64,000 bases of DNA. Origin: Hyphomicrobiales bacterium (lineage in GTDB: Bacteria; Pseudomonadota; Alphaproteobacteria; Rhizobiales; Beijerinckiaceae). The notes below the pieces were generated by a model that saw nothing but the letters and a program-made list of their open reading frames with translations, was not told the DNA's origin and searched no databases. The translations under genes were made by a program, and so were the position numbers. The stretch is taken from positions 62,001 through 126,000 of the forward strand of contig JAIXTP010000024.1 of the NCBI GenBank assembly GCA_027483895.1, given 5' to 3'. This document shows, in pieces, positions 1-64,000 of this stretch (position 1 is its first letter; each line of letters starts with the position of its first letter).

Positions 1-2379
1 ATCGCCATGCTCGAGGCCCTCGAGAAGAAGGTCCTGTGGCTGTCTTCTTGGATGATCCACAACGCCAACCATGTCCGGCAGAACCGGGACGGGTTGAAGG
101 TGGGCGGGCATCAGGCGTCCTCCGCCTCGCTCGCGACGATCATGTCGGCGCTGTATTTCTCGGTGCTGCGCCCGCAGGACCGGGTGGCGGTGAAGCCGCA
201 TGCGAGCCCGGTCTTCCACGCGATCCAGTATCTGCTGGGCCGGCAGACCCGGGACAAGCTCGAGAATTTCCGCGGTTTCGGCGGCGCCCAATCCTATCCT
301 TCGCGGACCAAGGACACCGACGACGTGGACTTCTCGACCGGCTCGGTCGGCCTCGGCGTTGCGCAGACGCTCTTTTCCTCGCTGGTGCAGGACTATGTGC
401 GCGCGCACGGCTGGGGAACGCAGGAGCCCGAGGGCCGGATGATCGCGCTCGTGGGCGATGCCGAGATGGACGAGGGCAACATCTACGAGGCCCTGATCGA
501 CGGCTGGAAGCAGGGCCTGCGCAACACCTGGTGGATCGTCGACTACAACCGCCAGAGTCTCGACGCGGTGATCCGCGAGGGGCTGTGGGAGAAGTTCGAG
601 TCGATGTTCCGCAATTTCGGCTGGGACGTCGTCATCATCAAATACGGCACGCTGATGGAGGCGGCCTTCCGGGAGCCCGGCGGCGAGGCGCTGCGGCGCT
701 GGATCGACGCCTGCCCGAACCAGGACTATGCGGCGCTCTGCTTCAAGGGCGGCGCGGCCTTCCGCAAGCGGCTCCTCGACGATCTCGGCGATCAGGGCGA
801 GGTCTCGCAGCTGATCGAGAAGCGCTCCGACGAGGAGTTGCTGGCGCTGATGTCGAATCTCGGCGGGCACGACATGCGCGCGGTGCTCGACGCCTTCGCC
901 TCGATCGACCATGACCGGCCGGTCTGCTTCATCGCCTATACGATCAAGGGCATGGGCCTGCCCTTCCAGGGCCACAAGGACAATCATGCGGGCCTGATGA
1001 CCCCCGCGCAGATGGAAGCATGGCGCGAGCGACAGGGCGTGCGCCCGGGGCACGAATGGGAGCCCTTCGAGGGAATGAAAGCGCCGCGCGCGGAGATCGA
1101 GCGCTTCCTCGCCGAGGTGCCCTTCGTTTCGGGCGGGCCGCGCGTGAAGCGCGCGCCGAAGATCCCGGTGCCGGAGACGCTCGCGGTGCAGCCCGCGGCC
1201 AGCATGTCGACCCAGCAGGGTTTCGGCCTGATCCTGAACGAACTCGCGCGCTCGGACGCACCCATCGCCGACCGGATCGTCACCACGTCGCCGGACGTGA
1301 CGGTGTCGACCAATCTCGGACCGTGGGTGAACCGGCGCGGCCTGTTCGGCCGGCAGGCCACGGTCGACGTGTTCCGCTCCGAAAAGATCCCGTCGACCTT
1401 CGCGTGGGACGCTTCGCCGAAAGGCCAGCATCTCGAATTGGGCATCGCCGAGATGAACCTGTTCATCATGCTCTCGGCGCTCGGCCTGTCGCACGCGATC
1501 CACGGCGAGCGGCTGCTGCCCGTCGGAACGCTCTACGACCCGTTCATCGAGCGCGGCCTCGATGCGCTGAACTATGCCTGTTATCAGGACGCCCGCTTCA
1601 TGGTCGCGGCGACGCCTTCGGGCATCACGCTGGCGCCCGAGGGCGGCGCGCATCAATCCATCGCGACGCCGCTGATCGGCATGGCGCAGGACGGCCTCGC
1701 CTCCTTCGAGCCCGCATTCGTCGACGAACTCGCCGTCATCATGCGCTGGGGCTTCGACTACATGCAGCGCGACGGCCGCAAGGAACATGCGGACCCGGCG
1801 GGCTGGATGCGGGACGAGGGCGGCGGCTCCGTCTATCTCCGCCTCTCGACGCGGCCGGTGGAACAGCCCGTGCGCAGGATCGAAGGCGAACTCGCCGACG
1901 ACATCATCGCGGGCGGCTACTGGATGCGGCGCCCGGGCCCGAACGCCGAAGCGATCATCGCCTATACGGGTGCCGTCGCGCCCGAAGCGATCCGCGCGGC
2001 GGGCCTCATCGCGGAGACGCGCCGGGACGTCGGGCTTCTCGCGATCACCTCGGCCGACCGGCTGAATGCCGGCTGGACGGCGGCCTCGCGCTCGCGCGCC
2101 CGCGGCCACGCGGCCGAAAGCCACATCGAAAGACTGCTCGACGGCATCGGCCGCGACTGCCCGATCATCAGCGTGATCGACGGCCATCCGGCCACGCTCG
2201 CATGGCTCGGCAGCGTGGCGGGCCACCGGCAGCGCGCGCTGGGCGTCGAACATTTCGGGCAGACCGGGACCATCGACGATCTCTACGCGCATCACGGCAT
2301 CGACGCGCAGGCGATCATCGAGGCGCTGGAAGAGATCCGCCCGGGACGTCCGGTACGCTTCCGCGCCGCGGGGTTCTGA
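1..2379 (+). CDS. Homodimeric pyruvate dehydrogenase E1-like / transketolase-family protein (5' partial)
   Basis: Thiamine-diphosphate enzyme resembling homodimeric pyruvate dehydrogenase E1 (AceE), which decarboxylates pyruvate and passes the acetyl group to a lipoyl E2 protein. About 792 residues are visible, against roughly 890 for E. coli AceE. The TPP/metal motif reads GDAEMDEGNIYEAL followed by NRQSLD, where AceE has GDGEMDE. The N-terminal part has the transketolase-like stretches KVGGHQASSAS and KPHASPVFHAIQYL. The frame is open to the first base of the window; an ATG lies at base 7, but family members I recall start a little earlier, so the gene is probably cut at its 5' end. It precedes dxs, another TPP enzyme that uses pyruvate, in the same direction. 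No E2 or E3 gene is visible here, so the exact reaction is an inference from family. Confidence 0.8.
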   Translation: MAMLEALEKKVLWLSSWMIHNANHVRQNRDGLKVGGHQASSASLATIMSALYFSVLRPQDRVAVKPHASPVFHAIQYLLGRQTRDKLENFRGFGGAQSYPSRTKDTDDVDFSTGSVGLGVAQTLFSSLVQDYVRAHGWGTQEPEGRMIALVGDAEMDEGNIYEALIDGWKQGLRNTWWIVDYNRQSLDAVIREGLWEKFESMFRNFGWDVVIIKYGTLMEAAFREPGGEALRRWIDACPNQDYAALCFKGGAAFRKRLLDDLGDQGEVSQLIEKRSDEELLALMSNLGGHDMRAVLDAFASIDHDRPVCFIAYTIKGMGLPFQGHKDNHAGLMTPAQMEAWRERQGVRPGHEWEPFEGMKAPRAEIERFLAEVPFVSGGPRVKRAPKIPVPETLAVQPAASMSTQQGFGLILNELARSDAPIADRIVTTSPDVTVSTNLGPWVNRRGLFGRQATVDVFRSEKIPSTFAWDASPKGQHLELGIAEMNLFIMLSALGLSHAIHGERLLPVGTLYDPFIERGLDALNYACYQDARFMVAATPSGITLAPEGGAHQSIATPLIGMAQDGLASFEPAFVDELAVIMRWGFDYMQRDGRKEHADPAGWMRDEGGGSVYLRLSTRPVEQPVRRIEGELADDIIAGGYWMRRPGPNAEAIIAYTGAVAPEAIRAAGLIAETRRDVGLLAITSADRLNAGWTAASRSRARGHAAESHIERLLDGIGRDCPIISVIDGHPATLAWLGSVAGHRQRALGVEHFGQTGTIDDLYAHHGIDAQAIIEALEEIRPGRPVRFRAAGF

Positions 2380-2433
2380 AAGCCGACACCGGACGGGTCG
2401 ACGAAGAGACGAGAGCGGACCGCCCGCATCGAG

Positions 2434-2483
2434 TGTACATTGGGTTTGTCACTTCATGCCGAATGTGACAATCTGATTGGACA
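2434..2483. promoter_or_regulatory. dxs promoter region: two degenerate PpsR-type boxes and a 26-bp perfect inverted repeat
   Basis: Between the E1-like gene and dxs lie two one-mismatch versions of the PpsR/CrtJ operator TGT-N12-ACA: TGT-N12-TCA at 2434-2451 and TGA-N12-ACA at 2466-2483. A perfect inverted repeat, TTGTCAC-N12-GTGACAA, spans 2446-2471 and bridges them. Its inner TGTCA and TGACA halves are the same half-sites as in the perfect boxes elsewhere in the cluster. This suggests oxygen/light-dependent repression of dxs and the bchO-crtIB genes behind it. The boxes and repeat are seen directly; the regulator is inferred. Confidence 0.55.
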
Positions 2484-2506
2484 CTCTTGCGGGACGGGAC
2501 GTCGCC

Positions 2507-4420
2507 ATGCTGCATACCCCGCTCCTCGACCGGATCTCCTGCCCCGACGACCTCCGCGCTCTCCCCCGGGAGAATCTGGGCGTTCTCGCGGAAGAGTTGC
2601 GGGCCGAGACGATCGACGCGGTCTCCGTGACGGGCGGGCATCTGGGTGCCGGCCTCGGCGTGGTCGAACTGACGGTCGCGTTGCATTACGTGTTCGACAC
2701 GCCGCGCGACGTGCTGATCTGGGACGTCGGCCATCAGGCCTATCCGCACAAGATCCTCACCGGCCGCCGCGACAGGATGCGGACGATCCGCCAACCGGGC
2801 GGGCTCGCGGGCTTCACGCGCCGCGAGGAAAGCGGTTACGACCCCTTCGGCGCGGGCCATTCATCGACCTCGATCTCGGCCGCTCTCGGCTTCGCCGTCG
2901 CGGGCGAATTGAAAGGCGAGCGGCGCAACGTGGTCGCGGTGATCGGCGACGGCTCGATGTCCGCCGGCATGGCCTATGAGGCGATGAACAATGCGGGCGC
3001 GATGGATGCGCGCCTCGTCGTGATCCTCAACGACAACGACATGTCGATCGCCCCGCCCGTGGGCGCGCTCTCCGCGCATCTCGCGCGGATCGTCTCGGGC
3101 GAGACCTATCGCGGGTTGCGCGAGAAGGCGAAGCGGACCGCGAAGAAGCGGTTGCCGCCGGCGCTGTTCGAAAAGGCGCGGCGGTTCGAGGAGTTCACGC
3201 GCGGCCTGTTCACCGGCGGAACGCTCTTCGAGGAACTCGGCTTCTATTATGTCGGCCCGGTCGACGGGCATAATCTCGACCACCTGCTGCCGGTGCTCGA
3301 AAACGCGCGCGACGCGACGGCGGGGCCCATCCTCGTCCATGTCGTCACGAAGAAGGGCAAGGGCTACGCGCCCGCGGAAGCCGCACCCGACAAATATCAC
3401 GGCGTCGCCAAGTTCGACGTGCCGACCGGCGTGCAGGCGAAGCCGAAATCCAACGCGCCGAGCTATACCTCCGTCTTCGCGGCCGGCCTGAGCCGCGCGG
3501 CGGCTAAGGACGAGCGGATCGTGGCGGTGACCGCCGCCATGCCGAGCGGAACCGGGCTCGACGCCTTCGCCAAGGAATTCCCCTCCCGGACCTTCGACGT
3601 CGGCATCGCCGAGCAGCATGCCGTGACCTTCGCGGCGGGCCTCGCCGCGGGCGGCTTCAAGCCCTTCGTCGCGATCTATTCGACCTTCCTGCAACGGGCC
3701 TACGACCAGATCGTGCACGACGTGGCGCTGCAGAACCTGCCGGTCCGCTTCGCGCTGGACCGTGCGGGCTTCGTGGGCGCGGACGGGCCGACGCATGCCG
3801 GCAGCTTCGACCTCGCCTATCTCGGCTGCCTGCCGAACATGGTGGTGATGGCGCCCGCCGACGAAGCCGAACTCGCGCGGATGGTCGCGACCGCCGCGGC
3901 CCATGATTCCGGACCGATCGCCTTCCGCTTCCCGCGCGGCGACGGGGTCGGCGTGGACATCCCCACGGATGCCGAACCGCTGCCCATCGGCCGCGGACGG
4001 GTCCTGCGCGAAGGTTCGTCGGTCGCCCTGCTCTCTCTGGGCACGCGCCTCGCCGACTGTCTCGAAGCCGCGGACGCGCTCGGCGCGCGAGGCCTGTCGA
4101 CCACGGTCGCGGATGCGCGCTTTGCCAAGCCCCTCGACGAGGAACTGGTGCTGTCGCTCGCGCGGCGGCACGACGTGCTGATCACGGTCGAGGAAGGCTC
4201 GAAGGGCGGGTTCGGCGCGTCGGTGCTGCATCTCCTGGCGGAGAAGGGCGCCCTCGATTCCGGCCTGAAGATCAGGACGCTGACGCTGCCGGACGCCTTC
4301 ACCGAACAGGGCACGCAGACGGGCATGTATGCCGAGGCGGGGCTCGACGCCGCAGGCATCGCGGCCGCCGCGCTCGGCGCCTTGGGCCGGCAGCATCTCG
4401 AACCGGCGCGACGCGCGTGA
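2507..4420 (+). CDS. dxs: 1-deoxy-D-xylulose-5-phosphate synthase
   Basis: Condenses pyruvate and glyceraldehyde 3-phosphate to 1-deoxy-D-xylulose 5-phosphate, the entry step of the MEP isoprenoid pathway; cytosolic, TPP-dependent. The protein is 637 residues, normal for DXS. It shows the TPP motif [16 protein letters not shown], the pyrimidine-domain stretch [15 protein letters not shown] and a transketolase C-terminal domain. The frame is open from a TTG at 2477, but that codon lies inside the operator region, so the ATG at 2507 is preferred. Its stop overlaps a GTG that could start bchO. Location in the photosynthesis cluster implies it boosts precursor supply for carotenoids and the bacteriochlorophyll tail. 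Whether a second dxs exists elsewhere cannot be seen. Confidence 0.96.
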
Positions 4421-4491
4421 CCGCGGGAACCGCCGGGACCCGCCGCGCTTCCCTCTCGGAGCACGACATCCGACGGAGGGCCTTCCGCCCC

Positions 4492-5367
4492 ATGGTCGCC
4501 GAACCGCCGCTCGACTGGCCGAACCGTTCCGCGAGCCTGAAGGTCTCGGCGGGCGGGATCGACTGGCATGTCCAGCGCGCGGGATCGGGGCCGACGCTCT
4601 TGCTGCTGCACGGCACCGGCGCCTCCACGCATTCCTGGCGGCGGCTCTTCCCGATGCTGGCGGCGCGGTTCGACGTGATCGCGCCGGATCTGCCCGGCCA
4701 CGCCTTCACCTCCGCCCCGCCGGGGGGCGACCATTCGATGACGGCCTTTTCCACGGCGGTGGGACGGCTTCTCGAAAAGCTCGGGGCCGAACCCGCGCTC
4801 GGGGTCGGCCATTCGGCGGGCGCCGCCGTTCTTGCGCGCATGACGCTCGACGGGATCATCCGGCCGAAGGGGCTCGCCGCGATCAACGGCGCGCTCCTGT
4901 CCTTCGGGCCTTATGCGGGCTCGTTGTTCTCGGGCCTCGCCCGGGCGATCGCCATGGCGCCGCTGGTGCCGTCGATCGTCGCGCGGCTGGTCGATACCGC
5001 CGCCGTCCGCAAACTTCTCGCGGATACGGGCTCGACGATCGATCCCGAGGGAATCCGGCTCTATTCGCGCCTCTTCTCGGATCCGGGGCACGTCGCCGCC
5101 ACGCTCCGCATGATGGCCATGTGGGATCTGGCGGCTCTCGGCCGCGACCTGCCGCGGCTCGGAACGCCGCTTCTGCTGCTCGCGGCCGACGATGACCGCA
5201 CCGTTCCGCCCGCCGTCTCCGACCGGGTCGGCGCCATGGTGCCGGGCGCGCGGGTCGTTCGACTGCCGGGCCTCGGCCATCTCGCGCATGAAGAAGATCC
5301 GAACGGCACGGCCGCGGCGCTCCGCGATTTCGCCGACGGGATCGGGCTCGGAAGGGACGAAGCATGA
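4492..5367 (+). CDS. bchO: BchO, alpha/beta-hydrolase associated with magnesium chelation
   Basis: Putative magnesium-chelatase accessory protein of the alpha/beta-hydrolase fold. The exact reaction of BchO is not established. Visible features: the family N-terminus DWPNRSAS followed by WHVQRAGSGPTLLLLHGTGAS, the nucleophile elbow GVGHSAGAAV with a serine, and a late histidine in GLGHLAHEEDP, giving a plausible Ser-Asp-His triad. A GTG at 4417 overlaps the dxs stop and would add 25 residues that look unlike the family. The ATG at 4492 has an upstream GGAGGG and is preferred (291 residues). BchO genes usually follow bchID; here it is between dxs and crtI, far from bchID. The end overlaps the crtI start (ATGA). 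Confidence 0.9.
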   Translation: MVAEPPLDWPNRSASLKVSAGGIDWHVQRAGSGPTLLLLHGTGASTHSWRRLFPMLAARFDVIAPDLPGHAFTSAPPGGDHSMTAFSTAVGRLLEKLGAEPALGVGHSAGAAVLARMTLDGIIRPKGLAAINGALLSFGPYAGSLFSGLARAIAMAPLVPSIVARLVDTAAVRKLLADTGSTIDPEGIRLYSRLFSDPGHVAATLRMMAMWDLAALGRDLPRLGTPLLLLAADDDRTVPPAVSDRVGAMVPGARVVRLPGLGHLAHEEDPNGTAAALRDFADGIGLGRDEA

Positions 5368-6905
5368 CGCGCCCGCTCGATCACGGCAGGACGACGACCA
5401 CCCCGGCGCGCGGACCGGCCCCTCCCCCGCATGCGGTGGTGATCGGGGCGGGCTTCGGCGGCCTCGCCGCCGCGATCAGGCTTGCCGCGCGCGGCTATCG
5501 CGTGACGGTTCTCGACAGGCTCGATGCGCCCGGCGGCCGCGCCTATGTGCATCGGATCGACGGCTACACGTTCGACGCGGGCCCCACCATCGTGACCGCG
5601 CCCTTCCTCTTCGAGGAACTCTGGACGCTCTGCGGCAAGAGGATGGCGGACCATGTCGAGCTGCGCGCGATGGATCCCTTCTACCGGATCCGCTTCGACG
5701 ACGGCTCGATCTTCGATACCAACGGCGACGCCGAATTCATGCGGCGGGAGGTCGCGCGCCTCTCGCCGGAAGACGTCGAGGGCTACGAGCGGCTGCTGGA
5801 GGCGAGCGGCGACCGCTACGGTTTCGGCTTCGAGGAACTCGGCAACACGCCGTTCTCGTCCTTCGCGGCGATGGCGAAGGCGCTGCCGAAGCTGGCGGGG
5901 TTCAGAAGCGACCGCTCGGTCCACAAGATGGTATCGAGCTATCTGAAGGACCCGCGGCTCAGGATCGCGCTGGGCTTCCATCCGCTCTTCATCGGCGGCA
6001 ATCCGCTGACGATCACCTCGATGTACACGCTGATCTCGTCGCTCGAACGCAAATGGGGCGTTCATTTCGCGATGGGCGGCACGGGCGCGCTGGTGAACGG
6101 GCTCGTCGATCTCGTCGAAGGCCAGGGATCGACGATCCGCTGCGGCGTGACGGTCGAGGAGATCATCGTCGAGAACGGCACCGCCAAGGGCGTGCGCCTC
6201 GCGTCCGGGGAGGTGATCCGCGCCCATCTCGTGGTCTCCAATGCGGACGTGGCCCATACCTACGGCCGGATGATCGATCCGTCGCTGCGTCGCCGCTGGA
6301 CGGACCGGAAGATCGAGAAGACGGCGTGGTCCATGGGCGTCTTCGTCTGGTATTTCGGCACGAACCGGCGCTTCGACGACGTGAAGCACCACACGATCGT
6401 GCTGGGGCCGCGCTATGAAGGCCTGCTCGAAGACATCTTCCAGAACCACTATCTGCCGTCGGATTTCAGCCTCTATCTGCACCGACCGACGGCGACCGAC
6501 CCGTCGCTGGCACCGGACGGCTGCGACGCCTTCTATGCCCTCTCGCCGGTGCCCAATCTGCGTTCCGGCACCGATTGGGCCGCGACGGCGGAGAGCTATC
6601 GCGCCGCGATCGAAGAGAGGCTGGAACAGACCGTCATGCCGGGGCTGAAGAAGGCGGTGACGGTGTCGCACATGACCCATCCGCTCGACTTCAAGGACAG
6701 GCTCCTCGCTCATGAGGGCTCGGCCTTCGGCCCCGAGCCGCTCTTGTTCCAGAGCGCGTGGTGGCGGACGCACAACAAGAGCGAGGAGGTGAAGAACCTC
6801 TTCTTCGTCGGCGCGGGGACGCATCCCGGCGCGGGACTGCCCGGCGTGCTCGCTTCGGCCCGGATCCTCGAAAAGGAAATGCCGCATGCCGAAGTCTTCC
6901 GCTGA
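5364..6905 (+). CDS. crtI: Phytoene desaturase
   Basis: FAD-dependent desaturase that converts phytoene in three or four steps to neurosporene or lycopene at the membrane. The 513-residue protein has a dinucleotide-binding motif VVIGAGFGGLAAAIRLAARG after a proline-rich N-terminal leader, and the C-terminal CrtI signature region FVGAGTHPGAGLPGV. The start ATG overlaps the bchO stop by four bases, and the 3' end overlaps crtB by 20 bases, indicating translational coupling. The step number, which decides between spheroidene-type and spirilloxanthin-type products, cannot be read safely from sequence. Confidence 0.95.
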   Translation: MTRPLDHGRTTTTPARGPAPPPHAVVIGAGFGGLAAAIRLAARGYRVTVLDRLDAPGGRAYVHRIDGYTFDAGPTIVTAPFLFEELWTLCGKRMADHVELRAMDPFYRIRFDDGSIFDTNGDAEFMRREVARLSPEDVEGYERLLEASGDRYGFGFEELGNTPFSSFAAMAKALPKLAGFRSDRSVHKMVSSYLKDPRLRIALGFHPLFIGGNPLTITSMYTLISSLERKWGVHFAMGGTGALVNGLVDLVEGQGSTIRCGVTVEEIIVENGTAKGVRLASGEVIRAHLVVSNADVAHTYGRMIDPSLRRRWTDRKIEKTAWSMGVFVWYFGTNRRFDDVKHHTIVLGPRYEGLLEDIFQNHYLPSDFSLYLHRPTATDPSLAPDGCDAFYALSPVPNLRSGTDWAATAESYRAAIEERLEQTVMPGLKKAVTVSHMTHPLDFKDRLLAHEGSAFGPEPLLFQSAWWRTHNKSEEVKNLFFVGAGTHPGAGLPGVLASARILEKEMPHAEVFR

Positions 6906-7971
6906 TCGCCCGATGCAGGGCCGCAGGGGCATCGCTTCGGAGGACGATTTCCGCGTCTGCCGGGAGACGCTGCGCGCGGGCTCGAAATCCTTTTTCGGCG
7001 CGTCGCTGCTGCTGCCCGCCCATCTCGCGGCGCCCGCTTCCGCGGTCTACGCCTTCTGCCGCGTGGCCGACGACGCGGTGGATCTCGACGCGGATCCGCG
7101 TTCGGCGCTGGCCGCGCTGCGCCGGCGGCTCGACGCGGTCTATGCGGGCCGGCCCGAGCCCGGGCCGATCGACCGGGCGCTTGCCGCCGTGGTCGCCGAT
7201 TTCGGCCTGCCGCGCGAATTGCCCGATGCGCTGTTCGAGGGCTTCGAATGGGATCTCGACGGGCGGACCTACACGGATATCGACGGGCTGCTCGACTATT
7301 GCGTGCGCGTGGCGGGCACCGTCGGGCTGATGATGGCCGTGCTGATGGGCGTGCGCGACCATGCGCGCCTGACCGCCGCCTGCGATCTCGGAGTGGCGAT
7401 GCAGCTCACCAACATCGCGCGCGATGTCGGCGAGGATGCGCGCGAGGGACGCCTCTATCTGCCGCGCGACGCGCTGGCCGCGGAAGGGATCGATGCGGAG
7501 GCCTTCCTCGCCTCTCCCCGCCCCTCGCCCGCTCTGTTCCGCGTGATCGCCCGGCTGCTCGATCTGGCGGACCGGTTCTACCGGCAGGCGGAACCGGGCA
7601 TCGCCGGCCTGCCGCCCTCCTGCCGGCCGGGGATCTATGCCGCGCGCTTCGTCTATGCGGGCATCGGCGACGAGCTGCGCCGGAAGGGTCTCGATTCCGT
7701 GACGCAAAGGGTGCACCCCACGACGCTGCGCAAGGCGCTGCTGACGGGCCGCGCGCTTGCCGCCTCGGTGACGGGCGTACCGGCCCGCCCGGTGTCGGTC
7801 ACGGTGGACGCCAAGGCCTTGCTCGACGCCTCCGCCGCCGCGCCGGTGCATGCCTGGCTGCGCCCGAAGATCGAGGCCCGGCTGGAAAGGGTCATCGACA
7901 TGTTCGAGCGGCTGGAAGCGCGCGACCGCGCGCGCCGGTCGAGCGGCGGACGCCGGCTCGGCGCCGCATGA
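6886..7971 (+). CDS. crtB: Phytoene synthase
   Basis: Joins two geranylgeranyl diphosphates to phytoene, the first committed step of carotenoid synthesis. The 361-residue protein has both aspartate-rich substrate/Mg motifs of the squalene/phytoene synthase family: VADDAVDLDAD near residue 62 and NIARDVGEDAREGRLYLP near residue 180. The start lies inside the 3' end of crtI, and the stop overlaps the start of the small membrane-protein gene behind it (ATGA). It probably belongs to the dxs-bchO-crtI-crtB unit. Confidence 0.95.
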   Translation: MPKSSADRPMQGRRGIASEDDFRVCRETLRAGSKSFFGASLLLPAHLAAPASAVYAFCRVADDAVDLDADPRSALAALRRRLDAVYAGRPEPGPIDRALAAVVADFGLPRELPDALFEGFEWDLDGRTYTDIDGLLDYCVRVAGTVGLMMAVLMGVRDHARLTAACDLGVAMQLTNIARDVGEDAREGRLYLPRDALAAEGIDAEAFLASPRPSPALFRVIARLLDLADRFYRQAEPGIAGLPPSCRPGIYAARFVYAGIGDELRRKGLDSVTQRVHPTTLRKALLTGRALAASVTGVPARPVSVTVDAKALLDASAAAPVHAWLRPKIEARLERVIDMFERLEARDRARRSSGGRRLGAA

Positions 7972-8219
7972 CGGACGGCTCAGGCTACATCCTGATCGAG
8001 ATCGTTCTCGTCTTCGGCGGGTTCATGGCCTTCGCGCTGTGGGAGATCCGCAAGACGAAGAAGGCGATGCGCCGGCCCGACGAAGGCGAGGCCTCATCCC
8101 CGGCGGGGCATCCGCCAGGGGAGCATGGCCTGGACGACGGGCGAGGCGAAGCGCGTGACCGAGAGGCTCTCATGCACCGCGGTGACGGTCTCGCCGAAAA
8201 GCCGCTGCGGAACGAGTGA
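7968..8219 (+). CDS. Small single-span membrane protein downstream of crtB, unknown function
   Basis: An 83-residue protein starting with an ATG that overlaps the crtB stop (ATGA). Residues 7-25 (YILIEIVLVFGGFMAFALWE) form one hydrophobic segment, followed by a basic stretch IRKTKKAMRR and then a hydrophilic tail without recognisable domain. The last 126 bases overlap the 3' end of crtC on the other strand, so the tail composition may be dictated by crtC. I recognise the N-terminal segment as similar to small conserved membrane proteins beside carotenoid genes, but know no function. The tight coupling to crtB supports translation. Confidence 0.6.
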   Translation: MTDGSGYILIEIVLVFGGFMAFALWEIRKTKKAMRRPDEGEASSPAGHPPGEHGLDDGRGEARDREALMHRGDGLAEKPLRNE

Positions 8220-9158
8220 GCGCGCGTAGAACGGCGTGTCCTCGACGGTGACGATGCCGCCGCGGGGAACCTCCGTCTCGGAGCGGTAGGGACGCTCCAT
8301 GCGCCAACCGGTGAGCGGACCGCGATGCATCGGAGGCGGGGCGAGATCTTCGATGCCGCCGTCCGGGCGGAAGCGCAAAGCGAGAGGCCGCAAGGCGCCC
8401 GCACGATCCACGACGTCGTAGAACAGGACGGGCCCGTCCCGCCCCAGAGCGCGCGACCACTGCCACGAGCGGAAATCGGCATCGACCGGCCGCTCGCCCT
8501 CGTTCATGTCCCAATAGGCGCGGCCGGTCCAGCGCAGGGCCGGGCTCTCGAACTCCACCGTGATGCGGCAGGACGGCGAGACGGGCCGCCAGAGATGCCG
8601 CCCGCCGGCGTCGAGCAAGAAGGCCGTCTCGTAGATCCGGTCCGGCGTGATCTCGATCCGGCCCCTCACCTTCTGCAAGAACGGCGTCGAGCGCTCCTCC
8701 ACGTCCAGCACGAGCGCGTCGCCGCGATAGGACGCACGGCTCGGACCGATGCGGATGGTTTCGGCGGAACGTTCGAGCGACCCGCGGCCGCGCTCCGTCA
8801 TCGTCCAGCGCTTGCCGCCCTCGCCGAACAGCACGACGTTGAAGGCGCAATGGTTTTCGGGATCGGCCGCGCCGCCGCGCATCGCGAAACGGTAATAGGG
8901 CGAGAAGACGCTGCCGACGAAGACGATGACGGTGAGGCCGTGGCGCTCGTCGTCGCTCAGCGCATCGACATACCACCAGCGATAGCCGCCGGACGGGACC
9001 GGAGCATCGAACCGAGGTCGGCCCTCACGGCGGAAGCGGCCCGAAGGCCCGACAGCGTCGCCATCGGCACCCCCGCCCCCGGATGCACGCTGCCCCCCGC
9101 GCAAAAGAGCCCCGGAAGGCGGGACCGGGCCGGCGGGCGCGAGATCGAGGCCGTCCAT
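8094..9158 (-). CDS. crtC: Acyclic carotenoid 1,2-hydratase (hydroxyneurosporene synthase)
   Basis: Adds water to the 1,2 double bond of neurosporene or lycopene derivatives, making the 1-hydroxy carotenoids of the spheroidene/spirilloxanthin branches. Family hallmarks include SGGYRWWYVDALSDD, FVGSVFSPYYRF, PENHCAFNV and AYWDMNEGERPVD. Conserved sequence begins near base 9020, inside the 3' end of crtD. No ATG or GTG lies close to it: the nearest upstream candidates in frame are a TTG at 9104 and an ATG at 9158 (given here), so the true start is uncertain. The 3' end overlaps the convergent small gene. It forms an operon with crtA and crtD. Confidence 0.88.
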   Translation of the reverse strand: MDGLDLAPAGPVPPSGALLRGGQRASGGGGADGDAVGPSGRFRREGRPRFDAPVPSGGYRWWYVDALSDDERHGLTVIVFVGSVFSPYYRFAMRGGAADPENHCAFNVVLFGEGGKRWTMTERGRGSLERSAETIRIGPSRASYRGDALVLDVEERSTPFLQKVRGRIEITPDRIYETAFLLDAGGRHLWRPVSPSCRITVEFESPALRWTGRAYWDMNEGERPVDADFRSWQWSRALGRDGPVLFYDVVDRAGALRPLALRFRPDGGIEDLAPPPMHRGPLTGWRMERPYRSETEVPRGGIVTVEDTPFYARSLVPQRLFGETVTAVHESLSVTRFASPVVQAMLPWRMPRRG

Positions 9159-10483
9159 CCGTGCGAGGCCCGGCCGTAGAGCGCTCCGCCCGTCGCCGGG
9201 AACAGACGCTCGAAGTCCTGCGGCGTCGTCAGATGGACCGCTTCGGGCTCCAGCGTCAGGCCGCAGGTCGTCAGCAGGTCGAAAAGGCGATCCCGGCATG
9301 CGCGGACCTCGTCGTCGGAAAGGGGGGCGGCGTCGCCCGTGGGCGGCGCGTTCACGAGCAGGAGCAGGCGGTCGAGATCGCGCGGGGATGCATCGTCGAG
9401 ACGATCCTGCGCGCAGACATAGACGGTGCCCTTTCGGGGGAGCCGCCGGCGATCGAACACGTCCTCGAATTCGGAGGCGTAATCGTCGTCGAAGAAGACG
9501 TTGTGGCGGACGAGGCCGGTGCCGGAGGCGCGGGCCGTCATGCACCAGACGAGGGCCGACAAAGAGCGGTCGGCGACCGGGACGGTCGCGGCCGCGCGCG
9601 CGGCATCGCCCCCGAGCAGGCCGGCGGCGGCGGCCCCGACATCGCCGTTGAACACCACGGCGTCGGCCGGCAATTCCTCTCCGCCCGCCAGCCTGACGCC
9701 GATGCAGCGTCCGTCGCGGGAGAGGATCGTCTCCGCTGCGGCTTCATAGCGGAGGCGCGCGCCCTCCCCGGCCGCGAGATCGGCCATGGCGGTCGCGAGC
9801 GCATGCATCCCGCCCCGGACGGCCAGGACGCCCTGCATCTCCACTTCGGCGACCAGCATGAGGGTGGCGGGCGCGAGGAAGGGGGAGGAGCCGGTATAGG
9901 TCGCGTAGCGGCCGAAGAGCTGCCGCAGGCGCGGATCCCGGAACCGTCGACCGAGCGCGGCCCAGAGCGTTTCGACGCGGCCGAGACGCCAGAGTTCGGC
10001 GAGCCCCGCCATGCCGAGCGCGCCCATCATGTCGGGCACGGACCGCCGGTCGGACAGGATGAAGGGGCCTTCGAGGAGGTCGTAGAGCCGTTTCGCATCA
10101 GCCTTGAAGCTGCGGAATGCGGCGGCTTCTCCTGCGCCGGCGAAGTCGCGGATCGCGGCTTCCGAGCGGTCGACATCGGCGAAGAGATCGAGCGACGAGC
10201 CGTCCTTCCAATGATGCGCCGCGAGGATCGAGAGCGGCACCGTGGGCACGGCACGATCGAAATCCACCCCGGACGCTTCGAACAGGCCGCGGAAGACCCA
10301 AGGCATGGTGAGCACGGTCGGGCCGCCGTCGAGATGGGCCTCTCCCGCCTGCACCCGCCGCATCTTGCCGCCGGGTGCGGCCTCCTTCTCGACCACGGTG
10401 ACGGCGAAACCGTCGCGGGCGAGCGCGACGGCTGCGGCCAGTCCGCCCATTCCCGCCCCGATGACGACGACCCTCGGCTTCAT
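8957..10483 (-). CDS. crtD: Methoxyneurosporene dehydrogenase (C-3,4 desaturase)
   Basis: FAD-dependent desaturase of the CrtI family that introduces the 3,4 double bond of acyclic carotenoids. The 508-residue protein begins MKPRVVVIGAGMGGLAAAVA, a dinucleotide-binding motif, and ends with the CrtI/CrtD signature FCAGGSVHPGAGVPMATLSG. The ATG at 10483 is chosen because the FAD motif starts only five residues in; an in-frame start 39 bases further up would add a basic leader. The start overlaps the crtA stop and the 3' end overlaps the 5' part of crtC. Assignment to CrtD rather than CrtI rests on sequence character and on the crtA/crtC neighbours. Confidence 0.92.
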   Translation of the reverse strand: MKPRVVVIGAGMGGLAAAVALARDGFAVTVVEKEAAPGGKMRRVQAGEAHLDGGPTVLTMPWVFRGLFEASGVDFDRAVPTVPLSILAAHHWKDGSSLDLFADVDRSEAAIRDFAGAGEAAAFRSFKADAKRLYDLLEGPFILSDRRSVPDMMGALGMAGLAELWRLGRVETLWAALGRRFRDPRLRQLFGRYATYTGSSPFLAPATLMLVAEVEMQGVLAVRGGMHALATAMADLAAGEGARLRYEAAAETILSRDGRCIGVRLAGGEELPADAVVFNGDVGAAAAGLLGGDAARAAATVPVADRSLSALVWCMTARASGTGLVRHNVFFDDDYASEFEDVFDRRRLPRKGTVYVCAQDRLDDASPRDLDRLLLLVNAPPTGDAAPLSDDEVRACRDRLFDLLTTCGLTLEPEAVHLTTPQDFERLFPATGGALYGRASHGWTASISRPPARSRLPGLFCAGGSVHPGAGVPMATLSGLRAASAVRADLGSMLRSRPAAIAGGMSMR

Positions 10484-11181
10484 GCGGCCATGCCCGGAAG
10501 ATCGACGCTTCGGCCGAGCCATGTTCCGCGCGCGTCATAGGGCACGAAGCGGGCGAAAAGGCTTTCGGAGAAATGCTCTTCGTCCTTCGCGGCCTTGATC
10601 GCTTCGAGATGCGCGCCCGACCGGGCATAGGCGTTCATGGCCGCGACGTCCGACCAGATCGAGAAGGTCGCCTGCCGCAGAAGCGGCGCCTCGCCGAGCC
10701 CCGCGGTGAGCAGGCAGCCCTCGGCGTGTTCGACGGCGCGATGGGAGGCGGGAGCGCGGCTCCAGAAGCGCATCAGCCGCGAGGGGCGGACGGAGCCGCG
10801 GGTGAGCGCCGCCACGGGACCGGGCGGCGGATCGGCGGAAATCGCGAAGGGCTCGCGGCCCGACCAGCGCCCGCGGGACGAGAAGGCGCGCAGCTTCACG
10901 GTGAACAGGGACGCGGCATGGCGGCGATGGCCCGCGAGGCGGGGCGAATCGAGAAAGGCGTCGGCCGCGGCTTCGTCGATGAAGGAGAGCATCAGCCCGT
11001 GATGGGAAAAGCTCGGCGCGAGACCGAACCCGCCGCCGACCCCGGTGCCGAGGCTCTTGACGAAGACGAGGCCGGGCGTGCCGCGCAGAAGGAAGGGGCC
11101 GAAGGCGAGACGCGCGAAACCCGCGAGACGCGAGCCCCGCTTCCACTCCGCCAAAACGAGCACGCCGACCTCGCCGGACAT
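10480..11181 (-). CDS. crtA: Spheroidene monooxygenase
   Basis: Oxygen-dependent ketolase that converts spheroidene to spheroidenone, or adds keto groups to spirilloxanthin intermediates. The 233-residue protein matches CrtA in length and in the stretches GFARLAFGPFLLRGTPGLVFVKSLGTG and FSIWSDVAAMNAYARSGAHLEAI (each longer match judged by eye). The ATG at 11181 has a strong GGAGG six bases upstream, so it is preferred over an upstream in-frame GTG-type start. It heads the minus-strand operon crtA-crtD-crtC, divergent from crtE, and a perfect PpsR box lies between them. CrtA action implies that oxygen alters the carotenoid end product. Confidence 0.9.
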   Translation of the reverse strand: MSGEVGVLVLAEWKRGSRLAGFARLAFGPFLLRGTPGLVFVKSLGTGVGGGFGLAPSFSHHGLMLSFIDEAAADAFLDSPRLAGHRRHAASLFTVKLRAFSSRGRWSGREPFAISADPPPGPVAALTRGSVRPSRLMRFWSRAPASHRAVEHAEGCLLTAGLGEAPLLRQATFSIWSDVAAMNAYARSGAHLEAIKAAKDEEHFSESLFARFVPYDARGTWLGRSVDLPGMAA

Positions 11182-11220
11182 GACACCCTCCGAACGTCCG
11201 TTTGACATGACGCCGCCTTA

Positions 11221-11238
11221 TGTCCACTTTAATTGACA
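11221..11238. promoter_or_regulatory. PpsR/CrtJ operator between crtA and crtE
   Basis: A perfect TGT-N12-ACA sequence, TGTCCACTTTAATTGACA, sits in the 99-base gap between the divergent crtA and crtE starts. It is AT-rich against a GC-rich background, as expected of a promoter, and includes a TTGACA hexamer at 11233. Because the motif is palindromic it could repress both directions. Confidence 0.75.
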
Positions 11239-11280
11239 TCCGGAGTGCAAGGCAAACCGGACATTCGGGTGGAGAAGGCC

Positions 11281-12150
11281 ATGGACCCCGCCGTCTGGAT
11301 CGAAGGCAGCCTCGAATTCGCAATCGCGGAAGCGGCGGGCGGGGATTGCCCGCCTCTGCTCGCTGGGGCGCTGAGGCATTCCGTTTTCCCGGGAGGCGCG
11401 CGGCTGCGGCCGCGGCTCTGCCTTTCGGTGGCGATGGCTTGCGGCAAGGGCGACCGCGAAGCGGCGCTCGCGGCGGCCACCGCGATCGAGATCATCCATT
11501 GCGCCTCGCTGGTGCATGACGATCTGCCCTGCTTCGACGATGCGCCGACGCGGCGCGGCCGCCCCTCGGTGCAGGCGGAATACGGCCCGGCGCTCGCGGT
11601 GCTCGCGGGCGACGCGCTGATCGTCCTCGCCTTCGAGACCTTGGCCCGGCGGCTCGCTTCGCGGCCGCAGGCGCTGGCCCGGCTCGTCACCATCGTCGGG
11701 CGCGCTGCGGGTGCGCCGCACGGGATCACGGCCGGACAGGCCTTCGAATCCGAACCCGCGATCGACACAGCGCTCTATCACCGGGCCAAGACGGGCGCGC
11801 TCTTTGCCGCCGCGTCCGAAGCCGGTGCCGCCGCCTGCGGCGCGCCGAGCACGCCCTGGCGCCATCTCGGCGCCTATCTCGGCGAGGCCTATCAGGTGGC
11901 CGACGACATCCGCGATGCGGCGGGCGACGAGAACGAACTCGGAAAGCCCGTCGGCATCGACGTGAAGCTCGGACGGCCCAACGCCGTGCGGGACGTCGGC
12001 ATTCCGGACGCGATCCGCAGGCTCGACGAACTCGTCGAGGCCGCCGTCGAATCGGTGCCGCTCTGCCCCGGCCGCGAGCGCATGCACGAACTGATCCGCC
12101 ACGAGGCGAGCCGCTTCCTGCCGGAGAAGCTCGCCCGCCGCGCGGCCTGA
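11281..12150 (+). CDS. crtE: Geranylgeranyl diphosphate synthase
   Basis: Makes geranylgeranyl diphosphate, shared by phytoene synthase (crtB) and the bacteriochlorophyll tail enzymes (bchG, bchP). The 289-residue protein has the first aspartate-rich motif as HDDLPCFDDAPTRRGRP and the second as VADDIRDAAGDENELGKP, both of the E-type prenyltransferase family. The ATG at 11281 follows GGAGAAGG; a TTG further up lies inside the PpsR box and is rejected. It is followed one base after its stop by crtF. Confidence 0.93.
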   Translation: MDPAVWIEGSLEFAIAEAAGGDCPPLLAGALRHSVFPGGARLRPRLCLSVAMACGKGDREAALAAATAIEIIHCASLVHDDLPCFDDAPTRRGRPSVQAEYGPALAVLAGDALIVLAFETLARRLASRPQALARLVTIVGRAAGAPHGITAGQAFESEPAIDTALYHRAKTGALFAAASEAGAAACGAPSTPWRHLGAYLGEAYQVADDIRDAAGDENELGKPVGIDVKLGRPNAVRDVGIPDAIRRLDELVEAAVESVPLCPGRERMHELIRHEASRFLPEKLARRAA

Positions 12151-12151
12151 C

Positions 12152-13252
12152 ATGGCTTTCGCCGATCCGTTCTACCGTCTTCGCGACAGGCTGATCGCGA
12201 GCGCCGGTTTCCAGCGCTTCGCCGCAGCCTTTCCGCTCACGCGGCCGATGGCACGACGGGAGGCTTCGGCGCTATTCGACCTCTGCGCGGGCTTCATCTA
12301 CTCGCAGGTGCTGGCCGCATCCGTCCGGCTCGGCCTCTTCGAAGCGCTCCGCGAGGGCCCGCTGACGCTCGACGCGATCATGACGGCGACGGACTTGCCG
12401 CGCGACGGCGCCGACCGGCTGATGAAGGCCGGAACGGCGCTGCGCCTCTTCGCCGAACGGGGCAAGGACCGCTACGGCCTCGGCATGCTCGGCGCGGCAA
12501 TGCTCGGCAATCCGGGCGTCGCCGCGATGGTCGAGCATCACGCCCTGCTCTACGCCGATCTCGCGGATCCAGTGGCGGTGCTGCGCGGCGGCGACACGTC
12601 GCTTTCCCGCTACTGGGCCTATGCGCGGGCGACCGATCCCGCCGATCTCTCGCGCGCCGAGGTCGATTCCTATTCCGCTCTGATGGCGGCGTCCCAGGCC
12701 CTCGTCCGCGACGAGATTCTCGATGCCTATCCGCTCTCGAAGCACCGCGTGCTGCTGGATCTCGGCGGCGGAGACGGCGCCTTCGTAGCCGCCGCCGCCA
12801 AGCGGCATCCGGAACTGCGCTCGATGCTCATGGACCTGCCGGCCGTGGCCGAGCGGGCCGACGAGCGATTCGCTCGCGAGGGCGTCGCGGCGCGGGCCAA
12901 GGCCTATGGCGGCGACTTCAAGACCGATTCCGCCCCTCGCGGGGCCGACGTGATCAGCCTGGTGCGCGTGCTTTACGACCATCCCGACGACGATGCGGTC
13001 CGAATCCTGAAGACCGCGCGCGCGGCACTGCCGCCCGGCGGCACCCTTCTGATCGGTGAGCCGATGGCGGGGCTGCCCGGGGCGGAACGCGTCGGAAACG
13101 CGTATTTCGGCCTCTATCTGCTCGCGATGCACGGCGGACGCCCCAGAAGTCCTGCCGATTTCAAGCCTTTGCTCGAAGAAGCGGGCTTCCGAAGCATGCG
13201 TGCGGTCAGAACCCGCAGACCGCTTCTTACCGGCGTCGTCGTCGCCGCGTGA
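12152..13252 (+). CDS. crtF: Demethylspheroidene O-methyltransferase
   Basis: SAM-dependent methyltransferase that methylates the C-1 hydroxyl of acyclic carotenoids after CrtC and CrtD. The 366-residue protein has a dimerisation N-terminus with LFDLCAGFIYSQVLAA, SAM motif I as VLLDLGGGDGAFVAA and a late RVLYDHPDDDAVRIL, the pattern of plant-type O-methyltransferases. It begins one base after the crtE stop and precedes the bchC promoter. Together with crtE it forms the upstream part of the classic crtEF-bchCXYZ-puf superoperon. Confidence 0.93.
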   Translation: MAFADPFYRLRDRLIASAGFQRFAAAFPLTRPMARREASALFDLCAGFIYSQVLAASVRLGLFEALREGPLTLDAIMTATDLPRDGADRLMKAGTALRLFAERGKDRYGLGMLGAAMLGNPGVAAMVEHHALLYADLADPVAVLRGGDTSLSRYWAYARATDPADLSRAEVDSYSALMAASQALVRDEILDAYPLSKHRVLLDLGGGDGAFVAAAAKRHPELRSMLMDLPAVAERADERFAREGVAARAKAYGGDFKTDSAPRGADVISLVRVLYDHPDDDAVRILKTARAALPPGGTLLIGEPMAGLPGAERVGNAYFGLYLLAMHGGRPRSPADFKPLLEEAGFRSMRAVRTRRPLLTGVVVAA

Positions 13253-13269
13253 GACATCACGGTCTTGAG

Positions 13270-13287
13270 TGTCAGTTATTTTTGACA
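13270..13287. promoter_or_regulatory. PpsR/CrtJ operator 1 upstream of bchC
   Basis: Perfect TGT-N12-ACA, TGTCAGTTATTTTTGACA, in the strongly AT-rich gap between crtF and bchC. Ends in TTGACA, so it may overlap a -35 hexamer. A second perfect box follows seven bases later. Confidence 0.8.
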
Positions 13288-13294
13288 CACTAGA

Positions 13295-13312
13295 TGTAAT
13301 TGATAATTGACA
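13295..13312. promoter_or_regulatory. PpsR/CrtJ operator 2 upstream of bchC
   Basis: Second perfect TGT-N12-ACA, TGTAATTGATAATTGACA, seven bases after the first. Paired boxes with this close spacing are known to bind PpsR/CrtJ cooperatively at the bchC promoter of Rhodobacter; the same arrangement is seen here 55 bases ahead of the bchC start. Confidence 0.8.
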
Positions 13313-13366
13313 TTCTGAGCCGTCGTGCTTTCCTTACATCCGGATTTTCCCGGAGAGGTACCCCCG

Positions 13367-14308
13367 GTGTCGCAGGCAAGCACCCTTGCCGTGGTTCTCG
13401 AAGCGCCCGAACGGTTGGCGCTCGCGCCCGTGACTCTGGTCGCGGCCGGAGCGGACGACGTTCTGGTCGACGTCGAGTGGAGCGGCATCAGCACGGGTAC
13501 CGAACGCCTTCTGTGGTCGGGTCGCATGCCCCCGTTCCCTGGGCTCGGCTATCCCCTGGTTCCCGGCTACGAGACGATCGGGCGCATCGCCGAGGCTTCG
13601 GGCGACGCCCGCGACCGCATCGGTCAGCGCGTCTTCGTGCCCGGCTCGCGCGGCTTCGCCGATGTCCGCGGACTGTTCGGCGGCGCCGCTCGTCGCCTCG
13701 TCGTTCCCGCGGCCAAGGCCGTGGCTGTGGACGAGGCTCTCGGCGAAAACGCCGTCCTTCTCGCTCTCGCCGCAACCGCCCGGCATGCCGTCGCAGGCGG
13801 CACGCTGCCCGAACTCGTCGTAGGACACGGCGTCCTCGGCCGGCTGGTCGCGCGCCTCGTCAAGGCGCTCGGCGGCGACCCCGTCGTTTGGGAGAGCAAT
13901 CCCGCGCGTCGCTCGGGCGCCGAAGGCTACCGCGCGATCGACCCGGCCACGGACGAGCGGCGCGACTACCGCGCCGTCTGCGACGTCTCCGGCGATCCCG
14001 GCATTCTCGACACCCTGATCGGCCGCATCTCGGCCGGCGGCGAGGTCGTGCTCGCGGGCTTCTACGAAACCTCGCTTTCCTTCGCCTTTCCGCCCGCCTT
14101 CATGCGCGAGGCCCGCATCCGCATCGCCGCGGAGTGGAAGCCCGCCGACATGGAAGCGGTGATCGCGCTGGTTTCGTCGGGCGCGCTTTCGCTCGACGGC
14201 CTGATCACGCATCGCGCCGCCGCCGAAGACGCGACCGACGCCTATCGCACCGCCTTCGCCGATCCCGCCTGCCTCAAGATGATCCTCGATTGGAGAGCCC
14301 GCTCATGA
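13367..14308 (+). CDS. bchC: 3-hydroxyethyl bacteriochlorophyllide a dehydrogenase
   Basis: Oxidises the C-3 hydroxyethyl group of (bacterio)chlorophyllide to acetyl, late in bacteriochlorophyll a synthesis. The 313-residue protein is of the medium-chain alcohol dehydrogenase fold, with WSGISTGTERLLWSGRMPPFPG and LVPGYETIG typical of BchC and a nucleotide-binding stretch LVVGHGVLGRLVARLVK. Start is the GTG at 13367 with GGAGAG nine bases upstream; an earlier in-frame codon at 13325 adds a leader unlike the family. The gene heads bchCXYZ and overlaps bchX by four bases. Confidence 0.93.
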   Translation: MSQASTLAVVLEAPERLALAPVTLVAAGADDVLVDVEWSGISTGTERLLWSGRMPPFPGLGYPLVPGYETIGRIAEASGDARDRIGQRVFVPGSRGFADVRGLFGGAARRLVVPAAKAVAVDEALGENAVLLALAATARHAVAGGTLPELVVGHGVLGRLVARLVKALGGDPVVWESNPARRSGAEGYRAIDPATDERRDYRAVCDVSGDPGILDTLIGRISAGGEVVLAGFYETSLSFAFPPAFMREARIRIAAEWKPADMEAVIALVSSGALSLDGLITHRAAAEDATDAYRTAFADPACLKMILDWRARS

Positions 14309-15330
14309 CGACCCCCCAGTCTTCGAGCAACGGCAAGGTCACGCTCCTGCAGACCGCCGTCACCAAACGTCTCCGCGCCGAAGCCTCCGTCGAACCCGAT
14401 CCCGTGCATACGGGCGCGGTGACGAAGGAGACGCAGATCATCGCGATCTACGGCAAGGGCGGCATCGGCAAGAGCTTCACCCTCGCCAATCTCAGCTACA
14501 TGATGGCCCGGCAGGGCAAGAAGGTGCTGCTGATCGGCTGCGACCCGAAGAGCGACACGACCTCGCTGCTCTTCGGCGGCCGCGCCTGCCCGACCATTCT
14601 CGAAACCTCGACGAAGAAGAAGCTCGCGGGCGAGGAAGTCGCCATCGGCGACGTCTGCTTCAAGCGCGACGGCGTCTACGCCATGGAGCTCGGCGGCCCC
14701 GACGTCGGCCGCGGCTGCGGCGGTCGCGGCATCATCCACGGCTTCGAGACGCTCGAAAAGCTCGGCTTCCACGACTGGGGCTTCGACTACGTGCTGCTCG
14801 ACTTCCTGGGCGACGTGGTGTGCGGCGGCTTCGGCCTGCCGATCGCCCGCGACATGTGCCAGAAGGTCATCATCGTCGGCTCGAACGACCTCCAGTCCCT
14901 CTACGTCGCCAACAACGTCTGCTCGGCGGTCGAATATTTCCGCAAGCTCGGCGGCAATGTCGGCGTCGCGGGCATCGTGATCAACAAGGACGACGGCACG
15001 GGCGAGGCGCAGGCCTTCGCCGAAGCCGCGGGCGTCCCGATCCTCGCCGCCATCCCCGCCGACGAGGACATCCGCAGGAAGAGCGCCGCCTACCAGATCG
15101 TCGGCACGCCCGACGGCCAGTGGGGGCCGCTGTTCGCCGACCTCGCCGCCAATGTCGCCGTTGCTCCCCCGCAGCGCCCGAAGCCGCTGACGCAGGACGA
15201 ACTGCTCGGCCTGTTCAAGGGCGAGGCCGTCGGCCGCGGCGTGGTGCTCGAACCCGCGACCATGGCGGACATGTGCGGCGTCGACCACGTCGCCAAGCCC
15301 TCCCTCGAAGTCGTCTACGACGCGGTCTGA
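14305..15330 (+). CDS. bchX: Chlorophyllide a reductase iron protein, BchX subunit
   Basis: ATP-dependent electron donor (Fe protein) of chlorophyllide a reductase, which reduces ring B of chlorophyllide with BchYZ. The 341-residue NifH-like protein has the P-loop [17 protein letters not shown], the Fe-S cysteine region GRGCGGRG and the switch region [14 protein letters not shown] with the second cluster cysteine. The N-terminal leader of about 45 residues before the P-loop is usual for BchX and separates it from BchL. Overlaps bchC by ATGA and is followed 10 bases later by bchY. Confidence 0.96.
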   Translation: MTTPQSSSNGKVTLLQTAVTKRLRAEASVEPDPVHTGAVTKETQIIAIYGKGGIGKSFTLANLSYMMARQGKKVLLIGCDPKSDTTSLLFGGRACPTILETSTKKKLAGEEVAIGDVCFKRDGVYAMELGGPDVGRGCGGRGIIHGFETLEKLGFHDWGFDYVLLDFLGDVVCGGFGLPIARDMCQKVIIVGSNDLQSLYVANNVCSAVEYFRKLGGNVGVAGIVINKDDGTGEAQAFAEAAGVPILAAIPADEDIRRKSAAYQIVGTPDGQWGPLFADLAANVAVAPPQRPKPLTQDELLGLFKGEAVGRGVVLEPATMADMCGVDHVAKPSLEVVYDAV

Positions 15331-15340
15331 GGCCAAGACG

Positions 15341-16873
15341 ATGACCACCCTCCCGCACGACGCCTCCGCACCGCTCCCGCAAGCCGCCGCCTCCGGCGAC
15401 GGCCTGGGCTGCCATGCGGGCAAGGACGAACTGCTCGCGGCCGCCGCCGCGGCGGGCAAGGCGGGCATCCTCGAACGCTTCGCGGAAGACTATCCGCAAG
15501 GCCCGCACGACAAGCCGCAGAGCATGTGCCCCGCTTTCGGGTCGCTGCGCGTGGGCCTGCGCATGCGCCGCACGGCAACGATCCTTTCGGGATCGGCGTG
15601 CTGCGTCTACGGGCTGACCTTCACCTCGCATTTCTACGGCGCGCGCCGACCGGTGGGCTACGTGCCCTTCAATTCGGAATCGCTCGTCTCGGGCAAGCTC
15701 TTCGAGGACATCCGCGACGCGGTGTTCGCGACCGCCGACCCGGCGCTCTACGACGCCATCGTCGTCACCAATCTCTGCGTGCCCACCGCGTCCGGCATTC
15801 CGCTGCAGCTCCTGCCCAAGGAGATCAACGGCGTGCGCATCATCGGCATCGACGTGCCGGGCTTCGGCGTGCCGACGCATGCGGAAGCCAAGGACGTGCT
15901 GGCCGGCGCCATGCTCGACTATGCGCGCCGCGAGGCGGAAGCGGGCCCCGTCCAGGCGCCCCGCACCGGCCGCAGCGAGCGTCCGACCGTGGCCCTCGTC
16001 GGCGAGATGTTCCCGGCCGATCCCGTCGGCATCGGCCGCCTGCTCGAACCCCTCGGCCTCGCCGCGGGCCCGGTCGTGCCGACGCGCGAATGGCGCGAAC
16101 TCTATGCGGCGCTCGACTGCGCCGCCGTCGCCGGTCTGCATCCCTTCTATTCGTCGGTCTACCGCGTCTTCGGACAGGCGGGCCGCCCGATCGTGGGCTC
16201 CGGCCCGGTCGGCTACGACGGCACCGCCGCCTGGCTCGAAGCGATCGGCGAAGCCTGCAACGTCGCCCGCGACAAGGTCGACGAAGCCAAACGCAAGCAC
16301 CTCCCCACGATCCGCGCGGCGCTCGAAGGCGCCCCGATCAAGGGCCGCATCACGCTGTCGGGCTATGAAGGCTCCGAGCTGCTGGTCGCACGCCTGCTCG
16401 TCGAGAGCGGCGCGGACGTCCGCTATGTCGGGACCGCCTGCGCGCGCACCGCCTTCTCCGAGATCGATCGGGACTGGCTGGAAGCCCGCGGCATCCACGT
16501 GCAGTACCGCGCCTCGCTCGAGCAGGACCTCGCGGCCATGCACGAAGTGAAGCCCGATCTCGCCATCGGCACGACGCCGGTCGTCCAGAAGGCGAAGCAG
16601 CTCGCGATCCCGTCGCTCTACTTCACCAATCTCGTCTCGGCCCGTCCGCTCTTCGGGGCGGCCGGCGCGGGCTCGCTCGCCGCCGTCGTCAACGGCGCGA
16701 TGGCGGGCAAGGAGCGCTTCGAGACGATGAAGTCCTTCTTCGAGGGCGTGGGCGAAGGCCCCTCCGCCGGCGTCTGGGAAGACGTGCCGCAGGACCGCCC
16801 CGACTTCCGCGAACAGAACCGCCGCCGGCTCGAGAAACTCGCCGCGCAGCGCAAGGCCGAGGAGATGATCTGA
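15341..16873 (+). CDS. bchY: Chlorophyllide a reductase, BchY subunit
   Basis: NifD-like catalytic subunit of chlorophyllide a reductase that binds the Fe-S cluster and substrate with BchZ. The 510-residue protein has the early cysteine region [15 protein letters not shown], then [10 protein letters not shown] and [10 protein letters not shown], which supply cluster ligands in the family, and an oxidoreductase-type C-terminal half. Its stop shares one base with the bchZ start (TGATG), indicating coupling. Acts in the cytoplasm as a BchX-BchYZ complex. Confidence 0.95.
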
Positions 16874-18324
16874 TGCTGATCATCGACCACGATCGGGCGG
16901 GCGGTTACTGGGGCGCGGTCTACGTCTTCACCGCGATCAAGGGCCTGCAGGTCATCATCGACGGTCCCGTCGGCTGCGAGAACCTGCCCGTCACCTCGGT
17001 GCTGCATTACACCGACGCGCTGCCCCCGCACGAGCTGCCCATCGTCGTCACGGGCCTCGGCGAAGAGGAACTCGGCCGCTACGGCACAGAGGGCGCGATG
17101 AAGCGCTCGCACAAGGCGCTCGATCCGCATCTGCCGAGCGTTGTCGTCACCGGCTCCATCGCCGAGATGATCGGCGGCGGCGTGACGCCCGAAGGCACCG
17201 GCATCCAGCGCTTCCTGCCGCGCACCATCGACGAGGACCAGTGGCAATGCGCCGACCGGGCCATGAAGTGGCTCTGGACCGAGTACGGCGCGAAGAAGGC
17301 CCCGAAGGTCCCCAAGCCCCGGCCCGAAGGCGCCAAGCCCAAGGTCAACATCATCGGCCCCTGCTACGGCACCTTCAATATGCCGTCGGACCTCGCCGAG
17401 ATCCGGCGTCTGGTGGAAGGCATCGGGGCCGAGATCGACTTCGTCTTCCCGCTCGGGATGCATCTCGCCGACATGCCGAAGCTCGGCGATGCGGACGTCA
17501 ATGTCTGCATGTACCGCGAATTCGGCCGGCTCCTCTGCGAGTCCCTCGGCAAGCCCTATCTGCAGGCGCCCATCGGGCTCCACAGCACCACGAAATTCCT
17601 GCGCACGCTGGGCGAATTGACGGGTCTCGACCCCGAGCCCTTCATCGAGCGCGAAAAGCACACGACCATCAAGCCGCTCTGGGATCTCTGGCGGTCGGTG
17701 ACTCAGGACTTCTTCGCGACCGCGAGCTTCGGCATCGTCGCGAACGAGACCCATGCCCGCGGCATCCGCCATTTCCTCGAAGAGGAGATGGGCCTCGAAT
17801 GCCGCTTCGCCGAAGCGCGCAGGGCCGGGAAGAAGACCGACAACGACGCGATCCGCGCGCTGGTGCGCGAGAAGACGCCGCTGATCCTGTTCGGCTCCTA
17901 CAACGAAAGCATGTATCTCGCCGAAGCCGGCGGACGGGCGGTCTACATCCCCGCCTCCTTCCCGGGCGCGATCATCCGGCGCCATACCGGAACGCCCTTC
18001 ATGGGCTATTCGGGCGCGACCTATCTGATCCAGGAGGTCTGCAACGGCCTCTTCGACGCGCTGTTCCACATCCTGCCGCTCGGCACGGACATGGACCGCG
18101 TGGAGGCGACGCCGGCGCGCATCGAGGCGCAGCTCCCGTGGGAAGACGCGGCCACCGCGCTTCTCGAGGAACTCGTCGCCGCGCATCCCATCCTGATCCG
18201 CATCTCGGCCGCCAAGCGCCTGCGCGACGCCGCCGAGCGCTCGGCCCGCGGCATGGGTTCGCCCGCCGTCACGGTCGCCGCCGTCAACGATGCGGGCACG
18301 CTTCTCCGGGAGGCCCGCGCATGA
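16873..18324 (+). CDS. bchZ: Chlorophyllide a reductase, BchZ subunit
   Basis: NifK-like partner of BchY in chlorophyllide a reductase. The 483-residue protein begins [20 protein letters not shown] and has the cluster-ligand stretch [19 protein letters not shown] and the pattern [13 protein letters not shown], all typical for BchZ. It overlaps the bchY stop by one base. It is the last bch gene before pufQ; transcription of puf probably continues from bchCXYZ as in other purple bacteria. Confidence 0.95.
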
Positions 18325-18403
18325 GCGCCTCTCCCGCCCGCTCCCTCTTCACCACCGGACCGGCCCGCCCGGCTCCGGGACGTTTCCGCCGGAGGATGCC
18401 GTC

Positions 18404-18637
18404 ATGACCGACGCGACTGTTTCCCTTTCGACCTCTCGCCTGAAGGCGAGGCGCGAGGACCGTCTGATGTTCAAGGTCCTGTTCGCGCTGGCCTTTCCCG
18501 TCTTCCTGATCGCCACGCTGTCGATGCGCGCGGTGGGCGCGGGCGGCGGCGCCGCCGCGGCGGGCGATCCGGTTTCCGTCTTCGGTCAGGCCAAGGTCGC
18601 GGCATCCGCGGCCATCGCCTTCGCCTTCATGGGCTGA
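18404..18637 (+). CDS. pufQ: PufQ, bacteriochlorophyll-linked assembly factor
   Basis: Small protein of 77 residues between bchZ and pufB, the standard place of pufQ. It has one hydrophobic helix, LMFKVLFALAFPVFLIATLS, preceded by a basic stretch RLKARRED and followed by a small-residue tail rich in glycine and alanine. PufQ is known to promote bacteriochlorophyll formation and is thought to hand pigment or intermediates on during complex assembly. The ATG at 18404 has GGAGGA eight bases upstream; an earlier in-frame start at 18290 would overlap bchZ and is rejected. Identity rests on position, size and topology more than on residues. Confidence 0.82.
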   Translation: MTDATVSLSTSRLKARREDRLMFKVLFALAFPVFLIATLSMRAVGAGGGAAAAGDPVSVFGQAKVAASAAIAFAFMG

Positions 18638-18650
18638 CCACGAAATCCTG

Positions 18651-18718
18651 CCGGGGAGACCCGGCCGGTACGTCGGCGTGGCAACACGACGACACCTCGC
18701 CGCGCGGGTTTCGCGCGG
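18651..18718 (+). promoter_or_regulatory. Two hairpins between pufQ and pufB
   Basis: Two inverted repeats lie in the 113-base gap. CCGGG-GAGA-CCCGG at 18651-18664 has a GNRA-type tetraloop, and CCGCGCG-GGTTT-CGCGCGG spans 18700-18718. In Rhodobacter, structures at the 5' end of pufBA mRNA slow decay, so these may be processing or stabilising elements. The pufB ribosome site GGAGG is about 30 bases after the second hairpin. No T-run follows, so neither is a terminator. Confidence 0.45.
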
Positions 18719-18750
18719 TAACGGCCGAAAGGCAAAGTCGGAGGTCAGAA

Positions 18751-18972
18751 ATGGCAAGCGACAAAGTGGGGCCGCAAGGCATCACCGAAGAAGAGGCCAA
18801 GGAATTCCACAGCCTCTACATGCAGTATGCGACGCTCTACGCCCTCGTGGCGGTAGTCGCGCATATCCTCGTGTGGATGTGGCGTCCGTGGTTCGGGGCT
18901 GCGAAGCCGATGCTGTCGTCCCTCGAGGGCGCCGGCCAGTCGATCGTTTCGACGATCTCTTTCCTGGTCTGA
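18751..18972 (+). CDS. pufB: Light-harvesting 1 (B875) beta subunit
   Basis: Membrane antenna polypeptide that binds bacteriochlorophyll a in the ring around the reaction centre. Contains the beta signature GITEEEAKEFHSLYM, one transmembrane helix and the ligand histidine in VVAHILVWMWRPW. At 73 residues it is longer than the roughly 50-residue classic beta chain; the extra 20 or so residues after WRPWF form a second, weakly hydrophobic C-terminal stretch (see findings). It precedes pufA by 15 bases. Confidence 0.95.
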   Translation: MASDKVGPQGITEEEAKEFHSLYMQYATLYALVAVVAHILVWMWRPWFGAAKPMLSSLEGAGQSIVSTISFLV

Positions 18973-18987
18973 CGGGAGAACCTGACG

Positions 18988-19197
18988 ATGTGGAAGATCT
19001 GGTACAGCATTTTCGATCCCCGTCGTGCGCTGATCGCGCAGGCGGTGTTCCTCGGCGCGCTGATGTTCACGATCCATCTGATCCTGCTCAGCACGGACCG
19101 GTACAACTGGCTCGACGGCCCCCGCCAGAAGAAGGCGGAGATCACCGAGACGGTGAAGGTCGCCCTCCTCGATACGACGGCGAAAATCGCGGGCTGA
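18988..19197 (+). CDS. pufA: Light-harvesting 1 (B875) alpha subunit
   Basis: Partner of PufB in the LH1 heterodimer. The 69-residue protein begins [20 protein letters not shown], the usual alpha-chain amphipathic N-terminus, and has the bacteriochlorophyll-ligand histidine in [11 protein letters not shown] followed by the W of NWLDG, which typically hydrogen-bonds the pigment. The start is preceded by GGGAGA. A strong hairpin follows it, ahead of pufL. Confidence 0.95.
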
Positions 19198-19208
19198 CGC
19201 CCGCACGA

Positions 19209-19242
19209 AGTCCCGGGACACGCCCCCCGTCGTCCCGGGACT
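19209..19242 (+). promoter_or_regulatory. Intercistronic hairpin between pufA and pufL
   Basis: Perfect 11-bp inverted repeat, AGTCCCGGGAC with GTCCCGGGACT, around a 12-base loop, 12 bases after the pufA stop. No T-run follows, so it does not look like a terminator. In Rhodobacter a hairpin at this exact place protects pufBA mRNA from 3' decay and sets the excess of antenna over reaction-centre protein; the same role is inferred here. Confidence 0.75.
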
Positions 19243-19282
19243 CCACCTCTCAATGATCGATCCCGCCAAGGAGTGTTCGGCG

Positions 19283-20107
19283 ATGACGATGCTCAGCTTC
19301 GAGAAGAAGTACCGCGTCCGAGGAGGCACGCTGATCGGCGGGGACCTCTTCGATTTCTGGGTCGGCCCGTTCTATGTGGGCTTCTTCGGAGTGACGACGC
19401 TTCTGTTCGCACTCCTTGGAACCGCACTGATCTTCTACGGCGCGTCGCTCGGGAATACGTGGAATCCTTGGCAGATCAACATCGCGCCGCCCGACCTCTC
19501 ATGGGGGCTCAGTCTGGCGCCGCTGGCCGAAGGCGGCCTTTGGCAGATCATCACGGTCTGCGCGATCGGCGCGTTCGGCTCATGGGCGCTGCGCGAAGTC
19601 GAGATCTGCCGGAAGCTCGGCATCGGCTACCACGTGCCCTTCGCCTTCTCGGTCGCGATCTTCGCCTATGTGACGCTCGTCGTGATCCGCCCGGTGCTGA
19701 TGGGCGCCTGGGGCCACGGCTTTCCCTACGGGATCTTCGGTCATCTCGATTGGGTGTCGAACGTCGGCTACCAGTATCTGCACTTCCACTACAATCCCGC
19801 GCACATGATCGCCGTGACCTTCTTCTTCACGACGACGCTCGCGCTGGGTCTGCACGGCTCGCTGATCCTGTCGTCCACCAATCCCGCCAAGGGCGAGACG
19901 GTGAGGACGCCGGAGCACGAGGACACCTATTTCCGCGACCTCATCGGCTACTCGGTCGGCACGCTGGGCATCCATCGCCTGGGCCTCTTCCTCGCCCTGT
20001 CCGCAGGGTTCTGGAGCGCCGTCTGCATCGTCATCAGCGGCCCGTTCTGGACCCGCAGCTGGACGGAATGGTGGACGTGGTGGCTCGACCTGCCGATCTG
20101 GCGCTGA
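19283..20107 (+). CDS. pufL: Photosynthetic reaction centre L subunit
   Basis: Core transmembrane subunit that binds, with PufM, the special-pair and accessory bacteriochlorophylls, bacteriopheophytins and quinones. The 274-residue protein has the near-invariant N-terminus [17 protein letters not shown], five transmembrane helices, [13 protein letters not shown] and the pigment-ligand histidine region NPAHMIAV. The ATG at 19283 is chosen for its AAGGAG and match to the family; an in-frame ATG at 19253 would add ten unusual residues. Followed by pufM after 16 bases. Confidence 0.97.
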
Positions 20108-20123
20108 GCGGGGAGGAAAGACG

Positions 20124-21101
20124 ATGATCGAATATCAGAACATCTTCACGCAGGTTCAGGCGCGCGGACATGCGCATGACGGCGTGCCCTTCTCTCACGG
20201 CACCTGGGTGCGCAGCGAGAAGCCCTTCTTCAACTACTGGGCGGGCAAGTTCGGCAACGCGCAGATCGGCCCCTTCTATCTGGGCTTTCTGGGCCTCGCC
20301 TCCATCGTGACCGGCGGGCTCGCGATCTTCATCATCGGGATGAACTATCTCGCCTCGGTGAACTGGAACCCGATCCTCTTCGTGAGGAACCTGTTCTGGC
20401 TGTCGCTGGATCCGCCCTCGCCGAAATACGGCCTATCCTGGCCGCCGCTGAACGACGGCGGCTGGTACATGATCGCCAGCACCTTCCTGCTGATGTCGGT
20501 GCTGCTGTGGTGGGGCCGCACCTATGTCCGGGCCCGCGCGCTCGGCATGGGAACGCATGTCGCCTGGGCCTTCGCCTCCGCGATCTGGCTGTTCCTGGTG
20601 CTCGGCCTGTTCCGCCCGATCCTGATGGGCAGCTGGAGCGAGGGCGTGCCCTACGGCATCTTCTCGCATCTCGATTGGACCGCGGCCTTCTCGATCCGCT
20701 ACGGGAACCTCTTCTACAACCCGTTCCACGCGCTCTCGATAGCCTTCCTCTACGGCTCGACGCTGCTCTTCGCGATGCATGCGGCGACCATCCTCGCCGT
20801 CACCCGCTACGGCGGCGACCGCGAGATCGAGCAGATCACGGATCGCGGCACGGCCTCGGAGCGCGCCGCCCTCTTCTGGCGCTGGACCATGGGCTTCAAC
20901 GCCACGATGGAGTCGATCCATCGCTGGGCCTGGTGGTTCGCGGTGCTGACCACGCTGACCGGCGGCATCGGCATCCTTCTGACGGGAACCGCCGTCGACA
21001 ACTGGTATCTCTGGGCCGTGAAGCACGGGGTGGCGCCGTCCTACTCCACGCAGTGGGCCCCGGTCATTGATCCGGCTCAGGCCGCGGGAGGGATGCGATG
21101 A
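20124..21101 (+). CDS. pufM: Photosynthetic reaction centre M subunit
   Basis: Second core subunit of the type II reaction centre. The 325-residue protein begins [12 protein letters not shown] and shows [34 protein letters not shown] with a pigment-ligand histidine, and the iron/quinone region around [14 protein letters not shown]. Its start has GGGAGGAAAG. The stop overlaps the pufC start (ATGA). The C-terminal tail after the last helix is of ordinary length. Confidence 0.97.
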
Positions 21102-22135
21102 AAACCCACGTCCTGAAAAAGACGCTCGCCTTCGCGGGAGCGGCCGCTCTGGCCGTCCTGCTGGCGGGCTGCGAGGCTCCCCCGCAGGAGAGCACGCAGA
21201 ACGGGCCCGCGGGCACCGGCATGGTGCAGGTGAAGAGCCCGGAACGCGAGGCCGCCAAGCGCACTTCGGTCGTGATCCCCGAGGCTCAGCCCGAAGCGGA
21301 CGCCGGCGGACAGAAGGCCTCGGAGGTCTACCAGAACGTCAAGGTTCTGGGACATCTCAGCGAAGGCCAGTTCATCCGCGTGATGGCCGCCGTCTCGGAG
21401 TGGCTCTATCCCGAGCAGGGTTGCGCGGGCTGCCACAATCTCGAGAACCTCGCCGAGGACTCGGTCTACACGAAGGTCGTCGCGCGTCGCATGTTCCAGA
21501 TGACGCAGACGATCAATTCGAAATGGGCCCCGCATGTCGGCGAGACGGGCGTGACCTGCTACACCTGCCATCGCGGCGCGCCCGTGCCGGCCAATATCTG
21601 GTTCAAGGCGCCCGAGTCCGACACGCCTCCCTATATGGGCGCGAAGAACGGGCAGAACGCGCCCGTGAAGTCGGTCGCCTATTCGACCCTCCCCAACGAG
21701 CCCTTCTCGGCCCTTCTGGTCCAGAAGGGAGCGATCCGGGTGCAGGGCACGACGGCGATCCCGCCCCGCGGCGACCGGATGGAATCCGGCCTGCCGATCC
21801 AGGACGCGGAAGCGACCTACGGCCTCATGATCCACATGTCGGAAAGCCTCGGCGTGAATTGCGGCTTCTGCCACAACACCCGCGCCTTCGGCTCCTGGCA
21901 GGAAAGCCCGCCCCAGCGCGTGACCGCCTGGCACGGCATCCAGCTGGTCCGGGATCTGAACACGACCTATCTCGAGCCGCTGCAGCCGGTCTATCCGGCG
22001 AACCGTCTCGGCGAAGCGGGCGATGCTCCCAAGGCCTATTGCGCGACCTGCCATGCGGGCCAGAACAAGCCGCTGAACGGGGTCTCGATGTTCAAGGACT
22101 ACAAGGTCGAGCTGTCGCCTGCCAAGGCGAACTGA
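21098..22135 (+). CDS. pufC: Reaction-centre tetraheme cytochrome c subunit
   Basis: Periplasmic four-heme cytochrome that re-reduces the photo-oxidised special pair. The 345-residue precursor has a signal peptide ending in the lipobox LLAGC, so it is probably lipid-anchored. Four heme motifs are visible in order: CAGCH, CYTCH, CGFCH and CATCH. The presence of pufC and the lack of a pufX in this place fit a PufC-type core complex. It is the last puf gene and is followed by a terminator. Confidence 0.97.
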
Positions 22136-22162
22136 CCGACCCGTCCTCGACGGAAACGAAAG

Positions 22163-22196
22163 ACCGCCGCCCCTCGCCGGGCGGCGGTTTTCTTTT
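22163..22196 (+). terminator. Rho-independent terminator after pufC
   Basis: Perfect 10-bp stem ACCGCCGCCC / GGGCGGCGGT with a 6-base loop followed by TTTTCTTTT, 27 bases after the pufC stop. It closes the bchCXYZ-puf transcript before the convergent bchP gene. Confidence 0.9.
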
Positions 22197-22294
22197 GTCC
22201 GGGACGAAACGTCACGAGACGGCACGCGCAATCCGCGGCCGGAACCGCGGAGCGCCGATGGATCGGGTGAGGAGAAAGGCGGTTCTCGCCGGCC

Positions 22295-23521
22295 TCAGCC
22301 GGAGACGCGGCCGGAGCCTTCGCGCTTGCCGGAGAATAGCATCCCGAACAGGTCGGCGAGATCCTTGATGAGGATCCGCAGATGCGCCAGCGGCTCGGAC
22401 CGCACGAGCGCCTTGTTCATGTAGCTTTCCCAGGTCAGCCGCTGGATCTCGGGATCGCGGCACAGGGATACGAAGCGCTCGCGGCGCTTGTCGGACCCGT
22501 ACCAGAACCGCTGCAGCAGCCCGAGCACCCAGAAGACCTTGCCGTGCTCGGCCATGAAGCGCTTGCGCGCTCCGGCGAGTTCGCGCGCATCGCCCGTGGC
22601 CAGCGCCGCGGCGACCGCTTCGGCCGCGAGACGGCCGCCGAGCATGGCGTAATAGATCCCCTCGCCCGAAGCCGGCGCGACGACGCCCGCGGCATCACCG
22701 GCGAGCAGCACGTCACGCCCGTTGTCCCATTTCTTGAGGGGCTTCAGCGGGATCGGCGCGCCTTCCTTGCGGATCGTGGCGACCGCATCGAGACCGGTCT
22801 CGCGGCGGAGGTCCTCCACCGCGCCGCGCAGCGAAAAGCCCTTGTTGGCGGAACCCGTACCGATGCTGACCTTGTCCCCGTGCGGGAAGATCCAGGCATA
22901 GAAGTCGGGCGAGTAGCGACCCTGATAGATCACGTCGCAGCGATCGTCCGCGTAATCGCGCAGCGCGGTCGGCGCCTCGACGATCTCGTGATAGGCGAAG
23001 ACGAAGGGCGAACGGCCCGCCTCGGGCACGGCCTGCTTCGCGACGCCGGAATTCGCGCCGTCCGCGCCGATGACCATGCGGGCCCGGACGCGCTCTTCGC
23101 TCTCCGCGCCCGCCTCGTCGCGGCAGGAATAGGTGATGACGGCGGTGCCGTCCTCGTCGCGCGAGAAGCGCTCGAATGTCCCGCGGCGCCGCTCGGCGCC
23201 GAAGCTCCGGGCGCGCTCGCGCAGCCATTCGTCGAAGACGTCCCGGTCGACCATGCCGACATAGCCGCCGTCGGTGATCGGCATGTCGACATGCTTCGCC
23301 GAGGGCGCGACCATCCGGGCCGCGCGGATCCGGGCGACGAGCAGATGGTCGGGGATCTCGAAATCGCGCACGAGCCGCGGCGGCACCGCGCCGCCGCAGG
23401 GCTTGATCCGCCCCGCGCGGTCGAGGAGCAGGACGCTGCGGCCGGAGCGCGCGAGATCCGCGGCCGCCGTGGCCCCGGAGGGGCCTCCGCCGATCACGAC
23501 GACGTCGAAGGTCTCGGTCAT
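22295..23521 (-). CDS. bchP: Geranylgeranyl-bacteriochlorophyll reductase
   Basis: FAD-dependent reductase that saturates three double bonds of the geranylgeranyl tail to phytyl, on bacteriochlorophyll or on the diphosphate. The 408-residue protein starts MTETFDVVVIGGGPSGATAA, with the dinucleotide-binding glycines, then LLLDRAGRIKPCGGAVPPR, typical of the geranylgeranyl reductase family, and VLLAGDAAGVVAPASGEGIYYA near the second FAD region. It is the last gene of the minus-strand bchG-bch2-bchP unit, 11 bases after bch2. Confidence 0.95.
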   Translation of the reverse strand: MTETFDVVVIGGGPSGATAAADLARSGRSVLLLDRAGRIKPCGGAVPPRLVRDFEIPDHLLVARIRAARMVAPSAKHVDMPITDGGYVGMVDRDVFDEWLRERARSFGAERRRGTFERFSRDEDGTAVITYSCRDEAGAESEERVRARMVIGADGANSGVAKQAVPEAGRSPFVFAYHEIVEAPTALRDYADDRCDVIYQGRYSPDFYAWIFPHGDKVSIGTGSANKGFSLRGAVEDLRRETGLDAVATIRKEGAPIPLKPLKKWDNGRDVLLAGDAAGVVAPASGEGIYYAMLGGRLAAEAVAAALATGDARELAGARKRFMAEHGKVFWVLGLLQRFWYGSDKRRERFVSLCRDPEIQRLTWESYMNKALVRSEPLAHLRILIKDLADLFGMLFSGKREGSGRVSG

Positions 23522-23532
23522 GGCTTTCCCCG

Positions 23533-24858
23533 TCAGACGGAAGCGGAAGCGGCAGGCGCGGTCGTCGCGCGGGCGCGGGCGGCGGCACCGTCCCGCCCGA
23601 CGCGGACGGCGAGGATCGCCGACAGAAGGAACAGCACCGCCTCGCCGATGAAGACGGCGGAATAGGCGACGAGCGGGTCGGGAGAGAAGGAACGACAGAG
23701 ATCGACGGCGACGGCGCCGAGAAAACCGCCGGATCCGAAGGCGATGGCCTGAGCCGCGCCCCAAAGACCCATGCGGGTGCCCTCGCGGCCCCGCGCCCCG
23801 TCGCCGGCGAGCGCCATCATCGAGGCGATCGCGGCGGCGGCGAAGGCGCCGTTCGCCGTGCCGAGCAGGAAGACGACCGGCCGCAGCCAGCGCACGTCCG
23901 CCGCGAAGGCCGTGGCCGACAGCGCGGTGAGGAGCAGCGCGGAGGCGATGCAGCCGCCGATCATCCAGCCCGTGAGAACGCGCTTCGCCGCCTTGCCGAA
24001 TAGCGTGGCGACGGCGGACATCAGGACCATGCCGGCCAAGACGCCGCCGTGCTGGACGCCGGCGAGCTTCGTCGTCTCGCCCGGGGTCAGGCCGAAGACG
24101 AGGCCCGCGAAGGGTTCGAGAATGAGGTCCTGACCGTTGTAGGCGAGCATGGAGACGAAGACGAAGATGGTGAAGCGGCGCGCCTGCGGTTCGGCCCAGA
24201 CCTCGGCCATCGCGGCCTTGAAATCGAGCTTCGGCTTGTCCTCGCGGACGCCGGGCGCGGCTTTCGGCTCCATACCGAACAGGGCGAGCGCGGTGAGGAG
24301 CACGGCGACGACGGAGACGCCTGCCGAGGCCTTCACCAGGCGTTCGGGCGTATAGGGATCGAGGAAGGAGCCGACGACGGCGGTCGTGACGATGAAGCCC
24401 GCGATCATCATCACCCAGACGGTGGTGGCCGCGGCCGCGCGCCGATGCTCGGCCACGCGGCTCGCCAAGAGCGCGAGAAGCGATGTTCCGCTCGCCCCCA
24501 CGCCGACGCCGATCATCAGGAAGGCCGCGATCGCGAGCGCGAGCGCCGGCACGAAATGATCGGCCGTCAGCACGGTCGCGAGCGCGGCGAGAAAGCCGCC
24601 GAGCGCGAGAACGGCCATGCCGCCGAGGATCCAAGGCGTGCGTCGGCCTCCGGCGTCCGAACCGAAACCCCAGCGCGGGCGCAGCATCTGGACGGCGTAG
24701 TGCAGCGCGACGAGCGCGCCGGGAATGGCGGCGGCGAGACCGATCTCGACCACCATGATGCGGTTCAGCGTCGAGGTGGTGAGCACGACGACGGAGCCGA
24801 GCGCCGTCTGGACCAGACCGAGCCGGATGATGCCCGGCCAACCGATGTCGCGGATCAT
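23533..24858 (-). CDS. PucC-family membrane transporter-like protein (Bch2/ORF428 type)
   Basis: A 441-residue major-facilitator-like protein with about 12 hydrophobic segments, of the PucC/LhaA/Bch2 family, found between bchG and bchP in purple bacteria. Family stretches include TSTLNRIMVVEIGLAA, LRPRWGFGSDAGGRRTPWI and LEPFAGLVFGLTPGETT. Relatives are needed for antenna assembly or pigment delivery, but their transported substrate is unknown. The start ATG overlaps the bchG stop (TCATGA on the plus strand). Compare lhaA at 36951, a second member. Confidence 0.88.
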   Translation of the reverse strand: MIRDIGWPGIIRLGLVQTALGSVVVLTTSTLNRIMVVEIGLAAAIPGALVALHYAVQMLRPRWGFGSDAGGRRTPWILGGMAVLALGGFLAALATVLTADHFVPALALAIAAFLMIGVGVGASGTSLLALLASRVAEHRRAAAATTVWVMMIAGFIVTTAVVGSFLDPYTPERLVKASAGVSVVAVLLTALALFGMEPKAAPGVREDKPKLDFKAAMAEVWAEPQARRFTIFVFVSMLAYNGQDLILEPFAGLVFGLTPGETTKLAGVQHGGVLAGMVLMSAVATLFGKAAKRVLTGWMIGGCIASALLLTALSATAFAADVRWLRPVVFLLGTANGAFAAAAIASMMALAGDGARGREGTRMGLWGAAQAIAFGSGGFLGAVAVDLCRSFSPDPLVAYSAVFIGEAVLFLLSAILAVRVGRDGAAARARATTAPAASASV

Positions 24859-25742
24859 GAGCCCGTCCCCGGCAGGATGCTGCGGATCGCGAAGGCGGCG
24901 ACCGCCATGCCGAGCACGTAGAGCGTCGTGCCGGTCGCGTTGTACCAGGCGGCCCAACGCTTCGGGTCGCTGAGAAGGCGGATCATCAGCACGCCCTGCG
25001 CGGCAAGGAGCACCGCGATCGCGGCCGCATGGAACGGAAGCCCCCATGCGGCGAGGGCCGCGATGACCACGATCTGCGGAACGGCCATGACGATGCAGGC
25101 GAGCCGGGCGGCGCGCATGGTGCCGAGCATGACGGGAAGCGAGGCGAGGCCCATCCGGCGGTCGCCTTCCTCCGACTTGAAGTCGTTCAGGGTCATGATG
25201 CCGTGCGCGCCGAGGCTGTAGACGAACGCCACCATCAGAACGCGGAGGTCCGGCAGAGCGGCGCTCATCACGGCCGCGCCGGTGAACCAGGGCAGCCCCT
25301 CGTAGCAGATCGCGACGGCGGCATTGCCCCACCAGCCGTTCTTCTTCAGCCGCAAGGGAGGCGCACTGTAGATCCAGGCGAGCACGAGACCGAAAGCGGC
25401 GGCGGCGAGAACGAACGGGCCGGTCAGGCCCGCGACGAGAAGCGAAAGGGCCGTCCAGCCGATGGCGATGGCGAGCCCCCACCGGCCGGGCATGCGGCCG
25501 GACGGAATGGGGCGGTTCGGCTCGTTGATGGCGTCGACATGGCGGTCGAACCAGTCGTTCACGGCCTGACTGGTGCCGCAGACGAGCGGGCCCGCCAGAA
25601 GCAGGCCCGCAAGCACGGCGGGCCAACGCTCACTGACCGCTCCGCCCGCGGAGACGATGCCGCAGGCGAAGGCCCAGACGGGCGCGAACCACGTGATGGG
25701 CTTGAGCAGTTCGAGGACGACCGAGAGGGCCGGACGGGACAT
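24855..25742 (-). CDS. bchG: Bacteriochlorophyll a synthase (geranylgeranyl transferase)
   Basis: UbiA-type prenyltransferase that esterifies bacteriochlorophyllide a with geranylgeranyl diphosphate in the membrane. The 295-residue protein has multiple transmembrane helices and the first aspartate-rich motif NDWFDRHVDAINEPNRPIPSG, typical of chlorophyll synthases, and a second FKSEEGDRRMGLASLPV. It heads the bchG-bch2-bchP operon, with a perfect palindromic PpsR operator 31 bases upstream. Confidence 0.95.
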   Translation of the reverse strand: MSRPALSVVLELLKPITWFAPVWAFACGIVSAGGAVSERWPAVLAGLLLAGPLVCGTSQAVNDWFDRHVDAINEPNRPIPSGRMPGRWGLAIAIGWTALSLLVAGLTGPFVLAAAAFGLVLAWIYSAPPLRLKKNGWWGNAAVAICYEGLPWFTGAAVMSAALPDLRVLMVAFVYSLGAHGIMTLNDFKSEEGDRRMGLASLPVMLGTMRAARLACIVMAVPQIVVIAALAAWGLPFHAAAIAVLLAAQGVLMIRLLSDPKRWAAWYNATGTTLYVLGMAVAAFAIRSILPGTGS

Positions 25743-25772
25743 GACCGGAGCGTAGCACCGGCCGCCCGAAAC

Positions 25773-25790
25773 TGTAAACGTGATCTTACA
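25773..25790. promoter_or_regulatory. PpsR/CrtJ operator upstream of bchG
   Basis: Perfect TGT-N12-ACA, TGTAAACGTGATCTTACA, inside a longer palindrome ACTGTAA-N8-TTACAGT (25771-25792). It lies between the end of ppsR and the start of bchG, in an AT-rich island, and probably controls bchG-bch2-bchP. Confidence 0.8.
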
Positions 25791-25813
25791 GTATCATTCG
25801 TCCAATATGGGCG

Positions 25814-27205
25814 TCAGTCGCCGGTCTCGTCGTCGCCGCCGAGTTCGCCGATGCCGTAGCGCCTCAGCTTGTCGTAGAGGCTCTGGCGACTGACGCCGAG
25901 CATCTGCGCCGCGGCGGCGCGGTTGTCGTTCGTCAGGCGAAGCGCATCCTCGATGCAGAGCCGCTCGATGACGTCGGCGGTCTCGCGCACGATGTCCTTC
26001 AGCGGAAGGCGACCGATCAGCTCGGTGAGGTCGTGCGCGGACCGGGGCAGCTCGTGGCCGCCGCCCGACGAGACGGTGCGCTGCGGCGTGCGGCGGATCA
26101 GGAAGACGTAACCCGGAAGCCCCTGCTGGACCGACACGGCCGTAACGTCGACGTCCTCGCTCGTTCCGAACTCGCCGCGCAGGACAGTGCCGAAATCCTT
26201 GATCTGCCCGTATTCGCGCAGATTGCCGAACAGGATGCCGGTCTCGGCGCCGGAGCGGCCGAGGCGGCGTTCGAGGCTCTCGCCCAAGGCCTGTTCGAGA
26301 CGCGCGAAGCCCGCCATGTCGAGATAGGCGCGGTTGGCGCCGCGGACGACGCGGTCGAGATCCGTCACGACCATGGCTTCCGGCAGTTCGGGCAGCGCCA
26401 TGACCGCCGTGACCACGGGAGAGCCGTCCAAAGCGGCAAGACGGACGAGAAGATGCGTGGCTTCGTCCTGACGATAGGCCACGCCGGAGACCAGTGCGGC
26501 GCGCCCTTGGGATCCGATGCGGACGCGGATCGGCTCCATGCGTCCGCCGCCGCGCGTGCTCGCGATGACGTCCTGAAGCAATTCGCGGTCTGCCGGATCG
26601 AAGAATTCCGAGAGCGGCCGCCCCACGATGCGTCCGGGCGTGGCTTCGAGCAGCGTCGTCGCCGCCGGATTGAGATCCACGACGCGACCGTTCGCGGCAT
26701 CGATGATCAACACCGCCTCGGACCCGAGCTGGAACAGAAGCCTGTAACGGGTTTCCGCGCTGCGCAGCCGGAGATAGTCCCGCTCCATCGCGCGCTGGGA
26801 GTCGACCAGCCGCTGCTGCATGCGGGCGACCGCACGAAGATCCTGCCCGAGCGCGATCACCCCGCCGTCGGCGGCAGAGACGGTGACGTAACGAACGGCG
26901 ATTTCGCCCTTTTCGGACAGTTGATTGATCTCGCGGCGGACCGGGCCGGTGCCGGCGCGGGCGTCGCGGAGAAGCTGCTCGACCTTGGGCCGGCTCTCGA
27001 TCGTGACCGTCTCGGTCCAAGGCCGACCGGCCCACGCGGCCACGGCGTCGCGGATATGCTCCTCGACCGTATGGACGGAAAGGATGCGCCCGTCCGCGCC
27101 CACCCTCAGCGAAATGTCCGATGCGACTTCCAGCAGATGCACGAAACGGTCGTCCGTCTCGTAACTCTCGCGGTCATGATGAGGCACTACGTCACCGCCG
27201 ATCAC
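25814..27205 (-). CDS. ppsR: PpsR/CrtJ-type transcriptional repressor of photosynthesis genes
   Basis: DNA-binding repressor that binds TGT-N12-ACA sites under oxygen. About 463 residues: N-terminal PAS-like region, a glutamine-rich coiled linker (ARMQQRLVDSQRAMERDYLRL), two further PAS domains (around ETRYRLLFQLGSEAVLIID and LPEAMVVTDLDRVVRGANRAY) and a C-terminal Fis-type helix-turn-helix, AAAAQMLGVSRQSLYDKLRR. The only cysteine is about residue 417, in ERLCIEDAL at the helix-turn-helix, matching CrtJ Cys420; the second redox cysteine of CrtJ/PpsR is absent. The first start is a GTG at 27205 without a clear ribosome site, so the exact N-terminus is uncertain. Adjacent to aerR, as in relatives. 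Confidence 0.93.
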   Translation of the reverse strand: MIGGDVVPHHDRESYETDDRFVHLLEVASDISLRVGADGRILSVHTVEEHIRDAVAAWAGRPWTETVTIESRPKVEQLLRDARAGTGPVRREINQLSEKGEIAVRYVTVSAADGGVIALGQDLRAVARMQQRLVDSQRAMERDYLRLRSAETRYRLLFQLGSEAVLIIDAANGRVVDLNPAATTLLEATPGRIVGRPLSEFFDPADRELLQDVIASTRGGGRMEPIRVRIGSQGRAALVSGVAYRQDEATHLLVRLAALDGSPVVTAVMALPELPEAMVVTDLDRVVRGANRAYLDMAGFARLEQALGESLERRLGRSGAETGILFGNLREYGQIKDFGTVLRGEFGTSEDVDVTAVSVQQGLPGYVFLIRRTPQRTVSSGGGHELPRSAHDLTELIGRLPLKDIVRETADVIERLCIEDALRLTNDNRAAAAQMLGVSRQSLYDKLRRYGIGELGGDDETGD

Positions 27206-27276
27206 AAAACCGACATCTCGGAACCAACGCGAGAGCCGATCGCAGGCAGACCTTTAAGAAGGTTCGGCCTGCCAGT

Positions 27277-28101
27277 CTACATCGCGGAATGACGCCGAAG
27301 TTCATCGGCGTCGCGGGGGTGAATGTCGGCGCAGACGCGGGCGCAGAGACCCGGGTCTCGGTCGAAAGCGCGGCCGCCCACCATCACGACGATCCCGCGA
27401 TTCTTGGACGAGCGCCGAACGTCCCGGATGAGATCGGCGAGATCGCCGGCCAGCGCCTCGCGGCTCAGCGCGAAGCCGATCATGTTGAAATGACCGGAGC
27501 GGACATTGTCCACCACTTCGGCGGGGTCGGAGCGGAGCAGGGCGGAGACGTGCCAGCCCTGTTCGCGCAGCAGATCGCCGACCACCAGAATGCCCAGCGT
27601 ATGCTGATCCCCGGGTGCGGGAACGAGCAAGGCCGTACGATCGACCGTCGCGGCATTCCGGCGAGAAGGCTCCGCATGCTCGCCTTCGAGGACCAGTTGC
27701 TCGAGCCTCATCGAGGCGGTGCTGACCGCAGCGAAACCGAGCGCATCTTCCTCCCAGTCGCAACCGAGGCGGCGGGCGGCGGGTGCGACGAGTTCCAGAA
27801 GCACCGAGGTCCATGAGACGCCGCGTCCGCGCACCTCGCGGAGAAAGGCCCGCGGCGGCACGATGTCTTCCTGGCGGATCAATTCGACGAAGCGATCGAT
27901 TTCTTCCGGCGCGATGCGGTCGGGATCGACCCTCGGCGCGTCCGCATAGACGGCGAAGAGCTTCGGGATCGCATTGGTGCGGATGGCGCGGACGAGCTCC
28001 GCGAACCTTTCAGGGCCCGCGACCTGCCGCGGGAAGGACAACGAACCCGAATCGGCAGACGGTTCGGGCCGCAATTCGCGGCCGCGCTCATGCCCAAGCA
28101 T
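27277..28101 (-). CDS. aerR: AerR/PpaA-type cobalamin-binding antirepressor
   Basis: Regulator that in Rhodobacter binds light-sensitive cobalamin and alters CrtJ/PpsR activity. The 274-residue protein has a B12-binding domain with the D-x-H-x-x-G-type motif GDQHTLGILVVGDLLREQGW and a Rossmann-like tail VVMVGGRAFDRDPGL. The N-terminal half, about 130 residues, looks like the SCHIC/AerR helical part with RQEDIVPPRAFLREVRGRGVSW. Start ATG has GGGAGGG six bases upstream. It lies directly upstream of ppsR on the same strand, 71 bases apart, and divergent from bchF. Confidence 0.87.
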   Translation of the reverse strand: MLGHERGRELRPEPSADSGSLSFPRQVAGPERFAELVRAIRTNAIPKLFAVYADAPRVDPDRIAPEEIDRFVELIRQEDIVPPRAFLREVRGRGVSWTSVLLELVAPAARRLGCDWEEDALGFAAVSTASMRLEQLVLEGEHAEPSRRNAATVDRTALLVPAPGDQHTLGILVVGDLLREQGWHVSALLRSDPAEVVDNVRSGHFNMIGFALSREALAGDLADLIRDVRRSSKNRGIVVMVGGRAFDRDPGLCARVCADIHPRDADELRRHSAM

Positions 28102-28254
28102 TCAACCCTCCCACCGTTCGGACTACCGCCGCACGATACGGCGACCCGAAGACGGCCGGAGTTTTTGGTCTTTCCCGGAACCGTAGCTCGACAATAACGC
28201 CGACCGTCCGAACTACAATCGGCAAAAGGGATCATACGCAAAATCGCTGCCGAC

Positions 28255-28288
28255 TGTCCAATGTTTTAGACGTTCAGATAATTTGACA
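28255..28288. promoter_or_regulatory. Tandem, one-mismatch PpsR boxes upstream of bchF
   Basis: Two degenerate operators overlap by two bases: TGT-N12-ACG at 28255-28272 and CGT-N12-ACA at 28271-28288. They lie in the 236-base gap between the divergent aerR and bchF, 50 bases ahead of bchF, in an AT-rich island. The rest of the gap shows no other feature I can support. Confidence 0.55.
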
Positions 28289-28309
28289 CTCTCCTGATTC
28301 AGGCCCTAG

Positions 28310-30115
<1,806 letters not shown>

Positions 30116-30118
30116 GCC

Positions 30119-31658
30119 ATGCAGCTCACGGTCTGGACCTATGAAGGCCCTCCCCATGTCGGCGCGATGCGCGTCTGCACCGGCCTCGAGGACGTGCATT
30201 ACGTCCTCCACGCGCCGCAGGGCGACACTTATGCGGACCTGCTGTTCACGATGATCGAGCGGCGGGACCGTCGCCCGCCGGTGACCTACACGACGTTCCA
30301 GGCCCGCGACCTCGGCCGCGATACCGCGGACATCTTCCGCGCCGCCCTGCTGGACGCCTATGACCGCTTCAAGCCGGCGGCGATGGTGGTGGGCGCGTCC
30401 TGCACCGCCGAACTGCTGCAGGACGACCCGGCGGGCCTCGCGGCCGCGGCCGCTCTCCCGATCCCGGTCTGCCCGGTGGAGCTCCCCTCCTACTCCAAGA
30501 AGGAGAATTGGGGCGCCGCCGAAACCTTTTACCGGCTGGTACGCACGCTGGCGGGCCCCCATGCGCCCGCCCCGGGCACGCCGCGCCCCGCGCGCGCCGC
30601 AGGCGTCCGCCCGAGCTGCAACATTCTCGGCCCGACGGCGCTCGGCTTCCGGCACCGCGACGACGTGATCGAGGTGACCCGCCTTCTCGACCTGCTCGGC
30701 GTCGACGTGGCCGTGACCGCACCCTCGGGCGCCTCGGCCGCCGACCTCGCCCGCCTCGGAGCGGCCGATTTCAACGTCGTGCTCTATCCGGAGATCGCCG
30801 GGAGCGCCGCGCAATGGCTGGAGCGGACCTTCGGACAACCCGCCGTCCGGACCGTGCCGATCGGCGTCGGCGCGACGCGGGACTTCATCGCGGAGGTCGC
30901 CCGGGTGGCGGGGGTCGACGCGTCGGCCGCGCTCGCGGAGGCCGGATCGCGCCTGCCCTGGTACTCTCGCTCGGTCGACTCGACCTATCTGACCGGCAAG
31001 CGGGTGTTCATCTTCGGCGACGCGACGCATGTGCTCGCCGCTGCCCGCATCGCGGAGGAGGAGCTCGGCTTCTCGGTCTGCGGCATCGGCACCTATTCGC
31101 GCGAATTCGCCCGCGACGTCCGCGCCTGCGCGGAGCGCCTCGGGCTCGAGGCATTGATCACCGACGACTATCTCGAAGTCGAAGCGGCGATCGCCGCGCT
31201 GCGCCCCGAACTCGTGCTCGGCACGCAGATGGAGCGCCATGTCGCCAAGCGGCTCGGCGTGCCCTGCTCCGTCATTTCCGCGCCGGTGCATGTGCAGGAC
31301 TTCCCCGCCCGCCATTCGCCGCAATGCGGCTTCGAGGGCGCGAACGTCATTTTCGACGCGTGGGTCCACCCCCTGATGATGGGGCTGGAAGAACATCTGC
31401 TGGGGATGTTCCGCGACGATTTCGAGTTCAAGAACGGCGCCGCACCCTCCCATCTCGGCCATGCGCCGGAAGCCCAGGGCGCCCGTGCCGCCGAGACGGC
31501 GGAGACCGCCGCACCGCAGACCGGGCCGTCATGGTCCGAGGACGCGGAAAAGGAGCTTCGCAAGATCCCCTTCTTCGTGAGGGGCAAGGCCCGCCGGAAC
31601 ACCGAGGCCTTCGCCTCGGAACGTTCCATTCCCGTCATCACCGTGGAGGCGCTCTACG

Positions 31659-31684
<26 letters not shown>
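30119..31684 (+). CDS. bchB: Light-independent protochlorophyllide reductase subunit B
   Basis: NifK-like catalytic subunit of dark-operative protochlorophyllide reductase. The 521-residue protein begins [20 protein letters not shown], with the first half of the cluster site, and has the aspartate-containing [10 protein letters not shown] that in BchB contributes an unusual Asp ligand, plus [12 protein letters not shown]. The C-terminal domain ([21 protein letters not shown]) is the usual PCP_red extension. The end overlaps the likely bchH start by 26 bases. Confidence 0.96.
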
Positions 31685-36258
<4,574 letters not shown>

Positions 36259-36259
<1 letters not shown>

Positions 36260-36954
36260 TGAACGCGCGGGCCTATGAAGAGCGGCGCGACCGCATCACC
36301 GATTATTTCGACCGCACCGCCGTCGATGCGTGGAAGCGCCTGACCTCCGACGCGCCGGTGGGCCGCATCCGTGCGACCGTCCGCGCGGGACGCGACGAGA
36401 TGCGGGCGACCCTTCTCGCTTGGCTGCCGCAGGACCTTTCCGGCCGCCGGATTCTGGACGCGGGCTGCGGCACCGGCGCGCTCGCGGTCGAAGCCGCGCG
36501 ACGCGGCGCCGAAGTCGTCGCGGTGGACGTCTCGCCGACCCTCGTCGACATCGCCCGGGAACGCATGGGCTCGGTCGGCCCGGGCCGGATCGATTTCCGT
36601 GCGGGCGACATGCTCGACCCCGCGCTCGGCCGCTTCGACCACGTCGTGGCCATGGATTCCCTCATCCATTATCCGACCTCCGACGTCGTGCGCATCCTCG
36701 CGGCCTTGGCCGAGCGCACCGCGGACTCGCTCGTCTTCACGGTCGCGCCGCGGACCCCCGCGCTCGCCGCGATGCACGCGGTCGGCCGCCTCTTCCCGCG
36801 CGGGGATCGCGCGCCCGCCATCGAACCGGTGCCGGACGTCGCCTTCCGAACCGCCGTAGCCAGCGAAGACCGATTGTCCCGGTTCGGCTTCAAGCGTACG
36901 GCGCGGATCGCGCGGGGCTTTTACATCTCCCAGGCTTGGGAGCTTGCCCGATGA
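36259..36954 (+). CDS. bchM: Magnesium protoporphyrin IX O-methyltransferase
   Basis: SAM-dependent enzyme that methylates Mg-protoporphyrin IX, giving the substrate of both cyclases (acsF at 40604 and bchE at 56073). The 231-residue protein begins MNARAYEERRDRITDYFDRTA, typical for BchM, and has SAM motif I as ILDAGCGTGALAVEA. Overlaps bchL by one base and lhaA by four, so translation is probably coupled. Confidence 0.95.
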
Positions 36955-38396
36955 TCGGAGGCTTCAACAGGTTCATGGTCGATCGGCTGAGGCGCTCCGG
37001 CACGCGCTTCATGCCCTTCGCCGACGTCGCGACGGCGGAGCTGCCGCTCGTGCGCCTGTTGCGTCTGTCCTTGTTCCAGATCTCGGTCGCGATGGCGGGC
37101 GTGCTGCTCGCGGGCACCCTGAACCGGGTGATGATCGTCGAACTCGAGATCCGCGCGGCGCTGGTCTCCGCCATGGTCGCGTTGCCGATCGTCTTTGCGC
37201 CGTTCCGCGCGCTGATCGGCTTCCGCTCCGATCGGCACAGATCGGCCATCGGCTGGCGGCGCGTGCCCTATGTCTGGTTCGGCGCGATGATCCAGTTCTC
37301 CGGCCTCGCGATCATGCCCTTCGCGCTGCTGCTGCTGTCGCCGGACTCGGAAGCGCCCGCCCAGGTCGGCGTGATCGCCGCCGGGGTCGCCTTCCTGCTC
37401 GTGGGCGCGGGAATGCAGGTGACGCAGACCGCGGGCCTCGCGCTGGCCACCGATCTCGCCAGCGAAGCGCAGCGCCCGCGCGTCGTGGCCCTGATGTATG
37501 TGGTGCTGCTCGCGGGTTCGGTCGCGAGCGCTCTCGTCTTCTCCTTCGCGCTCGACGACTTCACCCCCTCGCGCCTCGTCCGCGTGGTGCAGTCCGCCGC
37601 CCTGCTGACGATCGCGCTCAACATCTTCGCGCTCTGGAAGCAGGAGCCGCGCGATCGCGCCCGCGCCCAAGCGACGGCCGCCGCGCAGACGCCCCCCTTC
37701 CGGGTCGCTTTCGGCCGTTTCGTGCGACGCCCGGGCGCGATGCGTTTCCTCGTGGCCGTGGCGCTCGGCACGCTCGGCTTCAACATGCAGGACATCGTTC
37801 TCGAGCCTTACGGCGGCGAGATCCTCGGCCTCAGCGTCGGCGAGACGACCTTCCTCACGGCCTTCACGGCACTCGGCGGGCTTCTGGCCTTCGCGCTCGC
37901 CGCCCGCGTTCTGGGACGCGGCGCGGAGCCGATGCGGCTCGCGGGCTACGGCGCGCTGATCGGCATCCCGGCCTTCGCCTGCGTCTTCTTCGCAGCGCCC
38001 CTGAACGCGCCCGACCTGTTCCGCTTCGGCACCTTCATGATCGGCTTCGGCAACGGCTTCTTCGCCGTCGGCACGCTGACCGCGGCCATGGGGCTCGAAG
38101 AATCCGACAATGCGGGCCTCGCGCTCGGTGCCTGGGGCGCCGTGCAGGCCACCGCGGCGGGCATCGCGATCTTCGCGGGCGGCGCGCTGCGCGATCTCAC
38201 CTCCGTCGTCGCCGGACCGGAGGGGCTCGGGCCCGTGTTCCGCGGGGCCTCGGCCGGCTACGGCGTCGTCTACCACTTCGAACTGCTGCTTCTGTTCCTC
38301 ACTCTCGTCGTGATCGGTCCGCTCGCGAGCCATGCGCGGCGGAATTCGTCCTCATCCCCGTCGACCGGGTTCGGCCTCGCCGAAATCCCGGGCTGA
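36951..38396 (+). CDS. lhaA: LhaA, PucC-family LH1 assembly membrane protein
   Basis: Membrane protein with about 12 helices that in Rhodobacter (ORF F1696/LhaA) is needed for efficient LH1 assembly upstream of puhA. The 481-residue protein has PucC family stretches GTLNRVMIVELEIRAALVS, GFRSDRHRSAIGWRRVPY and LEPYGGEILGLSVGETT. Its place between bchM and puhA is the standard one. The start overlaps the bchM stop. It is related to the bch2-type gene at 23533. Confidence 0.93.
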   Translation: MIGGFNRFMVDRLRRSGTRFMPFADVATAELPLVRLLRLSLFQISVAMAGVLLAGTLNRVMIVELEIRAALVSAMVALPIVFAPFRALIGFRSDRHRSAIGWRRVPYVWFGAMIQFSGLAIMPFALLLLSPDSEAPAQVGVIAAGVAFLLVGAGMQVTQTAGLALATDLASEAQRPRVVALMYVVLLAGSVASALVFSFALDDFTPSRLVRVVQSAALLTIALNIFALWKQEPRDRARAQATAAAQTPPFRVAFGRFVRRPGAMRFLVAVALGTLGFNMQDIVLEPYGGEILGLSVGETTFLTAFTALGGLLAFALAARVLGRGAEPMRLAGYGALIGIPAFACVFFAAPLNAPDLFRFGTFMIGFGNGFFAVGTLTAAMGLEESDNAGLALGAWGAVQATAAGIAIFAGGALRDLTSVVAGPEGLGPVFRGASAGYGVVYHFELLLLFLTLVVIGPLASHARRNSSSSPSTGFGLAEIPG

Positions 38397-38420
38397 CGAT
38401 CTGCAGAAGGAAGGCGCACC

Positions 38421-39191
38421 ATGGGCCTCGAATTCACGCAATATGTCGATCTCGCTCAGGTCGTTCTGTACCTGTTCTGGGGCTTCTTCGCCGTGCTGAT
38501 CCTGTATCTGCACCGCGAGAGCAAGCGGGAAGGCTATCCGCTGCTCGCCGAGGAGAACCGTCCCGGCGTCTCCATCGTGGGCTTCCCCGGAATGCCCTCG
38601 CCGAAGACCTACAAGCTGTTCCACGGCGGCGAAGTCACCGTGCCGACCCCCGACGGCCGCGGCGACGCCCGGCCGCTCGCGCTGGCGCGTACCGCTCCCT
38701 GGACGGGCGCTCCCTATGTGCCGACCGGCGATCCGATGGCCGACGGCGTCGGCCCGGCCGCCTGGGCCGAGCGTACGGACCATCCGGACCTCACGGTCGA
38801 AGGGCAGGACAAGATCGTGCCCCTGCGCATCGCCCCGGAATTCCACGTCGAGCCGAACGATCCCGACCCGCGCGGCCTGCCGGTGCTGGGCGCGGACGAC
38901 GTCCGGGCCGGCGTGATCTCCGACCTCTGGGTCGACCGCTCCGAGTTCTACTTCCGCTATTACGAAGTGAAGCTCGACGACGGCCGCACGGTGCTTCTGC
39001 CCGTCACCATGGCCCGGATCGAAGGCCGCAAGCAGGTGAAGGTCCGCGCCATCCTCGGCTCGCAGTTCGGCGGCGTGCCGCAGATCAAGAGCCCGGACCG
39101 GATCACCTTCCTCGAGGAAGAGAAGGTCTCGGCCTATTACGGCGGCGGCTATCTCTACGCGACGCCCTCGCGTCAGGAGCCGATCGTATGA
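38421..39191 (+). CDS. puhA: Photosynthetic reaction centre H subunit
   Basis: Single-span subunit that caps the cytoplasmic face of the reaction centre and guides proton delivery to the secondary quinone. The 256-residue protein has one N-terminal helix, LAQVVLYLFWGFFAVLILYL, then the usual cytoplasmic PRC-type barrel domain with LPVLGADDVRAGVISDLWVDR. Preceded by GAAGGA; overlaps puhB by ATGA. Confidence 0.97.
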   Translation: MGLEFTQYVDLAQVVLYLFWGFFAVLILYLHRESKREGYPLLAEENRPGVSIVGFPGMPSPKTYKLFHGGEVTVPTPDGRGDARPLALARTAPWTGAPYVPTGDPMADGVGPAAWAERTDHPDLTVEGQDKIVPLRIAPEFHVEPNDPDPRGLPVLGADDVRAGVISDLWVDRSEFYFRYYEVKLDDGRTVLLPVTMARIEGRKQVKVRAILGSQFGGVPQIKSPDRITFLEEEKVSAYYGGGYLYATPSRQEPIV

Positions 39192-39853
39192 CCCGAGGGC
39201 CGGAAGTCCGCGTCGACGAACTCGTGGCCCGTCTGCCCAAGGGCGAGACGGTGCTGTGGCAGGGGCGCCCCGACCGGGCGGCCCTGGCACGCCGCGTCTT
39301 CCGGGTCCGCGAGGCGGGCTTCTATTTCGGCGCGCTTGCGCTCTGGCGCTTCGCTTCGTCGCTTTACGACGGGTCCTCGGCGCTCGACGCCGCGGGCCAT
39401 GCGCTGTGGATCCTGCCGCTCGCCGCGGCCTGCCTCGCGATCCTCGCCGCCACGGCGGCGGGCTATGCGAAGACCACGCGCTACCTGCTCTCGGACAAGC
39501 GGCTCGTCATGCGCACGGGGATCGCGATGCCGATCACGGTCAACGTGCCGCTCGCCTATGTGGTCGGCGCCGCGGTGGCGCGCCATCCCGACGGGACGGC
39601 CGACGTTCCGCTCGAAATCGATCCCGAGCATCGGATCGCCTGGCTCGTGCTGTGGCCCAGCTCCCGTCCGTGGCGCTTCGCGCGCCCCGCGCCGATGCTG
39701 CGCGGCATCCGCGACGCGGACGCGCTCGTGAGCCATCTCTCGGCCGCGCTCGAAGCCCATCACCGGACCGCAGCGGCGCCCGAGCGTACGAGCGCCCCGA
39801 CGGAGCGCTCGGAACCCGCGACCGGGCACGTGCCCGCCACGGCGGCGGCGTGA
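39188..39853 (+). CDS. puhB: PuhB, reaction-centre assembly membrane protein
   Basis: Assembly factor that helps form the reaction centre; a membrane protein with a PH-like domain. The 221-residue protein has the family opening LPKGETVLWQGRPD, about three hydrophobic segments and the stretch KTTRYLLSDKRLVMRTGIAM followed by VNVPLAYV. Start overlaps the puhA stop; a variable proline/threonine-rich tail follows. Next gene is puhC after 11 bases. Confidence 0.93.
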   Translation: MTRGPEVRVDELVARLPKGETVLWQGRPDRAALARRVFRVREAGFYFGALALWRFASSLYDGSSALDAAGHALWILPLAAACLAILAATAAGYAKTTRYLLSDKRLVMRTGIAMPITVNVPLAYVVGAAVARHPDGTADVPLEIDPEHRIAWLVLWPSSRPWRFARPAPMLRGIRDADALVSHLSAALEAHHRTAAAPERTSAPTERSEPATGHVPATAAA

Positions 39854-39864
39854 GGAGCGAAGCG

Positions 39865-40314
39865 ATGAGCCTCAAAGCCGATCGCCCCTTCCCGAGAGCG
39901 GCACTGATCGCGGGTGCCGGCCTGATGCTGGCCTCGCTCGGCGCCGCAGCGACCGCGCGCCTGACCGACACGGGCGTGACGCGGCTGCCGCCGCTCCCGG
40001 CCGTCGAAAGCCGCTCGATCTCCTTCGCAGACCGGAACGACGGAGCGGTCGTGGTGTCCGACGCCTCCGGCGTCGTCGCCGTGACGCCCTCGGGCGAAGG
40101 CGGGTTCCTGCGCGGCGTGATGCGCGGCTTCGCCCGCGACCGCAAGCAGCGCGGCATCGGCCCCGAAGCGCCCTTCGTGCTGATGCGCCGGACCGACGGG
40201 CGCCTGTCCCTCACCGATCCCTCGACCGAACGCGTGGTCGAACTCGACGCGTTCGGGCCCGCCAATGTCGCCGTCTTCGCGCGACTCCTCACCGCAAGGG
40301 AGACCAAGCCGTGA
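39865..40314 (+). CDS. puhC: PuhC, photosynthetic complex assembly protein
   Basis: Assembly protein with an N-terminal membrane helix, ALIAGAGLMLASLGAAATA, and a small soluble domain expected in the periplasm. The 149-residue protein has the family-like SISFADRNDGAVVVSDA and a conserved GFLRGVMRGFARDR. In Rhodobacter puhC mutants have less LH1 and reaction centre. Its stop overlaps a GTG start of the next gene. Confidence 0.88.
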   Translation: MSLKADRPFPRAALIAGAGLMLASLGAAATARLTDTGVTRLPPLPAVESRSISFADRNDGAVVVSDASGVVAVTPSGEGGFLRGVMRGFARDRKQRGIGPEAPFVLMRRTDGRLSLTDPSTERVVELDAFGPANVAVFARLLTARETKP

Positions 40315-40604
40315 TCACCTCGCGTCTTCTCCGCAAGAGCTTCGACGTGCCCTGCACCGTCGAGATCGAGCACACCGCCAAGAGCCTGCACGCCCATGTC
40401 CATCTCGAAGGCGTGGACATCGAGGCGGGCGACAGCGTGACCGTCCATGACGCGCCCGCCTACGTCCCGTTCGGCGGGACCACCGTCACGCGCTGCACCG
40501 CGACCGTCACGCGCGGAAACCTGTTCGACGCGCTGTGGGCCCATCTGACGGGCTACCGCGACGTGACCGAGCTTTACGAAGTCGGATTCGAGGGGAAAGC
40601 CTGA
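40311..40604 (+). CDS. bciE: Small soluble protein between puhC and acsF, probably BciE
   Basis: A 97-residue soluble protein with a GTG start that overlaps the puhC stop and a stop that overlaps the acsF start. It has no membrane helix; the pattern of alternating residues ([29 protein letters not shown]) suggests a beta-rich fold. In Rhodobacter sphaeroides a small protein encoded just upstream of acsF, BciE, is required by the alphaproteobacterial type of AcsF. Identical position and size suggest this is its counterpart; I cannot confirm it by alignment. Confidence 0.68.
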
Positions 40605-41668
40605 TGCTCAGGATCGAAGGCGGCGGCGGCCCCACCCAATCCACGCGGATCGCGCTCGAGGACACGCTCCTCACCCCGCGGTTCTACACGACCGACCACG
40701 AGGCCATGAACCGGCTCGACGTCTCGTCCGTCCGCGACGAATGGGACCGGCTGATGGAGGAGATGGGCGCGGACCCGAACCGCGGCCATTTCCAGAAGAC
40801 CGACGAGTTCAAGATCGACTTCTCCGCGCTCGACCCCGACCTGCGCGAGGAGTTCCACGACTTCCTCGTCTCGTCGCTGACCGCGGAATTCTCGGGCTGC
40901 GTGCTCTATTCCGAGATCAAGAAGCGCATCACCCATCCCGAGATGCGCAAGCTCTTCTCCTACATGACCCGCGACGAGGCGCGCCATGCGGGCTTCATCA
41001 ACGAGGCCTTGAAGGATCTCGGCTTCGGCGTCGACATGACGTTCCTGACGCGGACGAAGAAGTACACCTATTTCAAGCCGAAATTCATCTTCTACGCGAC
41101 CTATCTGTCGGAGAAGATCGGCTACGCCCGCTACATCACGATCTATCGTCACCTCGAGAAGAACCCGGATCAACGCTTCCATCCGATCTTCAAATGGTTC
41201 GAGAAGTGGTGCAACGACGAGTTCCGCCACGGCGAAGCCTTCGCCATGATCATGCGGTCTCAGCCGCATCTCCTCTCCGGCTACAACAAGCTGTGGATCC
41301 GCTTCTTCCTGCTGGCGGTCTTCGCGACGATGTTCTGCCGCGACCATATGCGCCCCCACTTCCACAAGGCCCTGAACATCGACATCACGGACTACGACTA
41401 CCGCGTCTTCCGCGTGACTTCGGAAATCTCGAAGCAGGTTTTCCCCTTCACGCTGGACATCGACAATCCGGAATTCCGCGCGGGCCTCGAACGGCTGCGC
41501 GAGATCTCGGACGCGATCCTCGAGGCGAAGCGCAAGGGCGGCATCGGCGGCTGGATCGAAAGCAAGGTGCTCGCCGCCAAGGCGGCGGTGACCTTCGCCA
41601 AGGTCTATTTCCTTCCCGTGGTCTCCCACGAGCTGCCCGCGCAAGTGCGGCTGCAGCCGGCCTGGTAA
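40604..41668 (+). CDS. acsF: Oxygen-dependent Mg-protoporphyrin IX monomethyl ester cyclase
   Basis: Di-iron monooxygenase that closes the isocyclic ring to make divinyl protochlorophyllide with O2. The 354-residue protein has the carboxylate and histidine ligand motifs expected of AcsF, in [28 protein letters not shown] and [15 protein letters not shown]. Starts inside the stop of the preceding bciE-like gene and is followed by puhE after 10 bases. The genome also has bchE, an oxygen-independent cyclase, at 56073. Confidence 0.95.
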
Positions 41669-41678
41669 GGGGAACCGC

Positions 41679-42569
41679 ATGGTCCGGCACGGCTGGCCGA
41701 TCCTGATGGCGATCCTGCTCTGGTGGTCCGCCACCGGGGCGATCCTTTGGCTCGACCGCTTCCGTGCCGGTTCGCGGGGCCGCGTGATGATCGGCGCGAC
41801 CGCGATGCTCGCCCTCGCTCTGGTCGGCTTGCGGCTCTCCGCCCATGACGAATCCCCTTGGGGCGTCCATCTCGCCTTCGTCTCGGCGCTCGCCGTCTGG
41901 GGCTGGAACGAGATCGCCTTTCTCTCGGGCTGCCTCGCGGGCTCGAGCAAGGCGCCCTGCCCGGTCGGCTCGACCGGCTGGAACCGCTTCGGCCGCGGGC
42001 TCGGTGCCGTGGCGCATCACGAGGCCGCGCTGCTTCTGTCGGGGATCGCGGTCGCCGCGCTCTGCGCCGGCGGGCCGAACCGCACGGGCCTCGCCGCCTT
42101 CGCGATCCTGTGGGCGATGCGCGTCAGCGCGAAGCTCAACCTCTTTCTCGGCGTACCCAACGCGCCGCACGACATGCTGCCCGCCCATCTCGCGCATCTC
42201 GGCAGCTTCTTCCGCCGCAGGGCGATGAACCTGCTCTTCCCCGTCTCGGTGACGGCGGCGACCGTGCTCTGCCTGCTCTTGAGCCAGGAAGCGCTGCGCC
42301 CGGACATCACGGATGCCGACGCCGCCTCGGCGACGCTGCTCGCGGCGCTCGCGGCGCTCGGCGTGATCGAGCACTGGTTCCTCGTCTTCCCGTGGCGGGC
42401 CGAAACGCTCTGGGGCTGGGGTCTCCCGGTCGACCCGGCGACGCCCGCTCCGGAACCCCACCCTCTCCATCGCGAGCCGCACGACGGGGCGGCCTTCGAA
42501 GTCTCGATTCCACCGACGGCCTGCGGCGTGAGCCTCTCGACCGTCGGACGTCAGGGAGCCGCATCATGA
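41679..42569 (+). CDS. puhE: PuhE, photosynthetic complex membrane protein
   Basis: Integral membrane protein of the PuhE/DUF3623 family with about seven hydrophobic helices and a hydrophilic proline/histidine-rich tail. Recognisable stretches: [22 protein letters not shown] and [10 protein letters not shown], and the loop [14 protein letters not shown]. In Rhodobacter PuhE modulates bacteriochlorophyll and antenna levels, but its mechanism is not known. The 296-residue gene lies between acsF and hemA and overlaps hemA by four bases. Confidence 0.9.
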
Positions 42570-43777
42570 ACTACGAGAGCTTCTTCAAGGACCAGCTCGG
42601 CAAGCTGAAGAGTGAGGGCCGCTATCGCTTCTTCACCGACATCGAGCGCCGCGCCGGCGAATTCCCGAAGGCCATGCATCACGGCCCGAACGGCTTGCGC
42701 GAGGTCACGGTCTGGTGCTCGAACGACTATCTCGGCATGGGCCAGCACCCCGCCGTACTCCGAGCGATGCATGAGGCGATCGAGAAGTCCGGCGCGGGCG
42801 CGGGCGGCACGCGCAACATTTCGGGCACGAACCACTACCACGTGCTGCTCGAACGCGAACTCGCCGATCTCCACGCGAAGGAAGCGGCGCTTCTGTTCAC
42901 CTCGGGCTACGTCTCCAACTGGGCGTCCATCTCGACGCTGGCGGCCTCGATGCCCGGCTGCGTGGTGGTGTCGGACGAGGGCAACCACGCCTCGATGATC
43001 GAGGGCCTGCGCCACAGCCGCGCGGAGAAGCGCCTGTTCAAGCACAACGACCCCGCGGATCTGCGGCGCAAACTCGCCGACCTCGACCCGCGGCAGCCGA
43101 AGATCGTGATGTTCGAGAGCGTCTATTCGATGGACGGCGACGTCGCGCCGCTCTCGGACATCTGCGACATCGCGGAAGAATTCGGCGCGCTGACCTATCT
43201 CGACGAGGTCCATGCGGTCGGCCTTTACGGCGCGCGGGGCGGCGGCGTCTCCGAACGCGACGGCGTGCGTGACCGTATCGACGTGATCGAAGGCACGCTC
43301 GGCAAGGCCTTCGGCGTCATGGGCGGCTACATCACGGGCTCCGCCGCGCTTTGCGACTTCGTGCGCAGCTTCGCCTCGGGCTTCATCTTCACCACCTCGC
43401 TGCCGCCCGCTCTGGCGGCCGGCGCCGCCGCGAGCATCCGCCATCTCAAGACGAGTTCGGTGGAGCGCGAGGGACATCAGGAGCGCGTCCGGCAGGTCCG
43501 CGAGCGGCTCGACGCGGCCGGGATCCCGCATCTCCACAATCCCAGCCATATCGTGCCGGTGATGGTGGGCGACGCGGTGCTGTGCAAGCGGATCGGCGAC
43601 GAACTGCTCGACCGCTTCGGCATCTATGTCCAACCGATCAACTACCCGACCGTGCCGCGGGGCACGGAGCGCCTGCGCGTCACCCCGTCGCCCGTGCATA
43701 CGGCGGCCGATGTCGACCACCTCGTCGGGGCGCTGTCCTCGATATGGGCCGATCTCGGTCTGAGAAGCGCGGCCTGA
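42566..43777 (+). CDS. hemA: 5-aminolevulinate synthase
   Basis: PLP enzyme that condenses glycine and succinyl-CoA to 5-aminolevulinate, the first step of tetrapyrrole synthesis (Shemin pathway). The 403-residue protein has [26 protein letters not shown], the aspartate in [14 protein letters not shown] and the PLP lysine in [14 protein letters not shown]. Overlaps the puhE stop, so its expression appears tied to the photosynthesis operon. Another copy elsewhere cannot be excluded. Confidence 0.97.
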
Positions 43778-43800
43778 AGCCCCGGATCGGACCAGCCCCC

Positions 43801-44796
43801 ATGACCGAAACGCTCCGCATCATTCTCGCCAATCCCCGGAGCTTCTGCGCCGGCGTGATCCGCGCCATCGAGATCGTGGAGCGTGCGCTCGAGATCCACG
43901 GTCCGCCGGTCTATGTCCGGCACGAGATCGTCCACAACCGCCAGGTGGTGGACGATCTGATCGCGAAGGGCGCAGTCTTCGTATCGGACACCGACGAGAT
44001 CCCCGAAGGCGCGCTGACGGTGCTCTCCGCGCACGGCGTCTCGCGGGCTGTCGAAGCCGAAGCGGAACGGCGGGGGCTCGACGTGATCAACGCGGCCTGC
44101 CCGCTGGTTCTGAAGGTCCATCGCGAGGCGCGGCGCTTCGCGGAAGCGGGCCACCACGTCGTGATCGTCGGCCATGCGGACCATCCCGAGGTGAAGGGAA
44201 CGGTCGGGCAGATCGACGGCCCTCTCGACGTGGTCGCGACCGCGGAGGACGTGGCGGCGCTCGCCGTGGCGGACCCGACGCGGATCGCCTTCGTCACCCA
44301 GACGACGCTCAGCCTCGACGATGCGCGCGACGTCATCGACGCGCTGCAGTCCCGCTTTCCCGGGATCAAGGGTCCCGGCACGGACGACATCTGCTACGCC
44401 ACGCAGAACCGGCAGCGCGCGGTGCGCGACATCGCCCGCGACGCGCAATTGATCGTGGTGATGGGCGCCGCCAACAGCTCGAACAGCAATCGCCTGCGGG
44501 AAATCGGGGCGGCGGCCGGCGTGCATAGCGTGCTGCTCGAACGCCCCGACGCCTTCGACCCCCGATGGCTCGACGGCGTCACCTGCATGGGGCTGACGGC
44601 CGGTGCGTCGGCGCCCGACTATCTCGTGAACGGCCTCATCGCTCGGCTGACCTCTCTGCGGCAGGTATCGATCGAGGAACGGGCGGGCGTGGAGGAAACG
44701 GTCGAATTCCGGCCGCCCGCGCGCCTTCTCAGAGCCGCGGAGCTGGAAAGCGCCGCCGCCGCGCGCCTCGTCCGCGAAGGGAGGATCCCGGCTTGA
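43801..44796 (+). CDS. ispH: 4-hydroxy-3-methylbut-2-enyl diphosphate reductase
   Basis: Iron-sulfur enzyme for the last MEP-pathway step, making isopentenyl and dimethylallyl diphosphates. The 331-residue protein has the three cluster cysteines in RSFCAGVIRAIEIVE, INAACPLVLKVH and DDICYATQNRQ, the histidine motif SAHGVSRAV and the catalytic-site TQTTLS. It lies 23 bases after hemA in the same direction. With dxs at the other end of the cluster, the first and last MEP steps are both here. Confidence 0.95.
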   Translation: MTETLRIILANPRSFCAGVIRAIEIVERALEIHGPPVYVRHEIVHNRQVVDDLIAKGAVFVSDTDEIPEGALTVLSAHGVSRAVEAEAERRGLDVINAACPLVLKVHREARRFAEAGHHVVIVGHADHPEVKGTVGQIDGPLDVVATAEDVAALAVADPTRIAFVTQTTLSLDDARDVIDALQSRFPGIKGPGTDDICYATQNRQRAVRDIARDAQLIVVMGAANSSNSNRLREIGAAAGVHSVLLERPDAFDPRWLDGVTCMGLTAGASAPDYLVNGLIARLTSLRQVSIEERAGVEETVEFRPPARLLRAAELESAAAARLVREGRIPA

Positions 44797-44968
44797 GCGC
44801 TGCAACGGATCCAAGGGCCGCCGCGGGTCGTATGAAGACCGAGGAAGTGGACGAAGGACGCGCGAGCGGCGCTGACGCTTCCCGCCCGTCTTACCGAGTT
44901 CTCGGAACGTCATCGGCCTCGTGTGCAACGTGCCCGGCGGCGATGCCGTCTTTCCGGGAGGACTCGAA

Positions 44969-45364
44969 ATGAAGAACCGTATTTCCCTCATCGCGGCGGC
45001 TCTGCCCGCCTTCCTTCTCACGGTCGGCGCCGCTTCGGCGCAGGACGCCGCCGCGGGCGAGAAGGTCTTCCTGAAGTGCCGCGCCTGCCATCAGGTCGGC
45101 GAGACCGCCAAGAACGGCGTGGGCCCCGTCCTCAACGGCGTGATCGGCCGCAAGTCGGGATCGGTCGAAGGCTATAACTATTCGGAAGCGAACAAGAGCT
45201 CGGGCCTTACCTGGGACGAGGCGACCTTCCGCGAATACATCAAGAACCCGAAGGCCAAGATCCCGGGGACCAAGATGGTCTTCGCCGGCCTCACCAACGA
45301 GAAGGAAGTCGACGACATCGTCGCCTACCTCAAGCAGTTCGGACCCGATGGAAAGAAGCTCTGA
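44969..45364 (+). CDS. cycA: Cytochrome c2-type soluble electron carrier
   Basis: Small periplasmic class I cytochrome c, probably carrying electrons between the cytochrome bc1 complex and the reaction centre. The 131-residue precursor has a signal peptide of about 22 residues ending ASAQ, the heme motif CRACH, and the methionine-ligand region IPGTKMVFAGL. The ATG at 44969 has GGGAGGA upstream. The last 17 bases overlap the start of bchI. The 172 bases upstream (44797-44968) show no PpsR box or other site I can support. It is placed between ispH and bchI. Confidence 0.9.
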   Translation: MKNRISLIAAALPAFLLTVGAASAQDAAAGEKVFLKCRACHQVGETAKNGVGPVLNGVIGRKSGSVEGYNYSEANKSSGLTWDEATFREYIKNPKAKIPGTKMVFAGLTNEKEVDDIVAYLKQFGPDGKKL

Positions 45365-46496
45365 CGTCCATATCGCCTTCGACCCGCGCGCCCATGAGGA
45401 GCGCGGGTCCTCCGGCGGCGAGACGGCCCGGTCGCCGCGCCCCGTGCGCGACCGGAAGCCGCCCGCGGCCGCGCCCGTCGCGGACGCTTATCCCTTCGCC
45501 GCGATCGTCGGCCAGGACGAGGTCAAGACCGCGCTGATGATCGCGGCCGTCGACCCTTCCGTCGGCGGCGTTCTGGTCTTCGGCGACCGGGGCACCGGAA
45601 AATCCACGGCGGTGCGGGGCCTCGCCGCCCTTCTCCCGGAACGCCGCGTGGTCGCGGGCTGCCCCTTCGGCTGCGAACCCGCTTCCGCCTCCCTCGCGAC
45701 CTGCCCCCATTGTTCCGCCGCGGACGTTCCGGCGCGTCCGACCAAGGCCCGGATCCCGGTCGTGGATCTGCCGCTCGGCGCCACGGAGGACCGCCTGGTC
45801 GGTGCGCTCGACATCGAACGCGCGCTGACGCGCGGCGAGAAGCGCTTCGAGCCCGGTCTGCTCGCCAAGGCGAACGGCGGCTTCCTTTATGTGGACGAGA
45901 TCAATCTGCTCGAGGATCACCTCGTCGATCTGCTGCTCGACGTGGCGGCGTCCGGCGTGAACGTCGTCGAGCGCGAGGGCCTCAGCATCCGCCACCCGGC
46001 GCGCTTCGTCCTCGTGGGCAGCGGCAATCCCGAAGAAGGCGAACTGCGCCCGCAGCTCCTCGACCGTTTCGGGTTCTGCGTCGACGTCTCGACCCCGCGC
46101 GAGATCAAGGACCGTGTGGAGATCATCAAGCGTCGCGACGCTTACGAGCGCGACAGGGAGGGCTTCACCCTCGCCTGGAGCAAGGAGACCGCCAAGCTCG
46201 GCCGCCGCATCGAAGCGGGGCGGACCCGTCTCGCCAAGATCGAGGTTCCCGACGCGGTTCTCGAAGCCGCCGCCCGCCTCTGCGTGGCGCTCGGCACGGA
46301 CGGTCTGCGCGGCGAACTCGTGCTGATCCGGGCGGCGCGCGCCTTCGCCGCGCTCGACGGCGCGACGACGGTTTCGATCGACCATCTGCGCAAGGTCGCA
46401 CCCGGCGTGCTGCGCCACCGTCTGCGGCGGAACCCGCTCGACGATACGGGCTCAGGCGTCCGCATCGAACGCGCCGTCTCCGAAACGCTGTCGTGA
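45348..46496 (+). CDS. bchI: Magnesium chelatase subunit I
   Basis: AAA+ ATPase of magnesium chelatase. The 382-residue protein has Walker A GDRGTGKSTAVRGL, Walker B FLYVDEINLL, and the family insert with CPFGCEP and CPHC pairs between them. A proline/arginine-rich N-terminal tail of about 45 residues precedes the core. The ATG at 45348 lies inside the end of cycA; no better start is seen nearer the core. The stop overlaps the bchD GTG start. Confidence 0.95.
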   Translation: MERSSDVHIAFDPRAHEERGSSGGETARSPRPVRDRKPPAAAPVADAYPFAAIVGQDEVKTALMIAAVDPSVGGVLVFGDRGTGKSTAVRGLAALLPERRVVAGCPFGCEPASASLATCPHCSAADVPARPTKARIPVVDLPLGATEDRLVGALDIERALTRGEKRFEPGLLAKANGGFLYVDEINLLEDHLVDLLLDVAASGVNVVEREGLSIRHPARFVLVGSGNPEEGELRPQLLDRFGFCVDVSTPREIKDRVEIIKRRDAYERDREGFTLAWSKETAKLGRRIEAGRTRLAKIEVPDAVLEAAARLCVALGTDGLRGELVLIRAARAFAALDGATTVSIDHLRKVAPGVLRHRLRRNPLDDTGSGVRIERAVSETLS

Positions 46497-48277
46497 ACGC
46501 CCCGGCCCCTCGGGCTCCCTGGTCGGAGGCGGTCCTCGCGGCCGCCTTGTTCGCCGTCGATCCGCACGGCACGGGCCTGCGGCTTCGCGGGCGCGCGGGG
46601 CCCGCACGCGACGCCTTTCTCGAACTTCTCGACGACCTCTTCGCGGACGGACCCGTGCGGCGCGTTCCGGCCGGGGTCGACCGGTCCCGCCTGACGGGCG
46701 GCCTCGATCTCGGCGCCACGCTCGCGGCGGGCCGTCCGGTCGAGCAGAAGGGTCTGCTTACCGACGCCGACGGCGGCCTCTTGATCCTCGCCATGGCCGA
46801 ACGGATCGACCGCGAGATCGCGGCGATCGTCGAGGCCGCGCAGGACACCGGCATGTCGGCCGGCGCTCCCGCCCTTTTCGGCATCGTGGCGCTCGACGAG
46901 GGCGTCGACGCCGAAGAGGCCCCGCCCCCCTCGCTCTGCGACCGCCTCGGCATCGTGGCCGATCTCGAAGGGATCACGGTCGCGGACCTGACGGCGGAGG
47001 CCGATTTCGAGGACGCCGCCGCGATCCGGCAAGCCCGGGCCCGCCTGCCCGCCGTCGCCGTGGCGGACGATGCGGTCGCAGCTCTCGTCGAACTCGGCGA
47101 GCGGTTCGGGATCGCCTCGCTCCGCGCGGTCTCCGCCGCGCTGCGGGTCGCGCGCGCGTCCGCAGCGCTTCGCGGCAGCACGATCGTGAGCGAAGAGGAT
47201 CTGACGATCGCCGCCCGCCTCGTGCTTCTGCCGAGGGCGACGGAAGTTCCCGCTCAGCCCGAGACCGCCGAACCGCCGCCCCCGCCGCCCGAGCAGGCCG
47301 AAGCACCGCCCGAAGAGGCATCGAGCGAAACGCCGCAGGACGGCCCTTCCGAACCGGAGACCTCCGAGGACGAAGCGGGCCATGCCGAACAGCAGGCCGA
47401 CCGCCTCGTGGAAGCGGTCCGGACCTCGCTGCCGCCCGACATGCTGGCGCGGCTCGTGGACCGCGCCAAAGGCGCCGCACGCGCGGGCAGCCGGGGTGCG
47501 GGCTCGGGAGGCGCCGCCCGCACGCGCGGTCGTCCCGCGGGCCTCAGGGCACGCCGCCCGCGCAACGGCGAGCGGCTCGCGCTTCTCGCCACTCTGCGCG
47601 CCGCCGTTCCGCATCAACCGTTCCGGCGCAGGGAAGCCGTCGCGGGCGCGCCCGCGATCCATGTGCGGCTCGAGGATTTCCGCACCGTGCGGCGGCGGAT
47701 CCGTCGACGCAGCACCACGATCTTCGTCGTGGACGCGTCGGGCTCGGCCGCCCTGCACCGCCTGGGCGAAGCCAAGGGCGCGGTCGAGCTGATGCTGGCC
47801 GAATGCTATGTCCGCCGCGACGAGGTCGCGCTCGTGGCCTTCAGGGGGCACGGCGCCGATGTGCTGCTGCCGCCCACGCGGTCGCTCGCACGGGCGAAGC
47901 GCGCGCTCGGCGTTCTCCCCGGCGGGGGCGGCACGCCGCTGGCGGCGGGGCTGGAAGAAGCGCGACGGGTCGCCGAACAGGTCCGCAAGAAGGGCAATGC
48001 CGCGCGGGTCGTTCTGCTCACGGACGGACAGGCCAATGTCGGCAAGGCGGGCGCTACGGGACGTGCCGAAGCCAAGAGCGACGCGCTGGACGCGGCGGCG
48101 GGCTTCCGCGTCGACGGCATCGCGGCGGTCCTGATCGACACCTCGCCCCGTCCGCAACAAAGCGCCCGCGAGATCGCGGCGGCGATGGACGCGCGCTACA
48201 TGGCCCTGCCGCAGGCGGATGCCGCGCGCATGGTGCGCGCGCTCGGAAGTTTCGAGACGGCCGAAATCCGGACCTAG
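46493..48277 (+). CDS. bchD: Magnesium chelatase subunit D
   Basis: AAA+-like platform subunit that assembles with BchI and activates BchH. The 594-residue protein has a degenerate AAA domain, an acidic proline-rich linker (around ETAEPPPPPPEQAEAPPEE) and a C-terminal integrin-I (von Willebrand A) domain with the metal site DASGSAALHRLGEAKGAVE and GGGGTPLAAGLEEA. GTG start overlaps the bchI stop. The 3' end overlaps the convergent DUF3422 gene by four bases, so no separate terminator is visible. Confidence 0.95.
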   Translation: MNAPAPRAPWSEAVLAAALFAVDPHGTGLRLRGRAGPARDAFLELLDDLFADGPVRRVPAGVDRSRLTGGLDLGATLAAGRPVEQKGLLTDADGGLLILAMAERIDREIAAIVEAAQDTGMSAGAPALFGIVALDEGVDAEEAPPPSLCDRLGIVADLEGITVADLTAEADFEDAAAIRQARARLPAVAVADDAVAALVELGERFGIASLRAVSAALRVARASAALRGSTIVSEEDLTIAARLVLLPRATEVPAQPETAEPPPPPPEQAEAPPEEASSETPQDGPSEPETSEDEAGHAEQQADRLVEAVRTSLPPDMLARLVDRAKGAARAGSRGAGSGGAARTRGRPAGLRARRPRNGERLALLATLRAAVPHQPFRRREAVAGAPAIHVRLEDFRTVRRRIRRRSTTIFVVDASGSAALHRLGEAKGAVELMLAECYVRRDEVALVAFRGHGADVLLPPTRSLARAKRALGVLPGGGGTPLAAGLEEARRVAEQVRKKGNAARVVLLTDGQANVGKAGATGRAEAKSDALDAAAGFRVDGIAAVLIDTSPRPQQSAREIAAAMDARYMALPQADAARMVRALGSFETAEIRT

Positions 48278-49584
48278 TCCGCGTCGTGCCCCCGGCGGAT
48301 GCGCCGGACGACCACCGCGACGAAGATGAGGGCGAGCGGCACGGCGGCGGCCGTGGCCAAACCGGGGTCGAAGGGCAGAAGGCCCGCGTCCTTGCTGCCC
48401 TTGAACAGATACGAGACCAGCCCGACGATGTAATAGCTGATCGCCGCGACCGAGAGCCCCTCGACGGTCTGCTGCAGGCGCAGCTGCAGCCGGGTGCGCT
48501 CGTTCATGGAGGCGAGCAGGTCGCGGTTCTGGCGCTCGATTTCCACGTCGACCCGCGTGCGGAGCAGATTGGCCGCGCGCGCCACCTTGGTGGACAGCGC
48601 CGTCTGCCGCTCCTCCAGCATCGTGCAGGTGCGCAGCGCGGGCGCCATGCGTCGGTCGAGGAAGGACGAGAAGGGCGGCCAGCTTTCGAGCGGAGTTTCG
48701 CCGATGGCCGCGAGGCGTTGGCGCACGATGCCGTCATAGGCGCGGGTGGCGCCGAAACGGTAGCTCGACGCCGCGACCTCGGCTTCGAGCTCGGCCGCGA
48801 TGCGGGTGAGGTCGTCGAGGAGCTTCCGGTCTTCCGCAAGTCCGTCATTGTCCTTCATCGCCTCGGCGATGCGGGTCAGCTCGTCCTCGATGCGCTTGAC
48901 CGAAGGCGCGACCCGCTGGGCCTGCGGCAGGCCGAGCAGCGCGAGCATCCGGTAGGTTTCGATTTCGAGCAGGCGCTGCACGAGCGCGCCCGCACGCGGC
49001 GGCGTGAGCGCACGGTCGAGCAACAGGATGCGCACGAAGCCGTCGGCATCCGCCCGGTAGTCCGTCGCGGCCAGTGCGCCCTCGCGATTGACGAGGGTCA
49101 TCGCGAGGCTCGACGGATCGAAGGGTTCGGCCGGATCGATGTCGGGCGTCTCGCGCAGGAAATGCAGATCCACGGAGACGAGATGCGGCCCGGGCTGCGG
49201 CAGCCGGCGCATGTCGTCGGCGAGCGTCCCGGCGCGCGGCGCGAAGGGCGCGCCGCCCTGCGACTCGAACTGCCATGTGTAGGTGGTGAACTCGGCGTGC
49301 TGCTCCCAGCGAAGCCCGCCGCCGGGCCAGTCGATCCGATGGTGCTTGGCGTTCGGCTGCGGCGCGGCCCGCCCGCGCGCGACGCACCAGGCCGTCAGCG
49401 CGGCGCGGGCGGCGGCGCCCTGCACCGGATCGGTCATGAAGGCGAAATGCAGGATGCGGGCAGGACCACCGATCGCTTGGAACGGACGCGCGTGAACCTC
49501 TCCGAGCGCCGCATCGCGTTCCGGATGGGCCGCGAAGAGCGGGCCTGCGGGCTGAAGCCCGTCGGCGGGGCGCGAAACGGTCAT
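48274..49584 (-). CDS. DUF3422 family membrane-anchored protein
   Basis: A 436-residue protein of the DUF3422 family, common in alphaproteobacteria and of unknown function. It begins with GEVHARPFQAIGGPARILHFAF, a family hallmark, and carries a long helical region (ALSTKVARAANLLRTRVDVEI) before two C-terminal hydrophobic helices, ISYYIVGLVSYLF and ATAAAVPLALIFVAVVV. It is probably anchored in the inner membrane with the bulk in the cytoplasm. The promoter side (49585-49718, 134 bases) holds nothing I can name. Confidence 0.85.
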   Translation of the reverse strand: MTVSRPADGLQPAGPLFAAHPERDAALGEVHARPFQAIGGPARILHFAFMTDPVQGAAARAALTAWCVARGRAAPQPNAKHHRIDWPGGGLRWEQHAEFTTYTWQFESQGGAPFAPRAGTLADDMRRLPQPGPHLVSVDLHFLRETPDIDPAEPFDPSSLAMTLVNREGALAATDYRADADGFVRILLLDRALTPPRAGALVQRLLEIETYRMLALLGLPQAQRVAPSVKRIEDELTRIAEAMKDNDGLAEDRKLLDDLTRIAAELEAEVAASSYRFGATRAYDGIVRQRLAAIGETPLESWPPFSSFLDRRMAPALRTCTMLEERQTALSTKVARAANLLRTRVDVEIERQNRDLLASMNERTRLQLRLQQTVEGLSVAAISYYIVGLVSYLFKGSKDAGLLPFDPGLATAAAVPLALIFVAVVVRRIRRGHDAD

Positions 49585-49718
49585 GCCGCGTGGATCCTTC
49601 CTGCAGCGGGACTACGACATTCGCGCCCGCGCACCGGCGGGTGCCGAACGGAGCCCCTGAACAGGATGTGTCGCTGCAGCGCCAAAAGTCCAGCTTCGGC
49701 TTGCCTGAAAGCGTCGTG

Positions 49719-49967
49719 TCAGGCCAATCCGGCGGGCGCCATGGTGCGGAGATCGCCTTCGTCGAGAATGTCCGTCTCCGCCGCCTCGATGAGCTGGCGC
49801 AGATCCTCGGCCGACCAGAAAGACAGAGCGGCGCAGACCGCATGGGCGGCGAGTTCGACCGTCAGCTCTTCGAGCGGAATGCCGGCCGAGCGGGCTTCGG
49901 ACAAAAGGACGTGCAGATGGCGGGATACGAGCCGCGCGGCGACGTCCTGCTCGAACTCGTCCTGCAT
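49719..49967 (-). CDS. Unknown 82-residue protein
   Basis: Small soluble protein, mostly helical by composition, with one cysteine in AHAVCAALSFW. It begins MQDEFEQDVAARLVSRHLHV, and the ATG at 49967 has AGGAGA about nine bases upstream, which supports translation. I do not recognise the family. It lies 89 bases after the EAL-domain gene and in the same direction, so the two may be co-transcribed. Confidence 0.55.
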   Translation of the reverse strand: MQDEFEQDVAARLVSRHLHVLLSEARSAGIPLEELTVELAAHAVCAALSFWSAEDLRQLIEAAETDILDEGDLRTMAPAGLA

Positions 49968-50056
49968 GGATTTCGATCTCCTGCCCGCCCGCGGCGCGCT
50001 TTTCCGCGATCCTTCAACGCGGAGCCGGCCGATCGGTTCCGGAACTCTCTTCGGGA

Positions 50057-51643
50057 TCAGGCCGCGCCCGCGATGAAGGCAGCGGCTTCCGCGGGCGGCA
50101 TGGGGCGGCCGAGAAGGAAGCCTTGCACCTCGTCGCATCCTTCTTGCGCGAGACGGGCCAGTTGCTCTTCCGTCTCGACCCCCTCGGCCGTGACGCGGAG
50201 GCCGAGCACCGCCCCGAGACCCGCGACGGCCCGCACGACCGCCATGGCCTGGAGATCGCGATTCATGGCCTGCACGAAGCTCTTGTCGATCTTCACCTTG
50301 TCGAAGGGAAAGCTCCGCAGCCGCCCGAGGCCGGAATGACCCGTCCCGAAATCGTCCATGGCGATGCGGATGCCGAGGCGCCGGAACGCCTCCAGAATGA
50401 CGAGCGTGTCGTCGACGCCGTCGCTCAAGGCGCTCTCCGTCACCTCGATTTCCAGGCGGGACGGATCGAGCCCGGTTTCGGACAGAAGGTCCGCGACGAA
50501 GGCGACGAGGCCGGGCCGGCGGAACTGCACCGGGGAGAGATTGACCGCGACGCGGACGTCGCCCGGCCATCCCGCCGCCTCGCGGCAGGCGCGCCGCATC
50601 ACCTCGTCGCCGATCGGAATGATGAGCCCGGTCGCCTCCGCGACGGGGATGAACACGGCCGGCGGTACGGGGCCTAGTTCCGCATGCGTGCGGCGCATCA
50701 GCGCCTCCATGCCGACGACGCGGCGCGTCCGCACGTCGATCTGCGGTTGATAGACGAGGTCGAAATCGCCCGTCCGCGCCGCCCGCCGGAGATCGGCCTC
50801 CACCTTCCGCCGCACAGCGATGCGCTGCTCGATCTCTTCGTCGAAGAAGCGCACGGTGCCGGGGGCGTTCTCCTTCGCGCGGCTCAGCGCCATACGCGCG
50901 GCCTCGATCACGCGGTCGGGGTCGGGTCCGTCGCGGAAGGCCAGGGCGGCGCCGATGCGGACCGGCACCTCGATCAGTTCGCCGGAGACCGCGTAGGGCC
51001 GGCCGATCTCCGCCGCGACGCGCTGCGCGAGGTCGGCCCCCGACTTTTCGCTGCGGCCCGCCCGCAGAAGCGCCGCGAAGGTCGCCCCGTCGAGCCGCAT
51101 CGCGAGCCCGCCTTCCGAGACGAGATTGCGCAGCCGCGTCGCGACGCGCCCGAGCAGACGGTCGCCCGCGGCGGGGCCGAAGGTCTCGTTGATCGCCTCC
51201 AACCGGTCGATATGGACGAACAGCAGCAGAACGTCGCCCGCTCCTCCGCCGGCCATCGCCGACCGCAGACGGGCACGCAACAGTTCCGGGTCACCCGGGG
51301 ACGGAGCTTCGCTCGCGGTCTTCATGCCCGGTGACGGCGACGCCTCTTCGAGCGTGACGACCACATGGTCGGAAGAAACGCGACGGCAGCGGGCGACGGC
51401 CCGGCCGGGAACGAGGGGAAGGAAGACCCGGTCTTCCGGGCCGTCGAGGCCGGCCGGGCCGATGCCCAGCCAAATGAAGGGATCGGATGCAGCGCCCTCG
51501 ACCGCACGGACGAAAGCGGGGTTGCGATGCAGGAAGGTCCGCGCGGAGAGCGACACGAGAGCGAGGGGGAGATCCAGCGCGTCGATCGCCGCGATCAGAA
51601 TCCGGGAATCAGGCCCCCCGCCTCGTTCGAACCCGTCGCCCAT
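50057..51643 (-). CDS. Degenerate GGDEF plus EAL domain protein (probable c-di-GMP phosphodiesterase)
   Basis: About 528 residues: an N-terminal region of about 100 residues that may be a PAS-like sensor, a degenerate GGDEF domain (the active-site stretch reads RLDGATFAALL, not GGDEF) and a complete EAL domain. The EAL domain keeps the metal and catalytic residues: VGMEALMRR, NLSPVQF, EVTESAL, DDFGTGHSGL, KIDKSF, AEGVETEEQ and QGFLLGRPM. It should therefore hydrolyse c-di-GMP rather than make it. ATG at 51643 is preferred, with an upstream AAGAAGG; a GTG at 51709 is an alternative. Confidence 0.85.
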   Translation of the reverse strand: MGDGFERGGGPDSRILIAAIDALDLPLALVSLSARTFLHRNPAFVRAVEGAASDPFIWLGIGPAGLDGPEDRVFLPLVPGRAVARCRRVSSDHVVVTLEEASPSPGMKTASEAPSPGDPELLRARLRSAMAGGGAGDVLLLFVHIDRLEAINETFGPAAGDRLLGRVATRLRNLVSEGGLAMRLDGATFAALLRAGRSEKSGADLAQRVAAEIGRPYAVSGELIEVPVRIGAALAFRDGPDPDRVIEAARMALSRAKENAPGTVRFFDEEIEQRIAVRRKVEADLRRAARTGDFDLVYQPQIDVRTRRVVGMEALMRRTHAELGPVPPAVFIPVAEATGLIIPIGDEVMRRACREAAGWPGDVRVAVNLSPVQFRRPGLVAFVADLLSETGLDPSRLEIEVTESALSDGVDDTLVILEAFRRLGIRIAMDDFGTGHSGLGRLRSFPFDKVKIDKSFVQAMNRDLQAMAVVRAVAGLGAVLGLRVTAEGVETEEQLARLAQEGCDEVQGFLLGRPMPPAEAAAFIAGAA

Positions 51644-51756
51644 CGAAACCTTCTTGTTTTCCGTTGGGGAAGCATAACCCTTTCGGCCACGTGATTTCAA
51701 CGTATCCACGGCCCGTTTCGAGCAACGGCCAAGCTTTCGCAGTCTTCAGAAACGAA

Positions 51757-51781
51757 AAGACCCCGGACGAGCCGGGGTCTT
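51757..51781 (-). terminator. Rho-independent terminator after rpoD
   Basis: Perfect 10-bp stem AAGACCCCGG / CCGGGGTCTT with a 5-base loop. Read on the minus strand it is followed by a T-rich run (TTTTCG), 27 bases after the rpoD stop. It separates rpoD from the EAL gene downstream. Confidence 0.85.
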
Positions 51782-51807
51782 CGAACCGTGACGCTGCGGT
51801 CGATCGA

Positions 51808-53796
<1,989 letters not shown>

Positions 53797-54015
53797 CTGC
53801 CAATTCGCTCCCAAGGACGACCGCCGGGCTCCGGATGCTCCAAACGACACGGGGCGGCACGCGTCCCGTACGCGACCACCCTGCCAGATCATGTCGATCG
53901 TTCGATCCGTTAAGTCCCGAGTCGCCCTGTACCCACCGATCGCCTTCGCCCGCGCCGATCAAGCGGCGCTCCCCCGCCCGCTTTATCGCGCACTCAACCG
54001 TTCCGACAAGCCGTT

Positions 54016-55908
54016 TCAGTTCCCGCCGATGCGATCCTTGTCGGCTTCCATGCCGTCCAGTGCAGACAACTGCAACCGGAGATCCCTGATCCAGGCGAGA
54101 TTTGCTTCGCTGTCGTCTTCCGCGAGCGCCCGCTCGGCCGCTCGCAATTCGTTATGTAGCGTCAGCGCCCGCCGATGCAAGGTCATGGCTTGACGCAGGA
54201 CGCCCGCGACGTCCGAAACGGGCGCATCCGCCGAAAGACAGCGCCTGTCCCCGGGACGCACGGCCCGCTCGATGCGTTCCATCGCCGGACCGGCGCCGGC
54301 GCGTTCGAGGGCGGAGCGGAACGTCGTCGGATCGTCCTCGCCGGAGGCGAAGGCGTCGAGCGCGGCCCGTGCGAGTTCGCGGGTGTCGGCATGCTCGAAA
54401 TCGATTTCCGCCAGAAGGTCGGCATGGGCGGGCAGAAGTTCCGGCCGGTGGGACAGCACGGCCACGATCAGGGCCTCGCGCGGCGAGATCGTGCTCGATG
54501 CGGCCGCACGGGCGAAGAGCGGGCTCCGAGCGAGGCCGGGGCTCGCGCGCAGGGGCTCGCGGCGTCGATCCTCGGGCGCCCCGTTCCTGCCCCGCCGGCC
54601 GTCGGGCCGGCCGCGCTCACGATAGCCGCCGCGCGCGGGAGCAGGCATCAGGGTCGAAAGCCGGGAGTCGATCTCGGCGCGATAATGGCGGCGCAGGGAC
54701 TCGTCCTTCACCGCGTTGAGCTTCTCGCGCAGATCGCGCTCCAAGGCCGCGCGGCGCTCCGGCGTGTCGAGCGCGCGTTCTTCCGTCTCGCGCGCCCACA
54801 GAAGATCGACGAGCGGCAGCGCGCGGTCGAGCACCTCGCTCACCGCTCGCGATCCGCCGCTGCGGGCGAGATCGTCCGGGTCCTGGCCTTCGGGCAGAAG
54901 CGCGAAGCGCAGGGACTTGCCGGGCTGCAGATGCGGCAGCGCGACGTCGACGGCGCGATAGGCCGCGCGGCGACCGGCCTTGTCGCCGTCGAAGCACAGG
55001 ATCGGCTCGTCGGCCATGCGCCAGAGCAGCCCCAATTGCTGTTCGGTCAGCGCAGTGCCGAGCGGGGCGACGACGTTGGGGAAGCCCGCCCGCGTCATGC
55101 CGATGACGTCCACATAGCCTTCCACCGCGATGACCGTGCCGCGGTCATGGGCGGGCTTGCGGGCGAGGTGGTGGTTGTAGAGCACCTCGCCCTTGTGGAA
55201 GAGCGGCGTGTCCGGCGAGTTCAGATATTTGGCCGGAACGTCCTTCTCCAGCGCGCGTCCGCCGAAGGCGATGATGCGGCCGCGCGCGTCGGCGATGGGA
55301 AACATCACGCGGTCGCGGAAGCGGTCATAGGGGACCGGGATGTCGTCTCCGGCGATCAGGAGGCCCGCCTCGATAATCGCGTCGAGCGGAACGTTCTTAC
55401 CCGCGAGATGGTCGCGCAGCGCGTGGCGGTCGGCGGGCGCATAGCCCAGCCCGAAGGCCTCTTGCACCGACGGGCCGAGATCGCGCCCTTCGAGATAGGT
55501 GCGCGCCTTCGCACCCTCCCGGCCCGCGAGGCGGGAGCGGAAGAACTCCTGCGCCAGCGCCATGACCTCGTGCAGGCCCTTGCGATGCTCTTCCTGCCGG
55601 ACGGCCTCCTCCGACACTTTCGGCAGGATGACGCCCGCTTCCGCGGCGAGGCGCTCGACGGCTTCGGGGAAGGAGAGCCCCTCCACTTCCATGAGGAACC
55701 GGAAAATGTCGCCGTGCCGGCCCGACGAGAAATCGTGGTAGAAGCCCTTCTGGTCGTTGACGAAGAAGGACGGCGTCTTCTCGGCATTGAAGGGCGACAG
55801 GCCCTTCCACTCGCGGCCCGCCTTCTGCAGCTTCACGCGCCTGCCCACGACCGCCGAGACCGGCAGCCGCGCCCGGATCTCGTCGAGGATCGAAGGCGGA
55901 AAACGCAT
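54016..55908 (-). CDS. dnaG: DNA primase without zinc-finger ligands
   Basis: Makes RNA primers at the replication fork. The 630-residue protein begins [21 protein letters not shown] and has a TOPRIM core with [17 protein letters not shown] and [13 protein letters not shown]. The N-terminal CHC2 zinc finger has lost its ligands: the C-x2-H pair of GLCPFH is GLSPFN here, and the later pair reads FHDFSSG. I recall the same loss in related alphaproteobacteria, so the gene is probably functional. It lies upstream of rpoD, as in that group. Confidence 0.96.
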
Positions 55909-56039
55909 GCCCCGTTCTTAGGCCGCCCGCGCCCCCGCGGAAAGCGCCGCGTGCGCCGGCCCGCGCTTTCCACAGCGCGGGCTTCGTTCATTTGCCGCAT
56001 CGCACCTTGATCCAGCGCAATTCGGCCGCCCTCTCCGAC

Positions 56040-56057
56040 TGTCAATTTGTTTGGACG
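56040..56057. promoter_or_regulatory. One-mismatch PpsR/CrtJ operator upstream of bchE
   Basis: TGT-N12-ACG (TGTCAATTTGTTTGGACG), one base from the consensus, 15 bases ahead of the bchE start and overlapping its ribosome site region. It is the only such site I found on this side of the housekeeping genes. Confidence 0.55.
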
Positions 56058-56072
56058 TCAGGGAGGTGGAAC

Positions 56073-57719
56073 ATGCGCATTCTCTTCATTCACCCGAATT
56101 ATCATTCGGGCGGCGCCGAGATCGCCGGCAGCTGGCCCCCGGCTTGGGTCGCCTATCTGGCGGGTGCGCTGAAGCATTCCGGCTTCCCCGACGTTCATTT
56201 CATCGACGCGATGACGCTCGACGTTTCGGATGACGATCTGCGCGAGCGGATCCGCGAACTGGCGCCCGACATCGTGGGCGCGACGGCCATCACGCCCTCG
56301 ATCTACAAGGCCGAACGCGTGCTGGAGATCGCGCGCGAGGCCGCGCCGCGGGCCGTGACGCTGCTCGGCGGAGTGCATGCCACGTTCATGTACAAGCAGG
56401 TGCTGCCCGAGGCCCCGCATATCGACGCGATCGTCCGCGGCGAGGGCGAGGAGATCATGATCGAGGTCGCCCGCGCGGTCGCCGAAGGCCGCTGGCCGGA
56501 GGCGCGGCCGAGCATCAAGGGCCTCGCCTACATCGTCGACGGCAAGGTTTATGCGACGCCGGCCGCACCCACGGTGAAGAACATCGACGACTTGAAGGCG
56601 GATTGGTCGATCCTCGACTGGACCCGCTACAACTACATCCCGCTGAACACGCGCGTCGCGATCCCCAACATGGCCCGCGGCTGCCCCTTCACCTGCAGCT
56701 TCTGCTCGCAGTGGAAGTTCTGGCGCGACTACCGCATCCGCGACCCCAAGAAGGTCGTCGACGAGATCGTGGACCTGAAGGAGAACCACGGGGTCGGCTT
56801 CTTCATCCTCGCGGACGAGGAGCCCACCATCAACAAGAAGAAGTTCATCGCCTTCTGCAATGAACTGATCGCGCGCGACGTGAACATCCTGTGGGGGATC
56901 AACACGCGCGTGACCGACATCCTGCGCGACGAGGCGGAGCTGCCGCTCTACCGCAAGGCGGGGCTCATCCACGTCTCGCTCGGCACGGAAGCGGCAGCCC
57001 AGCTGAAGCTCGACCTCTTCAACAAGGAGACGACGGTCGCCGACAACAAGCGGGCGATCGAACTGCTGCGCAAGGCGGGGATCGTGGTCGAGGCCCAGTT
57101 CATCGTCGGCCTCGAGAACGAGACGGCCGAGACGCTCGAAGAGACCTATCGCATGGCCTGCGACTGGAAACCGGACCTCGCGAACTGGTCGATGTACACG
57201 CCCTGGCCCTTCTCCGACCTGTTCCGCGAACTCGGCGACAAGGTCGAGGTGTTCGACTACGAGAAATACAATTTCGTCACGCCGATCATGAAGCCGGATT
57301 CCATGGAGCGCGGGGAACTCCTCGACCGCACCATGAACAATTACCGCCGCTTCTACATGAAGAAGGCCTTCTTCTCCTATCCGTGGCAGGGCTTCTCGAC
57401 CCGCGGCCGTTATCTCTGGGGCTGCCTCAAGGCCTATATGAAGGCGGGCTTCGAGCGGAAATTCTACGACCTCGGCAAGGTCGACTATTGGGGTCCGCAA
57501 TCGCGCAAACGGGTGAAGTTCGACTTCGACGCGACCCGCACCCGGGCCGACGATGCCGATGTCGAATGGCAGACCACCCACAAGCGCCGCTCGACCATGC
57601 ATGACGCGGCCGTCGCGATGGCCTGCGGCGGCGGCAAGGAGCAGATGGCCGAGAGCGAAGGCGGCGGCGTTCAGCTTCTCCCGCGACCGCCGAAGGCTCC
57701 GCCGCGGATGAAGATCTGA
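56073..57719 (+). CDS. bchE: Oxygen-independent Mg-protoporphyrin IX monomethyl ester cyclase
   Basis: Radical-SAM, cobalamin-dependent cyclase that makes the isocyclic ring with oxygen from water, for anoxic pigment synthesis. The 548-residue protein has an N-terminal B12-binding-type domain ([20 protein letters not shown]) and the radical-SAM cluster motif [14 protein letters not shown]. The ATG at 56073 fits the family and follows GGGAGG. It is followed by bchJ after 11 bases and is separated from the main cluster by dnaG and rpoD. Confidence 0.96.
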
Positions 57720-57730
57720 GGCGGACCGGG

Positions 57731-58343
<613 letters not shown>

Positions 58344-58363
<20 letters not shown>

Positions 58364-58796
58364 TGGCGCCGCTCGCGCGGCCGAAATCCATGCGGCCGGC
58401 ATAGCGCTCCTTCAGGACGGCCATGACCTTGCCCATGTCCTTCATGCCCGCGGCACCCGTCTCGGCGACGGCGGCGTCGATGGCGGCGGAGACTTCCGCC
58501 TCGTCCATCTGCTTGGGAAGGAAGGACGAGATGACCTCGATCTCGGTCCGCTCCTGCGCCGCGAGGTCGTCGCGCTTGGCTTCCTCGTAGATCCGCAGCG
58601 ACTCCTGCCGCTGCTTGATCATCTTCTGCAGCAGGCCGAGCACGTCGTCCTCGGTGAGGTCCTTGCCCGAGGTGCGGGCCTCGATCTCGCGATCCTTCAG
58701 GGCGGCCTGGATCAGGCGGATCGTCGCGAGGCGGCCCTTGTCGCCCGCCTTCATGGCGGTCTTCAGCTCCTCGGTGAACGTATCGCGCAGTGCCAT
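58344..58796 (-). CDS. GatB/YqeY domain protein
   Basis: A 150-residue YqeY-type protein, related to the tail of GatB, with the family pattern LRDTFTEELKTAMKAGDK and IISSFLPKQM-like VISSFLPKQMDEAEV. It may affect tRNA-dependent amidation or have another RNA-related role; its function is not established. In relatives it stands near dnaG, rpoD and carA, as it does here apart from the bchEJ insert. Confidence 0.9.
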
Positions 58797-58911
58797 GGTC
58801 CTCGTTCCTTCCCCGCCCGCGGCGGACGATCATGGCCGATTCGAGGCCGCGCACGCGGCGTTCCGAACCAAGCCTTTGCAGTTGCAAGCGAAATCAGTTC
58901 CGTCGAGGTCG

Positions 58912-58939
58912 TTGACGCGCGAGGACGCTCGCCTTACTT
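58912..58939 (+). promoter_or_regulatory. Possible carA promoter
   Basis: A TTGACG hexamer at 58912-58917 and a TTACTT at 58934-58939, 16 bases apart, lie about 80 bases upstream of carA in the 224-base gap with yqeY. The match to sigma-70 hexamers is modest, so this is only a candidate. Confidence 0.3.
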
Positions 58940-59020
58940 TCCCGGCCCGATCCCCGGGTTGCCGATCGCCGACGAGGCGGTTTTCGCTCACGCGCCCGGG
59001 CCGCAGGGTTTAGGACGAAA

Positions 59021-60220
59021 ATGGCGACGCTTCAAGATCAGGGCCCGGCCGGCGGCTGGCAGGAACCGCGCGCGACCGCACTCCTCGTGCTGGCCGACGG
59101 AACGGTGCTGGAAGGCTTCGGCCTCGGCGCCACGGGCGAAGCGTCCGGCGAGGTCTGCTTCAACACCGCGATGACGGGCTATCAGGAGATCCTGACCGAC
59201 CCGTCCTATGCGGGGCAGATCATCACCTTCACCTTCCCGCATATCGGCAATGTCGGCACGAACGACGAGGACATCGAGACGCTGAACATGGCGTCCTCCT
59301 CCGGCGTGCGCGGCGTGGTGCTGCATGCGGACGTGACCGAGCCCTCGAACTACCGCGCGGCGCGTCACCTCGATCTCTGGCTCACGGCCCGCGGCATCAT
59401 CGGCCTCGCCGGCATCGACACCCGTGCGCTGACCGCCCTCATCCGCGAGAAGGGCATGCCGAACGCCGTGATCGCCCATGATCCGAAGGGCATCTTCGAC
59501 GTCGAGGCGCTGAAGGCGAAGGCCGCGGCCCTGCCCTCGATGGACGGCCTCGATCTCGTGCCGCTCGTCACCTCCGCCCAGCGCCAGACCTGGACCGAGA
59601 CCAGCTGGAAGTGGAACGAGGGCTACGGCGAGCTGAAGGACCCGAAGCACCACGTCGTCGCGATCGATTTCGGCGTGAAGCGCAACATCCTGCGCCTGCT
59701 CGCCGACCGCGGCTGCAAGGTGACGGTGGTGCCCGCCACCGCGTCGGCCGACGACATCATGGCGCTGAAGCCCGACGGCGTGTTCCTGTCGAACGGCCCG
59801 GGCGACCCGGCCGCGACGGGCACCTATTCGGTCCCGGTCATCCGCAAGCTGCTCGACGAGAAGATCCCGACCTTCGGCATCTGCCTCGGCCATCAGATGC
59901 TCGCGCTGGCGGTGGGCGCGAAGACCGAGAAGATGCATCAGGGCCATCACGGTGCGAACCATCCGGTGAAGGACTTCACGACCGGCAAGGTCGAGATCGT
60001 CTCGATGAACCACGGCTTCGCGGTGGACCGCGCGTCGCTTCCGGCCAATGCCGAGGAGACGCATATCTCGCTGTTCGACGGCACGAATTGCGGCATCGCG
60101 CTCAAGGACCGCCCGGCCTTCTCCGTGCAGCACCATCCTGAAGCCTCGCCCGGCCCGCAGGACAGCCACTATCTCTTCGACCGCTTCGTCGAGATGATCG
60201 CCAAGAACAAGGCGGCCTGA
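59021..60220 (+). CDS. carA: Carbamoyl-phosphate synthase small subunit
   Basis: Glutaminase subunit that supplies ammonia to CarB for carbamoyl phosphate, used in arginine and pyrimidine synthesis. The 399-residue protein has the N-terminal CPSase domain with GEVCFNTAMTGYQEILTDPS and a class I glutaminase with the nucleophile in FGICLGHQMLALA and the HHPEASPGPQD histidine-glutamate pair. carB begins 1.8 kb further on, separated by three unrelated genes. Confidence 0.97.
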   Translation: MATLQDQGPAGGWQEPRATALLVLADGTVLEGFGLGATGEASGEVCFNTAMTGYQEILTDPSYAGQIITFTFPHIGNVGTNDEDIETLNMASSSGVRGVVLHADVTEPSNYRAARHLDLWLTARGIIGLAGIDTRALTALIREKGMPNAVIAHDPKGIFDVEALKAKAAALPSMDGLDLVPLVTSAQRQTWTETSWKWNEGYGELKDPKHHVVAIDFGVKRNILRLLADRGCKVTVVPATASADDIMALKPDGVFLSNGPGDPAATGTYSVPVIRKLLDEKIPTFGICLGHQMLALAVGAKTEKMHQGHHGANHPVKDFTTGKVEIVSMNHGFAVDRASLPANAEETHISLFDGTNCGIALKDRPAFSVQHHPEASPGPQDSHYLFDRFVEMIAKNKAA

Positions 60221-60300
60221 TCCCCGAATTCCCTTGCGGCGACGGTCAAGTCGGCCCCACCATGCGGCGTCGAGTCTCAGGGGATCCGGGGGGAACCGCC

Positions 60301-60657
60301 ATGTCGAAGTCGATCGCAGGCGCCGCGCTGGTTGCGGCCTCGCTCATGCTGGCAGTCGGAAACGCGGGCGCCGCCAAGCCCAAGGCGCCGCCGAAGGAGA
60401 CGCCGGTAACCCGCGGCGAGGTTCTCGCCCGCGAGAATTGCGGCACCTGCCACGCGATCGGCATCAAGGGCGACAGCCCGAACGCCAAGGCCCCGCCATT
60501 CCGGACGCTCTCCAAGCGCTACAAGCTCGAAAATCTCGAAGAGGCGCTCGCCGAAGGCATCGTGGTGGGCCATGGCGACGCGGGCATGCCGCATTTCATC
60601 TTCGAGCCCGACGACATCTCGGACCTGATCGCCTATCTCAAGCGCATCAACAAGTGA
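60301..60657 (+). CDS. Small periplasmic class I cytochrome c
   Basis: A 118-residue precursor with signal peptide GAALVAASLMLAVGNAGAA, heme motif CGTCH and a probable methionine ligand in GDAGMPHFIFEP. It may carry electrons in the periplasm; the partner is unknown. Distinct from the cytochrome c2 at 44969 in length and surroundings. It lies between carA and a methyltransferase gene, and its ATG at 60301 follows GGGGGAACC. Confidence 0.85.
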   Translation: MSKSIAGAALVAASLMLAVGNAGAAKPKAPPKETPVTRGEVLARENCGTCHAIGIKGDSPNAKAPPFRTLSKRYKLENLEEALAEGIVVGHGDAGMPHFIFEPDDISDLIAYLKRINK

Positions 60658-60672
60658 CGGGTCGGACGCGGC

Positions 60673-61362
60673 ATGGGGTGGAAGGAATTCTGGGACGGCG
60701 AGCACGCCATCTATGTGAACGCCCGCCATCGCCTGCTGCATGACCGCCGCATCGCGACCGACATCGCGGCCCTGATCCCGTCCCGCGACGCGGTGGTGCT
60801 GGACTATGCCTGCGGCGAAGCGGGCGAGGCGGGGATCGTCGCGGCACGTTGCGGGAAGCTGATCCTGTCCGACCAGGCGGCCTCGGTCCGCGCGAAGCTC
60901 GCGGCCCGGCACGGCGGCATGCCGAATGTCGAGATCCTCGATCCTGAAGGCGTGCGCGCCCTGCCCGCCGGGTCGGTGGACCTGATCGTCGTCAATTCGC
61001 TCCTGCAATATCTTTCCCGGCCGGAGCTGGACGACCTCCTCGCGATGCTGCGCCCGCTCCTGAAAGACGACGGCCGGCTCGTGATCGGCGACGTCATTCC
61101 CCGCGGGCAGAGCCCCGTCGCGGATGCGGTGTCGCTCCTGCGGTTCGGCTTCGAAGGCGGGTTCCTGATCGCGGCGGGCATCGGTCTCGTGCGCACCTTC
61201 TTCTCGGATTACCGGAAACTGCGGGCCGATCTCGGCCTGTCCTTCCATGACGAGCACGAGATGCTCGCGATCCTCGACCATGCGGGTTTCGCAGGGGAAC
61301 GGCGGCGGGAGAATATCGGCCACAATCAGGGCCGCATGACCTTCCTCGCGCGACGGGCCTGA
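60673..61362 (+). CDS. Class I SAM-dependent methyltransferase, unknown substrate
   Basis: A 229-residue Rossmann-type methyltransferase with SAM motif I as VLDYACGEAGEAG and the post-I acidic residue in LILSDQAA, and motif IV as VDLIVVNSLLQYL. A hydrophobic stretch FEGGFLIAAGIGLVRTFF near residue 170 may touch a membrane or hydrophobic substrate. No substrate can be named. It begins 15 bases after the cytochrome gene and ends three bases before the convergent gtrA-type gene. Confidence 0.8.
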   Translation: MGWKEFWDGEHAIYVNARHRLLHDRRIATDIAALIPSRDAVVLDYACGEAGEAGIVAARCGKLILSDQAASVRAKLAARHGGMPNVEILDPEGVRALPAGSVDLIVVNSLLQYLSRPELDDLLAMLRPLLKDDGRLVIGDVIPRGQSPVADAVSLLRFGFEGGFLIAAGIGLVRTFFSDYRKLRADLGLSFHDEHEMLAILDHAGFAGERRRENIGHNQGRMTFLARRA

Positions 61363-61365
61363 CCC

Positions 61366-61749
61366 TCAGGCCTTGCGGAAGGTCCAGGCGCGGTTCGCCG
61401 CGAAGCTCCACAGCATCACGATGCCGGTCGTCATCAGCGCCGCGATCACGTAGGGCGCGTCGAGCCGGTCATGCAGCAGATGCGTGAACAGGCCCGTCAG
61501 CAGGAAGCCGACGCCCGCGACGACGGCGAAGCGCCACGTCGCTTCCGCATGCGCGCGATCGCTGCGGAACGCATAGCGGCGGTTGAGGCCGTAGGAGACG
61601 ACGCCGCCCGCGAGATAGGCGGAGAGATTGGCCGGCAGCGGCTCGGCGAGCCCGGTTTCGACCAGCCCGATCAGCACCGAATAATGCACCACCGCGGCGA
61701 CGAGGCCGACGCCGGAAAAGGCCGCGAATTGGCGAGCGAGCGGGTTCAT
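61366..61749 (-). CDS. GtrA family membrane protein
   Basis: A 127-residue protein of the GtrA/DPMS-like family with four hydrophobic helices (FAAFSGVGLVAAVVHYSVL; LPANLSAYLAGGVVSYG; FAVVAGVGFLLTGLFT; VIAALMTTGIVMLWSFA) and the typical LNRRYAF and ANRAWTFRK ends of helices. Such proteins flip or move undecaprenyl-linked sugars. The ATG at 61749 is chosen by family fit. The 279 bases to carB (61750-62028) hold no gene or site I can support. Confidence 0.88.
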   Translation of the reverse strand: MNPLARQFAAFSGVGLVAAVVHYSVLIGLVETGLAEPLPANLSAYLAGGVVSYGLNRRYAFRSDRAHAEATWRFAVVAGVGFLLTGLFTHLLHDRLDAPYVIAALMTTGIVMLWSFAANRAWTFRKA

Positions 61750-62028
61750 CGCACCGTCCCGAAAAGATCGCTCGGGAATATCGGCTTTCGGCCGCCGCGT
61801 CACGCGGCCTCGGGGCGGGAAAAAGCCCATTTCGCCCTTCCCTCCCCGACGATTCTCGTCTAGGAACACGCGACCTCGGCGGGCCCGCGTAAGCGCGCGT
61901 CCTCCCGCCGGCACGAAACGGTTTTCGAAGGACGCGTTCCGACCTCCGCACGGTCGACGACGCGGCCTTTTTTTATGCGCGCTTTCGGCCCCGCGGGTCG
62001 AGACGCCCGATGCGAGTGAAACGAGATC

Positions 62029-64000
<1,972 letters not shown>

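Follow-up and report, generated by a model that had tools for sequence, protein, structure and literature searches.

The ppsR gene in the DNA analyzed here, a 64,000-nucleotide stretch of a Hyphomicrobiales genome (contig JAIXTP010000024.1; hereafter the window), encodes, as judged from its sequence, an ordinary PpsR/CrtJ-type repressor. Its translation contains exactly one cysteine, Cys417. With moderate confidence, we read the protein as being in a single-cysteine state that has already been described, in which redox sensing, if there is any, would act through Cys417 and light control through a neighboring AerR-like protein. An earlier note on this DNA had treated the lone cysteine as a departure from the PpsR norm. 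The observation is confirmed and its interpretation is partly supported, but the case is ordinary.

According to the ORF list and the translation, ppsR starts with the GTG at 27205, and its stop codon ends at 25814. The product matched the family model TIGR02040 with 399.6 bits (curated cut-off 275.4) over profile positions 1–442 of 442. Domain models detected PAS domains and an HTH_8 domain (residues 412–450), and the R. sphaeroides PpsR of solved structure 4hh2 was similar in sequence (E 3e-35). The gene is located between an aerR-like gene and bchG (24855–25742), within a photosynthesis gene cluster in which family models identified bchG, bchF, bchC, bchY, bchZ, pufM and pufC. Thus score, the combination of PAS with a Fis-type HTH, and gene location all place the product in TIGR02040. 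The coordinates of the features are collected in Table 1.

Table 1. Features of the ppsR region and TGT-N12-ACA boxes (window coordinates)
Feature	Position	Strand	Description
ppsR	25814..27205	minus	463 aa, GTG start; PAS domains and C-terminal Fis-type HTH
Helix-turn-helix proper	25856..25921	minus	Residues 429–450; HTH_8 match and predicted model
Cys417 codon (TGC)	25955..25957	minus	Sole cysteine of PpsR
Gly365 codon	26111..26113	minus	First residue of last PAS2 strand in predicted model; Cys in 73/151 relatives
Val254 codon	26444..26446	minus	Aligns with PAS1 Cys of R. sphaeroides PpsR (4hh2_A alignment)
aerR-like gene	27277..28101	minus	274 aa; B12-binding domain with DQHTLG; directly upstream of ppsR
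TGT-N12-ACA box	11221..11238	plus	Overlaps listed 5' end of prenyl diphosphate synthase-like ORF 11233–12150
Two TGT-N12-ACA boxes, 7 bp apart	13270..13312	plus	Upstream of bchC (ORF 13325–14308); possible PpsR operator
TGT-N12-ACA box	25773..25790	plus	Between ppsR and bchG

The position of Cys417 given in the earlier note was confirmed by translation. Its placement in the DNA-binding helix holds only in part. Cys417 lies inside the HTH_8 domain, yet in the predicted structure it is on a helix (residues 402–424) ahead of the HTH helices (429–436 and 440–450). The prediction is weak (pTM 0.34, mean pLDDT 68.8), with block pLDDT values of 48 at residues 401–410 and 73–79 at 411–450, and distances between domains or subunits are not readable from it. 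We take Cys417 as the counterpart of CrtJ Cys420 and R. sphaeroides Cys424, by its position in the HTH domain. The PAS1 cysteine of 4hh2_A that aligns with Val254 is taken to be Cys251, as the PDB chain numbering is shifted. With valine at 254 and Cys417 as the only cysteine, the protein is not of the Rhodobacter two-cysteine disulfide type (PAS1 cysteine plus HTH-domain cysteine). It corresponds to the Bradyrhizobium PpsR1 type, which has one cysteine, in the HTH domain. The earlier conclusion that an intramolecular disulfide is impossible was therefore correct.

In order to place this state among related proteins, 151 relatives were aligned. The genome searches overlapped; they covered 120 relatives together with 385 genomes from the class, 397 from the order and 3 from the genus itself, with 4 or 13 candidates scored per genome depending on the search; 17 matches on named contigs (13 kept after duplicate removal) and 10 annotated plasmid genes were added. 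From 159 loci, we removed 4 without a PpsR frame (partial matches) and a further 14 that were either the window's own gene or rows identical over core residues 61–380. The remaining 141 and the 10 plasmid genes make up the 151, an uneven sample, since the searches overlapped, scored limited numbers of candidates and worked by similarity to the PpsR family. The closest matches on named contigs were pond metagenome assemblies labelled Hyphomicrobiales.

Column 417 carried cysteine in 140 of the 151 relatives, tyrosine in 5, serine in 4 and alanine in 2. In four of the relatives with alanine or serine (L018, L135, L141 and L142), the protein was the only full-length PpsR match in its genome among the candidates scored. 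The PAS1 cysteine at column 254 was found in only 9 relatives, seven of eight Rhodobacterales plasmid genes and two other rows. It was absent from the other 142, among them both congeners and each of the 20 relatives examined from the window's family. A PAS2 cysteine at column 365 was far commoner (73/151); it was missing from the window protein and both congeners, that is, from all three genomes of the genus. No row had cysteine at both 254 and 365. Among the 69 relatives with neither of these cysteines, 59 kept Cys417, so its conservation is independent of either partner. Neighboring residues were more conserved than Cys417 itself (E414 in 151, I418 in 146 and A421 in 149 of 151), and the conservation of Cys417 alone is thus no proof of a redox function.

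Cys417 as the sole cysteine is a minority state, seen in 18 of the 151 relatives. Within the window's own family (n = 20), Cys417 was present in 19, Cys365 in 9 and Cys254 in none, and two were single-cysteine proteins. The PpsR proteins of the two congeners are 63–70% identical to the window protein, and each carries one extra cysteine (columns 6 and 102). Neither is a single-cysteine protein, so that within the genus only this genome has a PpsR with exactly one cysteine. The alignment proposed in the earlier note as a check on the normal state thus gives a divided answer: absence of the PAS1 cysteine is the rule, whereas a strict single cysteine is not. Counting in each relative began where its alignment to the window protein begins, and N-terminal cysteines of relatives may be missed in these counts. 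For 17 of the single-cysteine rows (all but Roseinatronobacter sp. S2), which align from query residue 19–24, up to 40 upstream residues were read. Five had upstream cysteines, each before a methionine usable as a start; in one row (L015), neither methionine nor cysteine occurred in the 40 upstream residues, and its start position is therefore open. The one single-cysteine PpsR among the eight Rhodobacterales plasmid genes examined is that of Roseinatronobacter sp. S2 (L164). Its Cys434 falls at column 417 and a cobalamin-binding gene is adjacent, as here, but identity to the window protein is only 31.6%.

Relatives keeping Cys417 had on average 1.61 other cysteines (n = 140). A Poisson distribution with this mean predicts 19.9% without any other cysteine, and 18 of 140 (12.9%) were observed; chance alone is thus enough to account for the single-cysteine state. 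On a quick tree, the minimum number of changes was 14 for the single-cysteine state, 17 for Cys365, 2 for Cys254 and 7 for Cys417. This tree came from a short search with the three columns 254, 365 and 417 omitted, and 70 of its 149 inner branches were well supported while 40 were open. Taken together, the Poisson figures and the repeated changes indicate that the single cysteine was reached repeatedly via poorly conserved cysteines, with the HTH cysteine mostly staying.

We also searched the window for candidate PpsR binding sites. The pattern TGT-N12-ACA occurred 7 times (1.75 expected), a count that none of 100 shuffles reached. The stricter TGTCA-N8-TGACA with up to 2 mismatches was not enriched in the window (9 vs 6.71 expected; 22 of 100 shuffles reached 9). 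Besides the boxes in Table 1, the remaining three are at 18989, 54981 and 63605. ORF 11233–12150 matched the FPP synthase and CrtE models below their curated cut-offs. The double box with its exact 7-bp spacing was found once in this genome and was absent from the two congeners. A typical spacing is 8 bp (PMC9144470, in excerpt), and in Rubrivivax a change between 8 and 9 bp alters redox-dependent binding (PMC4452267, in excerpt).

The product of the gene upstream of ppsR is called AerR-like from its domain and position. In the draft assembly of 37 contigs there was one PpsR match, and a second PpsR carrying the redox role was rejected on this basis. Neither BLUF (AppA-type) proteins nor a phytochrome PHY domain, the mark of a bacteriophytochrome partner, had a match in the assembly, which is 93% complete, so that their absence is unproven. 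Light control of PpsR may accordingly rest on the AerR-like protein or on an unseen one. At 55992–57719 the window encodes a radical SAM protein that carries a B12-binding domain; the gene is possibly bchE.

The published PpsR work, cited here from excerpts of the papers, contains several precedents. Bradyrhizobium PpsR1 has Cys429 as its sole cysteine, which is enough for redox sensing, and its DNA affinity is higher when reduced (PMC4452267); the likeness to the window protein, judged by description, is the possession of one cysteine only. That organism, a photosynthetic Bradyrhizobium, possesses another ppsR, which is reserved for light control (PMC4452267), in contrast to the one PpsR match and no PHY match in the window's genome. 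The window protein resembles Rhodobacter CrtJ/PpsR in domain order, the HTH-domain cysteine and the TGT-N12-ACA boxes, and in R. capsulatus AerR is encoded with CrtJ (PMC9144470); it differs in the PAS1 cysteine and in the lack of a BLUF match in this assembly. The intramolecular disulfide, given in the earlier note as one proposed redox switch, is itself questioned on the basis of the crystal structure of R. sphaeroides PpsR, in which Cys251 within PAS1 makes such a bond unlikely (PMC3949515). The same excerpt lists different fates of the HTH cysteine by species: intermolecular or intramolecular disulfide, cofactor binding, and oxidation. Cysteines 349 and 412 are named in a Congregibacter paper (PMC2654016); compared by description, they were rejected as columns 365 and 417 as the spacing does not fit.

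We propose the following mechanism. PpsR would be expected to bind TGT-N12-ACA boxes before bch/crt genes, and redox sensing, if present, would rely on Cys417, in the helix ahead of the HTH, being reversibly oxidized. The most likely product, named here only tentatively, would be a disulfide that joins two subunits through their paired HTH domains; otherwise, sulfenic acid might perhaps be formed. Oxidation would change operator binding, which it might either strengthen or weaken, as Bradyrhizobium PpsR1 is reported to bind better when reduced (PMC4452267). Light input would come via the neighboring B12-binding AerR-like protein. Lone-thiol oxidation, an intersubunit disulfide and AerR had been suggested in the earlier note as the remaining routes; these are reasonable, and each is already published for other PpsR proteins, as is the single-cysteine PpsR itself. 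The proposal is favored by the TIGR02040 score, the presence of Cys417 in most relatives and in most of those without either partner, the 18 single-cysteine relatives, the AerR-like neighbor and the enrichment of TGT-N12-ACA, together with the excerpts on PpsR1 (PMC4452267), the cysteine fates (PMC3949515), the R. palustris disulfide (PMC6899989) and sulfenic acid (PMC9144470). It is weakened by the Rubrivivax mutant described below, the doubtful case of R. palustris PpsR2, the 11 of 151 relatives without Cys417 and the lack of enrichment of the stricter box.

Alternatively, sulfenic acid or heme ligation at Cys417 could suffice, without any disulfide, as proposed for CrtJ Cys420 and R. sphaeroides Cys424, which we regard as rather unlikely here. 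No partner cysteine is necessary for such chemistry, matching the single-cysteine PpsR, and in CrtJ of R. capsulatus sulfenic acid at Cys420 was reported in vivo together with a Cys-to-Ser mimic (PMC9144470); cofactor binding at the HTH cysteine is cited in PMC3949515. Against this stand intersubunit disulfides via the HTH cysteine in other PpsR proteins, namely the report of Jaubert 2004 as cited in PMC3949515 and R. palustris PpsR2, for which a DTT-sensitive intermolecular disulfide was assigned to the HTH domains (PMC6899989). The PpsR2 of strain CGA009 has only one cysteine (PMC10734443). Its Cys428 occurs in CGA009 and not in other strains and is possibly a laboratory mutation (PMC6899989), which makes the R. 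palustris disulfide a weak precedent.

Cys417 might also be kept for structure or packing of the DNA-binding domain, with little redox sensing and control exerted mainly via AerR or global regulators. We hold this to be unlikely. Rubrivivax gelatinosus PpsR likewise has an HTH-domain cysteine, Cys436, but three cysteines in all; according to the excerpt of PMC4452267, C436A had almost no phenotype in vivo and an intermolecular disulfide was not seen. The higher conservation of residues 414, 418 and 421 and the adjoining aerR-like gene point the same way. The R. capsulatus mutants argue in the other direction, since C420A greatly weakens and C420S strengthens binding (PMC9144470). That an assembly or translation error hides a second cysteine, the refutation named in the earlier note, is extremely improbable, even though the genome is a draft. 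The ORF listing begins at the first ATG, GTG or TTG after the preceding stop, so no cysteine is concealed at the N-terminus and a later start could only drop residues. A hidden frameshift is unlikely, because the frame is open and the full-length TIGR02040 alignment shows no frame breaks. A second cysteine concealed by a wrong start or frame was rejected on the ORF start, the translation and the profile match. Both congeners are likewise without cysteine at columns 254 and 365.

The view of the single-cysteine state as a departure from a PpsR norm is therefore not supported: the PAS1 cysteine is lacking in 142 of 151 relatives, and single-cysteine PpsR has been described (PMC4452267, in excerpt). 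That just 9 of the 151 relatives carry the partner cysteine speaks against the intramolecular disulfide of Rhodobacter as the general PpsR mechanism. Thiol chemistry between PAS2 and the HTH (365–417) might be the commoner PpsR switch, with this genus lacking it and relying on Cys417 and AerR, although we consider this very unlikely. A false lead is removed, as the lone cysteine was reached many times among relatives and is no oddity of this genome. The one lead of broader interest is the PAS2 cysteine of column 365.
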